DNA of 64,000 nucleotides from Rariglobus sp. (GTDB lineage Bacteria; Verrucomicrobiota; Verrucomicrobiia; Opitutales; Opitutaceae). Location: contig JAQSWS010000014.1 in NCBI GenBank assembly GCA_029266495.1, positions 1-64,000 on the forward strand, read 5' to 3'. Positions 1 through 64,000 of the stretch are shown here, piece by piece. Below the pieces are notes generated by a model. The model saw nothing but the letters and a program-made list of their open reading frames with translations. It ran no database searches and was not told where the DNA came from. Each line of letters opens with the position of its first letter. Position 1 is the stretch's first letter. The position numbers and the translations under genes are program-made.

Positions 1-682
1 CTTGGGTGATCGTTTCAGGCAGTTCCCCGGTGGCGGAGAGGAGCCGGATCGCCTCGACTATATAGATGAGGCGACGCGATTCGATGAGCCCTGCGGAGCG
101 GATGGAGGTGTCACCGGGGATGTGCTGGGCCTGGGCAAAAGAGGGGTTTTGCCTCGTCAGGGGATCAATAAACCAGACGCGCAGGAGCTCGATCGCACGG
201 GCGCGATGTGCGACATTGCCGGTGATAAAGGCGGAGAGGGCAAGGGCGACGGTGCTGTCGCTCAGGCTTTCAAGGCGGAGGAGGTCGTAATCGGAGGAAT
301 AGCAGGCGGGATTTACATCTCCATCGCGGCGAAAGTAGGGAATACCATCCGGCTTGGCGGGGTCGGGCCACCAATACTTGGCGAGGCTGCGGTAATCATG
401 CGGATCCTGCCCGTTGGGGAGGTTGGTTTTGTCCACCACCGACCATGGGCCTTGATCCAGCAGGCGATCCGCTTGAGCGGAGAGGGCCTCGAGCGCTGCG
501 ATCACGGGCTCGGCCCGGCGTTCCCAGAGTTGCCGGAGTTCAGCTACATGATGTCCATTGAGGACGAGTGTGTTGGGGATTTTTTCCGCAGGGATAGGCT
601 CCGTCTTCAGGCCGCGCCAGGCGGATCCGAGGGAGAGGCCGCTGGAGAGATTGATGAGGAGGGCCTTCTCGATCGAAATCAT
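1..682 (-). CDS. Alginate lyase family protein (5' part, runs off the left edge)
   Basis: Only the first 227 codons are in the window, because the frame is open to base 1. The segment SLAKYWWPDP followed by YFRRDGDVNP, and then NPSFAQAQ, fits the conserved N-terminal half of the alginate lyase (AlgL-like, alpha/alpha-toroid) family, which cleaves uronate polysaccharides by beta-elimination. The ATG at 682 lies 31 bases after the stop of the upstream polysaccharide-export gene, so it is probably the distal gene of that operon. An earlier ATG in this gap meets a stop within 12 codons. Inference: a lyase co-transcribed with an exporter could trim or clear the exported polymer, as AlgL does in alginate producers. 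No obvious signal peptide is seen at this start. Confidence 0.8.
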   Translation of the reverse strand, partial: MISIEKALLINLSSGLSLGSAWRGLKTEPIPAEKIPNTLVLNGHHVAELRQLWERRAEPVIAALEALSAQADRLLDQGPWSVVDKTNLPNGQDPHDYRSLAKYWWPDPAKPDGIPYFRRDGDVNPACYSSDYDLLRLESLSDSTVALALSAFITGNVAHRARAIELLRVWFIDPLTRQNPSFAQAQHIPGDTSIRSAGLIESRRLIYIVEAIRLLSATGELPETITQ

Positions 683-713
683 ATTGGCTGAAGTGCTGGG
701 CCGGACTGGATCA

Positions 714-2417
714 TTACAGGCCGATGGCGACGCGGGCGCCGAGGGCGATCTGGTAAATGATCGTGGTGATTTCCTTGGCAAACAGGAGCTTCTTGGAGTC
801 CGGCTTCGGCATGACGATGATTTCATCACCGGGGCCAATGTCGGCGCCGCGACCGTTGCCGACGGAGTCGATCACGCCATTGGGGCGCATGACAATGATC
901 TCGGATTTGTCGGCATTGTCGCTAAGGCCGCCGGCACGTTTGACGTAGTGTTTGACGGAGTCGCCTTCGCGGTAGGTCTGGGTGTTGGGATATTTCACTT
1001 CGCCGTGAACGGTCACGAGACTGCTCAGGGGCGGAATGTGGATCGTGTCGCCGTCTTCCAGTGAGAGGGCTTCGGCGTCCTTCAGGCTTTCGAGCATGAT
1101 CTGGCCCTTGGGTTCGACCTCGCGGGCACGTTTGATGAAGGCGAAAATCGTCTCGGCCTCGGCTTGGCGGAGCTGCGCCTCCTCGAGTGACACGGATGAG
1201 GCGTTCAACACACTGCGTTCAAGATTATCGAGCGACTGCATGAGCAGGGCTTTTTGCCGTTCGGCGACGGAGCGGCGGAAGATTTGCACCGATTTGGTGT
1301 CGGAGAACTGGGTGGGCACGATGCGGCTCAGGGCTTCGCGGAGCTGCGTCCCGTTGGGGAGGACAATGTTAGCGGGTCCGTCGTGTTCGCCGGTATAGCT
1401 GATCAGAAGATTGCGGGAAACGTTGCGACCGGTGATCTCCACCTGATCGCCGGGCTCAAGATTAATGGTCGAGACTTGATCGAGCGGAACGACGATCACA
1501 TGGGCGTTGCCGCCACCGGCGCGGCGAACGCTCACCATGGTCGACCCTGAGGCGGGAGAAGCCAGCGCGAGGATGCGATCGAGCGGCGTGGTATCGCCAA
1601 GGAACTCAAAGCGACCGGGGTTCACGACCTCGCCTTTTACCACGACCGTGTGGCCACGGGGTTCGACCAGAATGACGTCACCGTCGCGGAACTGGGTGAG
1701 CGGAAGGGTGCCCTTGCCAAGGAAATCGTAGAGATTGGCACGGGAGACAACTTCGTTGGCGCGGAGGAGGGCGACGTTGAGGTAGCTGCCACGTTCCGGA
1801 TCGATGCCGCCGGCGCGATCGAGGAAGAAGAGCACCGAGTCGGAGGAAAACCCTTGGTAAAGGCCAGGCTGCGCCACGAAGCCACTGACGAAGACTTTGA
1901 CGGTCTGGGTGGAGCGCAGATGGGCGTAGCTTTCGACATTGTCTTTGTAGACCTGGCGGATGCGTGCGGTGATGACCTTGTTCAGTTCATCGTTGCGCAC
2001 GCCGGCGACCGGGATGGGACCGACCTTGGGGATGAAGATGTTGCCCTTGGCGTCGACGGGGAGGTCGAGGGCTGATTCCATTGCGCCCCAAATCATGATC
2101 TGGACGATGTCACCGATCCCGACCTGGTAGTTCGGATTGAAGCCGGTGAAGGAGGTTTCTTTGAAATCCCCTTGGAAAAGTTGCGAGCCGAAGATGGGAA
2201 TCCCTTTAAGGGTGACGCGGTAGCCGGAGTGCGGGGCGGCGGGTGCCGCCACGGGGGAGGAAGGAAGCGGGGCGGGCGAGGGGGCTGGGGCTTGGGCTGG
2301 CGGGGTGGCAGCAGGTTGGGAGCCGGCGAAAATCGGCTCGCTCACTGACGCGGAACGGACCGACGCGCCTGCCACGGCGAGGCAAAGCAACAGCGAAGCG
2401 ATGAACTTGGAGATCAT
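714..2417 (-). CDS. Outer-membrane polysaccharide export protein (Wza/KpsD-like, SLBB domains)
   Basis: 567 aa. A signal peptide (residues 1-22) is followed by an Ala/Pro-rich linker (about 33-60). Next comes a Poly_export domain (about 95-180, 'VGIGDIVQIMIWG') and SLBB repeats marked by 'VFVSGFVAQPGLYQGF', 'VVVKGEVVNPGRFEFL' and 'VTVHGEVKYPNTQTY'. The family forms the periplasm-spanning and outer-membrane channel through which capsule or exopolysaccharide leaves the cell. The length is close to KpsD (about 560) and larger than Wza (about 380). It starts 7 bases after the stop of the inner-membrane chain-length/export gene and belongs to the same operon. The family call is firm; the polymer is unknown. 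Confidence 0.92.
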   Translation of the reverse strand: MISKFIASLLLCLAVAGASVRSASVSEPIFAGSQPAATPPAQAPAPSPAPLPSSPVAAPAAPHSGYRVTLKGIPIFGSQLFQGDFKETSFTGFNPNYQVGIGDIVQIMIWGAMESALDLPVDAKGNIFIPKVGPIPVAGVRNDELNKVITARIRQVYKDNVESYAHLRSTQTVKVFVSGFVAQPGLYQGFSSDSVLFFLDRAGGIDPERGSYLNVALLRANEVVSRANLYDFLGKGTLPLTQFRDGDVILVEPRGHTVVVKGEVVNPGRFEFLGDTTPLDRILALASPASGSTMVSVRRAGGGNAHVIVVPLDQVSTINLEPGDQVEITGRNVSRNLLISYTGEHDGPANIVLPNGTQLREALSRIVPTQFSDTKSVQIFRRSVAERQKALLMQSLDNLERSVLNASSVSLEEAQLRQAEAETIFAFIKRAREVEPKGQIMLESLKDAEALSLEDGDTIHIPPLSSLVTVHGEVKYPNTQTYREGDSVKHYVKRAGGLSDNADKSEIIVMRPNGVIDSVGNGRGADIGPGDEIIVMPKPDSKKLLFAKEITTIIYQIALGARVAIGL

Positions 2418-2424
2418 GGTGGTT

Positions 2425-3540
2425 TTAAAGGGTGTGGTCGCGGATGGTGGCGATGATCAGGCGGATGATACCATAGAGCAGGGAAAACAGAATGAAGGCG
2501 GTGAGCGTTCCCACGAAGGGGGCCGGGAAGACCGGTTCTTCGGGCTGGAGAGGAACGGCAATAGGCAGGAGAAACTTCTCCTGACGGGCGGCACTCAATT
2601 TGGCTTTTTCGTCAAGTGCGAGAGCAGCGGTGTAGGCATGGAGGGCAAATTCGGCTCCGAGCTTCACCTCCTCATAAGCGGCGGCAGCGACGGTCATGCC
2701 GTGGTTGTCCGGGTTGATCAGACGCTGGTTTTCCTGGTTACGCTGGGCCTCCAAGGCGGTGATTTCCTGTCGAAGGGTGCGGAGCTCGAAGGCGTCTTCG
2801 CGGAGGAATTGCTCCTTGGTGCGGAGTTCGGCGCGTTTTTCAACCAGGCGTTCATCGAGCACGGCGAGGCTGCCAAGGCGGCTCCCGATTTCACCCGCGG
2901 GATCCACGATGTTGTGGGCGACCTGGAAATCGAGCAGGCGGCGCCGGGCGGCGGTGAGTTCGGCGCGGGTTCGGGCCAGCTCTTTCTCGGCCAGGGCGGT
3001 TTGTGCGCCAACCATGCGGCTGTTGAGCTGGTTGATGGCTTGTTCGCTCGCGGTCACCAAGGATTGCGCGAATTTTTGGGTGAACACCGGGTCGAAGGCA
3101 TCCACCTGCAGGGTAACAATGCTGGACTCGGGCGCGACGGAGATGGTGACGTGACGGCGGTAGTAGTCGTGGAGGGTTTCCGCGGGTGCGTCGGACGCCA
3201 GGCGGCGGATAAAATCCAGGCGGGGCGCGGAGTAGTGCGCGCGCAAATCGAGTTGCGCGTCGACTTGCTCGATAAGGGCGCTGCTTTGCAAGTAATCGAC
3301 GAGGATGTAGGCGTCCTCAATCGAGCTTTTGATTCCGCCGCCCAGCAGATTAGCGGCCAGCCCAGGGATGATGTTCGTCGTCTCTTCGCTGCTTTCCCGG
3401 ACGATGAGACGCGTCTCGGTCCGATAGGTTGAGGCGGCGAAAAAGAGGAGATAAAGCAATGCCAGCAAGGTGGGAAATCCCACGCAGACGTGAAATCGTC
3501 GTTTCGGGGAAAACAAGGAGCGGAAGAAGCCGGGTTTCAT
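2425..3540 (-). CDS. Capsule polysaccharide export inner-membrane protein (KpsE-like, Wzz domain)
   Basis: 371 aa. One membrane segment lies near the N-terminus (about 20-38), a long coiled-coil periplasmic region at about 150-260, a proline-rich stretch 'PLQPEEPVFPAPF' next, and a second membrane segment near 340-365. This is the layout of polysaccharide co-polymerases of the KpsE/BexC type, which link the ABC exporter in the inner membrane with the KpsD-like channel. It lies between the KpsT-like and KpsD-like genes with gaps of 24 and 7 bases. The order M-T-E-D is typical of ATP-dependent capsule export. Confidence 0.88.
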   Translation of the reverse strand: MKPGFFRSLFSPKRRFHVCVGFPTLLALLYLLFFAASTYRTETRLIVRESSEETTNIIPGLAANLLGGGIKSSIEDAYILVDYLQSSALIEQVDAQLDLRAHYSAPRLDFIRRLASDAPAETLHDYYRRHVTISVAPESSIVTLQVDAFDPVFTQKFAQSLVTASEQAINQLNSRMVGAQTALAEKELARTRAELTAARRRLLDFQVAHNIVDPAGEIGSRLGSLAVLDERLVEKRAELRTKEQFLREDAFELRTLRQEITALEAQRNQENQRLINPDNHGMTVAAAAYEEVKLGAEFALHAYTAALALDEKAKLSAARQEKFLLPIAVPLQPEEPVFPAPFVGTLTAFILFSLLYGIIRLIIATIRDHTL

Positions 3541-3564
3541 AGGTGCAAAGAGGGATGAGGCGCG

Positions 3565-4986
3565 TCAGGCATGCATGGACGCGTCAAGTTGTTGGAGTTG
3601 ATGGGCGACCTTTTCGAGCGACGGGTCGGGATGGGACGGCGAAGAAGCGGCCTGGAGCAGTCGTGCTTTGTGGGCGGCGAGCTGCGAGGTTTTCAAGTTC
3701 CCGTCGGTAGCGAGGAGGGATGCAAGATAAGTGTAGCGAGCGGGATTTTTGAGGTCGTAATGCACGGCCCGGAGCTGGGCTTCGATCGCCTCCTTGGTGC
3801 GGTTGATACGCGTAAGAATTTGTGCACGGAGATGCCAGATGTCGGGGTCTTGGGGACGGATGTGAAGTGCCGCATCGTTTTTTTCCAAAGCGAGGGCGGA
3901 TGCCCCGGCGCGGAGGTGTAAACGCATGCGGTGAGTGAGCACTTCGGGATGGGCCGGGTCGATTGCCTCGGCGGCATCCACGGCCTTTTGCAAAGCGGCG
4001 GTGTCCCGATCGTGAGCCGCCATGCTGGCGAGCTTCAAATGGCTTTTAAGGTGATAGGGGTCGTGCCGCACCGCGCGTTGGCAGCAATCACGCGCTTTGA
4101 CCTGATCGCCCAGTTTTTCATAGGCGGTGGCGAGGGCATAAAAAAACCGGGCTTCATTGGACGGCAGGCGAAGGTTGGGGAGGGCAAGCTTTCGTTCGAT
4201 GGAGGCGAGCGCCGTCTCAACGACGCCGAGGTGGTCGGTAACGGTTTCGGGCAATTTGACATCGTCGAGGCGGATTTCCTCGACGGCGGCTTGCTGGATG
4301 ATTTCGCCGACTTCTTTCTTCGATTCCTGTGATTGGGGGAGATAGGCGCGGATCGCGTCGTCGAGGTTGTCAAAGAAGCGGAATCCGCCATTTGAAACGA
4401 GCACGGCCATGTCGCAGAATCTTTTGAGGTCCCCCATGTTGTGGGAAACCATGATGACACGGGAGCGTTTGGCTTTTTCCTCCAAGGCCTGTTTGGCCAT
4501 TGCCTTGAACTGGGCATCGCCGACCGAGGTGACTTCATCGATCAGGAAGTAATCAAAATCGAAGGCCATGCTCAGGGCGAAGCCCACGCGTCCGCCCATG
4601 CCGGACGAGTAGTATTCGACCGGCTCTTCGAAGTATTTTCCGATGCCGGAGAGTTCTTTGATTTCCTCCAGCTTGCGTTTGATCACCCCGGGCGGGAGTC
4701 CGTAAAGGTTACAGACCATGCGGCAGTTTTCACGGCCGCTCATGTGAGTGACGAAGCCGCCTTTCAGGCCCAAGGGCCACGAAAAGCTTTTATTGCTGAT
4801 GATGCGGCCGCTATCCGGGTGGTCGATCCCGCCGAGCAGGCGCAGGAAGGTGGATTTGCCGCCGCCATTGGGCCCTATGATGCCAATATTGGCATCTTCG
4901 GGAAACACGGCGTTGATATCGCGAAATACATAGTGGCGCCCGCCTTCGATGCGGTAAGACTTGGTGAGGTTTTGAACCTGAATCAT
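3565..4986 (-). CDS. Polysaccharide ABC transporter ATPase (KpsT-like) with C-terminal TPR extension
   Basis: 473 aa. Residues 1-220 are a complete ABC ATPase: Walker A GPNGGGKS (38-45), signature SSGMGGR (127-133), Walker B ending FLIDE (147-151) and switch His182. KpsT-type ATPases of group 2 capsules are usually about 220 aa. Here roughly 250 further residues follow: a linker at 220-290 and then tetratricopeptide-like helices at about 290-455 (for example 'ATAYEKLGDQVKARDCCQRAV', shortened: ATAYEKLGDQVKARDCC). Wzt proteins carry a carbohydrate-binding domain at this place, so a TPR tail is an unusual substitution. It starts 6 bases after the permease stop. The exporter role is well supported; the role of the TPR tail is inference. 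Confidence 0.9.
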   Translation of the reverse strand: MIQVQNLTKSYRIEGGRHYVFRDINAVFPEDANIGIIGPNGGGKSTFLRLLGGIDHPDSGRIISNKSFSWPLGLKGGFVTHMSGRENCRMVCNLYGLPPGVIKRKLEEIKELSGIGKYFEEPVEYYSSGMGGRVGFALSMAFDFDYFLIDEVTSVGDAQFKAMAKQALEEKAKRSRVIMVSHNMGDLKRFCDMAVLVSNGGFRFFDNLDDAIRAYLPQSQESKKEVGEIIQQAAVEEIRLDDVKLPETVTDHLGVVETALASIERKLALPNLRLPSNEARFFYALATAYEKLGDQVKARDCCQRAVRHDPYHLKSHLKLASMAAHDRDTAALQKAVDAAEAIDPAHPEVLTHRMRLHLRAGASALALEKNDAALHIRPQDPDIWHLRAQILTRINRTKEAIEAQLRAVHYDLKNPARYTYLASLLATDGNLKTSQLAAHKARLLQAASSPSHPDPSLEKVAHQLQQLDASMHA

Positions 4987-4992
4987 GGTGGA

Positions 4993-5793
4993 TCAGCGGC
5001 TGGAGCCGGAGGACACGATCCGGATGCGATAAAGCCGATAGACGGCCAGGCCGACGGCGAAGGTGAGCGTGGAGCACCAAAACAGGTAGGTCCAACTTGC
5101 CTCTGTGGAGCGGTAGCCGACAAAGGCGGCGCCTCGCAGAAGCTCGAGCCCGTGGAGAAGCGGGTTCCACAAAAAATAAGCGCGCACTCCGGGCGGAATG
5201 CTGGAGATGGGAAAGAAGAGTCCCGAAATGAAAAAAAGCGGCCGCAACGCCAGGGGCAGGACCTTCTTCGCCTCGATCCACAGCGGCCCCAGCACGGTAA
5301 AAATGAGCCCGATTCCCGTGGTAAACATTAACAAGAGAACCAACACCGCCAAAACCTGCAGGACACTGTTATAAGCGAACTCTTGTTTGAGCAGGCGGAG
5401 CGTGGGAAAAATCAGCAGTGAAACTGCGGCGATACTCAGTGATTCCACTAAAAGGCGCGCGGCGAAGACATCGGCTGATTTGACGCGTTGGTAATTGAAC
5501 AAGCCCTGATTGGCATCAACGGCGGCGATTGCGCTGATGACGATATTGCGAAAAAGAATGAAGGGGATCACACCCGAAGCAAAAAACACCGCAGGTGGGA
5601 GGCCGGCGATAGGGGCTCCCGTAAAGTGACCGCGCACGAACGAAAGCACCAAGACGAAAAAGAGAGGCTCTAACAAGGCCCACAGGTAGCCCAGCGTAAA
5701 GCGACCGAAGCGGGCATTGAGCTCACGAAGAAAGAGGGCGAACACCACCGACTTCTGAATTTCCCACGAGGTTTGTTTGGATATAGCCGCCAT
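4993..5793 (-). CDS. Polysaccharide ABC transporter permease (KpsM/ABC-2 type)
   Basis: 266 aa from the ATG at 5793. A soluble N-terminal segment with 'LRELNARFGRFTLGYLWALLEP' (shortened: FGRFTLGYLWALLEP) precedes about six hydrophobic helices, as in ABC-2 permeases of capsule and O-antigen export. It would form the inner-membrane channel with the downstream ATPase. The chosen ATG lies 5 bases after the stop of the upstream regulator. A GTG at 5814 would overlap that gene by 16 bases and add seven residues, which I consider less likely. Confidence 0.9.
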   Translation of the reverse strand: MAAISKQTSWEIQKSVVFALFLRELNARFGRFTLGYLWALLEPLFFVLVLSFVRGHFTGAPIAGLPPAVFFASGVIPFILFRNIVISAIAAVDANQGLFNYQRVKSADVFAARLLVESLSIAAVSLLIFPTLRLLKQEFAYNSVLQVLAVLVLLLMFTTGIGLIFTVLGPLWIEAKKVLPLALRPLFFISGLFFPISSIPPGVRAYFLWNPLLHGLELLRGAAFVGYRSTEASWTYLFWCSTLTFAVGLAVYRLYRIRIVSSGSSR

Positions 5794-5798
5794 GATAA

Positions 5799-6320
5799 TT
5801 ACCGAAGCAGCCACTTCTTGATGCGGCCGAGCTTGGTCCGCCAGCGGTGGAGCTTCTGAACACGGTTGGTGAGGAAGTGATCCTTGTGCGGATCAAGGGA
5901 CTGCTCGATCGAGGCAATCTGGGTGAAAAAAATATCGAAGGCGGGCACGACCCGGCCGTTGAGCATGCCTTGAATCACCACGCCTAAATCGGGCTCGATC
6001 ACGAAGGCTTCACGCCGGGCGCCCAGTTCGAAGGCGGACCGGATGGCGCCGATGTCGCGCAATGCCTTCAATCCTTGCCCCGCCGAACTGCGGCTGATCT
6101 TCAGCGCGTCCACGCAGTCCTGTGCACTGACCGGTTTTTTGGAGGTGAAAATAAACCCGTAAAGCTGGGCCAGGGACTTGGGCAATCCGAGGGAGTCTGC
6201 CAGTTGCACCCAGTGTTCGATCATCCGGAGCTTGGCCGGGGTGAGCGGTTGCGCAGGTGTGTCAACGGGCTCTTCAAGCGCGGGATCAGGGGGAAACGAA
6301 GAAGTGGATTCGGCCTCCAT
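5799..6320 (-). CDS. GbsR/MarR-type HTH transcriptional regulator
   Basis: 173 aa from the ATG at 6320; a TTG at 6332 is possible but weaker. Residues about 30-110 form a winged helix-turn-helix ('LAQLYGFIFTSKKPVS' and 'SRSSAGQGLKALRDIGAI'), as in GbsR (COG1510) regulators. The basic C-terminus 'RTKLGRIKKWLLR' is lysine- and arginine-rich. It is first in the capsule-export operon, so it probably controls that operon and itself. A perfect 8-bp inverted repeat 7-27 bases upstream of the start is a candidate operator. Confidence 0.85.
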   Translation of the reverse strand: MEAESTSSFPPDPALEEPVDTPAQPLTPAKLRMIEHWVQLADSLGLPKSLAQLYGFIFTSKKPVSAQDCVDALKISRSSAGQGLKALRDIGAIRSAFELGARREAFVIEPDLGVVIQGMLNGRVVPAFDIFFTQIASIEQSLDPHKDHFLTNRVQKLHRWRTKLGRIKKWLLR

Positions 6321-6326
6321 TGAGTG

Positions 6327-6347
6327 CAGCAATTCCAGAAATTGCTG
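6327..6347. promoter_or_regulatory. Inverted repeat upstream of the GbsR-type regulator (candidate operator)
   Basis: Perfect 8-bp arms CAGCAATT and AATTGCTG flank a 5-base centre (CCAGA). It ends 6 bases before the regulator's ATG on the minus strand. The size and symmetry fit the site of a dimeric winged-helix repressor. It could also fold in the mRNA leader and hide the start. Confidence 0.5.
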
Positions 6348-6373
6348 TAATCAGTGGACGCAGGTCAAGGTGC

Positions 6374-6402
6374 ATTATGCCAAAAGGATGGGGGTGTTGT
6401 CC
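6374..6402 (-). promoter_or_regulatory. Possible promoter of the capsule-export operon
   Basis: On the minus strand a CATAAT (-10-like, 6379-6374) lies 17 bases downstream of GGACAA (-35-like, 6402-6397). The -35 match is poor. If used, transcription would start about 20 bases before the inverted repeat. Confidence 0.25.
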
Positions 6403-6450
6403 TTCCGAGGTTTCGAGCAGGGGTGGCTGGTAATTGAGCGCGTTGCGGGC

Positions 6451-6477
6451 CCAAAACCCTGAACTCACGCTCAGGGC
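6451..6477 (-). terminator. Probable intrinsic terminator after the class III aminotransferase
   Basis: Read on the minus strand, CCCTGA and TCAGGG pair around an 8-base loop (6476-6457) and are followed by TTTT. It begins about 10 bases after the aminotransferase stop. The same 25-base sequence recurs with three changes at 41943-41967. Confidence 0.55.
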
Positions 6478-6486
6478 CACGGCGGA

Positions 6487-7713
6487 CTAGCGATGGAGGC
6501 TCTTGAGTTGATGAATCGCTCGGTCGAGTCGGTGGAGTGCCTCGTCGATATCGGCTTCGGCGTGGGCGGCGCTGATGAACCAGTTGTGGTGCGGGTGGAG
6601 AAAAACCCCGTGGGCGACGGCTGCGGCGCAGAGCTGCTGGGTGCGCATAAAGGACGGGTCATCGCCCACGCGGACGTAGGGCATCGCGGGAGGGCCGCTG
6701 GCGACGAGGGGCAGGCCATGTTTCTCGCCGAGGGAAAGGAAGCCGGTGACGAAGCGTTCGCCGAGGGCGGTCAGGCGGGCGGGGATGTTGTCACGGACGA
6801 TGATGTCGAGGGTGGCGAGCGCCGCGGCCATGGGAGCGGGATCGTTCCAGTAGCTGCCGGTGAGGAAGACGCGGCTGGCGGCGGCCTTGTGGGCTGTGCG
6901 GCCGACGCAGGCGGAGATGGGATGGCCGTTGGCGAGGGCTTTGCAGTAAACGGCGAGATCGGGTTTGTATCCGTAAACCGAATGCGAGCCGTCGGTCGAA
7001 AGGCGGAAACCGCAGCGAACGTCATCGAGGATTTGCAACGCGCCGTGTTGCTGGCAAAGGCGGTTGCAGGCGGCGACGAACTCGGGCGTGGGAAGTTGCG
7101 AGTCGGCGAACGCAGGGTGATGGAAGGGCGTGAGGATGAGGCCGGCGACCTGGCCGTGGTGTTGCGCGAAGAGGGCTTCGAGGGCGGGGACGTCGTTGAA
7201 GGGGAAGTCGTGGATGTGCGCGCGGTCCTCGGGGATGAGTCCCCCGTGGCCGGGGGTGCACCAGGCGGCGGTGCCGTGGTAGGCGCCGCGAATCTTGAGG
7301 ATCTTGGGGCGGCCGGTCACTTCACGGGCAACCATGATGGACCAGGTGGTGAGGTCGGCGCCATTTTTACCGAAAACGGCCCAATCGGCGAAGTCGATGA
7401 GAGAGGTAAGTTTTTCGGCGAGTTCCACCATCAGCGAGGTGGGGTGGTTGAAGACGGCGCCGCGGGCGCGGGCGGCGGTGGCGGCGGCTTCGACTTCGGG
7501 ATGGTGGTAGCCGAGGACAAGGGGGCCATAGCCACCCATGAAGTCGATGAAGTCGTTGCCATCCACGTCACGGTAACGGCAGCCACGGCCTTCAGCGGCG
7601 AAATAAGGAACCGAGCCTGGCACGGTGGCGGCAGGGGTCGTGTGCCCGGGGATGCCGCCGGGGATCACGGCGGCGGCGCGGCGGAAGAGGGACTGGGAGT
7701 TGGCGAAATTCAA
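6487..7713 (-). CDS. Class III aminotransferase (glutamate-1-semialdehyde aminomutase-like)
   Basis: 408 aa, full length for a fold-type I PLP enzyme. The PLP lysine is K258 in 'VYCKALANGHPI', the cofactor aspartate region is 'LDDVRCGFR' (229-237) and the N-terminal substrate loop is 'FMGGYGPLVLGYHHPEV'. The closest family is glutamate-1-semialdehyde 2,1-aminomutase-like, but the usual 'NGTEA' is changed to 'NGAD' (117-120). The motif 'DEVxxGFR' is changed to 'DDVRCGFR', so substrate and reaction may differ from HemL. It is last in a minus-strand group behind an SCP2-like protein and a lipid-type glycosyltransferase. A lipid or amino-sugar role is only inference from this context. Confidence 0.85.
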   Translation of the reverse strand: MNFANSQSLFRRAAAVIPGGIPGHTTPAATVPGSVPYFAAEGRGCRYRDVDGNDFIDFMGGYGPLVLGYHHPEVEAAATAARARGAVFNHPTSLMVELAEKLTSLIDFADWAVFGKNGADLTTWSIMVAREVTGRPKILKIRGAYHGTAAWCTPGHGGLIPEDRAHIHDFPFNDVPALEALFAQHHGQVAGLILTPFHHPAFADSQLPTPEFVAACNRLCQQHGALQILDDVRCGFRLSTDGSHSVYGYKPDLAVYCKALANGHPISACVGRTAHKAAASRVFLTGSYWNDPAPMAAALATLDIIVRDNIPARLTALGERFVTGFLSLGEKHGLPLVASGPPAMPYVRVGDDPSFMRTQQLCAAAVAHGVFLHPHHNWFISAAHAEADIDEALHRLDRAIHQLKSLHR

Positions 7714-7738
7714 ACGGAACGGAGACGGAGTTTTTTAA

Positions 7739-7820
7739 CCACTGATGGGCACTGATGAACACTGATTCGATCCGACGGATTATTCCGGAATAAGTGATGA
7801 TGAGTGTTCATCAGTGATTG
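7739..7820. repeat. Structured repeat between the aminotransferase and the SCP2-like gene
   Basis: The arm CACTGATGAACACT (7750-7763) is perfectly repeated in inverse as AGTGTTCATCAGTG (7803-7816). Between them is a perfect 14-bp palindrome, TTATTCC/GGAATAA. The left arm is preceded by a direct CACTGATG copy. The right arm overlaps the stop codon of the upstream gene. No T-tract follows, so it looks more like a REP-type element or mRNA-processing structure than a terminator. Confidence 0.6.
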
Positions 7821-8569
7821 ACCGGTTTGAGCAGGTTGCCGGCCTTGAGCATGACCTGGCCCAGATTTTCGGCGAGGGGGAGATGGCCGCGGATGCGGAG
7901 GGTGCCGAGGCCGAGGGCGGCGGGGGCGTCGAGCTGATGATCGAGTTCGGCGAGGACGGTGGCGAGGTCGGTGAATTCGATGCAGGCCATGACGGCGGAG
8001 GGCGGTTCACCGGTGCCGGCGGAGAGCATGGCGAGATCAAGCCAGAGCGGAGCGGGGAATGCCGGGCAGCTGAATACCACCGCGCCGGTGCCGAGGCGGG
8101 CGCGGGTGGCGGGGCCGTCGGAATGATGGCGCAGCCAGGTAGTCGCTGCATGGATACCAACTAGCAGGCTGCCCCAGGCGTGGAGGGCAAGGTGGGGGTC
8201 GGCTCGTGTGTTGAGAAGGACTTCGAGACGCTTGCCGGCGGCGATGAGGCGGCGGGCGCGTCCCAAGCGGGTGAAGCCGCGCAAGGGGAGGGCGAGCGCG
8301 GTGCGACCGGAGCCGTCGAAAGCGCGGACGAGTTGCCCGGTAAAGGGAAACCAGAGGTGCACGTCGCCGGGTTGAGGATCACGGGTGACCGTGGCGACGT
8401 TTTGGACGATGGCGAGGCGGGCGCGGAGGTCGCCGGGGCAGGACAGGAAGAGGGAGACGTCGGGGCCGGCGAGGGCGACGGCCAAGGCATCATCGTGGGA
8501 GGCGAGCAGCGGTAGCGCCGGCAGCACGGCTTCAAGATAGAGTGCGGCCTGCAGCGCGGTGTCGGTCAT
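7811..8569 (-). CDS. Hypothetical protein, possibly SCP2-like
   Basis: 252 aa. The ATG at 8569 overlaps the stop of the upstream glycosyltransferase as ATGA, so translation is probably coupled. The last 40 residues, with 'LGTLRIRGHLPLAENLGQ', recall the C-terminal beta-strand and helix of SCP-2 sterol-carrier domains, which bind lipids. The rest has no motif I recognise. The glycosyltransferase neighbour resembles glycolipid synthases, which would suit a lipid-binding partner. The SCP2 assignment is tentative; the reading frame itself is well supported by the overlap and codon use. Confidence 0.6.
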   Translation of the reverse strand: MTDTALQAALYLEAVLPALPLLASHDDALAVALAGPDVSLFLSCPGDLRARLAIVQNVATVTRDPQPGDVHLWFPFTGQLVRAFDGSGRTALALPLRGFTRLGRARRLIAAGKRLEVLLNTRADPHLALHAWGSLLVGIHAATTWLRHHSDGPATRARLGTGAVVFSCPAFPAPLWLDLAMLSAGTGEPPSAVMACIEFTDLATVLAELDHQLDAPAALGLGTLRIRGHLPLAENLGQVMLKAGNLLKPVNH

Positions 8570-9708
8570 GGGCAGTCGTGAATCCAATGCACGATCTGTT
8601 CGGGGCGGCCGGCGGGACGGGCGGCCGCGAGGTTCTTGCGCAGGCGATTCAGGGTGGCGGGCTCCTGGATCATGCGCCGGATGTGGCGGACGATTTCCTC
8701 CGCGGTGGCGCCGAAGTAGGCGCAGGCATGGATGCGGCAATATCTTACCGTGATGAGTTCCTGGGGCATGACGCCACCGATGCCATTGTGGATCAGAGGC
8801 ACGCCAAGCTGGATGGCTTCGCTGGTGGCTCCGGTGCCGGGGCGGGCGACAACGACGGAGGTGAGGCGCTTGAGGGCGAGCATGCGGTCGGTGTGCGCGA
8901 GCGCACGGACCTTGAGGTGCGGGTGCTTGCGGGCAAAGGCCTCGACTTTCCGACGGGTGTTTGCGCGATGGCCGCAGAGGGCGACGACCTGGAGGGGGTG
9001 GCCGAGGGCGGCGATCTCGCGGAGAATCTCGATGTGGTTGTGGGCGCCGGCGAGCCCTGAGCTAAGGAGTATGGTGAAGACGGAGCGCTCGAAACCGAGT
9101 TCGCGGGCCATGATCTCGGCCTCGCGTTCACGGCGAGCCTCGGCGCCGTAGAAGGACGAGCGGAGGAGAAAGCCGCCGTTGAAAATGCGTTTTTCCGGCA
9201 TGCCGACGGAGCGGGAGGCGGCGCAGATTTCGTCGGTGGCGCCGATGAAACCATCGGCGCGGGGGTTGACCCAATGGCGGCTCAGGCCGTAACCGCCGGA
9301 GAGTTCGCCGCAGTAGGTGATGCAACGGGTTCGACGGTTGGGAAGGGCCCGCCGGGCGAGGTCGAAGAAGCCGTGGTTGGTGTGGGGGTGGACGCTGATG
9401 ATGCGGTCGGGGGCCCACTCGGTGACGAGTTTGACGAAGGAGTCCCGTCCGAGGATTTTCGCGCTGCTGCGATGGAGCGAGGCGAGTTCCAGGTAGTTGA
9501 AGTAGAGATGGTGCATGCGCGGGCACCAGCGCTGGATCGTATTGTAGAGACCGACCCCCAGACTGTAGATCGGGTGGGTTTTCTCCAACACGTGATGAAT
9601 GCGCACCTCGACGGAGGCTCCAAACACGCATTCCGCCCACTGGCGCAGCGAGTCGGCCCGCATGTTATGGCCGGTGCCAGTGGAGGAAGTCAGGATCAGC
9701 CAGCGCAT
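8566..9708 (-). CDS. MGDG synthase-type glycosyltransferase (GT28-like)
   Basis: 380 aa. The N-terminus 'LILTSSTGTGHNMRADSLR' matches the 'GxGHxxAA' entry motif of the MGDG-synthase N-terminal domain. The C-terminal half has 'VVARPGTGATSEAIQLGVP', the UDP-sugar-binding signature of GT28 enzymes such as MurG and MGDG synthase. It probably transfers a sugar from a nucleotide sugar to a membrane lipid at the inner face of the membrane. It is first of three coupled minus-strand genes. Acceptor and sugar cannot be read from sequence. Confidence 0.85.
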   Translation of the reverse strand: MRWLILTSSTGTGHNMRADSLRQWAECVFGASVEVRIHHVLEKTHPIYSLGVGLYNTIQRWCPRMHHLYFNYLELASLHRSSAKILGRDSFVKLVTEWAPDRIISVHPHTNHGFFDLARRALPNRRTRCITYCGELSGGYGLSRHWVNPRADGFIGATDEICAASRSVGMPEKRIFNGGFLLRSSFYGAEARREREAEIMARELGFERSVFTILLSSGLAGAHNHIEILREIAALGHPLQVVALCGHRANTRRKVEAFARKHPHLKVRALAHTDRMLALKRLTSVVVARPGTGATSEAIQLGVPLIHNGIGGVMPQELITVRYCRIHACAYFGATAEEIVRHIRRMIQEPATLNRLRKNLAAARPAGRPEQIVHWIHDCP

Positions 9709-9764
9709 GAAGGGGTTATTGCAATAAATCTACTTGCAGGGGCCGCGGGGGGAAGCGTGTTTTC

Positions 9765-9797
9765 AAAAAAAAGCCGGCACCCAGTGAAGGGGCCGGC
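9765..9797 (-). terminator. Intrinsic terminator downstream of the phosphofructokinase gene
   Basis: On the minus strand GCCGGC (9797-9792) pairs with GCCGGC (9778-9773), helped by CCC/GGG inside the loop. It is followed directly by eight T (9772-9765). It starts 22 bases after the pfp stop. Confidence 0.8.
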
Positions 9798-9819
9798 GTG
9801 GGCAGACAAGGCGTCAGCC

Positions 9820-11079
9820 TCAGAGTTCGTAGGCGGGGAGCTGCTTGTCCACGCGGACCTTCTCCAGCTTGGCGAAAACCGGGAGGCCGTTGTCGTAGGG
9901 GACAACCGTCTCGCCCTGAATGAGGGGCTGGGCGTAGCGGAGGAACTGGTGGTTCATGCTGACGCCGTCCTCGTTGATCCATTCGCGGGGGAGCTTCTTC
10001 ACGCCATTGGCAATGTCGGTGAGGGGCGCGAGGCCGGTCTCGACGGTGTAGTGGTCCTGGTCGCCGCGGAGGAGGGTGACCATCTTGTCGGTTTCGCCAT
10101 TGATGGCGGCCTTCACGGCGGCCTGGCCGGCGAGGTAGGCTTCATCGGCATCGGTCTTCGAACCGGCGTGGACGGCGGCGCGCTGGGCCATGCCGAGCTT
10201 GACGGTGCGGGCCTTGATGCCGGGGAGGTTTTGCTCGATGAGGCCCTGGAGGAAATCGGCGGCACCGCCGAGCTGGGCGTGGCCGAAGGCGTCGGTGGCC
10301 TCGGCGGCGGAAACGTAGTTGCCATCGGCATCGATGAGGCCTTCGCCGACGACGATCATGCAGGATTTCTCGCGTTTGAGGACGCGCTGGACGTCGGCGA
10401 TGAACTTTTCCTGTGAGAAGGCGACTTCGGGCAGGAGGATGAGGTGGGGGGCGTCGTGCGGGTGGTCTTTGCGCTTGGCGAGGGAGGCGCCGGCGGCGAT
10501 CCAGCCGGCGTTGCGGCCCATGACTTCGACGATCTGCACGAGGTCGTGCTGGCCCATGGCCTCGTTGTCGCAGGCGATTTCGCGGACGGTGGTCGAGATG
10601 TATTTGATGACGGAGCCGTAGCCGGGGCAGTGGTCGGTGACGGGGAGATCGTTATCGATGGTCTTCGGAATGCCGATGACGCGGAGGTCGTAGCCTTGGG
10701 CTTGGGCGAGCTTGGAGATCTTGTCGGCGGTGTCCTGGGAATCGTTGCCGCCGGCGTAGAAGAAATAGCGGATGTTGTGGGCCTTGAAAACTTCAAGGAC
10801 GCGTTCGAAGTCGGCCTGCTTCTTGAGCTTATAGCGGCAGGTGCCGAGGGCGGCGCCGGGGGAGTGCTTGAGGGCGCGGATGGCTTGCTGGGACTCGGAG
10901 GCGAGGTCGATGAAGTCTTCCTGGAGGATGCCGAGGACACCGTTGAGGGTGCCGTAGATCTCTTCGATTTCGTTATTGTTGAGCGCTTCGGCGATGACGC
11001 CGGCGACGCTGGCGTTGATGACGGCGGTGGGGCCACCGGACTGGCCCACCAGTGCATTACCTACGAGTTCTTCGGCCAT
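9820..11079 (-). CDS. pfp: Pyrophosphate-dependent 6-phosphofructokinase
   Basis: 419 aa. The nucleotide-site motif reads GGNDS (110-114) and the catalytic motif PKTIDND (138-144). ATP-using enzymes have glycine at the second Asp position of GGDG and PGTIDND. Aspartate and lysine at these two places are the known hallmarks of PPi use. The enzyme interconverts fructose-6-phosphate and fructose-1,6-bisphosphate reversibly in glycolysis and gluconeogenesis in the cytoplasm. It appears to be a single-gene unit closed by an intrinsic terminator, with 134 bases of upstream space for a promoter. No clear Shine-Dalgarno site precedes the ATG. Confidence 0.95.
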   Translation of the reverse strand: MAEELVGNALVGQSGGPTAVINASVAGVIAEALNNNEIEEIYGTLNGVLGILQEDFIDLASESQQAIRALKHSPGAALGTCRYKLKKQADFERVLEVFKAHNIRYFFYAGGNDSQDTADKISKLAQAQGYDLRVIGIPKTIDNDLPVTDHCPGYGSVIKYISTTVREIACDNEAMGQHDLVQIVEVMGRNAGWIAAGASLAKRKDHPHDAPHLILLPEVAFSQEKFIADVQRVLKREKSCMIVVGEGLIDADGNYVSAAEATDAFGHAQLGGAADFLQGLIEQNLPGIKARTVKLGMAQRAAVHAGSKTDADEAYLAGQAAVKAAINGETDKMVTLLRGDQDHYTVETGLAPLTDIANGVKKLPREWINEDGVSMNHQFLRYAQPLIQGETVVPYDNGLPVFAKLEKVRVDKQLPAYEL

Positions 11080-11213
11080 GGTTGTGTGTATTGGTTAAAA
11101 TGTGTGGGGAAAGGGAGAACGTGAACGGGCAGGGTGTCGGTGGGCGGGCGGCACTGGCAAACCCAAAGTTCGGGGAGAACAGGCCGTTCGTCGACGGGAT
11201 GCGTTTGCCGCGG

Positions 11214-11627
11214 TCAGACGAGCGATTCCATGATCTGGCCGAAGGTGTCCAGGAGGGCGGTGACAAGGAGAATCGAAATCACGGCGAGGGCCAAGTTGCA
11301 GCCGGCGATGATGAGTAACGCGGTGAGCGGCCGGCGCACTGTAAATGCCGCAGTGATCGCGATGCCGGGGAGAGTTACGCCCAGCGTGGTGAGCAGTGAG
11401 TTGCACGCTTGGGCGATTTTCAGGCTGAGAGGGATCGGAGCGCCTTTGAGCATTCCGGTAAAAAGCAAATGCGCGGAACCCGCGGAGAACGACCAGGAGA
11501 GCCGCACGGCGATGTAGCCGAGGATCAGCGTCAACACGAGAAATCCGATGCGGCAACCGCAGTCGAGGTCACGCAGGGTGCGTTCGCCCGAGAGCAGGAC
11601 AGGCGATTGGGCGGGGAGGTTGGTCAT
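11214..11627 (-). CDS. Small membrane protein of unknown function
   Basis: 137 aa from the ATG at 11627; a GTG at 11636 would add three residues. There are three hydrophobic helices: about 28-48, 75-95 ('LLTTLGVTLPGIAITAAF') and 100-125. No family is recognised. It starts 9 bases after the purB stop and is likely co-transcribed with it. The helix-short linker 'TVRRPLTALL' between segments two and three is positively charged, so that linker probably faces the cytoplasm. Confidence 0.65.
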   Translation of the reverse strand: MTNLPAQSPVLLSGERTLRDLDCGCRIGFLVLTLILGYIAVRLSWSFSAGSAHLLFTGMLKGAPIPLSLKIAQACNSLLTTLGVTLPGIAITAAFTVRRPLTALLIIAGCNLALAVISILLVTALLDTFGQIMESLV

Positions 11628-11636
11628 GTGGGACAC

Positions 11637-13055
11637 TTACAGCAGCTTGCCCGGCTCGTAGCTGGCGGCGCCTTTTACTTTTTTGGCGAGCGGGGCGACC
11701 GTTTTCACGAAGGTGTCGACTTGCTGCGGGGCGGCGCCGACGAAGCGTTTGGCGTCGGCGAGGATCGCGCGCAGGGATTTTTCGGAGAGGCCGAGGCGGG
11801 CGTCGGCGGCGAGGAGCGCGACGAGGTCGGACGAACCTTCACCCGTGCGGATCGCCTTGGCGGCGGCGAGGGCGTTTTCCTTGATGGCGAGGTGCGCGGT
11901 TTCGCGGCCCACGCCGGCTTTCACGGCTTCCATGAGGATCGTCGTGGTGGCGAGGAAGGGGAGCTGGCGCTGGTTCTCGGCGCCGATGGCGGCCTCGAAG
12001 ACGTCCATCTGGTTAAGCACGGCGAGGAGGGTTTCGAGGAGCCCGTCGATCGCGTAGAAGGCGTCGGGCAACGCGACGCGGCGGACGACCGAGCAGGAGA
12101 CATCGCCTTCGTTCCACTGGTGGCCGGAGAGCGCGCCGGTCATCGTCACGTAGCCGGAGAGAATGGTCGAAAAGCCGCAGATGCGCTCGCAGTTGCGGGC
12201 GTTGACCTTGTGCGGCATCGCGGAGGAGCCGACCTGGCCTTTTTGGAAGCCCTCGGTGAGCAGGCCCTGGCCGGCCATGAGGCGCAGGGTGGTGGCAAAA
12301 CTCGCGGCGGCGGCGCCGACCTGGTGGAGGGCGGAGACGACTTCGAAATCAAGCGAGCGCGGGTAGACTTGGCCGACGGCGAAGAGCGACACCTTGAAGC
12401 CGAGGTGCTTGAGGATGCGGGCTTCGAGGGTGGCGACTTTTTTGGCGTCGTTGAAAAGCGTGAGCTGGTCGAGCTGGGTGCCGACGGCACCCTTGAGCCC
12501 GCGGACCGGATAACGCGCGGTGATTTCGTCGAGGCCGGTGAAGGCGGCGAGCAACTCCTGGCCGAACATGGCGAAACGCTTGCCGAGGGTGGTCGGCTGG
12601 GCGGGCACGTTATGCGTGCGGCCGGTGAGCATGAGCGCGCGGTATTGTCTGGCACGCTTGCCGAGCTTCAGGAGCGCGGCGGCGGCCTTCATGCGCACGA
12701 CGTCGAGCGAGCGGGCGATCTGGAGTTGCTCGACGTTTTCGGTGAGGTCACGCGAGGTGAGGCCGAGGTGGATGGATTCACGGCCGGCGAGGGCGTTGAA
12801 GGCCTCGATGCGGGCCTTCACGTCGTGGAGAGTCACGCGTTCGCGGGCGTCGATGTCGGCGAGGTCGATCTGGGTTTTGACCTTTTCGTAGTCGGCGATC
12901 GCGGCGGCGGGGATCGGCAGGCCGAGGTCGCGCTGGGCCTTCATGACGGCGATCCAGTAATCGCGCTCGATGGTGATGCGTCCGGTGGGCGACCAGATGT
13001 CTTTGATGAGAGGAGAGGCGTAGCGTTCGGCGAGGACGTTGGGAATGGCGGACAT
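11637..13055 (-). CDS. purB: Adenylosuccinate lyase
   Basis: 472 aa from the ATG at 13055 (MSAIPNVLAERY). The fumarase/aspartase superfamily signature is present as GSSAMPHKVN (276-285), together with 'GLTSRDLTEN' (98-107) and 'TGRTHNVPAQPTT' (144-156). The enzyme acts twice in purine synthesis: it splits SAICAR to AICAR, and adenylosuccinate to AMP, releasing fumarate each time. The frame is open further upstream, but that extension is low-complexity and lies in the intergenic space to the divergent sulfotransferase gene. A small membrane protein gene follows. Confidence 0.95.
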   Translation of the reverse strand: MSAIPNVLAERYASPLIKDIWSPTGRITIERDYWIAVMKAQRDLGLPIPAAAIADYEKVKTQIDLADIDARERVTLHDVKARIEAFNALAGRESIHLGLTSRDLTENVEQLQIARSLDVVRMKAAAALLKLGKRARQYRALMLTGRTHNVPAQPTTLGKRFAMFGQELLAAFTGLDEITARYPVRGLKGAVGTQLDQLTLFNDAKKVATLEARILKHLGFKVSLFAVGQVYPRSLDFEVVSALHQVGAAAASFATTLRLMAGQGLLTEGFQKGQVGSSAMPHKVNARNCERICGFSTILSGYVTMTGALSGHQWNEGDVSCSVVRRVALPDAFYAIDGLLETLLAVLNQMDVFEAAIGAENQRQLPFLATTTILMEAVKAGVGRETAHLAIKENALAAAKAIRTGEGSSDLVALLAADARLGLSEKSLRAILADAKRFVGAAPQQVDTFVKTVAPLAKKVKGAASYEPGKLL

Positions 13056-13247
13056 GGTGAAAAACGAGAGGCAAGCGGGCGGGAAAGGCGGGCGCAACGC
13101 TGGGGTTTTAACGGCGACGGAACTTGTAGGTCCCGGCCTGCCCCTGGATTGACCCAAGATCGACGTCCGGGGGAAGCCGTGGCTAATGCGTGTTATTTTG
13201 TTCCCGTATGGAACGGTTGCTCGCACTTTCAAGCGACCCTCCGCGCG

Positions 13248-13802
13248 ATGATTTCCCATAAGTTCAAGTGCATTTACATCCACCAACGAAAGACCGCCGG
13301 CCTTTCGATCATCAGCTCCTTCGATTTAAATCGGAAGGATCCGGACTGGCACCTGCTCAACGACGGACACCTCAGCCCGGAATATGACGCCCTCAACGAT
13401 ACCCTTTCCTGGTATTACAAATTCACAACGGTCCGAAATCCCTTCGATCGGTTCGTCTCCGGCTGGAAATTCCTGGCCGCCACGCGCGACCGGCCCCTTG
13501 AGGACGTTTTGCACGACCCTCCGCGCGAAGGGCGTGACTTTCGTCATCTCACGCGCCAGCAAACGGCCATTGTGGTGAACGGAGAGGGCCGGCTCATCGT
13601 TGATTTCGTAATTCGCTATGAAGACCTGCAGGCGGGCTACGACCACGTCTGTGATATCATTGAAAAGCCCCGGATGATCCTGCCTGTGGTCAACACGACC
13701 ACGCGCAACCGTGATTATCGCACGTATTTCAACGCGAAAACCCGCGCACTCGCCGAGGAACTTTTCAGGGACGACCTCACCACCTTTGGCTACGAGTTTT
13801 GA
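13248..13802 (+). CDS. Sulfotransferase family protein (PAPS-dependent type)
   Basis: 184 aa. Residues 10-20 'YIHQRKTAGLS' match the 5'-phosphosulfate-binding loop (usually 'HIPKTAGTS'). Residues 61-71 'TVRNPFDRFVS' match the 3'-phosphate-binding motif (usually 'VRNPYDRLVS'). Such enzymes move sulfate from PAPS to carbohydrates. At 184 aa it is short compared with the usual 220-300, and the Pro of the first loop is replaced by Arg. It is a lone gene divergent from purB, with no sulfate-activation genes in the window. It may modify the cell's exported polysaccharide. Confidence 0.8.
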   Translation: MISHKFKCIYIHQRKTAGLSIISSFDLNRKDPDWHLLNDGHLSPEYDALNDTLSWYYKFTTVRNPFDRFVSGWKFLAATRDRPLEDVLHDPPREGRDFRHLTRQQTAIVVNGEGRLIVDFVIRYEDLQAGYDHVCDIIEKPRMILPVVNTTTRNRDYRTYFNAKTRALAEELFRDDLTTFGYEF

Positions 13803-13860
13803 GTCGGGGAATATCGGCGGGTGGTGTGTATTGGTGAGTAAATACAAGGTCCGGCGTTGG

Positions 13861-15300
13861 TCATTGGGTGGTGCGCGTGCGAGAGAGGTTTTGTTGCGGG
13901 AGAGTGGCGCCGCGGGCACGCAACGTGTTCACCAGTTCCTCCGTGTCGATTTCGGCGGCGGGGCGGCCGGAGCGCAGGCTTTGCACCGCGGCGGTGCCGG
14001 CGGCCTGGCCCATCATGGAGGCGGCCGGTTGCACACGGATCGACCCGTGCACCTGCACGTCGCTGGAGGCGCAACGGCCCGCGACCCAGAGGTTTTTCCA
14101 GCCCTTGGGCACCAGAATGCCGTAGGGAATTCCGAACCACTCGCCCGGATTCAGCCGGCCGGTGTGGCGTATCTCCCGGCACAAGCGCTCGTATTCCTCC
14201 CTGGAGCAATCGTAAGGGTGGATATCGACGAACTTGTTGAAGACGCCGATCTGGTCCGGGAATTCCCGCCGTGCCAGATAGTCGTGAATATTGAGTTCGT
14301 ATTCGCCGACGATGCGCCGTGATTCGCGGATGCCCAGCAGCGAGGCCGTGGTCACGTGCTCGATGCTGGCGCAGCCGGGAACATACTTCCGATAGAACTC
14401 CATGTATTCGAGCGCGAGTTTTCGACCCCAGATCACACCATCACTGAGGTCGCGGCAGCGCAGGGCGTTGAGGTTGAAGAGATGCCCGCCGTTGAGGTAA
14501 CCGACCTGATGGCCGACCTTGCTCATGCCGGGCAGATGGCGGTCGTATTGGGTGAAATGGCCGTCCTCAAGGGCCCGGGGAAGGTAGGCGTTTTCCTCGT
14601 AGTCGCGCGGGACGGACCAATCCACGCCGGTGAACAGCGAAGGCAATGTGGACGGCATGATCCGGGGCGTGTCTCGCCCGGCTTCACGGCAGGCGACACC
14701 GCACAGATCGGCGAGGATGGCATCGCCGGTGGCATCGATAAAGGTGCGCGCCTTCACATACGTGTAGCCTTCGACATTGGTCAGCACGACCCCGTTGACG
14801 CGTCCGTTGCCGGCGTCGGCATCCGCGTCGATCACGCGCGTGAAGAAGCGAACCTCCACGCCGGCGCCCAGGGCGAATTCGTCGAGCATCAGTTTCAGCC
14901 CTTCGACTTTGAAAGGAGACCAGCAGTGGAATTTTTTCCGCCAGCGATCGGGGTCAATGCCCGGGGACATGAAGCCGCGCGCATACATCGCCTCCACGAG
15001 TTCGAGCATGAAGCCGCCGACCAGGGTTTGTTCGCCGTTGGCCATCGGATCGAAGGCGGTGACCAGCCCGGAGGATCCCATGCCGCCGAGGCAGCCGGTG
15101 GACTCGACCAGAAGCACTTTGGCGCCAAGCCGGCCTGCACAAATGGCGGCTGCGGCGCCGGCGGGTCCGCCGCCGGCCACGACCAGATCGTAACCGGACT
15201 CGGCGCGAATGGTGCGGTCGAGGCGGTAACTTCCGTCGGTGTATCCGTGGGTTTTGGAGCCGACGAGGGACTGAAGGGAAGGAACGGGGGTGGATTTCAT
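13861..15300 (-). CDS. FAD-dependent oxidoreductase (FAD_oxidored family)
   Basis: 479 aa. The dinucleotide-binding motif VAGGGPAGAAAA is at 41-52 and is followed by 'LLVESTGCLGGMGSSGL' (63-79), a segment typical of this family, in which flavin-near Cys70 is conserved. Near the C-terminus 'NLWVAGRCASSDVQVHGSIR' closes the FAD site. These proteins are common in carbohydrate-use loci of Verrucomicrobiota and Bacteroidota, but substrates are mostly unknown. It diverges from an AraC regulator with 80 bases between them, so it is probably that regulator's target. Confidence 0.85.
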   Translation of the reverse strand: MKSTPVPSLQSLVGSKTHGYTDGSYRLDRTIRAESGYDLVVAGGGPAGAAAAICAGRLGAKVLLVESTGCLGGMGSSGLVTAFDPMANGEQTLVGGFMLELVEAMYARGFMSPGIDPDRWRKKFHCWSPFKVEGLKLMLDEFALGAGVEVRFFTRVIDADADAGNGRVNGVVLTNVEGYTYVKARTFIDATGDAILADLCGVACREAGRDTPRIMPSTLPSLFTGVDWSVPRDYEENAYLPRALEDGHFTQYDRHLPGMSKVGHQVGYLNGGHLFNLNALRCRDLSDGVIWGRKLALEYMEFYRKYVPGCASIEHVTTASLLGIRESRRIVGEYELNIHDYLARREFPDQIGVFNKFVDIHPYDCSREEYERLCREIRHTGRLNPGEWFGIPYGILVPKGWKNLWVAGRCASSDVQVHGSIRVQPAASMMGQAAGTAAVQSLRSGRPAAEIDTEELVNTLRARGATLPQQNLSRTRTTQ

Positions 15301-15380
15301 AAGCCGCTATTTTTGCACAAAACGGCGGCGGTTTTCGTTGCATGGGCAGCTTAAATCATGGCTTTTTCCGCTAAAGCGCG

Positions 15381-16250
15381 ATGCACCAACCCAGCCTTAT
15401 GGAAGTTCCGGAGTGGGCGATCCAGGTGTTTGAAAAACAAAACGACCTCCGGGTGATCGTGCACGATTTGAGCGCGACGCTCGGGGTGTTTTTGCAGCCG
15501 GAACGGTTTCAGCACCGCTCGCCCTGCTGCATCGCGGTGAAGGCGCGGCACGACTGGGCGTGTGTGGATTTTGAGATCACGCGGTTGCGAGAGGAACTGC
15601 CGGGCTTTCCCGAAGGCCGTTATCACCGGTGTCACGCGGGATTCATGGAGTGGGTCGTGCCGGTCTTCATCAAGGGGCGGCTTGCATGGATTTTATTTGC
15701 GGGTCAGCACCGTGCGGCGGGCGATTACCGGCACCTCTTTCAAGATATCCGCAGCACGCGGGTCGACGCGGCGCAAACGAAGGGTCTGCGCGGAACCGGC
15801 GAGCCTGCGGCCGAGGCGATCCTCGAAGCGCTGCGTCAGTTGCGCGCGCGATTGTTGGAGTGGCATGGGCAGGTTTCCGCGTTGCTGAAAAACACCCGCA
15901 TGCCAGAGGCGGGCGGTTTGACGGACCTGGCGGACCGGCGGCGGCTGATTCAAAGTTTTCTCCACGCGCATCATACCGGGACGGCGGGTCTGAAGGAGCT
16001 GGCCCGTGCGTTGAATCTGGGAGAGAGCCGCACCTCGCATCTCGTGAAGGAGATTTTTGGGTGCAGTTACGTGCAATTGCTCAACGAACTCCGGTTGCGC
16101 ACGGCGGCATCCCTGTTGCGCGAGAGCGCATTGTCGGTGACCGAGGTATGCCTCAACAGCGGATTCAGGGACATGTCGCATTTTCACCGCATCTTTCAAA
16201 AGCGATTTGCCACCACGCCGTTGAAATACCGGCGCATGTCACCCGTGTGA
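15381..16250 (+). CDS. AraC-family regulator with PocR-like sensory domain
   Basis: 289 aa. The N-terminal part (about 15-120) has Cys49/Cys50 and 'YHRCHAGFMEWVVPV', which recalls the PocR ligand-binding domain. The C-terminal hundred residues form two helix-turn-helix motifs ending in 'GFRDMSHFHRIFQKRF', the AraC signature. It is divergent from the FAD oxidoreductase and probably switches that gene on in response to a small carbon compound. The ligand is unknown. Confidence 0.87.
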   Translation: MHQPSLMEVPEWAIQVFEKQNDLRVIVHDLSATLGVFLQPERFQHRSPCCIAVKARHDWACVDFEITRLREELPGFPEGRYHRCHAGFMEWVVPVFIKGRLAWILFAGQHRAAGDYRHLFQDIRSTRVDAAQTKGLRGTGEPAAEAILEALRQLRARLLEWHGQVSALLKNTRMPEAGGLTDLADRRRLIQSFLHAHHTGTAGLKELARALNLGESRTSHLVKEIFGCSYVQLLNELRLRTAASLLRESALSVTEVCLNSGFRDMSHFHRIFQKRFATTPLKYRRMSPV

Positions 16251-16275
16251 GCGGCACGTGGTGAGGTCTTCACGC

Positions 16276-17241
16276 TTACGCCGGCCTGGTCAGCGCGCGG
16301 TCGAGGGCGAATTGAAAGGCCTTTTGCAATCCGAGCAGCGCCACGAGGAACAGTGCGCCCCAGCGGACCTCGGTCTTCATGAGGTATTCGCCTTCGACGA
16401 GAAAGATGGCCAGTGCGAGGCCGAAGACATCAAGCATGCTCCAGCGGCGCATGAGCTTGGCGTGAGCGTGGCTGAGCGGGGCGGGCAGGTCGGCGCGGCG
16501 GCACCACCACCAGCGGGCGGAGGTGAGCCACGCCCCCACGGGTGCGATGATCAGGAACAGGGCGACGATGACGGCGGACAGAATCGAGTCTTCCTTCCAC
16601 AGCGTGGGGACGATGGTGAGGACGCTGTAAGCCTGGTTGGCGAGCTTCCAGTCATCGATGCGAAGAAACGGCGCGCCCAGGGCGCCAGCCAGGGCGAGCG
16701 CGCAGAGGAGCAGCCAGAAGCCCGCGCTCGCGGGCGGGCGCATGTGGGCCTCCTCCCTGGCGTGGCCGAGGCTGGCGGTGAGCAATTCTCCGCTGATCAT
16801 GCTGAGCAGGACCGCCACGACAAACAGCGGGATGCCGATCAGCGGAGCCGCGCCCACCAACAACTGGCCCGAGGTGAGCGTGAGAATCAAACACACGAGA
16901 AACACATCGAGCATCGACCATTTGCCCAGGCGTTCGACCGCGGAAAGCCAGCGTCGCCGGTGCGGGCCGATTTCCCTGCCGGCCGTGATGCACGCGAGAA
17001 TCACGAGCTTGGCGAAGGGGAAAACCACCGAGAACGCAACGACCAGCCCCGCGAGCACGTAGAGTCCCTTGCCCCACAACATGTCGACGGAGTTGAGCAA
17101 CGAATACGGGGAGGAGCTGAATCCGACGCGCAGATCCATGAACGGCGTGAGCAGCGCCGCGATGTTGCACGCGAGCGAAGCCGCAAGAAGGCAGAACACC
17201 AGTCCGCGACGATGGCCGGCGGACGTGGGTGCGTTGTCCAT
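16276..17241 (-). CDS. Paraquat-inducible protein A (PqiA)-like membrane protein
   Basis: 321 aa from the ATG at 17241. A GTG at 17259 would add six residues and overlap the holA stop as GTGA, and is also plausible. Eight hydrophobic helices fall into two halves. Each half ends with the same kind of segment, 'LGKWSMLDVFLVCLIL' and 'MRRWSMLDVFGLALAIF', which is the PqiA signature 'WSMxDVF'. PqiA proteins work with MCE proteins in lipid transport between membranes. No MCE gene is visible nearby. The cysteine clusters seen in E. coli PqiA are missing. Confidence 0.85.
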   Translation of the reverse strand: MDNAPTSAGHRRGLVFCLLAASLACNIAALLTPFMDLRVGFSSSPYSLLNSVDMLWGKGLYVLAGLVVAFSVVFPFAKLVILACITAGREIGPHRRRWLSAVERLGKWSMLDVFLVCLILTLTSGQLLVGAAPLIGIPLFVVAVLLSMISGELLTASLGHAREEAHMRPPASAGFWLLLCALALAGALGAPFLRIDDWKLANQAYSVLTIVPTLWKEDSILSAVIVALFLIIAPVGAWLTSARWWWCRRADLPAPLSHAHAKLMRRWSMLDVFGLALAIFLVEGEYLMKTEVRWGALFLVALLGLQKAFQFALDRALTRPA

Positions 17242-17255
17242 GTCGTGTGAAGTGA

Positions 17256-18368
17256 TCACGCGGCGGAGAGGCAGCGCACCGCCATTTCGCGGAGGACTTC
17301 CTCTTGTTCGTTGGGGCGTTGGACGATCTTTTCGAAGGCGCGGATGAACTCCTGCTGGTTGTCGATCAGGCGGCGGAGGGTCGGCAGCTTTGCGCTGCCG
17401 GCGAGTTTGCCGACATACCAGGCGTTCTGGCTGAAAAGATTGTAGGAGCTCTTCTCGGTCACGCCGGCGAAATGGTGGGCGTAGGCGGGCGCGGCCTTGG
17501 GCAGGCCATCGAGTCCGCGCGGGCCGACGCGAACTTCGCCGGAGTCGGCGAGCGCGCGCACCTGAATGAGGATGCGATTGCGGTTTTGCATCGCGCTGAT
17601 GATCGGGCGGGCGTCGCCTCCCGTGAAGAAGTGATGGTGGAGCGCGCGGAGGGTCCACTGAAGGTTGCCGCTGAAAAACGCCTCGGCCGCCTCGAAGAAG
17701 TCGCCCTCGGCGGTATTGGCGGTGAGTTCGGCGACGTGGGCTTCCTCGATGACGGCGCCCTTGCCATCGGCGCCGCCGGCGAAGGTGGCGAGCTTGCGCG
17801 TCTCTTCGATGAGCAGGCGGGTGTTGGCGCCGACCTTGGCGAGGAGGAGTTGTGCGGCGCCTTCGCCGAAGGTGACGCCCAGTTCGCGGGCCTCGGCGAG
17901 AATCACGCCGGCGAGCGACTCGGCGGCACCGTCGCCATCGCCACCCACGAGGGTGAAGTCGCCGTTTTTTTCGCACCACTTGGGAAAGGACCGGCGGCGG
18001 TCAATGGGAGCGGCGGTGATGACGGCGGCGACTTGTTCGGGGTCGATCTTGGCGAGGAGTTCTTGCAGATCCTCGACGAGCTTGAGCGTGCTTTCGGCCC
18101 GGCCGGTGACGGTGTCGGAGAGGAAATTGACGTCCTTGAACCACACGACGCGTTTGCCGCCGAACATGGAGACGGTTTGCACGCTTTCGCGGAAGCGATT
18201 GATCGCGCTTTCGACCTCGCCGACGTTGTTGGCGAAGCCGCTGATGACCTCGCGGGCGAACTCGTCGGTGACGTCCTTGGTCAACTCGTCGTAACGCGCC
18301 TTGCCCGCCCGGTTGACGAGATAGTCATCGGCTCCGCAAACAAAGATAAACGGCTTGGCGGCGGACAT
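17256..18368 (-). CDS. holA: DNA polymerase III subunit delta
   Basis: 370 aa from the ATG at 18368 (MSAAKPFIFVCGADDYLVN). The first segment, with its strand and 'GADDYLV' turn, then 'MFGGKRVVWFKDVNFL' and the C-terminal 'YNLFSQNAWYVGKLAG', fit HolA, the clamp-loader subunit that opens the beta sliding clamp during replication. Length is near the usual 330-350. The frame is open upstream but only into low-complexity sequence. A 21-bp palindromic repeat lies about 80 bases upstream. It is followed by the PqiA-like gene. Confidence 0.88.
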   Translation of the reverse strand: MSAAKPFIFVCGADDYLVNRAGKARYDELTKDVTDEFAREVISGFANNVGEVESAINRFRESVQTVSMFGGKRVVWFKDVNFLSDTVTGRAESTLKLVEDLQELLAKIDPEQVAAVITAAPIDRRRSFPKWCEKNGDFTLVGGDGDGAAESLAGVILAEARELGVTFGEGAAQLLLAKVGANTRLLIEETRKLATFAGGADGKGAVIEEAHVAELTANTAEGDFFEAAEAFFSGNLQWTLRALHHHFFTGGDARPIISAMQNRNRILIQVRALADSGEVRVGPRGLDGLPKAAPAYAHHFAGVTEKSSYNLFSQNAWYVGKLAGSAKLPTLRRLIDNQQEFIRAFEKIVQRPNEQEEVLREMAVRCLSAA

Positions 18369-18447
18369 GGGTGAAAACTGTGGCCGCGTGCGCCCGCGCG
18401 AGGCAAGCGCGGAGGTCCTGCGCATCGCGCCACGCCGGACGGAAAGG

Positions 18448-18468
18448 TTGTCACTTATTAAGTGACAA
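18448..18468. repeat. Dispersed palindromic repeat, copy 1
   Basis: Perfect 10-bp arms TTGTCACTTA and TAAGTGACAA around a single T, in the 125-base space between the holA start and the stop of the metallo-hydrolase gene. Identical cores occur at 26817-26837 and 40285-40305. Confidence 0.9.
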
Positions 18469-18493
18469 ATTGGGGTTGGGTGGTGTGGCGATG

Positions 18494-19480
18494 TCAGCCC
18501 GGTTTTTTCTGGCCGGGTATTCGCACGGTTTCGCCAGGGGCGCAGGTGCGAAAGGTGTCCGGCGGGAGGCCGGCGGCGGCGAGTGCCCTGGCGAGTTCGC
18601 GTGGCGGATCGTCGAAGCCATCGTCGGTGAGGGGAAACGTTCCCCAGTGCATGCCGAGGCTGGTGCGCGCGCCCAGGTCGCGGTGGATTTGCACGGCTTC
18701 GGCGGGGTCGCAGTGTTGCCCGGCCATAAACCAGCGCGGGAGGTAGGCGCCGATCGGGAGCAACGCGAGATTGGGCGCGCCGAGGTGCGTGCGTATGTCG
18801 CGGAACATCATGTCATCGTAGGCGGTGTCGCCGGCGAAAAAGACGGACGCCGCGGGTGCGTCGATGGCAAAGCCGCCCCAGAGGCGCCCGTTGCGCGCAC
18901 CGAGCAAACGATTGCTCCAATGGCGGGCGGGCGTGAGGGTAACGCCGAGGCCGGGCGCAGCGGTGTGCGTCTGCCACCAGTCGAGTTCGATGATGCGTTC
19001 GGGGGCGAAACCGGCGGAGCGAAAGTAAACACCATTGCCCAGCGGGGTGATCGCGAGCGGGGTGTGTTGTTTCCAGAGGCGGCGCAGTGTCGCGAGATCG
19101 CAATGGTCGTAGTGGTCGTGACTGAGCAGGACGACGTCGATGGTGGGCAGGTCGTCAAATGCGATGCCGGGGGCACGCGCGCGGCGAGGGCCGACGAGGT
19201 TGCCCGGACCGATGCGGTCGCTGTAAACGGGGTCGGTGAGGAGGTTGCCGGCGCGCGTCTGGAGAAGGAACGTCGACTGGCCGATCCAGGTCGCCGCCAG
19301 CCGGTCGCCGGTGAGCGGCGCAGGATGAACGCGGGCAGGCGCCGGCTGGAGCGGCCAAGGCACGGCGCGGGAGGCGCGTTTCCACCGCCACACATCGAGC
19401 AACGAACGGTCTTGATGGTGCCGCGGGTTGAAGAAGCGTCGCCCGTCGGAGTGATCGGAGAGGGGGAACCGCGTCGGCAT
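18494..19480 (-). CDS. MBL-fold metallo-hydrolase (NAPE-PLD-like)
   Basis: 328 aa from the ATG at 19480. Metal-binding motif HDHYDHCD is at 121-128. 'PARHWSNR' and 'FFAGDTAYD' supply later ligands, and 'LGMHWGTFPLTDD' gives the final histidine. The 'LTDPVYSDRIGPGNLVGPRR' segment and this ligand set are like NAPE-phospholipase D and the UlaG-like branch of the superfamily. It should be a cytoplasmic or periplasmic phosphodiesterase; no signal peptide is visible. It follows the HAD hydrolase gene by 19 bases. Confidence 0.87.
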   Translation of the reverse strand: MPTRFPLSDHSDGRRFFNPRHHQDRSLLDVWRWKRASRAVPWPLQPAPARVHPAPLTGDRLAATWIGQSTFLLQTRAGNLLTDPVYSDRIGPGNLVGPRRARAPGIAFDDLPTIDVVLLSHDHYDHCDLATLRRLWKQHTPLAITPLGNGVYFRSAGFAPERIIELDWWQTHTAAPGLGVTLTPARHWSNRLLGARNGRLWGGFAIDAPAASVFFAGDTAYDDMMFRDIRTHLGAPNLALLPIGAYLPRWFMAGQHCDPAEAVQIHRDLGARTSLGMHWGTFPLTDDGFDDPPRELARALAAAGLPPDTFRTCAPGETVRIPGQKKPG

Positions 19481-19499
19481 GACACTAAAGAAAGAGCCC

Positions 19500-20213
19500 T
19501 CAGGGCTCGGCCGGCAAGGTGGCCACCAGCGGGGGCAGGTCACGGAGATTCGCCAAGGTGAAGAAGTGGTTGTTCTCAAGCGGGACCACATCGCTGCGTT
19601 CGTGTTTCCACGTGAGGTGATAGGGCATGTGCACCGCGGAGGCACCTAGGGCGAGGACCGGGAAAATGTCGGATTTGAGGGAGTTGCCGACCATGAGGAA
19701 ATTGGCGGGGGCGATGTTATGACGCTTCAGAATGGCGGCATAGGTGGCCTCGTCTTTTTCGGAGACGATCTCGACGCCCTGAAAATACCCGGCGAGTCCG
19801 GACATGGAGAGTTTCCGTTCCTGGTGGTGCAAGTCGCCCTTGGTGATGACGAGGAGGCGGTGGGCCGGGGCGAGTGCGGCGAGCGTTTCGGCGACACCGT
19901 CCAGCAGTTCAACGGGATGCGCCAGCATGTCGCGCCCGAGGTCGATCAACTGGCGGATTTCGTCGGCGCTGATTTTTCCTTCGGTGAGCTGGATGGCGGT
20001 CTCGATGGCGGAGAGCGTGAAGCCTTTCACGCCATAACCATAGAGGTCGAGGTTGCGGATTTCGGTGGCGTAAAGCGCCTGTTCGACGGCTTCGGCATCG
20101 TGAAAACGCGAAAGCATGGCGCGGTAGCGTTCGTGGACGTCTTCAAAGATATTCTCGTTGTGCCACAGGGTGTCGTCGGCATCGAAGGCGATCACAAGTT
20201 CGCGGGAAGGCAT
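19500..20213 (-). CDS. HAD-family hydrolase
   Basis: 237 aa from the ATG at 20213. Motif I is FDADDTLWHN (10-19) with catalytic Asp11 and Asp13. Motif II is 'LLVITKGD' and motif IV 'LMVGNSLKSDI'. An all-helical cap lies between motifs I and II, so this is a class I phosphatase. Substrates of such stand-alone HAD enzymes are usually small phosphorylated metabolites; the exact one is not predictable here. Neighbours are the metallo-hydrolase downstream and a radical SAM gene upstream on the same strand. Confidence 0.87.
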   Translation of the reverse strand: MPSRELVIAFDADDTLWHNENIFEDVHERYRAMLSRFHDAEAVEQALYATEIRNLDLYGYGVKGFTLSAIETAIQLTEGKISADEIRQLIDLGRDMLAHPVELLDGVAETLAALAPAHRLLVITKGDLHHQERKLSMSGLAGYFQGVEIVSEKDEATYAAILKRHNIAPANFLMVGNSLKSDIFPVLALGASAVHMPYHLTWKHERSDVVPLENNHFFTLANLRDLPPLVATLPAEP

Positions 20214-20257
20214 AAGGCGGTGCACCCAGCAGACGCGGTGCCGAAGCCGGGTGCAAG

Positions 20258-21355
20258 TCAGGTGTCGAAGAGGCTCAACTGCCCGCCGCTTTCCGGCCGC
20301 CTGAAATGCGCGGTGCTCAATTCAAGGCGTTCGCGGTTGAGTCCGGCGCGCCGGGCGGTGATCTGAAACAGGTCACGTAGTTGGGTTGCGAATACTCCCT
20401 GGCCTTCCAGCCGGGCGCCCCAGGACGGGTCGTTGAGTTTTCCGCCGCGCAGGTCGCGGAGGCGGTCGAGGATGCGCGCCTTTTTTCCCGGGGCGTGGTC
20501 GTCGAGCCACTGGCTGAACACGTCTTTCACCGCGTGTGGAAGGCGCAGGAGCACGTAGCCGGCGGACCGGGCGCCGGCTTGCGCGGCGGCATCGAGGATT
20601 GCGGGCAGTTCCGCATCGGTGAGGCCGGGGATGACCGGCGCGACCATCACGCCGACGGGGATGCCGGCGTCGGCAAGCCGGCGGAGGGCGCGCAGGCGGT
20701 GTTCGGGGCGGGCGGCGCGTGGCTCGAGCTTGCCGGCGAGCGACGCATCAAGGGTCGTCACGCTCAGGTAAACCTCGACGCACTGATGGCGTGCCAAGTC
20801 GGCGAGCACGTCGATGTCCCGGGTGATCAGCGCGTTCTTGGTGATGATTGAAACGGGGTTGCGGAACTCGGCGAACACTTCGAGGCAACCTCGCGTGAGG
20901 CGGAAGCGGCGTTCGGCGGGCTGGTAGCAATCGGTCACGCCGCTCATCGCAACGGGTTGCGGGCGCCATTTCTTTGAGTTGAACGCGGCGCGGAGCAGTT
21001 CGGGCGCGCGGCGTTTGACCATGATTTTGGTTTCAAAGGCGAGGCCGCCGTCCCAGCCAAGGTAGTCGTGGGTGGGGCGGGCGTAGCAGTAGGCGCAGCC
21101 ATGTTCGCAACCGCGGTAGGGGTTGAGGCCCATGCTCAACGACAGGTCGGGGCTGTCGATCGGGTTGAGAATCGTTTCGCTGGCGTCGTCGTAAAACTGT
21201 GTGCGGGGATGGGGCGTTTCGCCGTCGTCAGGGCCAGGGCCGGCCTCCGGGTCGGGCTCGAGGTGGAGACGTTCGAAACGGTTGGGCACCGACAGCCCCG
21301 TGCCGCGTCCGAGAATCGCGGAGGGCGGGGTGCGAAGGTGATCGGACGCGTCCAT
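20258..21355 (-). CDS. PA0069-family radical SAM protein (SplB-like, COG1533)
   Basis: 365 aa. The iron-sulfur motif is CEHGCAYCY, with Cys83, Cys87 and Cys90, preceded by 'MGLNPYRG'. The N-terminal 'GRGTGLSVPNRFE' is typical of the PA0069 group. The TIM-barrel radical SAM core runs to about residue 300. Function in this family is not established; relatives include spore photoproduct lyase. It lacks the long C-terminal extension of SplB. It is the first gene of a minus-strand run of three. Confidence 0.88.
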   Translation of the reverse strand: MDASDHLRTPPSAILGRGTGLSVPNRFERLHLEPDPEAGPGPDDGETPHPRTQFYDDASETILNPIDSPDLSLSMGLNPYRGCEHGCAYCYARPTHDYLGWDGGLAFETKIMVKRRAPELLRAAFNSKKWRPQPVAMSGVTDCYQPAERRFRLTRGCLEVFAEFRNPVSIITKNALITRDIDVLADLARHQCVEVYLSVTTLDASLAGKLEPRAARPEHRLRALRRLADAGIPVGVMVAPVIPGLTDAELPAILDAAAQAGARSAGYVLLRLPHAVKDVFSQWLDDHAPGKKARILDRLRDLRGGKLNDPSWGARLEGQGVFATQLRDLFQITARRAGLNRERLELSTAHFRRPESGGQLSLFDT

Positions 21356-21551
21356 GCGGGAAAGGTGCGGGTGGGTGGATGTCCTGCAAGGCGCGTGGAC
21401 GCGCAGTTCGCCAAGCGCTTGATGACGCGCGGGCTGGCGGCGGAATATTTCGCCGGTCGGCGTTGAGTGCCGGCGATGCGTCTGGCTGACGGAAGACCGC
21501 TAAGAGTTTGCGCGGCACCGGGGACGACGCAGAGTGTCGGCTTTCGTCTCC

Positions 21552-22412
21552 ATGAAGTTTTTTGCGTATCTTGTGCTGATGGTGTGCTGGTTGCCGGCGA
21601 CGGCGGTGCGTGCGGAGGAGAAGCCTGCGCCGGCGGCGGCCGTGGAGACGTTGAAAAAACTGGTCGAGCGTCAGCGTGAGCTGGTGGCCAAGGCCGCCCA
21701 GAAAACCGCGCTCGTCGAAATGGAGGACCTGCGCACGGAGTTTCAGGAGCTGGTCTTCAGCTATGACGACTACCTCAGGAAATACCCGGAGGTGGCGGCG
21801 GGCTACGTCAGTTATGCGTTGTTGCTCGGCCAGCCGGTGCTTGATGAGCGCAAGCGCGCGGCGGTGCTGTTGTTGAAGGCCAACAAGCTCGATCCCAACC
21901 TTCCGCTCGTCAAAAACCAGCTTGGCAACTACCTGGCCGAGGAGGGCAAGCCGCTGGACGCGCTCAACTATTACCTTGCGGCGGTGAAGCTCGCGCCGGA
22001 GGAACCGCTTTATCACTACCAGATCGGCGTGCTGCTCACGGAGGCGCGGGAGGATTTTATCAAGAGCGGTGCGTGGACGCGGGCCACGATCGACCAGGCG
22101 ATGCAGGATGCCTTTGAGCAGGCGTCGATGCTGGCGCCGGGCAACGCGGCGTATGCCTATCGTTATGGCGAATCGTTCTACGATCTGGAGCGGCCCGAGT
22201 GGTCGGCGGCGCTGACGTTCTGGCGCGCGTTCGAGGACAAGGTCACCGCGCCGGTGGAAAAGGAAACCGTTCGCCTGCACCAGGCGAACGTGCTGATCCA
22301 TCAGGAGAAATTCGCGGAGGCGCGCGGCGTGCTCGCCACGGTCACCGCGCCGGCGTTGCAGGCCCAGAAGCAAAAGCTGGTTGCACAGCTCCCGGCGCAG
22401 TCCGCACAGTAG
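21552..22412 (+). CDS. Secreted TPR-repeat protein
   Basis: 286 aa from the ATG at 21552; a GTG at 21534 is less likely. A signal peptide (residues 1-21, ending 'ATAVRA') is followed by a coiled segment and then tetratricopeptide-like helices at about 75-270 ('LGNYLAEEGKPLDALNYYL'). It should act as a periplasmic scaffold. It lies 6 bases before the site-2 protease gene, so the two are probably co-transcribed. Partner proteins are unknown. Confidence 0.8.
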   Translation: MKFFAYLVLMVCWLPATAVRAEEKPAPAAAVETLKKLVERQRELVAKAAQKTALVEMEDLRTEFQELVFSYDDYLRKYPEVAAGYVSYALLLGQPVLDERKRAAVLLLKANKLDPNLPLVKNQLGNYLAEEGKPLDALNYYLAAVKLAPEEPLYHYQIGVLLTEAREDFIKSGAWTRATIDQAMQDAFEQASMLAPGNAAYAYRYGESFYDLERPEWSAALTFWRAFEDKVTAPVEKETVRLHQANVLIHQEKFAEARGVLATVTAPALQAQKQKLVAQLPAQSAQ

Positions 22413-22418
22413 CCGGTC

Positions 22419-23072
22419 ATGAATACTGGCATCGGTCTCGCGGAGCTCCGCGAGGCGCTCATTTATCTCATCGTGATCGTCGCCAGCCTGGCTCTGCACG
22501 AGTGGGGTCACGCCTATACCGCGGACCGGCTGGGCGACCCGACTCCGCGTTCGCAGGGGCGGGTGACGCTCAATCCCTGGCCGCACATCGACGTGCTCGG
22601 CACGATCATAATTCCGTTTCTGGGGGCGATCGGGTTTTTTGGCGGGCTCGGCATGATCGGCTGGGCCAAGCCGGTCTGGACCAACCCCTCCTATTTCAGG
22701 AGGCGCAATCACGATTCGATGATGGTGACGCTGGCGGGCCCGGGGATAAATCTCATCCTCGCGGTGGTGGCGACCGTGCTGGCCGCGTTGTCCCACCGGT
22801 TCCTGCCTTCCCTGACGCCGCTGCTCCGCCTGGCGATGTCGGTGAACATCGGCCTGATGGTGTTCAACATGCTGCCGATCCCGCCGCTGGACGGGTCGAA
22901 GTTCCTGATGTATTGGTGCGGGATGCGGGAGGAGACCTATGTGCGTTTTTCCAAGTGGGGTCCGCTGGTGTTGATTTTGATTATTAACTTGAGGGACGGG
23001 CGGGCGCTTTTGCGGACGATTTACAACATGGGGGCACTTCCGTTCGAAGCGCTTTACCGAGTGTTGACGTGA
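22419..23072 (+). CDS. Site-2 protease family (M50) membrane metalloprotease
   Basis: 217 aa. Zinc-binding HEWGH is at 27-31 in the first helix, and the second motif is 'NMLPIPPLDGSK' near 152-163. Five to six hydrophobic segments follow the layout of the short, PDZ-less bacterial site-2 proteases, which cut membrane-embedded helices of regulators such as anti-sigma factors. It follows the TPR gene by 6 bases. A weak hairpin, GCCCT/AGGGC (about 23081-23097), follows the stop. Confidence 0.9.
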   Translation: MNTGIGLAELREALIYLIVIVASLALHEWGHAYTADRLGDPTPRSQGRVTLNPWPHIDVLGTIIIPFLGAIGFFGGLGMIGWAKPVWTNPSYFRRRNHDSMMVTLAGPGINLILAVVATVLAALSHRFLPSLTPLLRLAMSVNIGLMVFNMLPIPPLDGSKFLMYWCGMREETYVRFSKWGPLVLILIINLRDGRALLRTIYNMGALPFEALYRVLT

Positions 23073-23124
23073 GGAAAAGTATGCCCTGTCAGTAAGGGCG
23101 CTTTTACGCCGAATTAACGAATTT

Positions 23125-24072
23125 GTGGCCAACTCTTCAAAAAAAACCACGTCCCGCCGGGTTTCTGCCGCGAAGAAAAAAAGCGCGCGCCCCGTCACCC
23201 TCGGCGACTGGTTGAAGCACGCGATCGCGCGTTACAAGGAAACGGGCGCCGCGCTCGGCCAGGTTGCGACCAATGCGCATGACGAGGCGCTTTACCTGCT
23301 CCTGCGCACCCTGGCCCTGCCGCTCGACAGCAAACCTTCGGTGCTCAAGCGCAAGCTCACGGCCGCGGAGGTCATGGCGGTTGAAAACATGCTGTGCCGC
23401 CGCCTGGTGAAACGCATTCCGGCGGCCTACCTCACGCGCGAGGCGTTCCTCGGTGAATACCGGTTCTACGTCGACGAGCGCGTGATCATCCCGCGCAGCT
23501 ATTTTTTGGAGATCATCCCGCAGCAGCTCAACGCCTGGCTGCCGGATCCCGCGAAGGTGAAGCGCGTTGTCGACGTGTGCACCGGTTCGGGCTGCCTCGC
23601 GATCCTGCTCGCCCATCATTTTCCGACGGCGCGCGTCGATGCGATCGACCTGTCGCCCGATGCGCTCGACGTGGCGCGCATCAATGTGAAGAACCACAAG
23701 CTCACGCGCCGGGTGACGCTTCACGAAAGCGATGTTTTTGACGCGGTGCCGAAGGCGAAATACGACGTGATCCTCAGCAATCCGCCGTATGAGCCGAGCG
23801 CGCATTGCAAGGCGCTCCCGCCGGAGTTCAATCATGAGCCGCTGATGGCGCTCGATGGCGGCAAGGACGGGCTGGACATCATTCGCAAGCTCCTCCGCCA
23901 GGCGCGCGACCGGCTGCAGCCGCATGGCGTGGTGTTGATCGAGGTGGGCGGCTTGCAGCAGGCGATGGACAAGGAGTTCGCCGCGCTCGACCTCTACTGG
24001 ATGCACACGGCCGACGGGTGCAATTGCGTGTGCCTGATCCAGGCGGCGCGCCTGAAGGCGTGGAAGGGTTGA
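23125..24072 (+). CDS. prmB: Ribosomal protein L3 N5-glutamine methyltransferase (PrmB-like)
   Basis: 315 aa, with a GTG start at 23125; no in-frame ATG occurs before residue 80. The SAM-binding motif is 'VVDVCTGSGCLAILL' and the catalytic NPPYEP motif is near 214. The segment 'AYLTREAFLGEYRFYVDERV' favours PrmB over the release-factor enzyme PrmC. A Lys/Ser-rich tail of about 20 residues at the N-terminus ('KKTTSRRVSAAKKKSARP') is extra to the family and may bind the ribosome. Confidence 0.85.
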   Translation: MANSSKKTTSRRVSAAKKKSARPVTLGDWLKHAIARYKETGAALGQVATNAHDEALYLLLRTLALPLDSKPSVLKRKLTAAEVMAVENMLCRRLVKRIPAAYLTREAFLGEYRFYVDERVIIPRSYFLEIIPQQLNAWLPDPAKVKRVVDVCTGSGCLAILLAHHFPTARVDAIDLSPDALDVARINVKNHKLTRRVTLHESDVFDAVPKAKYDVILSNPPYEPSAHCKALPPEFNHEPLMALDGGKDGLDIIRKLLRQARDRLQPHGVVLIEVGGLQQAMDKEFAALDLYWMHTADGCNCVCLIQAARLKAWKG

Positions 24073-24093
24073 GGGCCCTACATCGGGCCTGGA

Positions 24094-25332
24094 TCAGCGC
24101 TTCAGCGTGCTGGCGAGGATTTGGAAGCCGAGGAAGCCGAAGAAAAACAACGGCAGCATCGCCAGTGCTTTTTCATGTCCGAGCAGGCCAAGCGCGAACG
24201 AGCCGAGTCCGAGCAAGGCGAGCACGCCCGTCGCTGTCGCGAGGATCGCGCGGGAGCGGCCTTGTTTGCCGAAGACGGCGGCCACGCAGACGGAGAGCAT
24301 GGCGAGCATGATGGCCAGGAGCATCGCGACCACGCCTCCGCCCAGCGGCCAGGCGATCGCGGTGCCCAGTGCCAGGATGAAGACGGTCCCGAACCAATTG
24401 CTCGCCACGCGCTCGTCGCGTGAAAGCACCAGCCGGCCGAATGGGTTGAGTCGCAGCAGGAGGTTGAACATCGGCCCGGCCGTCCACGACAGGTAGATGA
24501 AGAGGTAGAACAGCACCAGCAGGGGCACCAGCACCCACCCGAGTTGCGGCTGCGAGTCCGCCAGCCCGCGCACCGCCCGGACGCCGAAAAACGTGACGAT
24601 GACGAACGCCCACTGGAGCTTGGTGCTGAGGCGGCCCATCCAGAGAAAGTAGGCGAGCATGCCGCGGTAGACCGGGTTGCGCGCCTTGAGCGACTCAAGC
24701 ATGCCCTGGCGCGCGTATTCGAGGTCGGGCTGCAGGCGCAAGGCTTCGCGGAAATGGTCCTGCGCCCGGCGCGGGTCGTTTCGGTGAAGGCAGTTCCATC
24801 CTTGGTTGGCGTGGGAAAAGGCGCTTTCGGGCGCGCGTTCCAAGGCGTAGTCGACCGTGTCCGTCGCCTCGCTGTTGCGGCCCAGGCGCACGAGGGACAT
24901 CGCGCGGAGATTGGCCGAGAGGGTGTGCTCGGGATTGAGGGCGAGTCCGCGTTCGGCGGCTTCGAGGGCGGCGTTCCAGTCGCGTTGCGCGAGGTGAATG
25001 GAACTGAGCAGCGCAAAGTTGTCCTCGGAGCCGGGATCCAGCCGGATGGCTTCGCGGACCGCTTCAAGGGCGTCGCGGTCGCGATCGAGCCGATGCAGCA
25101 CATGGGCGTGGACGTAGTGAAAATAACCGGAGTCGGGCGCGAGGCCGACGGCGGCGCGGGCGGCCTCGAGGGAATCGGCGAGCTTGTTTTGGGCGGCGAG
25201 GCAGAGGGCGAGCAGGCCGTGGGCGGACGGGTCGTCGGGCCCCGCGAGCAAGGCCTGTTTCACTTCGCGCTCGGCATCGGCGGGACGCGACTGGGCGAGG
25301 AGAAGTTCGGCGCGTTGAAGGTGGACGCTCAT
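24094..25332 (-). CDS. TPR-repeat membrane protein
   Basis: 412 aa. Residues 1-215 are tetratricopeptide-like repeats (for example 'DALEAVREAIRLDPGSEDN'). From about 228 on there are five to six hydrophobic helices. The start at 25332 overlaps the stop of the AAA ATPase gene as ATGA, so the two are probably made together. The combination of a cytoplasmic TPR array with a membrane domain suggests a membrane platform for the partner ATPase. No catalytic motif is seen. Confidence 0.8.
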   Translation of the reverse strand: MSVHLQRAELLLAQSRPADAEREVKQALLAGPDDPSAHGLLALCLAAQNKLADSLEAARAAVGLAPDSGYFHYVHAHVLHRLDRDRDALEAVREAIRLDPGSEDNFALLSSIHLAQRDWNAALEAAERGLALNPEHTLSANLRAMSLVRLGRNSEATDTVDYALERAPESAFSHANQGWNCLHRNDPRRAQDHFREALRLQPDLEYARQGMLESLKARNPVYRGMLAYFLWMGRLSTKLQWAFVIVTFFGVRAVRGLADSQPQLGWVLVPLLVLFYLFIYLSWTAGPMFNLLLRLNPFGRLVLSRDERVASNWFGTVFILALGTAIAWPLGGGVVAMLLAIMLAMLSVCVAAVFGKQGRSRAILATATGVLALLGLGSFALGLLGHEKALAMLPLFFFGFLGFQILASTLKR

Positions 25333-26789
25333 TTTTTCAGCTTCAGATACTCGAGGATGTCGTCGTAGAGGCCGCTTTGATTGGCGTAGAGCGCGTAGTT
25401 GCGGCTCGTCTCGAACCAGTCGCGCACGGTGGGCTTGTGGCGTTTGGCGGCGTCGAGGAGGTCGCGGTTGCCGAGCGGTTTGAGCCCGCCGGACTTCATG
25501 GCTTCGCGGAGCTTGGCCTCGACCGCGGTTTCGACCACGGCCTGCAAATCGGCGCCGGAGTAGCCATCGGTTTTTTTGGCGAGGGCGTCGAAGTCGATCG
25601 GTTCGACGGGCTTTCCCTTCAGGAGGAGGCGCAGAATCGAGGCGCGCGCGGGCAGGTCGGGCGGCGGGACAAAAAGGATGCGGTCGAACCGTCCCGGGCG
25701 ACGGAATGCGGGATCGAGGTGCCAGGGGGCGTTGGTGGCGGCGAGGATCAGCACGCCCTCATTGGAGGCGGTGACGCCGTCGAGTTCGGAGAGAAACTGG
25801 TTGATGAGCTGGCGGCCGCCGCTTTTGAGGAGATCGGTGCGGTTGGCTCCGAGGGCGTCCACCTCGTCGAAAAAGAGCACGCAAGGGCGGTTGGCGCGGG
25901 CCTGCTCGAACAGGGCGTGGAGGTTTTTTTCGCTCTGGCCGATCCACATATCGAGCACGTCGTTGATGCCGATCGCGAGAAACCCGGCCTTGACCTCGCC
26001 GGCGGTGGCGCGGGCGAGGAAGGTTTTTCCGCAGCCGGGCGGGCCATACATGAGGATGCCGCCGCCCGCTTTTTTGCCGTAGGCCTTGAAGAGATCGGGC
26101 TGCTGGAGCGGCAGGATGATCTTCATGCGGACCTCCTCCTTCACATGATCCATGCCGCCGACGTCGGCAAAGGAGATGGACGGCCGCTCCAGTTCGCCGG
26201 GGGCGATGTCGTCCGGCAAATCACCGGCGGGCAGGCGTTCACGGCCGGCGTCATCGGCGTCGTTGTCGGAGGTGCCGCGCCAGGACTCTTCGGGCGGGGA
26301 GGCGGAGATCTCGTTCAGCGGAGCCGGTGGTTTTGCGGAAGGCCGGGCAGGCGCGGGCGCGGCGGAAAGGTGGGGGGCGAGTTCCTCTTCGAGGGACGGA
26401 TCGGTGAGCGGCGGAGTGGCGGTGCGGGCGCGTTGATAGAGACGGGCGGCGAAGCGGGTTTCGCCGGCTTGCAAGGCCAGGCGTGCGTGGAGCACGAGGG
26501 CGGTGGCAGGCGCGGTGTCGGCGGGTGTGATTGCCTCGACGATGACAAGGGCGGCGCTGCGTTTGCCGAGGTGATAAAAAGCCGAGGCGAGTCCGAGTTT
26601 GGCGGTGAGATTGTCGGGAGAAAGGGCGAGGGCGCGCTTGAAGAGCGTTTCGGCCTCGGAGAAGCCGCCGAGTTTGAGGACGGTTTCCGCGATGTGGAGA
26701 AGCAGCGGGGCGTTGTCGGGGGAAAGGCGCAGGGCGTCGCGCAGCGGAGCGGGGATCAGGTCGGAGGAAAGAGGATCTTCGGAGGACAT
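25329..26789 (-). CDS. AAA ATPase with N-terminal TPR region
   Basis: 486 aa. Residues 1-125 are TPR-like and residues 140-200 a Pro/acidic linker. The AAA core follows: Walker A GPPGCGKT (249-256), Walker B VLFFDEVDA (304-312) and arginine-finger region 'FRRPGRFDR' around 355. It resembles the Cdc48/FtsH class of AAA domains but lacks both a protease domain and a second ATPase domain. It is translationally coupled to the TPR membrane protein. A role in remodelling a membrane complex is inference. Confidence 0.87.
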   Translation of the reverse strand: MSSEDPLSSDLIPAPLRDALRLSPDNAPLLLHIAETVLKLGGFSEAETLFKRALALSPDNLTAKLGLASAFYHLGKRSAALVIVEAITPADTAPATALVLHARLALQAGETRFAARLYQRARTATPPLTDPSLEEELAPHLSAAPAPARPSAKPPAPLNEISASPPEESWRGTSDNDADDAGRERLPAGDLPDDIAPGELERPSISFADVGGMDHVKEEVRMKIILPLQQPDLFKAYGKKAGGGILMYGPPGCGKTFLARATAGEVKAGFLAIGINDVLDMWIGQSEKNLHALFEQARANRPCVLFFDEVDALGANRTDLLKSGGRQLINQFLSELDGVTASNEGVLILAATNAPWHLDPAFRRPGRFDRILFVPPPDLPARASILRLLLKGKPVEPIDFDALAKKTDGYSGADLQAVVETAVEAKLREAMKSGGLKPLGNRDLLDAAKRHKPTVRDWFETSRNYALYANQSGLYDDILEYLKLKK

Positions 26790-26812
26790 GGAAAAACGGC
26801 GATGGGACGACT

Positions 26813-26841
26813 CAGTTTGTCACTTATTAAGTGACAAACTG
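26813..26841. repeat. Dispersed palindromic repeat, copy 2 (longest arms)
   Basis: The same core as copy 1 (26817-26837), here extended to perfect 14-bp arms by CAGT on the left and ACTG on the right. It lies in the 68-base space between metW and the AAA ATPase gene. Confidence 0.9.
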
Positions 26842-26857
26842 GATTGGGACGGGCGGC

Positions 26858-27466
26858 TCAGCGGGTCAGGTCGTAGAGCGCGTAGCCGGCGAGGAGATTG
26901 GGGAACAGGCTGCTGGCGGTCTTCCAGTCGCCGCCGAGATGGGCGCGGCGGGCGATCTTGAGTTTTCGCAAGGCGCAGAAGTCCTCGAAGTCGGCGATGC
27001 TCGCGGGATTGGTGGGACGGCTCTCGAACCACGCGGTGGTGTAGACGGCGTTGCGGGGTTTGCGTCCGAGGAAGAACGCGGCGGTCCGGTTCTTCCAGTA
27101 ACCGTGGTTCACGAAGCCCACGGTGATGGTGCGGCCAATCCGCAGCGCCTGCTCGATGATTGCGCCGGGGTCGGGCAGTTCCTCCAGGGTGCGCGAGCAG
27201 ATCACGCGATCGAAATGGTTTTCGGGCAGCGCGCGCATGAGGGCCATCATGTCGCCCTGGTAGGCGGTGAGGCCGCGACGCACGCAGGCGGAAATCTTGT
27301 CGAAATCGAGGTCCACGCCGACCGCATGCACCTGCTTGGTTTGAACAAGATAATCGAGGAGCACGCCGCGTCCGCAGCCGAGGTCGAGCACGCGTGCGCC
27401 GGGTTCGACCCAGTCGGCGATGATCTGCATGTCGACGCTGCGCTTGATGGTGGAAGGCCTGGTCAT
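26858..27466 (-). CDS. metW: Methionine biosynthesis protein MetW
   Basis: 202 aa from the ATG at 27466. SAM-type motif 'RVLDLGCGRGVLLDYL' and the later 'FDRVICSRTLEELPDPG' match MetW, a methyltransferase-fold protein encoded next to metX in many bacteria and thought to regulate or support MetX. It lies 20 bases downstream of metX on the same strand. The frame is open further upstream but only antisense-like within metX. Assignment is firm from motif and position. Confidence 0.92.
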   Translation of the reverse strand: MTRPSTIKRSVDMQIIADWVEPGARVLDLGCGRGVLLDYLVQTKQVHAVGVDLDFDKISACVRRGLTAYQGDMMALMRALPENHFDRVICSRTLEELPDPGAIIEQALRIGRTITVGFVNHGYWKNRTAAFFLGRKPRNAVYTTAWFESRPTNPASIADFEDFCALRKLKIARRAHLGGDWKTASSLFPNLLAGYALYDLTR

Positions 27467-27486
27467 GACGGGTGCGTGGCGCGGGG

Positions 27487-28704
27487 TCAGTTGAGAAACC
27501 CGCGAACGAGGTCGTAGAGTTGAGGCGATTCCAGAAGGAAGGAATCGTGGCCGAGGTCCGTGGACAGCTCGGCGTAGCTCACGCGTTTGCCGGCGCGCAG
27601 GAGGGCGAGGGCGATGGCGCGATTCTGGTCCGGGGGGAACAGCCAGTCGCTGGTGAACCCGACGACGAGCGTGGCGGCCTGCACTTCGGCGAACGCCTTT
27701 TCGAGCGAACCATGGGTGGCCGCGAGGTCGAACTGGTCGAGGGCGCGGGTGATGTAGAGATACGAGTTGGCGTCGAAACGGTTGATGAAGCTCTGGCCTT
27801 GGTAGCGCAGGTAGCTCTCGACCTCGAAGCGCACGTCGAAGGTGGCGGCGGGCGCGACGGGATCGATACCCTCCATGGAGAGTTCGGAGACGTCCTCGGA
27901 AGGCGTGGCCGGGGCGGACTTGCGGCGGGCGGAGACGGCCTTGCGCCCGAATTTGCGATCCATCGAGGCGTCCGAGAGGTAGGTGATGTGCGCCATCATG
28001 CGCGCGATCGCCAGGCCGACACGGGGACCGCCGCTCTTCGGATAATAGCCATGATTCCATTCGGGGTCCTGAAGGATCGCTTGGCGGCCAACCTCGTTGA
28101 AGGCGATGGCCTGCGCGCCTTCGCGGGCGGTGGTGGCCATCGCGAGGGCGCGTTTGACGAAGGCGGGGTATTCGAGGGACCACTGGAGCACCTGCATGCC
28201 GCCCATGGAGCCGCCGATGACGGCGTAGAGCGAGGCGACGCCGAGGGAGTCGAGCCAGAGTTTTTGGGTCCGCACCATGTCGCGGATGGTGACCGAGGGA
28301 AACGTGATGCCGTAAGGGCGGCTGGTGCGGGGGTCGGTTGAGGACGGGCCGCTGGAGCCCTGGCAGCCGCCGATGACATTGGCGCAGAGGACGAAAAACT
28401 TGTTGGTATCCACCGCCTTGCCGGGGCCGATGAGATTGTTCCACCAGCCGGGCTTTTTGTCGTTGAGGGAATGAATGCCGGCGCAGTGGTGGTCGCCGGA
28501 GAGGGCGTGGCAGATGAGAACGGCGTTGTCGCGCGCGGCGTTGAGACGACCGTAAGTTTCGTAGCGCAAGGTGAAGCCGGGAAGCGACTGGCCGTTGTCA
28601 AAGGTGAACGGCTCGGTCGTCACAAAGTCACGCGGCTCGACGAGCCCGACCTCTCCGGGCTCGGAGGGGGCGGAAGCGTTCAGGTCGTCGTCGGCGTCGT
28701 TCAT
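27487..28704 (-). CDS. metX: Homoserine O-acetyltransferase (MetX)
   Basis: 405 aa from the ATG at 28704. Nucleophile elbow GGSMGGMQ (164-171, Ser166), 'NVIGGCQGSSGPSS' around 109-122 and the terminal 'LGHDSFLLE' give the alpha/beta-hydrolase triad of MetX. It activates L-homoserine, usually with acetyl-CoA, for methionine synthesis. Some MetX-family enzymes use succinyl-CoA, and this cannot be decided by eye. There is an insertion of about 25 residues near 250 ('RRKSAPATPSEDVSELS') compared with standard MetX. It diverges from the MoxR operon with 175 bases between them. Confidence 0.92.
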   Translation of the reverse strand: MNDADDDLNASAPSEPGEVGLVEPRDFVTTEPFTFDNGQSLPGFTLRYETYGRLNAARDNAVLICHALSGDHHCAGIHSLNDKKPGWWNNLIGPGKAVDTNKFFVLCANVIGGCQGSSGPSSTDPRTSRPYGITFPSVTIRDMVRTQKLWLDSLGVASLYAVIGGSMGGMQVLQWSLEYPAFVKRALAMATTAREGAQAIAFNEVGRQAILQDPEWNHGYYPKSGGPRVGLAIARMMAHITYLSDASMDRKFGRKAVSARRKSAPATPSEDVSELSMEGIDPVAPAATFDVRFEVESYLRYQGQSFINRFDANSYLYITRALDQFDLAATHGSLEKAFAEVQAATLVVGFTSDWLFPPDQNRAIALALLRAGKRVSYAELSTDLGHDSFLLESPQLYDLVRGFLN

Positions 28705-28879
28705 GGATACGGTTACGCAAACAACGGGTCGCGCCTGCAAATGGCAAGAAAGGAGCCTGCTGGCGGGGGCATCATCGGCGGCGTTCCCGCCTCTTCCCGT
28801 CCGGTAAAATCAAAAAACATGCAACGTCGCGGACTTTGAGCTGGAGGCCTGGCGGGGTTGCGCCGACAAAGGGCAACCG

Positions 28880-29863
<984 letters not shown>

Positions 29864-29885
29864 GCGCCCGCCTGCCGCGATCGCG

Positions 29886-30842
29886 ATGGCCTCTTCCCTT
29901 ATTCGTCCCCCGCCACTTCCCGGACAGCCGTCATCCGGCGCGAAATCGCGCTACGCAGGGTCTCTGCTTTCTCCGGACGAACTCGACCGCTTTAAAAACC
30001 TCCTGCTTTTTGCGCAGACCACGGTCGACGGGTTTTTCGCCGGCCGGCACCGCTCGCCACATCCCGGTTCTTCCGCGGAGTTTCGCGATTACAAGGACTA
30101 CGTGGCGGGCGACTCCCTCGACCGGATCGACTGGCGCGCCTATGGTCGCACCCGGCGGCTGTTCGTCCGCCGCTACGAGGACGAGACGGACATGGTTGCG
30201 TATTTGTTGGTGGATACGAGTGGCTCGATGCGCTTTTCCGGCGAGGCCCGCGCCCCCAAGTTTCATCATGCCGCCCGGATCGCCGCCGCGCTCGCCTACC
30301 TCATGACGAAACAGGGCGACAAGGCGGCGCTCGGGCTCTTCGCCGACACGCTCAAAACCTGGCTTCCGCCCGGCGGCACCCGCCGACACCTGCATGAGAT
30401 GACCACCGCCTTAGAGCGCGTGCAGCCCGACCGGGCCACCGACCTGCCCGCCGCGTTGCGCCAGGCGGCCGAGGCCTGCCGCAAGCGCGGCCGGCTTGTC
30501 GTGCTTTCGGATTTTTTCGCCGACCCGGTGGTGCTCTTCGACGCGCTCGCCCAGTTTCAGCACCGCGGCTTCAAAATCCTCCTTCTTCAGGTGCTCGACC
30601 CTGACGAGATCGAGCTGCCGGCCCACCGCGTGGCGCGTTACGTCGACCTTGAAACCGCCGAGGAGATCGAAGTGGACGCCGAGGACCTGCGCGCGCTCTA
30701 CCGCCAGAACATCCGCGTCGCGATCGACACGCTCGCCCGCGAGGCGTCCGCGCGCGGAATCGAGTATCAGCAAGTGAACACCGGTGAGGCCTACACCCGC
30801 GTGCTGGAGGCCTATCTCGGCTTCCGCGGGCCGGTCCGTTAA
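29886..30842 (+). CDS. DUF58 domain-containing protein
   Basis: 318 aa. The DUF58 signature 'YKDYVAGDSLDRIDWRAYGR' lies near 72-91 and is followed by a VWA-like fold with 'LLVDTSGSMRF' (a MIDAS DxSxS motif). DUF58 proteins are regular partners of MoxR ATPases and probably bind divalent metal through the VWA fold. It begins 22 bases after moxR. No membrane segment is present, unlike many DUF58 proteins, so it is expected in the cytoplasm. Confidence 0.92.
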   Translation: MASSLIRPPPLPGQPSSGAKSRYAGSLLSPDELDRFKNLLLFAQTTVDGFFAGRHRSPHPGSSAEFRDYKDYVAGDSLDRIDWRAYGRTRRLFVRRYEDETDMVAYLLVDTSGSMRFSGEARAPKFHHAARIAAALAYLMTKQGDKAALGLFADTLKTWLPPGGTRRHLHEMTTALERVQPDRATDLPAALRQAAEACRKRGRLVVLSDFFADPVVLFDALAQFQHRGFKILLLQVLDPDEIELPAHRVARYVDLETAEEIEVDAEDLRALYRQNIRVAIDTLAREASARGIEYQQVNTGEAYTRVLEAYLGFRGPVR

Positions 30843-30856
30843 GCGGGGCGCGCATC

Positions 30857-32941
30857 ATGATTTTTCTCAACGCCCCGCTTCTTTGGTCGCTCGCCGGGCT
30901 GCTCGCGTTGCCGTTGGTGATCCATCTGCTCAACAAGCGGTTTCCGCAGCGCTTTTTGTTTTCGTCGGTCGACCACCTTAAAAAATCCGCCGCCGAGCGC
31001 GCCCGCATCTACAAGTGGCGCCATCGCATCCTTACGCTCGTTCGCACGCTGTTTCTGCTGCTGCTGCTGTTTGTCTTCCTGAAGCCCGTCCTCGATCGCT
31101 TCGGCGCTAACGCGCAAACCGGCCCGGTGCGCCGGCAGGTGCTGCTCATCGTTGATCATTCCCTGAGCATGGAATATCAGCAGGCCGGGCTCACCTCCCG
31201 CCAGCGCGCCGTGATCGAGGCAGGCAAGATCCTCGGCACCCTCGGCGACGAAGATGAGGTCAATGTGATCGCCGTCTCCCACGCGCCGGCCATCTGCTTC
31301 GGCTCGTTCACGCGCAATTTCGCCGAGGCGCGCCGATTCCTGCAGACGCTTCCGTCCGGGGTGACCCGCGCCGATTTCACCCAGGCGAACGCCGCCGCCG
31401 CGCGGCTTCTCGCCGCGACAAAAAACCGCGTCGAGGTGTATTACCTGTCCGACTTTCAGCGGCGCAACTGGGCGCTGGTTGATTTTGCGCCGCTTGCCGA
31501 CCGCGCGAAATTATTTTTCGTCGATGTCGGCGCCGAGTCGCCCGAAAACCGCGCGATTCTCGGCGCGGAATTGAACCAGTCGCAGGTGCTTGCGGGCGAC
31601 ACCGTGCCGCTGGAGATCACGATCGGCAACTTCTCCTCCGCGCCGCTCGACGACGTGATCACCGTGCGGGTCGATCAGCGCCATCAGGTGCAGCAACCGG
31701 TCGCCGCCGGTCCGTGGTCCTCGGTGCGCGTGACCGTGCCGGTGCCCGCGACCACGCCGGGCCTCCATCTGTGCGAGATCACCCTGCCGCGCGACAACCT
31801 CGCGGCCGACAATCGTTGGACGCTGGTGCTGCCCGTCCTCGAAAAAGAGGAGATCGTCACGCTTTCATCGGATGGCGACGCGGGCAAAGACCCGGTGCGC
31901 TACCTTCATGCCGCGCTCAATCCCTATCCGAACCAGGCCGGCTCGCTTCTGCCGCGCCACCTGGCCTCGGCATCGCTTGATGCGACCCGGCTCGCCGGTT
32001 CGAGCAAACTTTTCGTCACGCGCTGCGGTCCGCTCGACGATGCCGCCGCCGATGCCCTGGCGAAGTTTCTTCATCGTGGCGGAGGCATTGTCTGGTTCCT
32101 CGACAGCGAGACCGACGCGGCCAACCTCCAGCGACTCGAGAAAGCCATGGCGACGACGCCGCTGCCCCTGCGCGTGGGTCCGTTGCGCAAGACCGACAAC
32201 GTGGGTTCGGGGGCGCAGCAAATCGTCACCGGCGATTTCAAGGCGCGCATTCTGCGCCTCTTTCGCGGCAACCTGCGCCAGGACCTCGGCCTGCTGGAAT
32301 TTTACGACTTTCACGCCGCCAGCGCGACCGGCTCGGGCAAGGTGCTGTTGCGCTTCGGCGACGAGACGCCCGCGATGGCGATGACCGGCCACGGGCTGGG
32401 CACGCTCGTGCTGATGAATTTTTCCGTCGGGGAATTTTCCAGCAATCTGGCGCGCCAGCGCATTTTCCCCGCGTGGGTGCAGGATCTCGTGAAACAACTC
32501 GACGCGCGCGAACCCGTGCCGCTCGCGTTCGCCGCCGGCCAGCTCGTGACCGGCGAAGTGTGGCGCGACGACCTGCGCCGCCAGCCGTTCACCAGCCCGT
32601 CGGGCCGCGTGATCGACGTGCACCAGGAGCCGCTCGGCGAACGGGCCGGCGTGAGTTTTCCCGCCGAGGAAATCGGTTTCTACACCCTCGCCGACGGCCG
32701 TCTAAAATACGCCTTCGCCGTCAACGCCGATCCCGAGGAGTCCGATTTGCGCGTCGTGGACAAGGCCCATCTTCCCGCCCAGCTGACCGCCGGGCAGGAG
32801 TCGGGTTTTGCCGGCGGCCAGGGCGACTACGACGAGATCGCGCACGGACGTTCGCTGGTCCCGTGGTTCCTGCTCGCGGCGGTGGGCGTCTTGCTGCTCG
32901 AACTCGTCCTTCAACTTGTTTTCCGGAGGCTCGCCCGATGA
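30857..32941 (+). CDS. BatA-like membrane protein with VWA domain
   Basis: 694 aa. The N-terminal BatA module comprises a helix (3-25), 'NKRFPQRFLFSSVDHLKK' and a second helix (58-78). A VWA-type domain follows ('LLIVDHSLSMEY', DxSxS at about 99-103), then beta-rich periplasmic segments, and a last membrane helix at about 668-688. Such 'Bat' proteins were named for aerotolerance in Bacteroides. It starts 14 bases after the DUF58 gene and overlaps the next gene as ATGA. Confidence 0.87.
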   Translation: MIFLNAPLLWSLAGLLALPLVIHLLNKRFPQRFLFSSVDHLKKSAAERARIYKWRHRILTLVRTLFLLLLLFVFLKPVLDRFGANAQTGPVRRQVLLIVDHSLSMEYQQAGLTSRQRAVIEAGKILGTLGDEDEVNVIAVSHAPAICFGSFTRNFAEARRFLQTLPSGVTRADFTQANAAAARLLAATKNRVEVYYLSDFQRRNWALVDFAPLADRAKLFFVDVGAESPENRAILGAELNQSQVLAGDTVPLEITIGNFSSAPLDDVITVRVDQRHQVQQPVAAGPWSSVRVTVPVPATTPGLHLCEITLPRDNLAADNRWTLVLPVLEKEEIVTLSSDGDAGKDPVRYLHAALNPYPNQAGSLLPRHLASASLDATRLAGSSKLFVTRCGPLDDAAADALAKFLHRGGGIVWFLDSETDAANLQRLEKAMATTPLPLRVGPLRKTDNVGSGAQQIVTGDFKARILRLFRGNLRQDLGLLEFYDFHAASATGSGKVLLRFGDETPAMAMTGHGLGTLVLMNFSVGEFSSNLARQRIFPAWVQDLVKQLDAREPVPLAFAAGQLVTGEVWRDDLRRQPFTSPSGRVIDVHQEPLGERAGVSFPAEEIGFYTLADGRLKYAFAVNADPEESDLRVVDKAHLPAQLTAGQESGFAGGQGDYDEIAHGRSLVPWFLLAAVGVLLLELVLQLVFRRLAR

Positions 32942-35151
32942 ACGGCGCCTCCTTCAGTGACCTGGTGTTCGATCCGCTCGTGCCGGTCCCGTTCATCGCG
33001 CTGCTGGCGCTCGCGCTTGCCGCGCTGACGATCTGGATTTACCGGCAGACCGCGCGGCACCTGTCGGTTGCACGCAGCCTGGTGTTGCTGGGGTTTCGCC
33101 TGCTGGCCTGCGCGCTGGTGCTCTTCATCCTGCTTCAACCCTCCCGGATCGAACCGCTGCCGGTGCAGACAAAGGAAAAGGTCACGCTGATCGCCCTCGA
33201 TGCTTCGCGCAGCATGCGCCAGCCCGACGCGGGCAAGCTCACGCGCTTCGACGCCGCACGCGAGGTTCTGTGGGATGCGGGGGTCGCGCCGCGCCCCGGC
33301 GTCGACGCGAATCTTCCCTGGCAGATGCGCCTCTTTACCTTCGGGGAAAACGCCGCGCCGCTTTCACGGCCCTTGGCGGAACTGCGGCCGGAAGCCACGA
33401 CCACCCAGATCCACACCTCGGTCCAGACCATGCTCGGTTCGTTGGGAGCGGGTGAAGGCGCGCACGCCTTGTTCCTTTTTACCGACGGTCACGACTTTGA
33501 ACTCGTGAATCCGGCGCAGACCGCGGTGGCCGCCCGCAACCGGCAGGTGCCGATCTACGTCGTGCCGTTTGGCGGTGAAGGCGCGGTGCGCGACGTGTCG
33601 ATGCGCATCACTTCGTATCAACCGTTTCACTACGCGAAGCAAACGGTCCGCCTGGGCGCCGCGCTGCGTCCGCTCGGCTGCCCGTATGAGACGGTCAAGG
33701 TCACCTTGCTGCGGGAGGGACGCGCGGTGCAGTCGCGCTCGGTGGTGGTGCGCGAGGAGGCGCTGGTGCCGTTGTCGTTCGACGTCACCGAGGAGAAGGC
33801 CGGCCAGTTCGAATACGAGATTCGCGTGGACCCGCTGGCGGGCGAGGTCGACACGGCGAACAACCGCGCGTTCACCTACGTCAACATCATCGACAAAAAG
33901 ATCCGCGTGCTCGTGCTGGAAGGCCGGCCGTATTGGGACACGACGTTTCTCCAGCGTTCGCTGCGCCGCAATGACAAGCTCGAGCTCGACAGCGTGGTAT
34001 CCTACGCGAAGGACCGCTGGCGCGTGCTTCGAACCGAGGAGCGCAAGGAACCGTTTCGCATCCCGTCCGCCGCGTCGGAATGGAACGCCTATGATCTTGT
34101 CATCCTCGGGCAGGGCATCGACACGCTGCTCACCCCGGCGCAGGCGGAGGCGTTGCAGGCCTTTGTCGACCAGCAGGGCGGCGTGGTGGTGTTCAGTCGC
34201 GGCGACGCTTTTTCGGGACGCGATTTAGGCGGGGCGTTGCAGCCGGTGACCTGGGGTCGCGCGATCACCCAGCGCGTGCCGTTGCGCGTCGGGCGCGAAG
34301 GCCGCGGCGTGGCGCCCTTCCGGTTGCTGGCGGACGCGGCCGAGGCCGCCGGCTCGGATGCGGCCATGCCCGCGCTCGTCGGTTCCTACGAGGCGAGCGA
34401 CCGCAAGCCCCTCGCCGCCACGCTGGCGGAATTGGATGGCGGCGCCGAGTTCCCCGCGATGGTCCACCGCCGGCAGGGCGCGGGCCAGGTGTTGAGCATC
34501 GGGGTGGACGGACTCTGGCGCTGGGCGTTCAACGCCAAGGCCGAGCAGGCGAACACGGTGTTCGACCGATTTTGGGACCAGACGGTGCTCTGGCTGATGC
34601 GCGGACGCGACGTCATGCCCGACACGCGATTCACGTTCCGCGCCGACACCGGCAACGTGCTGCTCGGTGAAAAAATCCGATTCCGCATCGTGTCGCGTGA
34701 CACGGGCGAAACCACGCGTTCGGTGTCCATCACCCTTTTTAACGACGATCGTGAAATCGCGCGCCTGACCTGCGCCGCGCCGGCCGGTTCATCCTCCCAG
34801 CGGCTCGAGGCGGAATTTATTCCGGAAAAAACCGGTCGTTATCGCGCCGAGGTCACCCTTCCCGACGCCACCCGGCAGACCGTGCGTTTCAGCACTTACG
34901 ACGACAACGTCGAGGAGACCGATGTCGCGGCGGATCTCACCTACCTCCGCCGGTTGAGCGAGGCGAGCGGCGGGCGCGTGCTCAAGCCGGAGGAGTTTGC
35001 CCGCGTCTTGGCCGAGGCGAAGGTCACGCCCGCCGAGGATGCGCCGCGCATCCGCAAGATCACCGCCTGGGATCGCGCATGGATCTTTTGGCTGATCGGT
35101 GCATTGTTCGGCGCGGACTGGTATCTGCGCCGCCGCTGGGGGCTTTGCTGA
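32938..35151 (+). CDS. VWA domain-containing membrane protein
   Basis: 737 aa from the ATG at 32938, which overlaps the upstream stop as ATGA. Two N-terminal helices (about 17-35 and 46-64) precede a VWA domain with 'LIALDASRSMRQ' (DxSxS). A glutamine-amidotransferase-like fold comes next, as in large VWA/GATase1-like proteins ('RVLVLEGRPYWDT', 'YDLVILGQGIDTLL'). A C-terminal helix 'IFWLIGALFGADWYLRRRW' ends the protein. Most of it should face the periplasm. It is a second VWA partner for the MoxR ATPase. Confidence 0.87.
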   Translation: MNGASFSDLVFDPLVPVPFIALLALALAALTIWIYRQTARHLSVARSLVLLGFRLLACALVLFILLQPSRIEPLPVQTKEKVTLIALDASRSMRQPDAGKLTRFDAAREVLWDAGVAPRPGVDANLPWQMRLFTFGENAAPLSRPLAELRPEATTTQIHTSVQTMLGSLGAGEGAHALFLFTDGHDFELVNPAQTAVAARNRQVPIYVVPFGGEGAVRDVSMRITSYQPFHYAKQTVRLGAALRPLGCPYETVKVTLLREGRAVQSRSVVVREEALVPLSFDVTEEKAGQFEYEIRVDPLAGEVDTANNRAFTYVNIIDKKIRVLVLEGRPYWDTTFLQRSLRRNDKLELDSVVSYAKDRWRVLRTEERKEPFRIPSAASEWNAYDLVILGQGIDTLLTPAQAEALQAFVDQQGGVVVFSRGDAFSGRDLGGALQPVTWGRAITQRVPLRVGREGRGVAPFRLLADAAEAAGSDAAMPALVGSYEASDRKPLAATLAELDGGAEFPAMVHRRQGAGQVLSIGVDGLWRWAFNAKAEQANTVFDRFWDQTVLWLMRGRDVMPDTRFTFRADTGNVLLGEKIRFRIVSRDTGETTRSVSITLFNDDREIARLTCAAPAGSSSQRLEAEFIPEKTGRYRAEVTLPDATRQTVRFSTYDDNVEETDVAADLTYLRRLSEASGGRVLKPEEFARVLAEAKVTPAEDAPRIRKITAWDRAWIFWLIGALFGADWYLRRRWGLC

Positions 35152-38042
35152 TGAACACCACGCGCGAAACTCAAGCTCTCCTTCGCCGCCTCGCCGAGGC
35201 CGACCGTGCCTGGCAGCGGGAGAAGGCGCGTGCGCTCGCCTGGCGCCTGATGCCGGCGTTGTTGGTCGTCGCGCTGGCGGCCGTGGTCGCGGACGCATTT
35301 CTGCAGCTCGGGACGAATGCACGGCTCGCGTGCCTCGGCACGGGTTTTGCCTCCGGGTTTCTGCTGATGGTGGTTTGCCTGCGGATCGGCTGGCTCCACC
35401 GCAATCCGCCCGAACGCACCGCGCGTTTCCTGGAGGCCCGTGATGCCGAACTCGGCTCGAAGCTGATCAACGCGCTTCAACTCGCCGGTCAGGCCGACGA
35501 CGCGAGTCTTCCGCCGCTCACGCGTTCGCTCGCGACGCAGGCGGTGGGACGTTACGACACCGAGCTGGCGAAGACGGATCTGCCACGTCTCGCGATCACC
35601 GGTGAGGCGCGCCGCCGTCGCGGCCATGCGGGCTGGGCGTTGCTGGCGTTCGCGGGGTTGCTCGCGGCGTTTTATCAGGTGAAGAAGATCGTGCTGCCGC
35701 GCTTCCTCGCCCCGCTCGGCGACCATCCGCCCTATGCCTTCACGCGCGTCGAGATCGTGGACCCGGGCGAGGCTGGCGCCGACGTGATTTATGGCGGCAA
35801 GCTGACGGTCAAGGTGCGCTGGAACGGTCATGAACCCCGCGAACTGTTCCTCTCCGCGCATCCTCCGGGCAAGCCCGCCGAGGTCGTGACGTTGCCGATG
35901 ATCCGTGAGGGCGAGGAAGGGTTTTCGCAGGAGATTGCCGACGTGCGCACCGATCTCGTGCTGGTCGCGCATTCGCGCACTCGCTCGTTCTACAGCCAGG
36001 GGCGCAACGTGCGCGTGCTGCTCACGCCGAAGATCGACCGGGCGTTCCTCGAAATTGCGCCGCCGGCCTACACGGAGATCAAAGCCGAGGAGCGACCGTT
36101 TGCATTCAAGTCCGCCAGCGCCCTGGTGGGCAGCTCCCTTCGCTTCCGTTTGCAATCCAACCGGCCGTTGCGCGAGGGCGTGGTGGAGGTCACCGCCGAC
36201 GATGGGCGCGTCGAACGTGTTCCGTTGGTGCTTCGCGGCACGAACGAGGTGGCCGGCACAATCGTCCTGCGCGACAACGTGCGGCTGAAATTTCGCGTGA
36301 CTGATGTCGATGGCCTGCCGTCCGACGATCAACCCGAGGCGCTTGTCTCCGCCACGCACGACCTGTCCCCGGTGGTGCGCGTGGCCGAGCCGTTGCAGAA
36401 CGGCTATGTGAGCCGCGACTTCAAGCTCAACGCCCGTTTCGAGGCCTCGGACGACTATGGCGTGAGCATGGTGCGCATCCACCGCGCGTTGAACGGCGTG
36501 TATTCCGATCCGAAGGTGATCACATATCAGGGTGCGCAACGCCATGTGGCGGAGGCGCTGGTATTTGATTTTGTCGCGCTTGGCGTTCGCTCGGGCGACC
36601 AGTTGAGCCTGTTTGCCGAGGCGATCGACAACGCACCCGAGCCGAAGTTGTCCCGCAGCCAGACGGTCACGATGACGATTATCTCCGAGGAGGAATACAA
36701 CGACTTCCTCCGCGAGGCGACCGACGTGCGCGACCTCTCCGAGAAATACCGGGACCTCGTCGGCAATTTTCAGGAGCTGCTTGCGGAGCAGGTGAAGCTC
36801 GCCGAGGAGTCCGCCGCGGCGCGCGAGCGCATAAAGACTCCCGAGCAGGCCGCCGCCGCAGCCGCCGAGTTCGACACGCTCACCGCGAAGCAGGGCGAGC
36901 TCAACCAGCGCCTCAAGCAGCAGGCCGAGCGCATGCAAAAATTCGTGCGCAAGGATCCGCTCTACGATTTCGAGAAGGATCTTCAGGAACAACTGACCCG
37001 TGAAGCCGGCGAAATCCTGAAGGAAACCGAGCGCAATAATGCCGCCGTCGGTGACCTTGCGGAAGCCAGCGTGCGGCCGGACGGCAAACGCTCGCTGTCG
37101 CCGGAGACGTTCCAGCAGATGGAGCGTGAGGCGAAGGAGCACGCGAAACGCCTGGGGGCGCGTGAGCAACCGCTCGCCGACGGCGTCGAAAAACCGTTGC
37201 AGGATCTCAGCCGCCTGCACGATGTGATCAACGCCCTCAGCCAGTTCGAACGCCTCTATCAGGCGCAACAGTCGCTCGCCGAGCAGGCCCGCGCCTATGA
37301 GGACAAGGGCCCGCTCAACCGCGAGGATCAGCTCGCGTTGAAAGACCTGGCCGCGCAACAGCAGGCCGTGCGGGAAGCCTTGGAGCAGCTGCCCTCGCGC
37401 CTTCGTGAAAAAGCGGAGGCCGGGAAGAAGGAGTTTCCAAAGGCGTGCTCGAGCGCCAGCGCGCTGGCCGACGCGATCGAAAAAGGCCGGCTGGCGGCTT
37501 CCGCCGGCGCCGCGACCGGCCGCATGCTTGAAGGCGACGGAGCCCAGGGCGCGTTGCTCGCCCGCCGGCTGGAGCAGGACATGGCAAAGCTGTTCGGCCA
37601 CTGCGAAGGCGGCCAGGGAGAGGCGAGCGACGAACTCGACGACTACCTCAAGCTCAAGCTGGGCAGCGGCAAAAAACAGTCGTTCGAGCAGATGCGGAAG
37701 AGTCGCAAGGGCGAGATGGGTAATGGGTTTCCCCGCCTCGGACGCGGCGACGCGCAGGGCAGCGGCTCGGGTTATTCGATGAGTTCGGGTCAGCAGCCGC
37801 CGGTGCTTGGCAACGAGGCGAGCCCGAAAGGCGATTCCTCCGCGCAACGAGTCACCGGCCAGGACGGGCAATCCACGGGGAAGTCCGAGGGCTCCTCGCC
37901 CGCGTTGCAAATGGACAAGCCCGATGTGATGAAAGGACTCAACCCCACCGACCGGCAGTCCGACGCCGTGCCGGGGGAAAGCTCGATCGACGAATACCGC
38001 GCCCTTGTGGACGAATACTTCAAAAAAATCACGCGACCATGA
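35151..38042 (+). CDS. Large membrane-anchored coiled-coil protein (DUF4175-like)
   Basis: 963 aa, starting inside the upstream stop (TGATG). Three hydrophobic helices lie at about 30-50, 58-80 and 162-182. A beta-rich region follows (190-520), then about 350 residues of charged coiled coil (540-890) and a Gly/Ser-rich tail. This resembles the DUF4175-type proteins next to VWA genes in Planctomycetota and Verrucomicrobiota. It is probably a structural periplasmic component. Nothing catalytic is visible. Confidence 0.8.
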   Translation: MNTTRETQALLRRLAEADRAWQREKARALAWRLMPALLVVALAAVVADAFLQLGTNARLACLGTGFASGFLLMVVCLRIGWLHRNPPERTARFLEARDAELGSKLINALQLAGQADDASLPPLTRSLATQAVGRYDTELAKTDLPRLAITGEARRRRGHAGWALLAFAGLLAAFYQVKKIVLPRFLAPLGDHPPYAFTRVEIVDPGEAGADVIYGGKLTVKVRWNGHEPRELFLSAHPPGKPAEVVTLPMIREGEEGFSQEIADVRTDLVLVAHSRTRSFYSQGRNVRVLLTPKIDRAFLEIAPPAYTEIKAEERPFAFKSASALVGSSLRFRLQSNRPLREGVVEVTADDGRVERVPLVLRGTNEVAGTIVLRDNVRLKFRVTDVDGLPSDDQPEALVSATHDLSPVVRVAEPLQNGYVSRDFKLNARFEASDDYGVSMVRIHRALNGVYSDPKVITYQGAQRHVAEALVFDFVALGVRSGDQLSLFAEAIDNAPEPKLSRSQTVTMTIISEEEYNDFLREATDVRDLSEKYRDLVGNFQELLAEQVKLAEESAAARERIKTPEQAAAAAAEFDTLTAKQGELNQRLKQQAERMQKFVRKDPLYDFEKDLQEQLTREAGEILKETERNNAAVGDLAEASVRPDGKRSLSPETFQQMEREAKEHAKRLGAREQPLADGVEKPLQDLSRLHDVINALSQFERLYQAQQSLAEQARAYEDKGPLNREDQLALKDLAAQQQAVREALEQLPSRLREKAEAGKKEFPKACSSASALADAIEKGRLAASAGAATGRMLEGDGAQGALLARRLEQDMAKLFGHCEGGQGEASDELDDYLKLKLGSGKKQSFEQMRKSRKGEMGNGFPRLGRGDAQGSGSGYSMSSGQQPPVLGNEASPKGDSSAQRVTGQDGQSTGKSEGSSPALQMDKPDVMKGLNPTDRQSDAVPGESSIDEYRALVDEYFKKITRP

Positions 38043-38749
38043 ACACGTTTCGCCCCTTCAGCCTCGTCCTGGTTTTTCTCGCCTGCGTGGTTTCCGTTGT
38101 CACCGCCGGGACGAACAAGAAGCCTGAGAACCCCCCGCCGGTCGTGCCCTCCAATGCGCCGCTGGAGCCGGGGATGATTCCGTGCGGCAACCTCATCTAC
38201 GCGGGCAACCGCAGTTCGGTGTGTTTCGCCGATAAATTCCTCACCGATGCCGCGGGAGCCACCACGGTGAAGGTGGAAAAACGATTCCGGGCCGTGCGCC
38301 TCGACGCGGACAACCTCTTCGATCTGCCGTTCTGCGTGTTTTCGGGCGAGGACGCTTTCACGCTCACGGAACGCGAGCGCAAGAACCTGCGCCACTACCT
38401 GCTCAACGGCGGCTTTCTCCTCTCGAGCCCGAGCTGCTCGAACGAGGCCTGGGACAAGTCGCTTCGCAAGGAGCTCGAGCTCGCGCTTCCCGAATACAAG
38501 CTCAACAAGATCCCGATGACGCACCCGGTGTTCTCGGTGCTCAACAAAATCGACACCCTGAAATGCAAGAACGGCAACACCGCCCTGCTCGAGGGGCTCG
38601 AGGTCAACGGACGTCTGGTGATGATCCATTCGAAGGAAGGGCTCAACGACGTCGGCAACGCCAAGGGCTGCTGCTGCTGCGGCGGCAACGAGATCCTCAA
38701 GTCGGCCGCGGTGAACGTGAACATCCTGACTTATGTGCTCCTGTATTGA
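38039..38749 (+). CDS. DUF4159 domain-containing secreted protein
   Basis: 236 aa with a signal peptide (1-23). The DUF4159 body has 'FDLPFCVFSGEDAFTLTERE', 'LLNGGFLLSSPSCSNEAW' and 'YKLNKIPMTHPVFSVL', in line with the family, which adopts a GATase1/flavodoxin-like fold in MoxR-VWA operons. A run of four cysteines in 'NAKGCCCCGGNEI' (about 210-222) is odd and may bind metal or heme. It overlaps the preceding gene as ATGA and ends 4 bases before the next possible start. Confidence 0.85.
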   Translation: MNTFRPFSLVLVFLACVVSVVTAGTNKKPENPPPVVPSNAPLEPGMIPCGNLIYAGNRSSVCFADKFLTDAAGATTVKVEKRFRAVRLDADNLFDLPFCVFSGEDAFTLTERERKNLRHYLLNGGFLLSSPSCSNEAWDKSLRKELELALPEYKLNKIPMTHPVFSVLNKIDTLKCKNGNTALLEGLEVNGRLVMIHSKEGLNDVGNAKGCCCCGGNEILKSAAVNVNILTYVLLY

Positions 38750-38753
38750 GCGG

Positions 38754-40235
38754 ATGGGCGATTCGCTCCGTGCAGGGCTCGACCTCGTGTCGAGCCGGTT
38801 GGGCGTGCGCCGCCGGAAAGACGACGCGGCCTCACGCGAGGTGAGGCCCTGCGCGGGAACCGCTGCCGCCGCGACTCTGCTGCTCGCGTTCTCCCTGCTC
38901 CTCGGCGGCTGCCGTCCGGGCGGAACGGCTGGCACCAACGCGGACGAAGAGACGACCGTGCCTCTTTTCTTCACCTCGAACACACACGGCCGGCTGACGC
39001 ATTGCGGGTGTTTCAGCGGTCAATACGGCGGGCTCGCCCGGTTGCACACCGCAGTGGCGGTCGGACCGTTTTCCGGCGCTTTCGGTGTCGATCTCGGCGA
39101 CGCGCTGGAGGGGCCGGAGGATTACCAGTTGCTGAAATACAAGCAGGTGCTGAAGGCGTATTCGGAAATGAATTACGCCGTGCTCAATGCCGGGCAGCGC
39201 GAGGCGGGACTGCCGGCGGAGACATTGCGTGCGGTGGCGGCCTCGTCGCCCGTGCCGCTGGTCAGCGCCAACCTCCTTGATCGCCGCACCGGCCGGCCGG
39301 TGCTGCCGGCCTGGACGATCGTCAAGCAAGGTGGGAAACGCATCGCTTTCGTCGGAGTGGTCGATCCGCGCGGGCTGGAGGACACGCTGGGGGCGGGGCT
39401 GACCGTGGAGGACATGACGACGAGCCTGGGGCGCATTTTGCCGGAGGTGACGCGCGAGGCTGATGCACTGGTGCTGCTGGCGTTCACCGACGAGGCGACG
39501 CTGACCGCGCTCGCGCGGCAGTTCTACGAATTCAGCCTCGTTCTCGGGGGCAAGGTGAGCCAGCCGGCGCAGGCGTTGCAGCGCGAGGGACAGGTGTATG
39601 TTTACTACACGGCCAACGAGGCGAAATCGTTTGGCACGCTTGAGCTGGTGTTTCCCCCGGAGGGAAAACCACGGGTCGGGCGGCATGCGATCACCTTGCT
39701 CGATCAACGCTACATGGAACACGACAAGGTGCTGTCGCTGGTGCGCGCCTATCAGCGCGAAGTGGGACAGGCGACGCTGGCGGTGGATTCGCTTGATCAT
39801 GCGATGGCCGGGCAGGTGCCGGGCACGCGCGCGGCGGCGAGTTATGTCGGCACCCAAGCCTGCATGATGTGCCACCCCGGTGCGGCCGCGGCGTGGCAGC
39901 GGAGCGCCCACTCGCAGGCGTTTGAGGTGCTGGTGGCCAAGGGGGCGGACACCGACCCCTCCTGCATCGGCTGTCATACGGTGGGCTTTGGAACGCCTTC
40001 GGGTTATCGACGTGAATATGGCGCGGCCAAACTTGCCCATGTCGGTTGCGAGAGCTGCCACGGCCCTGGCAGCACGCACGTCGCGCAACGTCAAAGCGGT
40101 GGCGAAATCACCGCGCATTTCCGCCCGCTTGGCCCGGGCGACTGTTTAAAATGTCACCACGGAGAATTCAGCCGCCCCTTCGACTGGGAAAAATTCTGGC
40201 CGCATATCCAGCACGGAAAGGAACCCAAACGATGA
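38754..40235 (+). CDS. Lipoprotein: degenerate 5'-nucleotidase/metallophosphatase domain fused to a tetraheme cytochrome c554-like domain
   Basis: 493 aa from the ATG at 38754. A lipobox LLLGGC (Cys53) follows a 30-residue leader that overlaps a palindromic element, so a GTG at 38841 giving a normal lipoprotein signal is a good alternative. Residues about 65-350 follow the UshA-type metallophosphatase fold ('FFTSNTHGRLTHCGC', 'GVDLGDALEG', 'LVSANLL'), but the GNHE motif reads 'NAGQREAG' and the final GHxH is 'GGKV', so the metal site is lost. Four CxxCH heme motifs follow: CMMCH, CIGCH, CESCH and CLKCH, in cytochrome c554 order. It should sit in the periplasm on a membrane anchor as an electron carrier. 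Confidence 0.85.
   Translation: MGDSLRAGLDLVSSRLGVRRRKDDAASREVRPCAGTAAAATLLLAFSLLLGGCRPGGTAGTNADEETTVPLFFTSNTHGRLTHCGCFSGQYGGLARLHTAVAVGPFSGAFGVDLGDALEGPEDYQLLKYKQVLKAYSEMNYAVLNAGQREAGLPAETLRAVAASSPVPLVSANLLDRRTGRPVLPAWTIVKQGGKRIAFVGVVDPRGLEDTLGAGLTVEDMTTSLGRILPEVTREADALVLLAFTDEATLTALARQFYEFSLVLGGKVSQPAQALQREGQVYVYYTANEAKSFGTLELVFPPEGKPRVGRHAITLLDQRYMEHDKVLSLVRAYQREVGQATLAVDSLDHAMAGQVPGTRAAASYVGTQACMMCHPGAAAAWQRSAHSQAFEVLVAKGADTDPSCIGCHTVGFGTPSGYRREYGAAKLAHVGCESCHGPGSTHVAQRQSGGEITAHFRPLGPGDCLKCHHGEFSRPFDWEKFWPHIQHGKEPKR
38772..38852. repeat. Compound palindromic element at the start of the cytochrome gene
   Basis: Outer arms GCAGGGC (38772-38778) and GCCCTGC (38846-38852) enclose two perfect 8-bp hairpins: GGCTCGAC/GTCGAGCC (38776-38796) and GGCCTCAC/GTGAGGCC (38828-38848), each with a 5-base loop. 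The nested symmetry is like a REP/BIME-type unit. It lies within the possible N-terminal codons of the cytochrome gene. Confidence 0.75.
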
Positions 40236-41866
40236 CCCGGCACTGCAAAACAACACGGCTAGGCGCGCTCCGGCTCAATCCACTTTGTCACTTATTAAGT
40301 GACAAGTTGTCCGGATGGGTGGACGCATTTTTTGCACAGGCACAGGCACAGGCACAGGCGCAGGTGCAGACGAAGAGGGGGCGGGCGAGGGTGGTGGTGG
40401 CGCTGATGGTTGCTTCGTCGGCTGCACCGGGGGTCGGAGCGCTGCCTTCGGTCGAGGCGGTGGAGACGGTCTGGTCTGCGAAGCTGCCGGAGTTTCGCGC
40501 CGACACGCCGGTCGAGGCGGCGCCCACGGTGCTGTATTTCACGGCGACGTGGTGCGGCTACTGTCACCAGATGGACCGCACGACCCTGAGCAACGACAAG
40601 GTGCACTTACAACTGGCGCCCTTCGGACGCATCAAACTCGATTACGATCAGCAACCTGAACTCGTGGCCCGTTATCAGATCCGCGGCGTGCCCGCCTTCG
40701 TGATGGTCAATGCCCGGGGCGAGGAAGTCTCCCGGTTGGTGGGCGCGGCCGAAGTGGGCCCGTTTTGCAGCTGGCTCGAAGAAGGCAAAATCCGGGCTGC
40801 CGGCATGGTGAAAGAAGCGGCCAGGCGGCAGGCCGAACTCCAGGCATTGGCGGAGATGCTGACCATCGGCGGCACCGAAGGCTGGGCAAAAACGAAGGCG
40901 CAGATTTTCGAGCTGGCGGCGCGCGGGGGGCCGGAGGCCCGGGAGTATGCCCTGAAACAATTGACCATGCGGGCCGGACTGAGGCCGTCCGCGCTTTTTG
41001 AGGGACTGTTGCATCCCGACCTGGCGGTGCGCCTGGCCGTGACCGGCATATTGAAAAAGGCTTTGGGGGAACGGTTCGTATTTGATCCTTGGGCGGACGC
41101 GGCGACACGGGAGACGGTGGTGCGTGACGAGCAATTTGCGATGTTCGCCGACATGTCGGTATCGGTTGTCGTTGAAGCGCGTTTTGTGGAAATCAAGGCG
41201 CCGATTCCGGCCGGGGGCGCGCTGGGCTTTCTCGCGACGGCCGTCCAGCAGCCGCCGGGCGCGGTGGTCGGCGTGCTGTCGTCGGAGGAAACCGCCGCTG
41301 TCCTGGCCGGAGTGAAGGCACTCAAGGGAACCTCGGTGATGAATGCGCCCAAGGTCACCGTGGGCTCCGGGAACCCGACGCGCATGGTCATCGGACAGGA
41401 GATGCGCCATCCGATCCGCTGGCAGAAAAATCCGGAAGGCCCCGGTTGGTTGCCGGCGGATTACGAGACCAGGACGGTTGGCGTGGAAATGAGCGTGACT
41501 CCGCAAGTGCAGGTGGACGGGGCCATCGAGCTGGACGTGAAGCCGAAGATCACGGAGTTCGAGGGGTTCGTCGAATTTGCGGAGGCGGCGGGCGCGGATG
41601 ACAACGGGCCCGCGTTCGTCACGTTGAACGGGAAGCCGATGCAGGTGAAACCGCCGTTTACGCCTCTGTTCAGCGAACGCGCGGTGACGGCGGGCGTGCG
41701 CGTGCCCCCGGGGCGCACGGTGGTGCTGCAGGGCGGGCCGAAAAAGCAGATTTCGTGGCCGCTCGCGGGCGGCGGGCGGCCATCCGAAACGACGAGTGAT
41801 GCGAGTTCGGTTACGTTGATTTTTGTAACGGCGGCGGTGCAGGCGCCGGCAAAAAACGGGCGCTGA
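40232..41866 (+). CDS. Thioredoxin-fold protein fused to a secretin-homology domain
   Basis: 544 aa from an ATG that overlaps the upstream stop as ATGA. A GTG at 40364 would give a 500-aa protein with a cleaner signal peptide ('KRGRARVVVALMVASSA'). The thioredoxin fold holds 'YFTATWCGYCHQMD' (CGYC at 108-111) and cis-Pro loop 'IRGVPAFV'. After an alpha-helical region (about 175-310), residues 320-530 resemble the beta domain of secretins: 'VVEARFVEI', 'VIGQEMRHPIRW', 'VGVEMSVTPQVQVDG', 'ITEFEGFVEF' and 'GRTVVLQGG'. A similar module ends the BlaR1 homologue at 46013. It may be a periplasmic redox partner of the cytochrome. Confidence 0.8.
   Translation: MTRHCKTTRLGALRLNPLCHLLSDKLSGWVDAFFAQAQAQAQAQVQTKRGRARVVVALMVASSAAPGVGALPSVEAVETVWSAKLPEFRADTPVEAAPTVLYFTATWCGYCHQMDRTTLSNDKVHLQLAPFGRIKLDYDQQPELVARYQIRGVPAFVMVNARGEEVSRLVGAAEVGPFCSWLEEGKIRAAGMVKEAARRQAELQALAEMLTIGGTEGWAKTKAQIFELAARGGPEAREYALKQLTMRAGLRPSALFEGLLHPDLAVRLAVTGILKKALGERFVFDPWADAATRETVVRDEQFAMFADMSVSVVVEARFVEIKAPIPAGGALGFLATAVQQPPGAVVGVLSSEETAAVLAGVKALKGTSVMNAPKVTVGSGNPTRMVIGQEMRHPIRWQKNPEGPGWLPADYETRTVGVEMSVTPQVQVDGAIELDVKPKITEFEGFVEFAEAAGADDNGPAFVTLNGKPMQVKPPFTPLFSERAVTAGVRVPPGRTVVLQGGPKKQISWPLAGGGRPSETTSDASSVTLIFVTAAVQAPAKNGR
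40285..40305. repeat. Dispersed palindromic repeat, copy 3
   Basis: The same 21-bp core as copies 1 and 2. It would be read as 'CHLLSDKL' if the thioredoxin-fusion gene starts at 40232, so it is either translated or shows that the true start lies further downstream. Confidence 0.9.
40334..40369 (+). repeat. Hexanucleotide tandem repeat (GCACAG)n
   Basis: Six units of GCACAG, four perfect and two with a single change, in frame to encode alternating Ala-Gln near the N-terminus of the thioredoxin fusion. Slippage would change length by whole codon pairs without a frameshift. Confidence 0.8.
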
Positions 41867-41913
41867 GAAAACTTGGATTGGCGAAGCATGGCAGGCTGAT
41901 GACGTGATTGGAC

Positions 41914-41974
41914 GGAGGTTGAATGAATGGCGGTCTCAACCTCCCTGGGCTCACGCTCAGGACCACGAGGGAGG
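41914..41974 (+). repeat. Multi-hairpin element after the thioredoxin-fusion gene
   Basis: GGAGGTTGA (41914-41922) pairs with TCAACCTCC (41936-41944). The same CCTCCC can instead pair with GGGAGG (41969-41974), so the two stems exclude each other. The second loop holds a 25-base sequence (41943-41967) that recurs at 6457-6481 with three differences. It could end transcription of the MoxR operon or regulate the next gene. Confidence 0.6.
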
Positions 41975-42017
41975 ACCGGCACGTGACCGGGGTCTGCGCA
42001 TAAGCAGGCTTGAGGCG

Positions 42018-42974
42018 ATGAGCGGACGGGCGTTTAGTTCAACGCGAATGGCTCACGTTTCCCCGAAACTCGACGAATTGCTCATGGATGATTGCCATGT
42101 GCGCTGTGCGCTTCGGCTGCTCAAGGAGCTCAACGACGATCTCTCGCTGCGTGCCAAGGCCATCCAGCAGTCTTGCAGTTCCCGCACGCGTTTCCTGCCC
42201 ACGATCGGCCGTCCCGATGAACTGGCCGCCTTGGAATCAGCGCGTGAGGAACTGGCGAAAGCCGCCTCGGCGCAGGAGACGATGGTCAGGTTGCATGCAC
42301 TGATCGACGTGGACCTGGGCAATGAACTGGAAAGCCATGTGCGAACGGCGTCACCCGCGTATCTGCGCGGATTGTCGGCGCTGAACAGCCTGCTCGCGTG
42401 GCCGGGCCTGCTCGACAAGCTTGCTGAAAAGCTGGCGGTGTTGCTCCACGCGCTCGGCATGGCGCGCAACATGGCGTCGTCCGGATACGACTGGCAGCGG
42501 CGCACCTTTTCGCCCGCCGCCAACGAGGCGATCCAGAAGGCGCGCACGGCCGCTCACGAGTTGGACGAGATGGTTCTCCTGGTGAACATCCGCTCCGACC
42601 AGCATCAGCTTGAAATCTTGAACACACCGCAGGCCGCGGCGGTGTTGCCCCGCGTGCCGGTGGTCGGGTTTGAAGTGAGAATCGAACGCATGCAGAGCCT
42701 GGGCATCGCCGACGTGCAGGCGGAGTTCAACCGGATCCTGGAGATGTGCGGGATGCTGGAGTCGACCGGCTTGATGGGGTTGCGGGAGACGGCGGAGCGG
42801 GTGGTGGCGTTGCACGGGGAACTTTCGCGCGCCTACCTGCAGACTTATCTCGGACAACTGCGCGCCTACATGGACGAGCACCGGCTGGATCCCAATCAAA
42901 CGACGGCCCGGATTCACCGGCTGCAGCTCCAGTATCTGGGGGCGGTGAATTTTCCGTATGAGATGGGGATGTGA
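42018..42974 (+). CDS. Hypothetical alpha-helical protein
   Basis: 318 aa from the ATG at 42018; an ATG at 42048 (MAHVSPKL) is equally possible. The whole chain is predicted by eye to be helical, with heptad-like Leu/Ala spacing, and has no signal peptide or membrane segment. No family motif is recognised. It is preceded by a multi-hairpin element and followed after 88 bases by the sigma-factor gene, so it may be a single transcription unit. Confidence 0.65.
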   Translation: MSGRAFSSTRMAHVSPKLDELLMDDCHVRCALRLLKELNDDLSLRAKAIQQSCSSRTRFLPTIGRPDELAALESAREELAKAASAQETMVRLHALIDVDLGNELESHVRTASPAYLRGLSALNSLLAWPGLLDKLAEKLAVLLHALGMARNMASSGYDWQRRTFSPAANEAIQKARTAAHELDEMVLLVNIRSDQHQLEILNTPQAAAVLPRVPVVGFEVRIERMQSLGIADVQAEFNRILEMCGMLESTGLMGLRETAERVVALHGELSRAYLQTYLGQLRAYMDEHRLDPNQTTARIHRLQLQYLGAVNFPYEMGM

Positions 42975-43062
42975 GCGGCCGGCCGGTGCGGGAAATTCTT
43001 CTGATCCATTGAACCTTTTGCGGTGACCGGCATTCCTCTGGGGGTGACCGCTTGCACCCCGT

Positions 43063-43632
43063 ATGTCCTCCGCACCTGAATCCGAGCTCCTTCCGGTGGC
43101 CCTGGCCCGTGCGGGTGATTCGGACGCGTGGCACCGGTTGCTGCGTCGTTATCAACTGCCGCTTTTTACTTTTGTGCAGGAGCTCGTGCGTCATGAAGCC
43201 ACCAGTTTCGACCTTGTGCAGGCGACCTTCGTTCGCGCGGTGCGGCACATCGGCACGCTGCGCGACGATGTGCGGTTTGGGAGCTGGTTGTTTGGGATCG
43301 CCCACCAGCTTTGCGTGCAACACTGGCGGCGGTCGGGGCGCGAGCAGCCTCTCGGGGATCTGCTCGATGCAACGCCTGACGACAACGTGCCGGATCCGCG
43401 CGACCTGGTGTTGCGCGCCGAGCAGGGCGAGGCGCTGCTCGCGCTGGTGGACGCGTTGCCGCCACCCCAGCGCGCCGTGCTTGTGTTGCATGTGCTCGAG
43501 GAATTTTCGCTCGAAGAGATTTCCGGGATCACCGGTGCGCCGCTCGGCACGGTGAAATCCCGCCTCCACCACGCCAAGCGCGCCCTGCGCGAACGCCTCC
43601 AACTCAATCCTCCCGATGCCCTCGCCACGTGA
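43063..43632 (+). CDS. ECF-type RNA polymerase sigma factor
   Basis: 189 aa. Region 2 is seen around 'FDLVQATFVRAVRHIG' and 'FGSWLFGIAHQLCVQHWRR'. Region 4 is 'ALVDALPPPQRAVLVLHVLEEFSLEEIS' in parts (PPPQRAVLVLHVLEEFS) with the helix-turn-helix 'ITGAPLGTVKSRLHHAKRAL'. It should direct RNA polymerase to a small set of promoters, probably including its own. It overlaps the next gene by 17 bases. Upstream, GGTGACCG occurs twice with 21-bp spacing (43022 and 43043). Confidence 0.92.
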   Translation: MSSAPESELLPVALARAGDSDAWHRLLRRYQLPLFTFVQELVRHEATSFDLVQATFVRAVRHIGTLRDDVRFGSWLFGIAHQLCVQHWRRSGREQPLGDLLDATPDDNVPDPRDLVLRAEQGEALLALVDALPPPQRAVLVLHVLEEFSLEEISGITGAPLGTVKSRLHHAKRALRERLQLNPPDALAT

Positions 43633-44038
43633 TATCCTCCTCGCCCGCCATGGTGCGGCGGAACCCCGCCTTGATGTTTTGCGCGCCACGGTCCTGGCCC
43701 GTGTCGAACCGACGTTGAATCGACGCGCCTCGTTGCTGACTACATTGCGCGCGGTCTGGCGTGAGCTGGTCGTGCCCTGCCGTCCTGTCTGGATGACGCT
43801 TGCCGCCGTGTGGGCGGTGTTGCTCGTGCTCAATGGCACCGGCCGTTCTCGCGGAGAAGCCCCGGTGTTCTCCGCGAACGAAATCACCGCAGCCATGACG
43901 CAGTGGGTCGAGCGGCGGCGCGTGCTTGCGGAGCTGGCGGCCCCCGCCGCCACGCCTGCGCGGAAGCCGCCCGAGGCGGGGATTCCGGGCCATTCGCATC
44001 TGCCGTCCGTCACGGCGACCACCCGCAGTGCGTGCTAA
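43616..44038 (+). CDS. Small single-pass membrane protein, possible anti-sigma factor
   Basis: 140 aa, overlapping the sigma-factor gene by 17 bases. One hydrophobic helix (about 58-74, 'VWMTLAAVWAVLLVLNG') divides a basic N-terminal part from a Pro/Ala-rich C-terminal part. Genes that overlap an ECF sigma factor and encode a single-pass membrane protein are often its anti-sigma factor, but the zinc-finger motif (HxxxCxxC) is absent. The assignment rests on position and topology only. Confidence 0.6.
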   Translation: MPSPRDILLARHGAAEPRLDVLRATVLARVEPTLNRRASLLTTLRAVWRELVVPCRPVWMTLAAVWAVLLVLNGTGRSRGEAPVFSANEITAAMTQWVERRRVLAELAAPAATPARKPPEAGIPGHSHLPSVTATTRSAC

Positions 44039-44050
44039 TCACCGTTTTTT

Positions 44051-45529
44051 ATGAACAACCCCGTGCGTCCCTCGTTTCCCCGTCGTTTTTTCAGGTGGCT
44101 TTTGAGCTGGCGCAATGCCCGCCGGGCGCTCATTGCCGCCGCATGCCTGGTCACGTTCATCGTGGCGGTGTTTGTGGTCGAGGGCTGGCGCGGGCGCCGT
44201 GCCTGGGCCGAGGTGAATGAGCTGGCGCGCAGCCGCGGCGAGGTGCTTTCCATAGCGCCACTCGTGCCCCCGCCGGTCCCGGCGGACGAGAACTTTGCCG
44301 CCGCGCCGGTGATCGCGGCGCTATTCAGTTCCGATGCAAATATCGCCCAGGCGGCGGCGGAGCGCTGGACGCTGCCCCAGCCGGCCGATGGCAAAAAGGA
44401 GCCCGGCTTCGGCCTGCAGAAAGACCCGGGTGTCAGCGTGCTCGATGCCTGGCGTGCGTATCTGGGCACGGATGACGTGCTGGCCTCCCTGGACCGTTAT
44501 GCCGCGGACATTGATGAAATCTCGGCTGCCGCGCTGCGGCCGCATGCGCGGTTTCCCATTCGGTATGAAGATGGCTTCGCGGCCAGCCTGCCTCACGTCG
44601 GACCGATTCAGAAGATCTCTCGAATCATTCGTTTACGGGCGGAGGCGCGGCTTGAGCGCGGGCTTGAGCCCGGGCTGGCGCGCGAGGCGGCAGGTGACCT
44701 GGCCACCCTGTTGCGGCTGGCCAGGCTGGTGAACGAAGAACCGACGCTCATCAGCCAGCTCGTGGCGCGATCCATCGTCGTCCAGGCCATGCCGCTCGTG
44801 GGAGCAGGACTTGCGACTGGCGCATGGTCGGACGCGGACCTGGCGTTGCTTGAAGTGGAGCTGGCGCGATTGGATCTGGTGCGTTCCGGCTGGCGCTCGT
44901 TGCGGGGTGAACTCGCGGGGGTTTCGACGATATTCATGCAGTTTGTCCGCGAGCCTGAGGTGATCGGCACCGCAGTAGCGATGGTGGGTTCCGCTCCCAG
45001 TGTCGCCTCCCGTGTGGTGCCCCAATGCATTCCATCCGGGTGGATCTATCAGAACGCCACGCGGGTCGCCCACCTGTATCTGGATGAGATTCTGCCGGCC
45101 TATGACGAGAAGTCTCGCCGTGTTGATTTCGCGCGGCTCCAGGCGCTGGATGAGAGGATGCGGACGAACCGTGGCAGGTCGCCGTATCGTGTGCTGGCCG
45201 ACATGCTCATGCCGGCGATGCAGAACTTGGGCGCCAACTTCGCCGCGGGGCAGACGCAGGTGGACTTCGCGCGGATCGCGATCGAGCTCGAGCGCTGGAA
45301 GAATACCCACGGCACGTATCCGCAAACGCTGGCGGAGCTGCCGGCGACCGTGGCCGGGCTGCGTGATTATGCGACGGGCGAAGCGCTTCGTTACCGGCGC
45401 AACGACGACGGGACCTACCTTCTTTATGCGACGGGCGCCGACGCGGTGGATGACGGCGGGTCCGCGCCGAAAGGCAGCGGCTCCAACGCCCATGCGACCA
45501 AGGGCGATTGGGTGTGGCTGCCGCGTTGA
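44051..45529 (+). CDS. Hypothetical membrane-anchored protein of the sigma-factor operon
   Basis: 492 aa. A basic leader and one membrane helix (about 27-45) anchor a large, mostly helical periplasmic domain. The C-terminal segment 'LERWKNTHGTYPQTLAELP', followed by 'LRYRRNDDGTYLLYATG', occurs in many uncharacterised Verrucomicrobiota/Planctomycetota proteins and recalls the end of pseudopilins. It starts 12 bases after the small membrane protein and likely belongs to the sigma regulon. Function unknown. Confidence 0.7.
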   Translation: MNNPVRPSFPRRFFRWLLSWRNARRALIAAACLVTFIVAVFVVEGWRGRRAWAEVNELARSRGEVLSIAPLVPPPVPADENFAAAPVIAALFSSDANIAQAAAERWTLPQPADGKKEPGFGLQKDPGVSVLDAWRAYLGTDDVLASLDRYAADIDEISAAALRPHARFPIRYEDGFAASLPHVGPIQKISRIIRLRAEARLERGLEPGLAREAAGDLATLLRLARLVNEEPTLISQLVARSIVVQAMPLVGAGLATGAWSDADLALLEVELARLDLVRSGWRSLRGELAGVSTIFMQFVREPEVIGTAVAMVGSAPSVASRVVPQCIPSGWIYQNATRVAHLYLDEILPAYDEKSRRVDFARLQALDERMRTNRGRSPYRVLADMLMPAMQNLGANFAAGQTQVDFARIAIELERWKNTHGTYPQTLAELPATVAGLRDYATGEALRYRRNDDGTYLLYATGADAVDDGGSAPKGSGSNAHATKGDWVWLPR

Positions 45530-45546
45530 TCACTCCAGAGGACATA

Positions 45547-45562
45547 TGCTAAAAAATTAGCA
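45547..45562. promoter_or_regulatory. BlaI-type operator, distal box
   Basis: Palindrome TGCTAA-AAAA-TTAGCA. The same half sites occur in the proximal box 46 bases downstream (centre to centre). It lies upstream of the -35 of the blaI-like gene. Confidence 0.75.
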
Positions 45563-45570
45563 CGTCAGGA

Positions 45571-45598
45571 TTGACATGGTCCGTGGCTGGTGTGCTAA
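45571..45598 (+). promoter_or_regulatory. Promoter of the BlaI/BlaR1 pair
   Basis: A perfect TTGACA (45571-45576) is 16 bases from TGCTAA (45593-45598), which takes the -10 place and is also the left half of the proximal operator. A start about 7 bases on would fall at or just before the ATG at 45608. Confidence 0.55.
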
Positions 45599-45608
45599 GA
45601 AATTAGCA
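45593..45608. promoter_or_regulatory. BlaI-type operator, proximal box over the start codon
   Basis: Palindrome TGCTAA-GAAA-TTAGCA, whose last base is the A of the blaI-like ATG. A bound repressor would cover the -10 and start site, which fits tight autoregulation. Confidence 0.75.
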
Positions 45609-45988
45609 TGAAACCGAAGCCCGATCATCTTAGCCGGAGGGAGCGTCAGATCATGGACATCATTTACAGGCGCGGGGAGGCGACGGCGGCGGACGTGCAG
45701 GCGGCGCTGCCCGACGCTCCGGGCTACTCGGCCGTCCGCGCTCTGTTGCGTATCCTCGAGGACAAGGGCGTCTTGAAACACCGGGAGGAGGGGCCGCGCT
45801 ATGTTTATCTGCCCACGCAGGCTCCCGAGCAGGCGCGGCGGTCGGCATTGAAACGGGTTGTGAGCACGTTTTTCGAGGGGTCGTTGGTCAGCGCGGTCGC
45901 CGCGCTGGTGGATTCGGCCGACGACAAGCTTGACCCCGAGGAGCTGCGCCGCCTCGAGGCGATCATCAAGAAAGCCAAGTCCAAGTAA
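45608..45988 (+). CDS. BlaI/MecI/CopY family repressor
   Basis: 126 aa. The start 'MKPKPDHLSRRERQIMDIIY' and the winged helix 'GEATAADVQAAL...YSAVRALLRILEDKGVL' (ellipsis mine) are standard BlaI. In this family the repressor binds as a dimer to palindromes and is cut at the N-terminal/C-terminal junction by the partner protease. Two matching palindromes sit upstream, one over the start codon. The M56 protease gene follows after 24 bases. Nothing here points to a beta-lactamase; the pair probably senses another envelope stress. Confidence 0.93.
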   Translation: MKPKPDHLSRRERQIMDIIYRRGEATAADVQAALPDAPGYSAVRALLRILEDKGVLKHREEGPRYVYLPTQAPEQARRSALKRVVSTFFEGSLVSAVAALVDSADDKLDPEELRRLEAIIKKAKSK

Positions 45989-46012
45989 CCGATTTTACCG
46001 CACGTTTATCCC

Positions 46013-47800
46013 ATGAATCTTTCAAGTCACCTCCCCCTGTTCGTCGATTTGATGCTGAAAAGCGCCGTGGTGCTGGTGTTGGCCCTGCTGGCCGCGCGGA
46101 TGTGGGGCCGCGCTTCCGCGGCCAACCGTCACATGATCTGGCTGGCGGCGTTCGGGGCGCTGTTGGTGCTGCCGCTGACGGTGACTCTGCTTCCGGACGA
46201 AGGCGTGCGCTCTGTCGATGCGGGGGCCATGCTGGTGCTCAAGGTTCCGGCTGGGCCGGTGATGACGGGCGTCTTGGGACTGCCGCCGCCAGTTGTCGCG
46301 CCAGCATCACAACCGGTCGCGAAGCGCGTCTGGTCCGTGCCCGTGTGGCGCGATGGACTGGTGCTCGTCTGGCTGGGCGGAGTGGCGGCGCTTCTCGGCT
46401 GGCGGATGGTCGGGGCGGTGCGGCTGCGGTTGCTGAGGCAGAGGGGCGCACTGGTCTGCGACACGCGGATCATGGAGTGGTGCGAGCGGATCGCTGCCGA
46501 CCACAAAATCAGGCGGACAGTGGAACTGCGCGTATCCGATGAATGCCACGTGGCGATGACGTGGGGGACGCTGCGGCCGGTCGTGATGCTGCCGGTGGCA
46601 GCATTCGCGTGGACGGATGAACGGCTTGGGTTGGTATTGCACCACGAACTCGCTCACGTGCGCCGGGGCGATTGCCTCGCGCGATTTTTCAGTCAGGTGG
46701 CGTGTGCGTTTTATTGGCCGAATCCATTGGTATGGCTGGCGGCGCGCCGGGCGCGGCTCGCCCAGGAACAGGCGTGCGATGATCGGGTGCTCGCGGCGGG
46801 TGTGGGTGCCGAGGCCTATGCGATGGAACTGGTGGCCGCCGTGCGCGACTTGAACGGCCGGAGTTGGTTCGGCGGAGCGGTGGCGATGGCGGAACCTTCG
46901 ACGTTGGAGAGCCGCGTGCTCGGCATTGTTGGCGAGGGGCGTGACCGGTGTGCGTTGCGCGGCTTGACGATTGCCGCGGCTTCGGTGTGCGCGGCGCTCG
47001 CGCTGGTTGGGTGTTCACAAGTGACAGTGAGGGACGAACCCAAGCCGGCGGGGACGACTGAAAGGGGCGAGTCGGTGGAGATCCGAAGCTGGTTCGTCGA
47101 GTTCAGGGACGAGGAGCCGGGGACGAAGGAGGCGATGGCGTTTTTGGACGGCGCCAGCCGGAAGGGATCGGATACGGCGGTAGTCGCAGGTGTTCTGACG
47201 GAAGCGCAGGCCGCGGTCGCGATCAAGCGGCTCGCCGGGCTTCATGGCGCCGATTTATTGAGCACGCCAGCAGTCAGCGTGCGCGCGGGCAGCCCGGCGA
47301 GGATCCAAGTAGGCCAGGAGTTCCGTTATCCAACCCACTGGGAAAAGGATCCGGCAGGCCGTGAGTGGATTGCTTCGGCATTCCAGACGCGGAACATGGG
47401 CGTGGAGATGGAGGTGGTGCCACGGATGAACGAGGATGGATCCATCGACCTCGATATGAATCCCCAGATCACCGGGTTTGAGGGTTTCATCGAACAGGAG
47501 ATGCGGGATGTCGCCCCCGGGAAGGATAATGCATCGAACGATGAGGAAAAAACCGAGGTGTCGTGGCCGAAGGTGAAGATGCCGTTATTCAGGACGCACG
47601 CGGTGCAGGCAGCGGTTGCGCGGCTGGCGCCCGGGCAGATGGTCGTGCTCCGCTGCGGCACACGGATGGAGAACGTGAGGGATACCACGACCACGTTGCA
47701 GGGAAAGGTGTCGGCGGATCAGCTTAGCTTGAGGCCTGTTTCCTTGCTGGTGTTTGTATCGGCGAAGATCGTTTCCTCCACGGGTGAGGCAATCCCGTGA
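46013..47800 (+). CDS. BlaR1-like M56 metalloprotease with C-terminal secretin-homology domain
   Basis: 595 aa. Membrane helices lie near 14-32, 41-60 and 113-131. The zinc protease motif is HHELAHVRRGD (210-220), with a further 'QEQACDDRVLA'. A fourth helix (about 325-340) crosses back. The domain after it (350-595) is not the penicillin-binding domain of BlaR1. It has 'LLSTPAVSVRAGSPARIQVG', 'EFRYPTHWEKDP', 'GVEMEVVPRMNEDGS', 'ITGFEGFIEQ' and 'GQMVVLRCG', as in secretin beta domains. It should sense a periplasmic signal with this domain and cleave the BlaI-type repressor. Confidence 0.87.
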   Translation: MNLSSHLPLFVDLMLKSAVVLVLALLAARMWGRASAANRHMIWLAAFGALLVLPLTVTLLPDEGVRSVDAGAMLVLKVPAGPVMTGVLGLPPPVVAPASQPVAKRVWSVPVWRDGLVLVWLGGVAALLGWRMVGAVRLRLLRQRGALVCDTRIMEWCERIAADHKIRRTVELRVSDECHVAMTWGTLRPVVMLPVAAFAWTDERLGLVLHHELAHVRRGDCLARFFSQVACAFYWPNPLVWLAARRARLAQEQACDDRVLAAGVGAEAYAMELVAAVRDLNGRSWFGGAVAMAEPSTLESRVLGIVGEGRDRCALRGLTIAAASVCAALALVGCSQVTVRDEPKPAGTTERGESVEIRSWFVEFRDEEPGTKEAMAFLDGASRKGSDTAVVAGVLTEAQAAVAIKRLAGLHGADLLSTPAVSVRAGSPARIQVGQEFRYPTHWEKDPAGREWIASAFQTRNMGVEMEVVPRMNEDGSIDLDMNPQITGFEGFIEQEMRDVAPGKDNASNDEEKTEVSWPKVKMPLFRTHAVQAAVARLAPGQMVVLRCGTRMENVRDTTTTLQGKVSADQLSLRPVSLLVFVSAKIVSSTGEAIP

Positions 47801-47807
47801 TGACGGA

Positions 47808-48026
47808 TTAAGCGGTCTTCTCGTTCGAGAAGACCTGCTGCACGTCGTCGTGGTGCAGGAACTCACCGGCGCGGTCGTCGGTGGTGATGACGTCGTCTGC
47901 GCCGGCCTGCTGGCGTTTGACCTTAGGCCATTTGTTAATGGCCAGCCATGGGCGGAGAGGAGGACGGATGGACCGGAGGACAGGAAGCCGGAGAATGGAA
48001 GGGCGGGGGCGCCGGATTTCCGTCAT
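47808..48026 (-). CDS. Possible small protein downstream of yidC
   Basis: 72 codons from an ATG at 48026, 26 bases after the yidC stop. The last 43 residues ('INKWPKVKRQQAGADDV', then acidic 'GEFLHHDDVQQVFSNEKTA') look like real protein by composition and codon use. The first 28 are Arg/Pro-rich and overlap a 7-bp hairpin (GCCGGAT/ATCCGGC, 48012-48032), so a shorter form with a non-ATG start is possible. No family known. Confidence 0.35.
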   Translation of the reverse strand: MTEIRRPRPSILRLPVLRSIRPPLRPWLAINKWPKVKRQQAGADDVITTDDRAGEFLHHDDVQQVFSNEKTA

Positions 48027-48052
48027 CCGGCTTCCGCCCTCCGGCCGTCCGT

Positions 48053-49867
48053 TTAGTTCTTCTTCGGGGGCGTGACGTTCTTGATCTTTTTGCCGCCTTT
48101 GCCGGTGCCACTGGGGACGCCGAGCGGGGTGGGGGTGGGATCGGTCTTGGTGTATTTGTTCACCACGATCTGCTGGCCGATGGTGAAGAGGCCGTTGATC
48201 GTCGAGTAGAGGGCGAGCGCGCAGGAGAAGTTGTAGCAGATCGCCGTGAAGAAGAACGGCATGAACTTGAAGATCTTCGCCTGCATGTTGTCCGTCGTGG
48301 GCGACGGGGTGAGCTTCATCTGGAAATACATGGTCACGCCCATGAGCAGCGGCATGATGTTCAGGGGGAGCCCGAAGATGCGCATCACGGTGTCCGGCGC
48401 GGAGAGGTCCTTCGCCCAGAGGAAGCCCTGGAACCGCAGCTCGGCGGTGCCCTGAAGCATCGTGAAGAAGCCGATGAAGAGCGGGATTGTAATGAGAATC
48501 GGGATACAGCCGCCGGCCGGGTTCACCTTGTGCTCCTTGAAGAGCTCCATGGTGGCCTGGTTCATCTTCTGGGGGTTGTCCTTGTATTTCTCGCGCACGG
48601 CCTGCATGAGCGGCTGGAGCTTCTGCATGCGCTTGGCGGACTTTGACGCGGCGAGCGTGAAGGGCAGTGAGATGACCTTGAGGAGGATCGTCATCAGGAT
48701 GATCGCGATGCCCCAGTTGCCCACGAAGTCGTAGGTCCACTTCATCAGCTTGTTGAGGGTGGGGGCGACGATGCCGCTGAGGAAAATTTTCCCCATGCCC
48801 TGGCTGAACTGCATGATCAGGTCTTCACGATGGCCGAAGGTGTCGAGGCGGGTGTATTCCTTCGGGCCGACGTAGAGTTCGCCGGCAAGGAGGGTGGAGG
48901 CCGAGGGGGCAAGGGCGGGGAGATCGAAGCGCGAGGCGGCGGTCAGGCCGATCGTCTCTTGCGTGGAGCCGGGGAGCGGGGGCAGTTTGATGAGGCGGAC
49001 GAACACGCCGACGCCGGGATTCTCGGGGGTGAAGATGCTGGCGAAAAACTGGTTTTTGACCGAGGCCCACACGGTTTTTTCCGTGCGTTCGAGGTAGGGC
49101 AGGTCGGCGCGATTGCCGACGCCGACGGAGCTCAGCACGCCGCCGCCCTGGAGATCGCTGCGATCGACGAAATGAGCGTCCTCGCCGTCATAAGTCGCAA
49201 CATTGAGATACTGGCCGGCGTCGTTGCCATCGATGAGGCTGGTGGTGCCGAGATTGATCGTCGTGCGGGGGAGCGCCGTGGTCTCTCCGGTGAGGTTGCG
49301 AAACGTGGTTTCGTGACGGATGCGATAGGGATCGCCCGTGGTGTCGCCGGGGGCGCGCAGCACATAACGGCGGGTGACTTCGAGGCGGTTTTCAAACACC
49401 GCGCGGTAGATCACCTCGGTGGCGGTGGCGCTGACCAGCGTGAAGCGCGTGCGGTGATCGAGACCGGGGAAATCGTTGAAGGAGAGGATCGGCGCGGCGT
49501 GGAGGCGATTGAAGACGAAGGGCTCGGGGTTTCCCTGGGTGGCCGCGTAGTTTTTGAAGGCGACATCGCGGATCGCGCCGCCGAAATCGGTGAGGCGCAG
49601 TTCAACATGATCGTTGGCGAGCGTGGTGATGGTGGCGTCGGCGTTTTCACCGACGAGTGCGGCAAACGTGGCGCTGGGGGCGGCGGGCGCGGGCGGTGCG
49701 CTGATCGTTGCGGTGCCGGCGGGCTGGCCTTCGACCGCCGGAGTGGCAGGCGTTGAGGCGGGAGTCGCGGCCGGAGGGGCGACGGGCTCCGGACGCGGGG
49801 CCAGATAGAGGCTGGCAAACCCGACGAGCAGGAGGAGGACGCCGATGGTCGTGTTCTTTTTATCCAT
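48053..49867 (-). CDS. yidC: Membrane protein insertase YidC
   Basis: 604 aa. An N-terminal helix (6-25) and Pro/Ala-rich linker lead to a large periplasmic beta domain (about 60-370). The conserved insertase core then has 'YDFVGNWGIAIILMTILLKV', 'KSAKRMQKLQPLMQAVREKY' and 'NPAGGCIPILITIPLFIGFF', with a Lys-rich tail. YidC inserts and folds inner-membrane proteins with or without SecYEG. It is last in the conserved rpmH-rnpA-yidD-yidC order. Confidence 0.97.
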   Translation of the reverse strand: MDKKNTTIGVLLLLVGFASLYLAPRPEPVAPPAATPASTPATPAVEGQPAGTATISAPPAPAAPSATFAALVGENADATITTLANDHVELRLTDFGGAIRDVAFKNYAATQGNPEPFVFNRLHAAPILSFNDFPGLDHRTRFTLVSATATEVIYRAVFENRLEVTRRYVLRAPGDTTGDPYRIRHETTFRNLTGETTALPRTTINLGTTSLIDGNDAGQYLNVATYDGEDAHFVDRSDLQGGGVLSSVGVGNRADLPYLERTEKTVWASVKNQFFASIFTPENPGVGVFVRLIKLPPLPGSTQETIGLTAASRFDLPALAPSASTLLAGELYVGPKEYTRLDTFGHREDLIMQFSQGMGKIFLSGIVAPTLNKLMKWTYDFVGNWGIAIILMTILLKVISLPFTLAASKSAKRMQKLQPLMQAVREKYKDNPQKMNQATMELFKEHKVNPAGGCIPILITIPLFIGFFTMLQGTAELRFQGFLWAKDLSAPDTVMRIFGLPLNIMPLLMGVTMYFQMKLTPSPTTDNMQAKIFKFMPFFFTAICYNFSCALALYSTINGLFTIGQQIVVNKYTKTDPTPTPLGVPSGTGKGGKKIKNVTPPKKN

Positions 49868-49909
49868 GAAAATAGGTGAGGAGCGGTGGTCGAACGAACG
49901 AAGGGAAAA

Positions 49910-50221
49910 TCAGCCGCGCAGGCAGACGGGGCGGGTGGAGCGGCGGGCGGGGGGCACGGGATCGAACCCGCCCGGGTGAAGCGGTGTGCAGCGGAGCAGC
50001 CGGCGGGCCGAAAGCCAGACGCCGTGCAAGGCGCCGTGCGTGCGGACCGCCTCGGCCGTGTAATGCGAGCAGGTGGGATGGAAGCGGCAGGCGCAAGCGG
50101 GCCCGAAAACCGCGGGAATCGCGGGCGACAGCGTATGCTGATAAACCCACACAAGGCCGAGCAGCACCCTCGCCGGGAGGCGCAGGATGAAGATGATCGG
50201 CTTGGGCAGGCGGGAGGACAT
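49910..50221 (-). CDS. yidD: Membrane protein insertion efficiency factor YidD
   Basis: 103 aa. An amphipathic N-terminal helix is followed by '[20 protein letters not shown]', '[18 protein letters not shown]' and 'HPGGFDPVP', the family fingerprint with its cysteines. YidD assists membrane protein insertion next to YidC. Its ATG overlaps the rnpA stop by one base (TGATG). Confidence 0.95.
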
Positions 50222-50673
50222 CAGGTTTGGGCGGACGGGAAAAGTTTGCGACAGGCGTCCGTGAATCTTTGTTCGATCTCGCGATACTCAAGCCGATTGA
50301 GCGAGCTGCGGGCGACAAGCAGCACATCGTAACCGGCGGGAACCCGTTGTTGCTGGTTGCGAAACGCCTCGCGCAGCCGGCGTTTGGCCCGGGCGCGCTG
50401 GATGGCGTTGCCCACGGCGGAGCGGGAGGCCACGACGCCGAGGCGGGCGGGAGACGGTTTTTTTTCGCCGGACTTCGAGGTCAACGTGGGCGCGGAGGCC
50501 GGGTTGGGCACCGGCTCGCCGGCACCGGGTGTTGCGTTTGGCGCAGGCGCGACGGGCCCGGCCTGCCGGGCATACCAAAGCATAAAGGCGCCGCAATCGT
50601 GGCGGCGCCCGTGGGTGCGGACATGCTGGAAATCCAACTGGCGCCGCAGGTGTTGCTCGGCGCGGAAACGCAT
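50221..50673 (-). CDS. rnpA: Ribonuclease P protein component with an internal insertion
   Basis: 150 aa against the usual 110-125. The N-terminal '[15 protein letters not shown]' and C-terminal core '[20 protein letters not shown]' plus 'RRLREAFR' are clear RnpA; the RNR motif here reads RAR. Between them an Ala/Pro-rich, low-complexity segment of about 35 residues (38-73) is inserted at the loop after the first strands. RnpA helps the RNase P RNA mature tRNA 5' ends. Confidence 0.93.
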
Positions 50674-50706
50674 GTCGAAATGGAAAGTCGCAAAGCGACC
50701 GCGTCC

Positions 50707-50844
50707 TTAGACGACGGTCAGCCGCTTACGGCCCTTGCGGCGACGGTTGGCGAGGACCTTGCGGCCGCCAACGGTGGCTTTACGGGCAAAGAAACCGATC
50801 TTGCGGGCGCGCTTTTTGCGGTGCGGGCGGAATGTGGGTTGCAT
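50707..50844 (-). CDS. rpmH: 50S ribosomal protein L34
   Basis: 45 aa, beginning [19 protein letters not shown] and ending 'GRKRLTVV'. This is a full-length L34, very basic, and the first gene of the rpmH-rnpA-yidD-yidC operon. The gap to rnpA is 33 bases. A TTGACA hexamer (50897-50892 on the minus strand) may be a -35, but no convincing -10 was found. No dnaA or origin-like boxes are visible upstream. Confidence 0.96.
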
Positions 50845-50993
50845 GCTATTAAGTGATTAAGAGGTGACTGAAGTGCCGAACGGGAGGACGGCTGTCAAGG
50901 CGCGGTTTGCCGGGGTCGTGTCCTAATTGGAAAGCCGGCGTTCAGGTCCACCTTGGCCATCAACGTGCATGCGGATGATTTGCCGGGGATGAA

Positions 50994-51881
50994 TCAGGGT
51001 TGGGCTGACGCCTGGAAACTCTCTTCGGCGATGGCTTTTAACGCCAGTGTTTCGGTCCAGCGGTCCGTCAGTTCGACTCTGGCGCCGTCTGCCCCCGGCA
51101 TCGTAAGCGCATAGCCCGAGGAGGGCGGTCCGAGCTCGGGAATGAAGGGAAACAGCGCTCCGGGTAGCGCCTGCCGGCGCCAGTGGCGGAATGTCTCCCT
51201 CCACAGCCATCGGAAGTTTTCCACGTGGAGTTGGTTATAAGGATCGAGCACGGACGCCTGCATGCATTGGCCGTCGGATACCCGCCCGTGCAGGCATGCG
51301 ACCCGGCTGAGGATCGGTTCGAGATCACGTCGCGTGTGCTCAAAGCCGCGGTAGCCCATCTCCTGTCCGCAGTAATAATGGGAAAAATCGCCGTTGAAGC
51401 GCAGCGCCGGCCGGCGGGCGATCGCCCGGGTGGTGCGCCAGATGTCCTGAAACACCGTGGCCCGGTGCGTCTCCGGATACACCGGCAGCCGTCGCCGCCC
51501 GCCCGCGGCGAGCACGGCGTCGATCAACGCATCGATGCCGGCGTCGTCCTCGTTGCCCCATCCTAAATGAACGGTGACGAAGTCGGCCCCCGCATCTGCG
51601 GCGCGCGCGACCACATCATCGGCCTCGGCGGACGTGTTGATGCGACCGGCGGCGGCAAACCGCAGGCCGTGTGCGCGAACGCGAGCCCCGCGTTCGGCGC
51701 CTGCCTGAAGTCCGGCAAAACCGGCGGCACCCAGGCGGTCGAGCATTTCCTCGAAGCTCCACGCGGCGGCGGGCCGGGGCGGCAGCTCCGCCAGCCCCCA
51801 CTCGTTTCCATACACGAGGAGCCTGGGGGGATTTTCTCCCGGTCCTGCGACCGGGGAAGGCACGGGCTGCCGGGCGGTCAC
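50994..51881 (-). CDS. Sugar phosphate isomerase/epimerase-like TIM-barrel protein
   Basis: 295 aa from a GTG at 51881 that overlaps the upstream stop as GTGA. The chain has 'FEEMLDRLGAAGFAGLQAGA', 'DFVTVHLGWGNEDDAG', 'LPVYPETHRATVF' and 'ALRFNGDFSHYYCG', a metal-binding TIM barrel as in the xylose-isomerase-like AP2Ec superfamily. Glu and His in 'PETHR' and Asp in 'NGDFSH' are likely ligands. The frame runs further upstream but that part overlaps the PhyH gene. It works together with PhyH in an unknown catabolic step. Confidence 0.8.
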   Translation of the reverse strand: MTARQPVPSPVAGPGENPPRLLVYGNEWGLAELPPRPAAAWSFEEMLDRLGAAGFAGLQAGAERGARVRAHGLRFAAAGRINTSAEADDVVARAADAGADFVTVHLGWGNEDDAGIDALIDAVLAAGGRRRLPVYPETHRATVFQDIWRTTRAIARRPALRFNGDFSHYYCGQEMGYRGFEHTRRDLEPILSRVACLHGRVSDGQCMQASVLDPYNQLHVENFRWLWRETFRHWRRQALPGALFPFIPELGPPSSGYALTMPGADGARVELTDRWTETLALKAIAEESFQASAQP

Positions 51882-52873
51882 TTGCTGTTGGCGCTGCAAT
51901 AAGAGCCGGGTGTGTGGACGGTGTGCACCACGCGCAACGCGGTCGCTTCGTCTGCTTCCACACGAGGGCGAAGCGAGGGTGTTGCGTTCCACTGAAATTG
52001 AGGGCGTTCCGGGAAGGCGTCCTGGTGACGTTTCAATGCGAGCGGCAGAAGGCGGAGGCGCTGGTCGACGAACGATCGATCCCATGGGCCTTCCTCAAAA
52101 ATCTGCGCGGCGGGCCGGAACTCGAAGTAGATCACGCGACGCAGTTGGTTCTGCAAGGTGCGGGGAGAGCCATGCAAAACCATGTCGTCGTGGATGAGGA
52201 CGTCGCCGGGCTCAAGCGCCACGATCTCATGCGGGCCGTTGATCCAGTCATAGGTGCCGTCGTTCATTTTGCAGACGTCATGGATGGCCGTCTGGCTCTT
52301 CGGAATCACCCGCAACGCGCCGCCATCGCGGCTCGCCTGGTCGAGGTAGATGTCGATGTTGAAAATGCGGTGCCGGCGTTGCTGAAACACCGCGTCCTGG
52401 TGCCAGGGGATGATTTCGCCGTCACCGGCCATCTTGAAAACCATCGATTCGTAAGTGGGCACGAAGTCGGGTCCGGCGAGGCTCTCGGCGATCGCCAGAA
52501 TCTCCGGTGAACCCAGCAGTTCCAGCGACGCGGACTCGCCCTTGTTGTGAAGATAGTTCACGCGAAACGGGACGGTCTTCCCGCCGGGTCGTTTGGCAAA
52601 GGCGTAGTCGGTATCGGCCTGGTTGGGGTTTTTGGCCTGCCCTGCGTTGGCCTGGCCCTCGGCGGCCCTGGCTTGCTCGATCCAGCGGTGGCCGGCCTCC
52701 TGAACCCGGGTCAGCAACGATCCGGTGATGCGATGCTTCACGACTAGAAAACCATTCTCGTCGAACGAGCGGATTTGTTCGGCTGAGAGGTGAAACGAGG
52801 TGGGCGGGGTGGCGCCCGAACCGGTGGCGGCCGAGGGGCGGGTGTGGGAGACGGGAGGGGTGAAGGAACTCAT
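51878..52873 (-). CDS. Phytanoyl-CoA dioxygenase (PhyH) family protein
   Basis: 331 aa. The 2-His-1-carboxylate iron site is 'IIPWHQDAVF' (His, Asp), with the last His probably in 'HDDMVLHGSPRTL'. The 2-oxoglutarate-binding Arg is expected in 'QLRRVIYFEFR'. These enzymes use iron, oxygen and 2-oxoglutarate to hydroxylate small molecules. It is the first of two coupled genes, divergent from an AraC regulator, so it is likely an inducible catabolic enzyme. Confidence 0.88.
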   Translation of the reverse strand: MSSFTPPVSHTRPSAATGSGATPPTSFHLSAEQIRSFDENGFLVVKHRITGSLLTRVQEAGHRWIEQARAAEGQANAGQAKNPNQADTDYAFAKRPGGKTVPFRVNYLHNKGESASLELLGSPEILAIAESLAGPDFVPTYESMVFKMAGDGEIIPWHQDAVFQQRRHRIFNIDIYLDQASRDGGALRVIPKSQTAIHDVCKMNDGTYDWINGPHEIVALEPGDVLIHDDMVLHGSPRTLQNQLRRVIYFEFRPAAQIFEEGPWDRSFVDQRLRLLPLALKRHQDAFPERPQFQWNATPSLRPRVEADEATALRVVHTVHTPGSYCSANSK

Positions 52874-52906
52874 GGGCCTACCCTAACATGACAATCACGT
52901 TGATTC

Positions 52907-52938
52907 TCCCGGTATTCGGGCTAATTATCCCGGGATTC
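52907..52938. promoter_or_regulatory. Direct repeats in the PhyH/AraC divergent promoter
   Basis: TCCCGGTATTC (52907-52917) and TCCCGGGATTC (52928-52938) match in 10 of 11 bases and are spaced 21 bp, two helical turns. This is the arrangement of AraC-family operators. The second copy ends 4 bases before the regulator's ATG, so binding would also repress it. Confidence 0.6.
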
Positions 52939-52942
52939 TAAG

Positions 52943-53851
52943 ATGAAAAATCTGAAGCCGTCAGGGCCCAAGCCGGTGCGCGAGGTCATGGAGGCGGTCA
53001 TCGGTTTTGATGGCGGACTTCACGTGCCGGGGGTGATGGGCAAGCCGCACCTGCATCAGGAGATCGAGCTCAATTACCTGCCGGCGGGTTCGCTCACTTA
53101 TCTGGTCGGAGGCAAGGTCGTGCGGGTGCCGGCGGGGCGGCTGGCGATTTTTTGGGCGGCGACGCCGCACCAAGTGATCGCAGTGGACGGGGTGGCTCAA
53201 TTTTATTGGTTCACGCTTCCGTTTGCCTGGGTGCTGCAATGGAAACTCGCCCCGGGGTTCATGGAGGCGTTGTTGCACGGGCGCTTTGTCCTCGATCCGG
53301 AAACCGTCCCGGACGACGAATTCGCGCTGGCGCGCTGGCACGAGGATATCGATTCAAAAAACCCGGAGCGACTGCGCATTGCCCAGTTGGAAATGGAGGC
53401 GCGCGTGCGCCGGCTGTTCTTGCGCAGCCCGCGGACGGATCTTCGGCGGAGGCGGGGCTCCCCCTTCGCAAGCGGAGCGACGGCAGTGCAGGCCATGGCG
53501 GAGTTCATCGCTCGTCATTACACGCAGCCGTTGACGGTGGCGGAGATCGTTGCGCCCACCGGACTGCATCCGAACTACGGCATGACGCTGTTTCGCGAGA
53601 CCTGTGGCATGAGCATCCTGGATTATCTGATCGAGCATCGGCTGTTTCACGCCCGCCGGCTGCTGGCCACGACGGACATGAAGGTGCTCGAGGTGGCGAT
53701 GGAGAGTGGCTTTGGCTCCCTGAGCCGGTTCAACGAGGCGTTTTCCCGCGCCAACGGATGTCCGCCTCGCGCCTACCGCCGGAGTCTCGCCGGCACGCTC
53801 GACCGGCACGCTCGACCGGCACGCTCGACCGGCACGCTCGACCGGCCCTAG
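52943..53851 (+). CDS. AraC-family transcriptional regulator
   Basis: 302 aa. The N-terminal cupin (about 20-110, 'HLHQEIELNYLPAGSLTYLV') senses a ligand. The C-terminal domain has two helix-turn-helix units ending 'ESGFGSLSRFNEAFSRANG' and 'PPRAYRR'. It likely controls the divergent PhyH/TIM-barrel genes. The last 18 codons run through a 13-bp tandem repeat and look like added tail rather than part of the fold. Confidence 0.9.
   Translation: MKNLKPSGPKPVREVMEAVIGFDGGLHVPGVMGKPHLHQEIELNYLPAGSLTYLVGGKVVRVPAGRLAIFWAATPHQVIAVDGVAQFYWFTLPFAWVLQWKLAPGFMEALLHGRFVLDPETVPDDEFALARWHEDIDSKNPERLRIAQLEMEARVRRLFLRSPRTDLRRRRGSPFASGATAVQAMAEFIARHYTQPLTVAEIVAPTGLHPNYGMTLFRETCGMSILDYLIEHRLFHARRLLATTDMKVLEVAMESGFGSLSRFNEAFSRANGCPPRAYRRSLAGTLDRHARPARSTGTLDRP
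53791..53842 (+). repeat. 13-bp tandem repeat at the 3' end of the AraC gene
   Basis: Four perfect copies of CGGCACGCTCGAC (53791-53842) followed by a partial CGGC. As 13 is not a multiple of three, a gain or loss of one copy changes the reading frame of the C-terminal tail. Confidence 0.9.
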
Positions 53852-53860
53852 GGTGCGCCT

Positions 53861-53880
53861 GATGATTTAATAAGTTCAAC
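53861..53880 (+). promoter_or_regulatory. Promoter-like element, partial third copy
   Basis: The core ATAAGTTCA (within 53867-53880) is shared exactly with the element at 62300-62343 and in 7 of 9 bases with that at 59425-59468. It lies 108 bases before the ATG of the beta-helix protein gene. Confidence 0.4.
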
Positions 53881-53970
53881 GCAGGACGGATTGCGGCTCT
53901 TGGTGCTTCTGTGAAATCTGGAAAGCATCCCCTTCCTTTGAACGAGGCGCGTCGTGTTGACGGCGGCCGC

Positions 53971-53977
53971 AAGGAGG
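53971..53977 (+). promoter_or_regulatory. Strong Shine-Dalgarno site
   Basis: AAGGAGG lies 10 bases before the ATG at 53988. It decides the start of the beta-helix protein and is one of few such sites in the window. Confidence 0.75.
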
Positions 53978-53987
53978 CGATCTCCCC

Positions 53988-55898
53988 ATGCATTCTAAAA
54001 AATCAAAACAAGCAGACGGCATGCGCGCAGGTATCAAGCCGTGGTCGATGGTGTGCGCCTGTTGGGCGATGTTGGTCATCTCGGGGGGAAGCGTCGTGCC
54101 AGAAGCGGCAGCCGCTCCGGAACCGCTTGAAGCGTCGTCAAAAGAGGGGCGCGTTCTTTATCTCGCGCCCGACGGGGATGATGCCGCGGCGGGCGATGCG
54201 TCGTCACCACGGCGTTCCCTCCAGAAGGCGCTGGATGCGGCGATGCCGGGAGACGTGATCCGCCTGTTGCCCGGGGTTCATGCAGGGCCGGTGGTGTTTA
54301 CCCAAGGCGGACGTTTTGGAAGTCCGGTCACGTTGGAAGGCGTGGACGGGGCGATCCTGGACGGGAGCACGTCGTTTGTTCCGGAGTGGAGGCCGATGCC
54401 GGATGTCGGGCGGGATGTTTACGGCACGCCGGTTCCCTTCGAGGTGGGGCATGTGGTCGCCGACGGGCAGATGGTGGTCTTGCTGGACGAAGACCGGATC
54501 GAAGAGCCGAAAGGCGGCGCCCTCCCGCAGTGGCGCGAAATTTTCCGCGATGGCGTGCAAAAACGGTGGGAAGGCGTGGGCGGCGTCGCGATGTATCGGC
54601 GCGAACAGAAGGATTTGCTGGTGCGATTCGGCGACGGTCGTGATCCCCGGAAAATGCAGTTCGCCTGTGCGCCCGCGAGCCCGGCGGGCGTGGCGGTGAC
54701 GATCGATCAGGCTGACCGTTGCGTGGTGCGCAACCTCGAGCTGCGCAACGCCCGTGTCGGCATTGTCATTCGGAACAGCCTCGGTTCGGTCGTGGAGCGC
54801 TGCCGTGTCGGACGCACTCGCGACGGCATCGTTCTTTCGCGCGGCGCCGACCGCTGCACCCTTCGTTTCAACACCATCACTCAGCACCCGCTTGGCGTGA
54901 ACCATGGCGTCAATCGCGCCATGTCCGCCGGCCAGTTCAGCGACCCGAAATGGAAAGTCGCCTGGGATCTGTGGATCGCGAACAAGCGGCATGGATTTTA
55001 CGACAGTCGCGCCATCCTGATCGACCGCACGCCCGGCGGGCATCGCGTCCACGACAACCACATCCATGATCATTGGGACGGCATCTCCACGCGACATTGG
55101 GAGCAGTGGAAATCCACCGCGGCGGAGCGTCTCGGCTGGTCCGTCTACAATCCCGACCTGGAGATTCATCACAATCGGATCGAGCGCATGAACGATGACG
55201 CGCTCGAACCGAATGACGGCGGCGTCAACCAGCGCTGGCACCACAACATCGTCGTGAATGCCCGCTGCGCCCTGCGTCTCAAGGCGATCGACAAAGGGCC
55301 TGCGTATTTCTACGCGAATCAATTCAAGGATAACGGCGAGGACATCCGTTGTTATGGCGAGCAGGAGCTCAACCCGGCCGAGATCTACGTTTACCACAAT
55401 AGCGGGACCGCTCGCCGCGCCCTCAACAGCAACAAGGTCTTCGGCATCGGCACGCCGAACTATTATTTCGTCAACAACCTGTTTTGGACGGAAGCATGGT
55501 GGGGAAGTCTTCAATCGGACGCGCCCAACTGGAAGGGCGATCACAACGTGTATGTGCGCCGTGGCGAAGGGGCCGATTGGGAAACGCAGAAAGCAAAGGC
55601 GCAAGCCGCGGGCATCGACATTCACAGTCGCTGGGTGGCGGATGCCGGCAGCTCGCCGTATGCCGACGCGGAGCACGGTGATTTTCGACTGACGCCGGAG
55701 AGTCCGGCTCGCGGCGCGGGCATGGATGCGGCGGCGTTAGAGAAGTTCGTCGGGCGGGCGCTGCCCGGGTTGGAGGAGTTTGCAAGTGCGGCGGGGGTCG
55801 ACGCCGGCGCCCTGCGACAAGGTGCGCTGCCATCCGTGATCCCGCGCGCGCCCGAAGATGTCGAAGTCGAGCCGGCGGGGTCTTGGCCGGCGCCGTAA
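53988..55898 (+). CDS. Secreted right-handed parallel beta-helix protein
   Basis: 636 aa. A signal peptide lies within 1-43 after an unusually long basic leader. 'LYLAPDGDDAAAGDASSPRR' and 'QKALDAAMPGDVIRLLPGVH' are the usual entry of pectate-lyase-like beta-helix proteins. Repeats such as 'CVVRNLELRNARVGIVIRN' and 'LEIHHNRIERMNDDALEPND' form the helix coils. It is probably a polysaccharide lyase or hydrolase outside the cell; catalytic residues cannot be fixed. A hairpin follows the stop. Confidence 0.85.
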   Translation: MHSKKSKQADGMRAGIKPWSMVCACWAMLVISGGSVVPEAAAAPEPLEASSKEGRVLYLAPDGDDAAAGDASSPRRSLQKALDAAMPGDVIRLLPGVHAGPVVFTQGGRFGSPVTLEGVDGAILDGSTSFVPEWRPMPDVGRDVYGTPVPFEVGHVVADGQMVVLLDEDRIEEPKGGALPQWREIFRDGVQKRWEGVGGVAMYRREQKDLLVRFGDGRDPRKMQFACAPASPAGVAVTIDQADRCVVRNLELRNARVGIVIRNSLGSVVERCRVGRTRDGIVLSRGADRCTLRFNTITQHPLGVNHGVNRAMSAGQFSDPKWKVAWDLWIANKRHGFYDSRAILIDRTPGGHRVHDNHIHDHWDGISTRHWEQWKSTAAERLGWSVYNPDLEIHHNRIERMNDDALEPNDGGVNQRWHHNIVVNARCALRLKAIDKGPAYFYANQFKDNGEDIRCYGEQELNPAEIYVYHNSGTARRALNSNKVFGIGTPNYYFVNNLFWTEAWWGSLQSDAPNWKGDHNVYVRRGEGADWETQKAKAQAAGIDIHSRWVADAGSSPYADAEHGDFRLTPESPARGAGMDAAALEKFVGRALPGLEEFASAAGVDAGALRQGALPSVIPRAPEDVEVEPAGSWPAP

Positions 55899-55919
55899 GG
55901 CTGGCGCTTGCGCCAAGCC
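55899..55919. terminator. Hairpin after the beta-helix protein gene
   Basis: GGCT-GGCGC and GCGCC-A-AGCC pair around TT with one bulged base. There is no T-tract, so it may be a weak terminator or an mRNA 3'-end stabiliser between converging genes. Confidence 0.4.
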
Positions 55920-55997
55920 GTCCTGCGGACGAGGCACGTCGCAAGCGATGGCCCTGCGACTTCTAATCGAAGGCGACAGAGGGTGAAAATATTCAGC

Positions 55998-57056
55998 CTA
56001 GAGCTCCGCACCACGACGCACGGATTTGAGGCATTTCTCCCGCGTTACGGGATCCGAGATCGCGCCCGCCCAAGCCGCCGCACCGGTCGGATCCCGATGG
56101 ACCAAGTCTCTCGCAAACCGATCGATCGCCGGATCGAGGGACGCCGACGGGGGGAAACGGCCCAGCCAGGCGCCCGCCTTTTCCGGGTCCATCAGCCCCC
56201 ACCAATCGATCAAGCCCAATGTTGCGTGCCGGCGGGCCGGACTCTCCGGCGGCAACTGCTCCACCCAGCGGGCGGCGTCGGCGATATCTTTGCGGGCGAG
56301 GGTCCCGGCCGTCCGTGAAAAGATGACGCCGTTGTCGTTATCCACGGCATTGGGCGTGCCGGCCAGCTCCGTGGCGTAGGCACGCGTGGCTTGCGGATCC
56401 ACCTCGAGCCATTTGATCGTGCAATGCAGGAGGGTGTTGCGGCGGAGGTCGGCGGGAAGCGCCTCGGCCCAAGCCATCGCGGCGAGAGGATCGATGACGA
56501 CATAGGTATGTGGCAGCGCGTAGACCAGATAGTCCTTGCCGTAGATGTCCGGCAGGGCGGCCACGGCTTGAGCGGTGGCCGCCGGGGCCCGGCGGGCCCA
56601 GCTTTGCATCGCTTCACGGCCTGCCTCAAGGCGGACGGGGTTTTTGGGCAGGCGGGTCACGGCGGTCGTCAACGCGGTGGAGCCGTCCACCGCGCCCCAG
56701 GCGCGAAAGAAAAGGCGATAGGCGTCGACCGTTTTTATGTCATGCGGTGGCAGCTTTTCGATGAAGAGGTCAAAGACTTCGACGAACATCGCTGGGTCCA
56801 TGTCCTGAAGTGCGCGTTGCAGCGTGGTGAGGTCGGACAGGGGATCGGATCGATAAGCGTCCAGCGATGCGGACACGCGTTCGATGGCTCCGACGTGGCG
56901 GACGGCGGCGACCGGAGGGGTTCCGATCGCCACCGTCCGCGAGCCCGGAGGCAAGCCCGCCGCCTTCGGCGAGACTTGGTCTCCGGGTGGGAGTTGCCGC
57001 CAGACGGCCAGCGCCACCGAGATTCCGGCGAGCAGAACGAGGGGGGCTTTTTTCAT
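55998..57056 (-). CDS. Hypothetical exported alpha-helical repeat protein
   Basis: 352 aa with an N-terminal signal or anchor (4-18, 'APLVLLAGISVALAVW'). The body is made of about 35-residue helical units, each with Trp and 'DP..A..W...LP' spacing ('DPLAAMAWAEALP', 'DPEKAGAWLGRFP'). Proteins of this type are frequent and uncharacterised in Verrucomicrobiota. It starts 25 bases after the lectin-domain gene and is likely co-transcribed with it. Confidence 0.7.
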   Translation of the reverse strand: MKKAPLVLLAGISVALAVWRQLPPGDQVSPKAAGLPPGSRTVAIGTPPVAAVRHVGAIERVSASLDAYRSDPLSDLTTLQRALQDMDPAMFVEVFDLFIEKLPPHDIKTVDAYRLFFRAWGAVDGSTALTTAVTRLPKNPVRLEAGREAMQSWARRAPAATAQAVAALPDIYGKDYLVYALPHTYVVIDPLAAMAWAEALPADLRRNTLLHCTIKWLEVDPQATRAYATELAGTPNAVDNDNGVIFSRTAGTLARKDIADAARWVEQLPPESPARRHATLGLIDWWGLMDPEKAGAWLGRFPPSASLDPAIDRFARDLVHRDPTGAAAWAGAISDPVTREKCLKSVRRGAEL

Positions 57057-57081
57057 GTCGGACCGGCCGTCGGGTTTATGC

Positions 57082-59319
57082 TCAGGGGGCGGCGATCAGC
57101 CACTTCATGCTGGCATCGGAGGCGTTGTAGGCTTCCTGAACGATTTGCACGTCGTCGCCGGTGCCGGCGTTGAGCGGGCGGAGCGCCAGGCCGCTGTAGC
57201 GGTTGCGGATGCCGTAATAGCCGGCGCCTTCGGGGATGAGTTCCCACTGCTCGCTTTGCCAGGAACTGTCGTAGGTGTATTGGGTGATGTTGGCGCCCGA
57301 AGCAGTCGAGGAGCCCGCCGGGCGGAGCGACTTGCCGGTGTAAACGTTGCGGATGGAATAGTAGGTGTTCCCCAGGTCGGTGATCGTCCAGTGCTGGCTC
57401 GTCCAGGTGTTGTTGTAGGTGGATTGGACAATGTTCACGTTGTCGCCGGTGCCCGAGTTGTAAGGGCGCAGCGACTTGGAGGTGAGGTTGTTGATGATCC
57501 TGGCCGGTGAGGCGATCGCCGGCGGGGTGGCTCCCACGAAACCGATGGCATCGGCGATGACGAAGCCGGTGGTGCCGGTCGTGCGGACGAGCACGCTGCC
57601 GGTGGTGCCCGCGACGAAATCGTAGGCGCCGAGCGAGACCCACTGGCCGCCATTGACGGTCTGGTCGAGCGAGAGGGTGGTGGTTCCCGAGCTGGAAACG
57701 ATATCCACCGGCACGTTGGTGGCGCGGTTGGTCCCGGACGTCCACATCATGAACACGTCGTAGCTGCCGGTGGTGGGAATCGTCGGCGTGAAGCGCACGC
57801 TCTTGGTGCCCTTGCCGGTGTTGCCGTCGGTGAGGTAGTCAGTGCCGTGGTAGCCGGCGGTGTAGGTGCTGGCGCTCCAACTGCCGGTGAGGGTCACGCC
57901 GGTGGCGTCGGTGTTGTCGATGATGATCTCCGGGCCACCGCCGCCGCCACCGGTGTAGCCGGCGGAATTGTAGCCCTTGGTGGAACCGTAGGTCTGGTTG
58001 TCGAAGTCGTTGCCTTCGCCGTCCCAGGGAACCACCGGGTTGATATACATGGGCGAATTGGTGGTGATGGCGGTGTTCTCCAGTTTGGCGGTTCCGGTGA
58101 GCGTGAAGGTGCCGGGACCGCCGGTGTAGGTGCCCTTACCCTCGGCGAAGGAGAGGATGCAATTGTTCAGGACGGCGGTGTTGCCCGAGGCCTCGGTGAT
58201 GACACCGGCCTGGGTGTTGGTTCTACTGTGAAACGTGCAATTGATGGCGGTGATGGTGTGGCCGGGGCTGGTCGCGGGCAGCGTCATTTGCCGCGCGCCG
58301 TTGTTGACGGAAACGCAGTTGGTCAGCGTGCCTTCAATCCAGATTTTGAACCCGTAGCGCGAGTTGTTCGCGGCGATGCAGTCCTGGAGTGTCTGGTTCG
58401 TGCCCTTGAGGTCGTAGGCGGCGTCCTGGTTGTTGAGGGACTTGCAGCGGACAAGCGTCACGCCATCGTTGCTGTTCTCCATCTTGAAGCCGTCGCCCTG
58501 TTCGTAGTCGTCCACCGTGGTCGTGTCCTCGTCGTTGTTCATCGTGATGCAATCCTCGAGGAGGATGTTCGTGTTCGGCGCGGCGGTGCTGTTCTTGATG
58601 TGGAAATTAAATCCGACGGGATCGCTGCAAACGGCATACCACGAAGGGTCGTCGGCATTGCCCGCGCCGCTGCAGTCGGCCACGCAGTTTTTCACGGTGA
58701 CGCCGTCGCAGGCGCCGGAGAACATGAAGCCGAGTTTGTTGTAACGCTCGGCCCGGCAGTTTTGCACCAGGAGACCGTCACTGTCGCTGAAGGAAAAGCC
58801 CCGGCTGGAGATATCACGGACGGTCACGCCGTCGATCACCAGGCCCGGGTGTGCGCCGCCCGCGGTGGCGAGTCCCATTTCCCGGTGTTCGATGTGGAGG
58901 TTTTTGATCGTCCAGTAACCGACCGTGTCCGCGAGCGTGATGGTCGTGTAGCTTTTGGTCGGCTGGATGCCCACGAATTTGGGAAACCCAAAGCCGCGGT
59001 CCACGCCGATCAGGCTTTTCCGCGCGGTGGAGGTGCCGCCGGAGCTGATGGTCAGGCGGTAGTCGCCATAGTGGGCGGCGGTCGCGGTCTCCTGACCGCC
59101 GAGATACAACGTGTCGCCGGGTTGCATGGTGGTGTTGACGGTCGTCCAGAGGGAGCCGACTGCATAGGCATCGGCCCAGCTGGTGCCGGTCTTTGCGCCG
59201 GCGCCGGCGAAGGTCACATAATAGTCGGTCGCCCGGGCGGGAACGAGCAGCGCCGAAAGAACGATCAAGCACAGCATCCACAGATGCGGACAGAGAGAAC
59301 GGACAGGGGTGGGTTTCAT
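57082..59319 (-). CDS. Secreted beta-helix protein with golvesin-like and ricin-type lectin modules
   Basis: 745 aa. Signal peptide 1-30. A right-handed beta-helix at about 35-445 has 'GTSWADAYAVGSLWTTV' and repeated 'NCxxxxN' coils. A golvesin-C-terminal-like beta domain (about 465-580) has 'GTDYLTDGNTGKGTKSVRF'. Three ricin-B-type repeats (about 585-745) carry 'SKSLRPYNSGTGDNVNIVQ', 'GKSLRPAGSSTASGANITQ' and 'GLALRPLNAGTGDDVQIVQ'. It should bind and probably cleave an extracellular polysaccharide. A conserved promoter-like element lies 106-149 bases upstream. Confidence 0.87.
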   Translation of the reverse strand: MKPTPVRSLCPHLWMLCLIVLSALLVPARATDYYVTFAGAGAKTGTSWADAYAVGSLWTTVNTTMQPGDTLYLGGQETATAAHYGDYRLTISSGGTSTARKSLIGVDRGFGFPKFVGIQPTKSYTTITLADTVGYWTIKNLHIEHREMGLATAGGAHPGLVIDGVTVRDISSRGFSFSDSDGLLVQNCRAERYNKLGFMFSGACDGVTVKNCVADCSGAGNADDPSWYAVCSDPVGFNFHIKNSTAAPNTNILLEDCITMNNDEDTTTVDDYEQGDGFKMENSNDGVTLVRCKSLNNQDAAYDLKGTNQTLQDCIAANNSRYGFKIWIEGTLTNCVSVNNGARQMTLPATSPGHTITAINCTFHSRTNTQAGVITEASGNTAVLNNCILSFAEGKGTYTGGPGTFTLTGTAKLENTAITTNSPMYINPVVPWDGEGNDFDNQTYGSTKGYNSAGYTGGGGGGPEIIIDNTDATGVTLTGSWSASTYTAGYHGTDYLTDGNTGKGTKSVRFTPTIPTTGSYDVFMMWTSGTNRATNVPVDIVSSSGTTTLSLDQTVNGGQWVSLGAYDFVAGTTGSVLVRTTGTTGFVIADAIGFVGATPPAIASPARIINNLTSKSLRPYNSGTGDNVNIVQSTYNNTWTSQHWTITDLGNTYYSIRNVYTGKSLRPAGSSTASGANITQYTYDSSWQSEQWELIPEGAGYYGIRNRYSGLALRPLNAGTGDDVQIVQEAYNASDASMKWLIAAP

Positions 59320-59424
59320 AACGGTTACTGACAGGGTTGGGGTGGGGGTAAAACCGAACCTGCGGCATCCGATCAGACACTCGGGGTTCGGCTGCGAGCT
59401 GAACCTGCGCGCAAGATCGCAAGC

Positions 59425-59468
59425 GTTTCAACGCGGCCGTTGGTGACGTTATTAAGCAGGACGGGCGG
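59425..59468 (-). promoter_or_regulatory. Conserved 44-nt upstream element, copy A
   Basis: On the minus strand it contains CTGCTTAATAACGTCACCA and ends in CGTTGAAAC. It matches copy B (62300-62343) in 33 of 44 positions without gaps. TAATAA could be a -10 box. It lies 106-149 bases before the lectin-protein ATG. Confidence 0.6.
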
Positions 59469-59503
59469 CGTTCCTCACCGATCGCACTTTATTGACACGC
59501 CCA

Positions 59504-61465
59504 CTACTCCCGAAGTCGCGGCGTGATAACGACCGTCAGCGTGGCTTCACGGGCGGGCGTGGCGAGGTCGATACCGATGCGAAGTGCCTTCGGTCCTTCC
59601 TCGGGAATGATGCCGAATACCGGCTCCTCCTTTACTGTTGCCGCCTCGGTCCGCCCGTCGGCGATCGCGGTCCAGCTCACGTTAACGTGCGTGGTTTTTC
59701 CATGCACACGGCAATTCCCCGTATCCATGGTTTCGTGACGTTGATCGGGACTCAGAATCAAGGCGGAACCAAAGATCTGCGGGGTGCGGAAGGTCACCCG
59801 GTCGCGAATTTCCAGGCGTCCCCCGTTTGCTCGTGAAAACGTGAAGGTGCGTGTGAGTTGTTCCAGCTCCGGCACGTCGTAGGCGCTGGTGAGGTCGATT
59901 TCCCAGACATCGATGTCGTCGGTGAACACGGTGCGCACGGTGACCGCGCGGGCTTCGGCTCCGTCGCGTTGCAAGCGGCCGGCCACGCGCGGCACGGGAT
60001 GCCCGAAGGAGTTCATGAGTCCGCTGGTGAAGCGTTTTTCGGAAAAGGTGTCGCGCACATAGGTGTCGCGTCCCGGATCGATGAGGAGCGGTTCGCCGTC
60101 GCAGAGGACGACATACGAGCCGAGGTCGTGATGGCGGTGAGACTGGCCGTTGTCGCCGCCTTTGAACGCGACGGCAAGTCCGCGTCCGGGTTCGGTGGAT
60201 CGTGCCACGAGGGCGCCGCCTTCGGGATACCAGCTGCGCGGCGGCGGCGGCGGCGCGGGCGAGGCGGATCCGACAGAACGAGAGGAGGCCAGGTCGAAAG
60301 CGGTGACGAAGAGGTGCGCGCCGAGCCCGTGGCGGTAATAGGAAAGACCATCGGGGGACCGATCCTCGGCGACGCCGGCGGCGGCCCCGTAGCGGCGCGT
60401 GCAAAAGGCATCGAGCCATGCCGGCGGAGGTCTTTCCATTTTGGAGTCGCCAAATGGCGGATACATGCCGCCGATGATTTCCCAGTCCGCGCCGAACCGG
60501 CCGATGCGCCGGACCTTTTCGTTTTGCATGCTCAGGTCGATCGCGCCGGAGGTGGAGAGCCGGATGGCCTCGGCCGCCATCGCGTAGTGACCGAAGCCAT
60601 ACACCCAGTAACCGATGCCCTCGTGGCAGTAGCCATCGCCGGCGTAGCCGTCGAGGAAGCGGCCGGTGAGCGTCTCGAAGGCGGCGGCGAACCAGGCGCG
60701 CTCGACCGGCGTTTCACACAGGAGGAGGGCGGCACCGCAGACGCCGGCGTTGCACACGGCGTTCCAGTTGCTGAGGCCGGTCATCCAGCGAAACAGGTGT
60801 TCGGCGTGGCCGCCTTCGCGCGCGCGTTTCGCGTAAGGCATGAGCACACGGTCACGGACCTCGGCGCGGATGCGGGCGCGGGTGGCGGGGGCGAGGCGGT
60901 CGCCGAGGAGGAAGTCGGTGGTGGCTACACTCCAGGCGCGGGCGGCGGCTGCGAGGTCGATCACCTGGCGGCAGCGGGTCCAGTCGGACTGGCCCTGCAC
61001 ATGGGCGGGGGCGGCCCAGGTGGGTTCGTCGAGAATGGCGGCGAGTTCGCGCTCGATGACGGACAGATAACGACCGGAGGCGGACAGGCCTTCGGCGAAG
61101 AGAAACACGTTGAGCCGGTGGGTGCGTTCGGAGAACGGCAGCTCGTAGCTTTTGCGGACGCCGGTGCGGGAATACTCGGCGAAGAGAGGGGCGTCTAATT
61201 CGGGAATGGGTTCGGCGGCGAGCCGGTCGGCGTTGGCGAGGAGAAGGACGACGGATTTTTCCCGGGCGCGGGCGTCCCAGAAAACGCGGTCGGAGAACGG
61301 GGGCGTGAAGAAAACCGGTCGCGCGGTGAGTTGGCGGGCGATCTCGTCCACCCGCGAGGTTTTGATCTCCGGGATCGAGGGCGCAGCCGGAGGCTGGCCG
61401 AAGACGAGGGCGGTGGCGCCCAGCACAACGCTCGCGGGCAGGAGACGTCGAAACGACGGCCGCAC
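59504..61465 (-). CDS. Heparinase II/III family polysaccharide lyase
   Basis: 653 aa. Signal peptide 1-23. The N-terminal alpha/alpha toroid (about 100-390) contains 'GLSNWNAVCNAGVCGAALLL'. The C-terminal heparinase II/III domain has 'GGDNGQSHRHHDLGSYVV', 'LCDGEPLLIDPGRDTY' and beta sandwich. Such enzymes cut uronic acid-containing polymers by elimination. It follows the PEP-CTERM gene by 38 bases on the same strand, so that promoter probably serves both. Confidence 0.9.
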   Translation of the reverse strand: MRPSFRRLLPASVVLGATALVFGQPPAAPSIPEIKTSRVDEIARQLTARPVFFTPPFSDRVFWDARAREKSVVLLLANADRLAAEPIPELDAPLFAEYSRTGVRKSYELPFSERTHRLNVFLFAEGLSASGRYLSVIERELAAILDEPTWAAPAHVQGQSDWTRCRQVIDLAAAARAWSVATTDFLLGDRLAPATRARIRAEVRDRVLMPYAKRAREGGHAEHLFRWMTGLSNWNAVCNAGVCGAALLLCETPVERAWFAAAFETLTGRFLDGYAGDGYCHEGIGYWVYGFGHYAMAAEAIRLSTSGAIDLSMQNEKVRRIGRFGADWEIIGGMYPPFGDSKMERPPPAWLDAFCTRRYGAAAGVAEDRSPDGLSYYRHGLGAHLFVTAFDLASSRSVGSASPAPPPPPRSWYPEGGALVARSTEPGRGLAVAFKGGDNGQSHRHHDLGSYVVLCDGEPLLIDPGRDTYVRDTFSEKRFTSGLMNSFGHPVPRVAGRLQRDGAEARAVTVRTVFTDDIDVWEIDLTSAYDVPELEQLTRTFTFSRANGGRLEIRDRVTFRTPQIFGSALILSPDQRHETMDTGNCRVHGKTTHVNVSWTAIADGRTEAATVKEEPVFGIIPEEGPKALRIGIDLATPAREATLTVVITPRLRE

Positions 61466-61503
61466 GGGTGACGCGGGGTCGGGGAGGATGAAAACGCGGG
61501 GCG

Positions 61504-62232
61504 TTATGCGCGACGACGGCGCACCACCACGAGGCCCAAGGCAAATGCGCCCGCGATCATCGCGTAGGTGGACGGCTCGGGAATGGTGGAGACGACTACG
61601 CTATTGAGAGCGAGGTTGTCGAAGCGGAGTGAAAGATTGCCGCTGCTCGAGTTGTCGGTGAAGGCGACGCGGAACGAGATGGTCTCGCCGCTGGAGAGAC
61701 CGGCGATGGACGAAAGGTCCAGGTCGACGTTGTAGCCGAGGTTGATCACGTTGCTGGCGGCGAGGGTGATCGGACTGTTGGTGGTGCTCCCGACCAAGGT
61801 GCCGGCGGTCGCGAAGTTATTGAGTGAATAATAGACGGCGCTGTTGGCCGTGTAGGTGGTCGAGCTGGCTCCGCTGTTGCTTCCGCCGAAATTGAAGGTG
61901 AGCGACGTCAGATCCAGGGTGTAACCTGACGCAACGCTGACGGTGAACGTTACCCAGACCGAGCTTCCCGAAGTGGGGACGGCGGTGGCTTTCGCGAAAA
62001 AAGTGCCGGTGCTGGTGGAAAAGGCGGCGTCGGTGTCGCTGGTAATGGATTTGGTGAGGCCGGTCGCCGTGACGCCCGGGTTCGCCGAGGAAAACGCGAG
62101 GGAGTCGCTGTTGTTGGTGATGTCGCCGGCGCCAAACGCATTATCCAAATAGGAGACGACCGTGGCGGCCGGGCAGATTGCGGCGGAGGCCAGCAGGGCT
62201 GAGGCAAGCAGGGCTAGACGAGGATGTTTCAT
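61504..62232 (-). CDS. PEP-CTERM sorting domain protein
   Basis: 242 aa from the ATG at 62232. Signal peptide 1-22 ends 'SAAICPA'. The body is Ser/Thr/Asn-rich and beta-structured. The C-terminus has 'IPEPSTYAMIAGAFALGL' and then 'RRRRA', the three-part PEP-CTERM signal (motif, hydrophobic helix, basic tail) used by exosortase. Exosortase is not in the window. It is probably a surface or matrix protein. Confidence 0.92.
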   Translation of the reverse strand: MKHPRLALLASALLASAAICPAATVVSYLDNAFGAGDITNNSDSLAFSSANPGVTATGLTKSITSDTDAAFSTSTGTFFAKATAVPTSGSSVWVTFTVSVASGYTLDLTSLTFNFGGSNSGASSTTYTANSAVYYSLNNFATAGTLVGSTTNSPITLAASNVINLGYNVDLDLSSIAGLSSGETISFRVAFTDNSSSGNLSLRFDNLALNSVVVSTIPEPSTYAMIAGAFALGLVVVRRRRA

Positions 62233-62299
62233 GGGGTTTTTCGGAGAGCGGTGGTGAATGAAGGGGAGACTAAGGACGAAAATGAAGGGGCCGGGCGGG

Positions 62300-62343
62300 G
62301 GTTCAACGTGCGCGCTGGTGAACTTATAAAGCAGAACGGGAGT
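62300..62343 (-). promoter_or_regulatory. Conserved 44-nt upstream element, copy B
   Basis: On the minus strand it contains CTGCTTTATAAGTTCACCA and ends CGTTGAACC. It sits between the esterase stop and the PEP-CTERM start. TATAAG is a plausible -10 about 90 bases before the ATG. Confidence 0.6.
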
Positions 62344-62369
62344 CGGGCTGAAAACGGCCGGCACCGGGG

Positions 62370-63239
62370 TTACGGCGCCGGGGCGGGCGGGAGATTCCGT
62401 CCTGCGGTTTTCTTGATGAAGCCGGGGATGAGAATCCATGCGCCATGGCGGGACATGCCGTGGTCGAGGCCGCCCATTTCGTGAAACTCGACCGCGGGAT
62501 GGCCGAGGTTGCGCAGGCTGGTGGCGAGGAGGTCGTTTTCCTCCACGCGATTTTTGTATTCAATTTTTCGATCACCGGTGATGAGGCAGATCGGCGGGAG
62601 ATCTTTTGACGCGTGGTAAAGCGGAGCGTGGCGATCGATGATGGGGCGGAGTTCGGGGCCGGTGTCGCCGAGGAGTTTTTTGACTTCGAAGTGGGTCGTC
62701 ACCTGGGCGCTCACCAGAATGAGGCCGGCGAGCTGGCGATGAGAAAGGCCATGCGCGGCGAGCCAGCGCGGATCCATGCCGACCATCGCGGCGAGGTAAC
62801 CGCCGGCGGAGTGGCCGGCGAGAAACACTTTCGTCGGATCGCCGCCGCGTTCGGCGATGTGGCGGAGCGTCCAGGCGGTGGCGGCGGCGGCGTCTTCAAG
62901 AAACGCGGGGAATTCCGCTTGCGGAGAGAGACGGTAACTGACGGCGACGAGGCCGAGTTCCTTGTCCTTGAGCTGGGGAAACGCGCGGCGGCCCCCGATG
63001 AGACCGCCGCCATGCAGCCAGATGACGGTGGCGAAGCCGGGGCGGTTTTCAGGGAAGTAAAGATCGAGGCGGCACTGACTGCGCTGGTAGTCGCCGGCTT
63101 TTTCGGCGGCGGGGCCTTCGTGGTAGAAGAGGTCGGTTTCGGTGGTGTAGGAGGCGGCGGCGGGTTTGGGCCGGGCCTCTTGCGCGACCAGGAGGCCGGG
63201 GACGATCAGGACGATTGCAAGGAGGCGGATAGGACTCAT
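62370..63239 (-). CDS. Secreted alpha/beta hydrolase (esterase/lipase type)
   Basis: 289 aa. Signal peptide 1-19. The oxyanion motif is 'WLHGGGLIGG', the nucleophile elbow GHSAGG, and the last His is in 'GGLDHGMSRHG'. This is the carbohydrate-esterase-like branch (BD-FAE type) often found next to polysaccharide lyases, where it removes acetyl or feruloyl groups. Its ATG overlaps the SGNH hydrolase stop as ATGA, so the two are made together. Confidence 0.87.
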   Translation of the reverse strand: MSPIRLLAIVLIVPGLLVAQEARPKPAAASYTTETDLFYHEGPAAEKAGDYQRSQCRLDLYFPENRPGFATVIWLHGGGLIGGRRAFPQLKDKELGLVAVSYRLSPQAEFPAFLEDAAAATAWTLRHIAERGGDPTKVFLAGHSAGGYLAAMVGMDPRWLAAHGLSHRQLAGLILVSAQVTTHFEVKKLLGDTGPELRPIIDRHAPLYHASKDLPPICLITGDRKIEYKNRVEENDLLATSLRNLGHPAVEFHEMGGLDHGMSRHGAWILIPGFIKKTAGRNLPPAPAP

Positions 63240-64000
63240 GGAGCGGGGCGCGCGGTCTGCGCGGGGTGCGGAGCTTCAGGGGCGGGTGGCCGAATGGAGA
63301 GTTTCAGGCGGGCATCCAGCTCGCGCAGATCGGCGGCCACCAAGGCGGCGATGACTCGCGCTCCCTCGGCGGTGAAATGAGTGCGGTCGCCTTTGCGATT
63401 GGTGCTCGCGGGGTTGATCTGGTTGGGGGTGAGGCGGGTCGAGCCCTCCTCGCCGAGACGGGCGAGGAGTTCGCCGCTCGAGGCGTGCAGGTCCACCAGC
63501 TTTACCCCCAGCTCGGCGGCAACCGCCTTCATGGCATCCGCGTAGGGCACCAGTCCGGAAGAGGGCGCGCCATTTTTGAAATAACGCCGGCGAACGGGAG
63601 TCACCAGGATGGGTTCGATTCCGGCCTCACGCGCTTCGCGCACGAAACGGCGGAGATTTTCCCGATAATCGGTGGCGGCGTCGGTGGCCTCCGGTTTTTC
63701 CTTCGGGTGCGAATCGTTGTGGCCGAATTGAATCAGCACAAAGTCGGGTTTGGCCGAGAGCACTTTTTGCCAGAGTTCCGCCGGGTAGGTTTTCGTGCTG
63801 AGTCCGCCGCGGGCCTCGTTGAGCACGGTGACCGAGGGCGCCAGGAACTCCGGGAGCAGCTGCCCCCAGCCGCGTTTGTTGGAGTCGGCCGGGTAATCGC
63901 ACACCGTGGAATCGCCGATCAAGGCGAGGGTGAGGCGCGGTGTCGCGGGGTCCTCTGCGCGGGTGACGGGGACCAGCGTTCCGGGGACGAGGGTGAGCGC
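63236..64000 (-). CDS. Rhamnogalacturonan acetylesterase-like SGNH hydrolase (5' end beyond the window)
   Basis: The frame is open to base 64000; about 254 codons are visible. 'LALIGDSTVCDYP' is block I with the catalytic Ser, 'RGGLSTKTY' block II, 'FGHNDSHPKEKP' block III and 'DRTHFTAEG' block V with Asp and His. This is the rhamnogalacturonan acetylesterase family (CE12), which deacetylates pectin side regions. The start of the gene and any signal peptide are outside the window. It is coupled to the downstream esterase gene. Confidence 0.9.
   Translation of the reverse strand, partial: ALTLVPGTLVPVTRAEDPATPRLTLALIGDSTVCDYPADSNKRGWGQLLPEFLAPSVTVLNEARGGLSTKTYPAELWQKVLSAKPDFVLIQFGHNDSHPKEKPEATDAATDYRENLRRFVREAREAGIEPILVTPVRRRYFKNGAPSSGLVPYADAMKAVAAELGVKLVDLHASSGELLARLGEEGSTRLTPNQINPASTNRKGDRTHFTAEGARVIAALVAADLRELDARLKLSIRPPAPEAPHPAQTARPAP

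Follow-up and report, generated by a model that had tools for sequence, protein, structure and literature searches.

A BlaI/BlaR1-type operon of Rariglobus with a secretin-derived domain at the sensor position

Background

The known role of BlaR1 is that of an antibiotic sensor, and its cutting of the repressor BlaI is a mechanism described in PMC9834060. In a stretch of 64,000 nucleotides from Rariglobus sp. (Verrucomicrobiota; contig JAQSWS010000014.1, positions 1 to 64,000), referred to below as the window, a BlaR1-type protein ends in a tail resembling the beta-domain of secretins, and a second such tail is attached to a thioredoxin encoded 4.1 kb away (41866 to 46013). What is a piece of a secretion gate doing at the sensor place of BlaR1, and does the sibling on the thioredoxin belong to the same system? 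Searches of the open-licence literature turned up no account of a secretin domain fused to M56 or to a thioredoxin. Here we describe the domain make-up, protease motifs, BlaI gene and operator pair of this operon and the recurrence of the fusion in 19 genomes, and argue that it most likely represents periplasmic BlaI/BlaR1-type signalling with a secretin-gate sensor. The genes and protein features are as follows.

40232..41866, + strand: thioredoxin with secretin-derived tail (544 aa, P0001); PF13098 44.6 bits, PF00085 42.4 bits, PF00263 38.5 bits
41153..41863, + strand: secretin-derived tail of P0001, residues 308-544 (Pfam, BLASTP, alignment)
45608..45988, + strand: blaI, winged-helix repressor of the BlaI/MecI family (Pfam PF03965, 97.3 bits), 24 bases before blaR1
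46013..47800, + strand: blaR1-like gene, M56 metalloprotease with secretin-derived tail (595 aa, P0002); PF05569 112.7 bits, PF00263 42.4 bits
46643..46657, + strand: HELAH zinc motif, residues 211-215 of P0002, with EQACD downstream (residues 252-256)
47003..47014, + strand: LVGC, lipobox-like by sequence, residues 331-334 of P0002, close to where the last hydrophobic stretch ends
47063..47797, + strand: secretin-derived tail of P0002 (residues 351-595), lacking LGxIPxLG and any detected N-domain

Results

Two tails of secretin origin

Both tails score above the cut-off of the Pfam Secretin family (38.5 bits for P0001 and 42.4 bits for P0002, against 27.5), which upholds their derivation from the secretin beta-domain as proposed in the sequence-only reading, and by BLASTP they match each other at 122 bits (E 9e-34), with 78 of 222 columns identical (35%). 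The two proteins lie where that reading had placed them and carry the conserved blocks it had described, namely IGQEMRHP, VGVEMSVTP, ITEFEGFVE and GRTVVLQGG in P0001 and VGQEFRYP, MGVEMEVVP, ITGFEGFIE and GQMVVLRCG in P0002; its motifs are borne out, with two letters slightly off, at IGQE in the former and MGVEM in the latter. Partial matches of the tails to the NCBIfam model NF042912 (Amuc_1098 pilus secretin), 58.8 bits for P0001 and 81 for P0002, stand far below its whole-protein cut-off of 750, and the blocks kept in the tails are among the most conserved of Amuc_1098-type secretins. The genome as a whole has PF00263 matches at five places, the two fusions and three others.

Structure prediction, which had been put forward as a check, was carried out for the P0002 tail, and the resulting model (pLDDT 72.8, pTM 0.69) points to a secretin fold for that tail: the first 39 rows of a Foldseek search are secretins (best E 9.7e-8), and the best VIA match has a Z of 9.8 versus 5.0 for the best non-secretin row. 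Chance or convergent similarity of the tails is ruled out by the Pfam, BLASTP, Foldseek and VIA results. A control model, of the beta-domain of a secretin from the same genome, was too poor for use (pLDDT 54.0, pTM 0.38), and the parts of the secretin that have been lost were therefore judged by sequence alignment rather than by structure. In line with the earlier claim, no N-domain was detected in either protein, with no STN or Secretin_N listed by Pfam at E up to 1. The motif LGxIPxLG near the C-terminus, which we take to be the amphipathic outer-membrane loop, is present in 66 of 66 other secretin ORFs examined and absent from P0001, P0002 and 21 other fusion or solo proteins tested (the G491 protein being cut at the locus end). 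Because neither N-domains nor LGxIPxLG can be detected, the secretin-derived tail probably forms no outer-membrane pore.

A BlaR1-type protease fusion in at least 18 genomes of the class

P0002 fits the BlaR1/MecR1 family by its M56 domain, by an HExxH motif with downstream glutamate (HELAH and EQACD, both intact) and by the adjacent gene for a BlaI-type repressor. No transpeptidase family was listed for it by Pfam at E up to 1, so that a C-terminal penicillin-binding sensor was not found, and NF000326 aligns over positions 98-252 of its 585 only (79.7 bits, cut-off 400). The earlier description of a secretin-derived domain at the sensor place of BlaR1 thus holds as to position, behind intact M56 motifs and next to blaI; that the domain senses is what we infer. 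The LVGC motif, present also in the fusion of G017, may mark lipoprotein-type processing.

At least 18 genomes of the class, spread over nine families, encode M56 proteins with a secretin tail, as does one genome outside it (G721), giving 19; these counts, which leave out the matches G507:C8, G522:C16 and G567, are lower bounds drawn from the best three or four candidates per genome. In all 19 genomes the fusion lies in intact frames. The Secretin profile is above cut-off in 16 of the 19 proteins, with G143 (14.7 bits) and G721 (25.6 bits) below it and G491 not listed. Next to the M56 gene, 14 of 18 fusion genomes have a BlaI match; HExxH is found in 18 of 18 fusions and E..CD in 17 of 18. A contig search with the single protein gave two matches, both mainly to the M56 part and without the module.

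Operators and the extent of the regulon

Upstream of blaI a pair of dyads flanks the likely promoter:

45547..45562, no strand assigned: predicted operator O1, TGCTAAAAAATTAGCA, an exact TGCTA-N6-TAGCA, with similar pairs upstream of blaI in relatives
45571..45576, + strand: TTGACA, a possible -35 box between O1 and O2, proposed from the sequence
45593..45608, no strand assigned: predicted operator O2, TGCTAAGAAATTAGCA, sharing one base with the start codon of blaI

Boxes containing TTG stand at the -35 place in several relatives; a consensus scan of 45400-48100 gave no sigma-70 match over threshold. The spacing between the O1 and O2 dyads is 46, and it is 42-46 in loci with exactly two sites. 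In G013 the BlaI start lies behind the operator pair.

The exact TGCTA-N6-TAGCA occurs twice in the 4.89 Mb genome, both times at blaI, and a search for a wider BlaI regulon gave no second target with the exact operator; the predicted regulon is therefore the operon itself, and the protein is probably both the sensor and the main regulated product. Allowing one mismatch adds 12 sites, where a reversed control gives 233. Among 12 other fusion genomes searched for the exact operator, a search in which weaker operators would be missed, seven contain exactly two copies, each lying upstream of the fusion; G017 has two upstream and a stray one elsewhere, G430 has one immediately downstream of the fusion plus another elsewhere, and G507, G705 and G536 have none. 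The same-genus genomes G001, G008 and G010, in which no M56-secretin gene was found, likewise lack the exact operator, and no operator pair was seen in the fetched loci of G143, G640, G491, G574 and G498. An operator pair is known upstream of the fusion in 9 of the 18 fusion genomes only, all of them in one M56 clade of 11, an observation that speaks against the signalling reading favoured below.

A probably mobile module

In the trees, tails joined to closely related BlaR1 halves fail to cluster together, which suggests that tails moved between chassis. To judge from the M56 tree, the fusion may have arisen more than once, and it need not therefore have one function throughout. Long branches and uncertain forks mark the larger module tree; in the smaller one, which took in one of the two modules of G298, none were flagged, and AU tests of two groups gave p = 0.035 and 9e-9, values weakened by the choice of both groups after the larger tree was seen. 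The secretin tail appears to be a mobile module, found also on thioredoxin and alone in relatives. Solo tails occur in G001, G010 and G369 and look secreted or lipoprotein-like; two lie near a YidC-like gene, as in the window (YidC being recognised by eye). Having no protease, these solo tails fit an effector as well as a sensor.

In P0001 the WCGYC of the thioredoxin is intact, and the gene start overlaps the stop of an upstream cytochrome gene. The sequence-only reading had treated the thioredoxin and BlaR1 fusions as a functional pair and proposed co-occurrence across genomes as a check, one that went against it: only the window's genome among 13 of the genus has both. G008 carries the thioredoxin fusion at a syntenic locus without BlaI/BlaR1 there (and with no M56 match when searched with P0002), while in G017, where the BlaR1 fusion is present, a thioredoxin homologue stops short of the module. 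Near the thioredoxin gene a search allowing one mismatch found no BlaI operator. The pair was dropped as the main reading for want of co-occurrence, and to judge from the module trees the sibling tails are better read as one module shuffled onto two chassis.

Discussion

We give a somewhat better than even chance to a BlaI/BlaR1-type signalling operon in which a secretin beta-domain replaces the beta-lactam-sensing domain, as the sensor of a self-regulating system. The tail would lie in the periplasm and change state on binding a ligand, a secretin or a pilus part; this change would open the cytoplasmic M56 site, which would cut BlaI, free O1 and O2 and raise blaI-blaR1.

The tail could instead be an effector, freed at the junction by signal peptidase and acting in the periplasm, where it might for instance cap or remodel secretin gates, with the BlaI loop setting its amount only. 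Exact operators confined to the fusion's own promoter, here and in seven of the 12 other genomes searched, agree with this, as do the secreted or lipoprotein-like solo copies, two of them near a YidC-like gene, and the junctions resembling the ends of signal peptides (ALA|Q in G413, G437 and G405; LVGC|S in G000 and G017); as described in PMC9834060, S. aureus BlaR1 is cut by a signal peptidase at the matching linker. The other 13 of 18 junctions, however, have no such clear motif by eye, and an effector gives no reason for keeping the protease; we consider this account rather unlikely.

A special case of the sensor reading, which we think unlikely, is that the tail adds its own gate strands to secretin subunits or multimers stuck in the inner membrane and so detects them, like PspB/PspC. 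It would suit the retention of blocks that are among the most conserved in Amuc_1098-type secretins and the lack of a PspA/IM30 match in this genome, where 9 of 14 controls match. According to PMC5596341, Psp proteins bind secretin multimers, and in Yersinia a mislocalised secretin induces psp without significantly affecting other genes, a response resembling the self-only regulon. Against it, Psp ignores monomers, and other secretin matches without such a tail occur in 9 of 13 genus genomes, so that the tail is not needed for having a secretin. A bolder extension, and a distinctly doubtful one, would make the protein a secretin watchdog: a pore-dead gate domain would sample secretin subunits trapped in the inner membrane, the protease loop would raise only itself, and the tail would cap stray pores, replacing Psp in bacteria without PspA, with the same gate reused on thioredoxin and as a free lipoprotein.

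Very improbable, in our view, is that the protein is an ordinary BlaR1 and its tail a secretin fragment decaying without function. In its favour, conservation in the four pairs compared is lower behind M56 than in the protease half, and tails seem to have been exchanged; yet the frames are intact in all 19 genomes, eight columns are invariant across the eight modules of alignment A1, dN/dS in the four pairs is 0.33-0.48 (a rough figure, dS being high in most), and the moderate-confidence model matches secretins. Least probable is that the BlaR1 and thioredoxin tails bind each other or one ligand, for which their 35% identity and close linkage might argue but which the single co-occurrence in 13 genomes, the lone fusions of G008 and G017 and the lack of a common operator oppose.

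Comparison with known systems

The signalling operon favoured here resembles BlaI/BlaR1 and MecI/MecR1 of S. aureus and B. licheniformis in its BlaI-family repressor directly upstream, its M56 metalloprotease with HExxH and downstream E, its C-terminal domain after the last helix and its dyad operator. It differs in having a secretin beta-domain rather than a penicillin-binding sensor, in the operator TGCTA-N6-TAGCA and in having no second exact-operator target in its own genome; in the window's lineage this compact operator makes the regulon readable from sequence. With the PF00263 secretins, of which NF042912 (Amuc_1098) is the nearest NCBIfam model, the tails share beta-domain sequence, the predicted fold and the blocks GQExRYP and TEFEGFVE, but they have neither a detected N-domain nor LGxIPxLG and sit on a membrane protease, on a thioredoxin or alone. 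The likeness to Psp (PspB/PspC) is one of possible logic, a membrane sensor with a self-centred regulon, and is offered as an analogy with no claim of homology. The operon is a candidate envelope-surveillance system in a bacterium where no PspA was found. A BlaR1 chassis carrying a piece of a secretion gate, recurring in nine families of the class and one genome beyond it, suggests that M56 proteases can acquire C-terminal domains from outer-membrane machines.

Two proteins with secretin-derived tails

The window encodes two proteins, both in open frames, whose C-terminal regions the sequence-only reading had related to the beta domain of secretins:

40232-41866: P0001, a thioredoxin (WCGYC present) with a secretin-derived tail
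46013-47800: P0002, an M56 (BlaR1) metalloprotease by Pfam, with a secretin-derived tail

That assignment is borne out by Pfam Secretin, with scores of 38.5 bits for P0001 and 42.4 for P0002 against a cut-off of 27.5, and the two tails are 35% identical (E 9e-34). Among NCBIfam secretin models the best score goes to the Amuc_1098 pilus secretin, a protein of Akkermansia, a similarity that would place the organism in Verrucomicrobiota. The window's genome (G000) has three further Secretin loci. A 306-aa frame (G000:C146:29848-30090) aligns with the module profile (35.6 bits) over no more than the profile's first third, and G003, G004, G008 and G010 have weak matches like it. An AlphaFold model of the P0002 tail, built on an alignment of eight modules (pLDDT 72.8, pTM 0.69), retrieves with Foldseek 39 leading rows that are all secretins by title (E 9.7e-8 to 1.2e-3), followed by a row at E 2.5e-2, and with VIA-align 28 secretin entries at Z 7.8-9.8 against 5.0 for the best non-secretin row.

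Aligned with four secretins, the eight modules begin at the start of the beta domain and lack both a stretch after its first strand and the LGDIPxLGxLF motif near the end, which we take to be an amphipathic loop at the outer membrane. Among 71 distinct non-M56 frames with a strong match extending into the C-terminal region of the module profile, 66 have a motif of this type (55 strict, 11 relaxed; some truncated N-terminally where the locus or contig ends), the other five being the two thioredoxin fusions and three solo modules. It occurs in none of the 23 fusion, thioredoxin and solo proteins, among which that of G491 is truncated C-terminally by the end of its locus. Strands 4-7 form the inner gate of InvG (PMC6155069), and the GQExRYP and TEFEGF blocks of the tails would lie in these strands.

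Distribution of the M56-secretin fusion

Among 56 genomes, full-length relatives of P0002 were found in G017 (49% identity) and G013. A search with two HMMs, one from eight modules and one from six M56 halves, recovered fusions in 18 genomes, which by their labels represent nine families of the class:

G000, G017, G013, G384, G298, G143, G413, G437, G405
G586, G507, G705, G430, G640, G498, G491, G574, G536

A further M56 protein with a tail occurs in G721, labelled as the same phylum outside the class. Because four of the eight module HMM rows were taken from fusions within this list, and some matches (G405, G640, G430, G437, G498, G574; 16-47 bits) are weak or partial, an independent Pfam check matters: Secretin is above cut-off in 16 of 19 M56 proteins (P0002, nine of one set of ten, L146, and five of another seven) and is missed in G491 (not listed), G143 (14.7 bits) and G721 (25.6 bits). 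The thioredoxin or solo proteins of G008 (33.5 bits) and G001 (34.5) pass; the scanned proteins of G369 (26.3) and G010 (20.2) do not.

The fusion in G298 (L132:4573-7287) has two tandem modules. In G413 and G586 an LptD_N domain comes after the secretin part, and the G705 protein also has an SLBB domain (loci L142, L143 and L147; two LptD_N, one SLBB), both being families of outer-membrane export machines; STN is seen below threshold in G405 and G413. Near the G384 fusion, L131:1897-3411 opens as a secreted secretin-like module and continues into unrelated sequence.

All 18 M56 proteins carry HExxH and 17 carry E..CD, the pattern being absent from G586. Rough dN/dS values for four pairs (dS 0.14-1.46) are 0.33-0.48 for the whole part behind M56 and 0.28-0.45 for the M56 halves.

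BlaI and the operator pair

In 14 of the 18 genomes (G721 not being counted) a BlaI match adjoins the M56 gene; none is seen beside it in G013, G640, G536 and G498. The G498 frame begins at the locus start, and in G013 a BlaI start is present downstream of an operator pair. In the window the operator pair consists of two TGCTA-N6-TAGCA dyads with TTGACA between them:

45547: operator dyad 1, upstream of blaI, TGCTAAAAAATTAGCA
45593: operator dyad 2, overlapped by the blaI ATG, TGCTAAGAAATTAGCA

Where a locus has just two sites, their spacing is 42-46. In G000 (4.89 Mb) the exact pattern is confined to the blaI pair. Fifteen other genomes, 12 of them fusion carriers, were searched likewise: G413, G437, G405, G586, G298, G384 and G013 each show just two sites, both lying upstream of the fusion; in G017 a stray site accompanies such a pair; G430 has a single site immediately downstream of its fusion gene, with a second on a different contig; the fusion carriers G507, G705 and G536 have none, nor do G001, G008 and G010, of the same genus, where no M56-secretin gene was found. 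The pair is absent from the fetched loci of G143, G640, G498, G491, G574 and G721. It is thus known upstream of nine of the 18 fusion genes, all within one M56 clade of 11. At L149 and L152 the dyad likewise precedes BlaI genes, although the M56 partner there lacks a secretin tail; the dyad is therefore a feature of this group of BlaI genes, not of the tail.

Proposed exchange of tails on a stable chassis

The M56 tree unites the five fusions from the window's family in a single clade (support 100/98) nested in the clade of 11 (98/94), the remaining seven lying elsewhere or unresolved. In the module trees the G017 BlaR1 tail groups with the two thioredoxin tails (100/98 in the larger tree, which is uncertain owing to long branches, and 99/99 in the smaller), and it is 50% identical to the P0001 tail versus 35% to that of P0002. 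On the smaller tree, AU tests of groups named after the larger tree had been seen give p 0.035 for forcing the G000 and G017 tails together and p 9e-9 for the five family BlaR1 tails. We read these sequence comparisons as tails exchanged on a stable BlaI-M56 chassis.

The thioredoxin gene overlaps by four bases the gene before it:

38733-40235: Cytochrome_C554-domain gene with CxxCH motifs

The same neighbours recur in G008, whose thioredoxin has a tail (57% identity), and in G017, whose thioredoxin stops soon after FSYDPW, where that of the window continues into the module; of the 56 relatives, G000 and G008 alone match thioredoxin part and tail in one frame. YidC and the 41904-type gene were identified by visual inspection. 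In G008 no BlaI or BlaR1 lies between the syntenic genes and YidC, and in G010 YidC and the 41904-type gene flank a solo lipoprotein-like module. A solo module is also present in the broader surroundings in G001. The window's own copy of the 41904-type gene (41904-42974) has no Pfam match, and its homologue adjoins the G010 module and lies near YidC in G008. At 43063-44038 an ECF sigma factor gene overlaps the next frame, which encodes 140 aa without a Pfam match and may be an anti-sigma factor.

The suggestion that the two tailed proteins share a ligand or bind each other finds no echo in their co-occurrence: among 13 genus genomes (three below 90% complete, several with weaker partial matches besides) only G000 holds two high-score modules, G008, G001 and G010 holding one each and the others none.

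Comparison with known systems

In Staphylococcus aureus, according to PMC9834060, BlaR1 cuts BlaI directly and signal peptidase cuts BlaR1 between the last helix and the sensor. At the corresponding linker, G000 and G017 have a lipobox-like LVGC|S and G413, G437 and G405 have ALA|Q, no clear signal-peptidase-like motif being seen in the other 13 of 18 fusions. The tail would lie in the periplasm and control the M56 protease, and the main target of the system would be its own operon. By analogy with Psp (PMC5596341), one idea is that the tail may detect stray secretins; this idea also draws on the retained gate blocks and on the lack of a PspA/IM30 match in G000 (99.75% complete).

Other C-terminal parts occur commonly in the M56 matches, ankyrin repeats in L154 being one example. 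Within the open-licence literature searched, what is new is a secretin domain without the membrane motif at the C-terminus of an M56 protein, the self-only operator of the M56-secretin system in the window's lineage, and the exchange of a secretin-derived domain with a thioredoxin.
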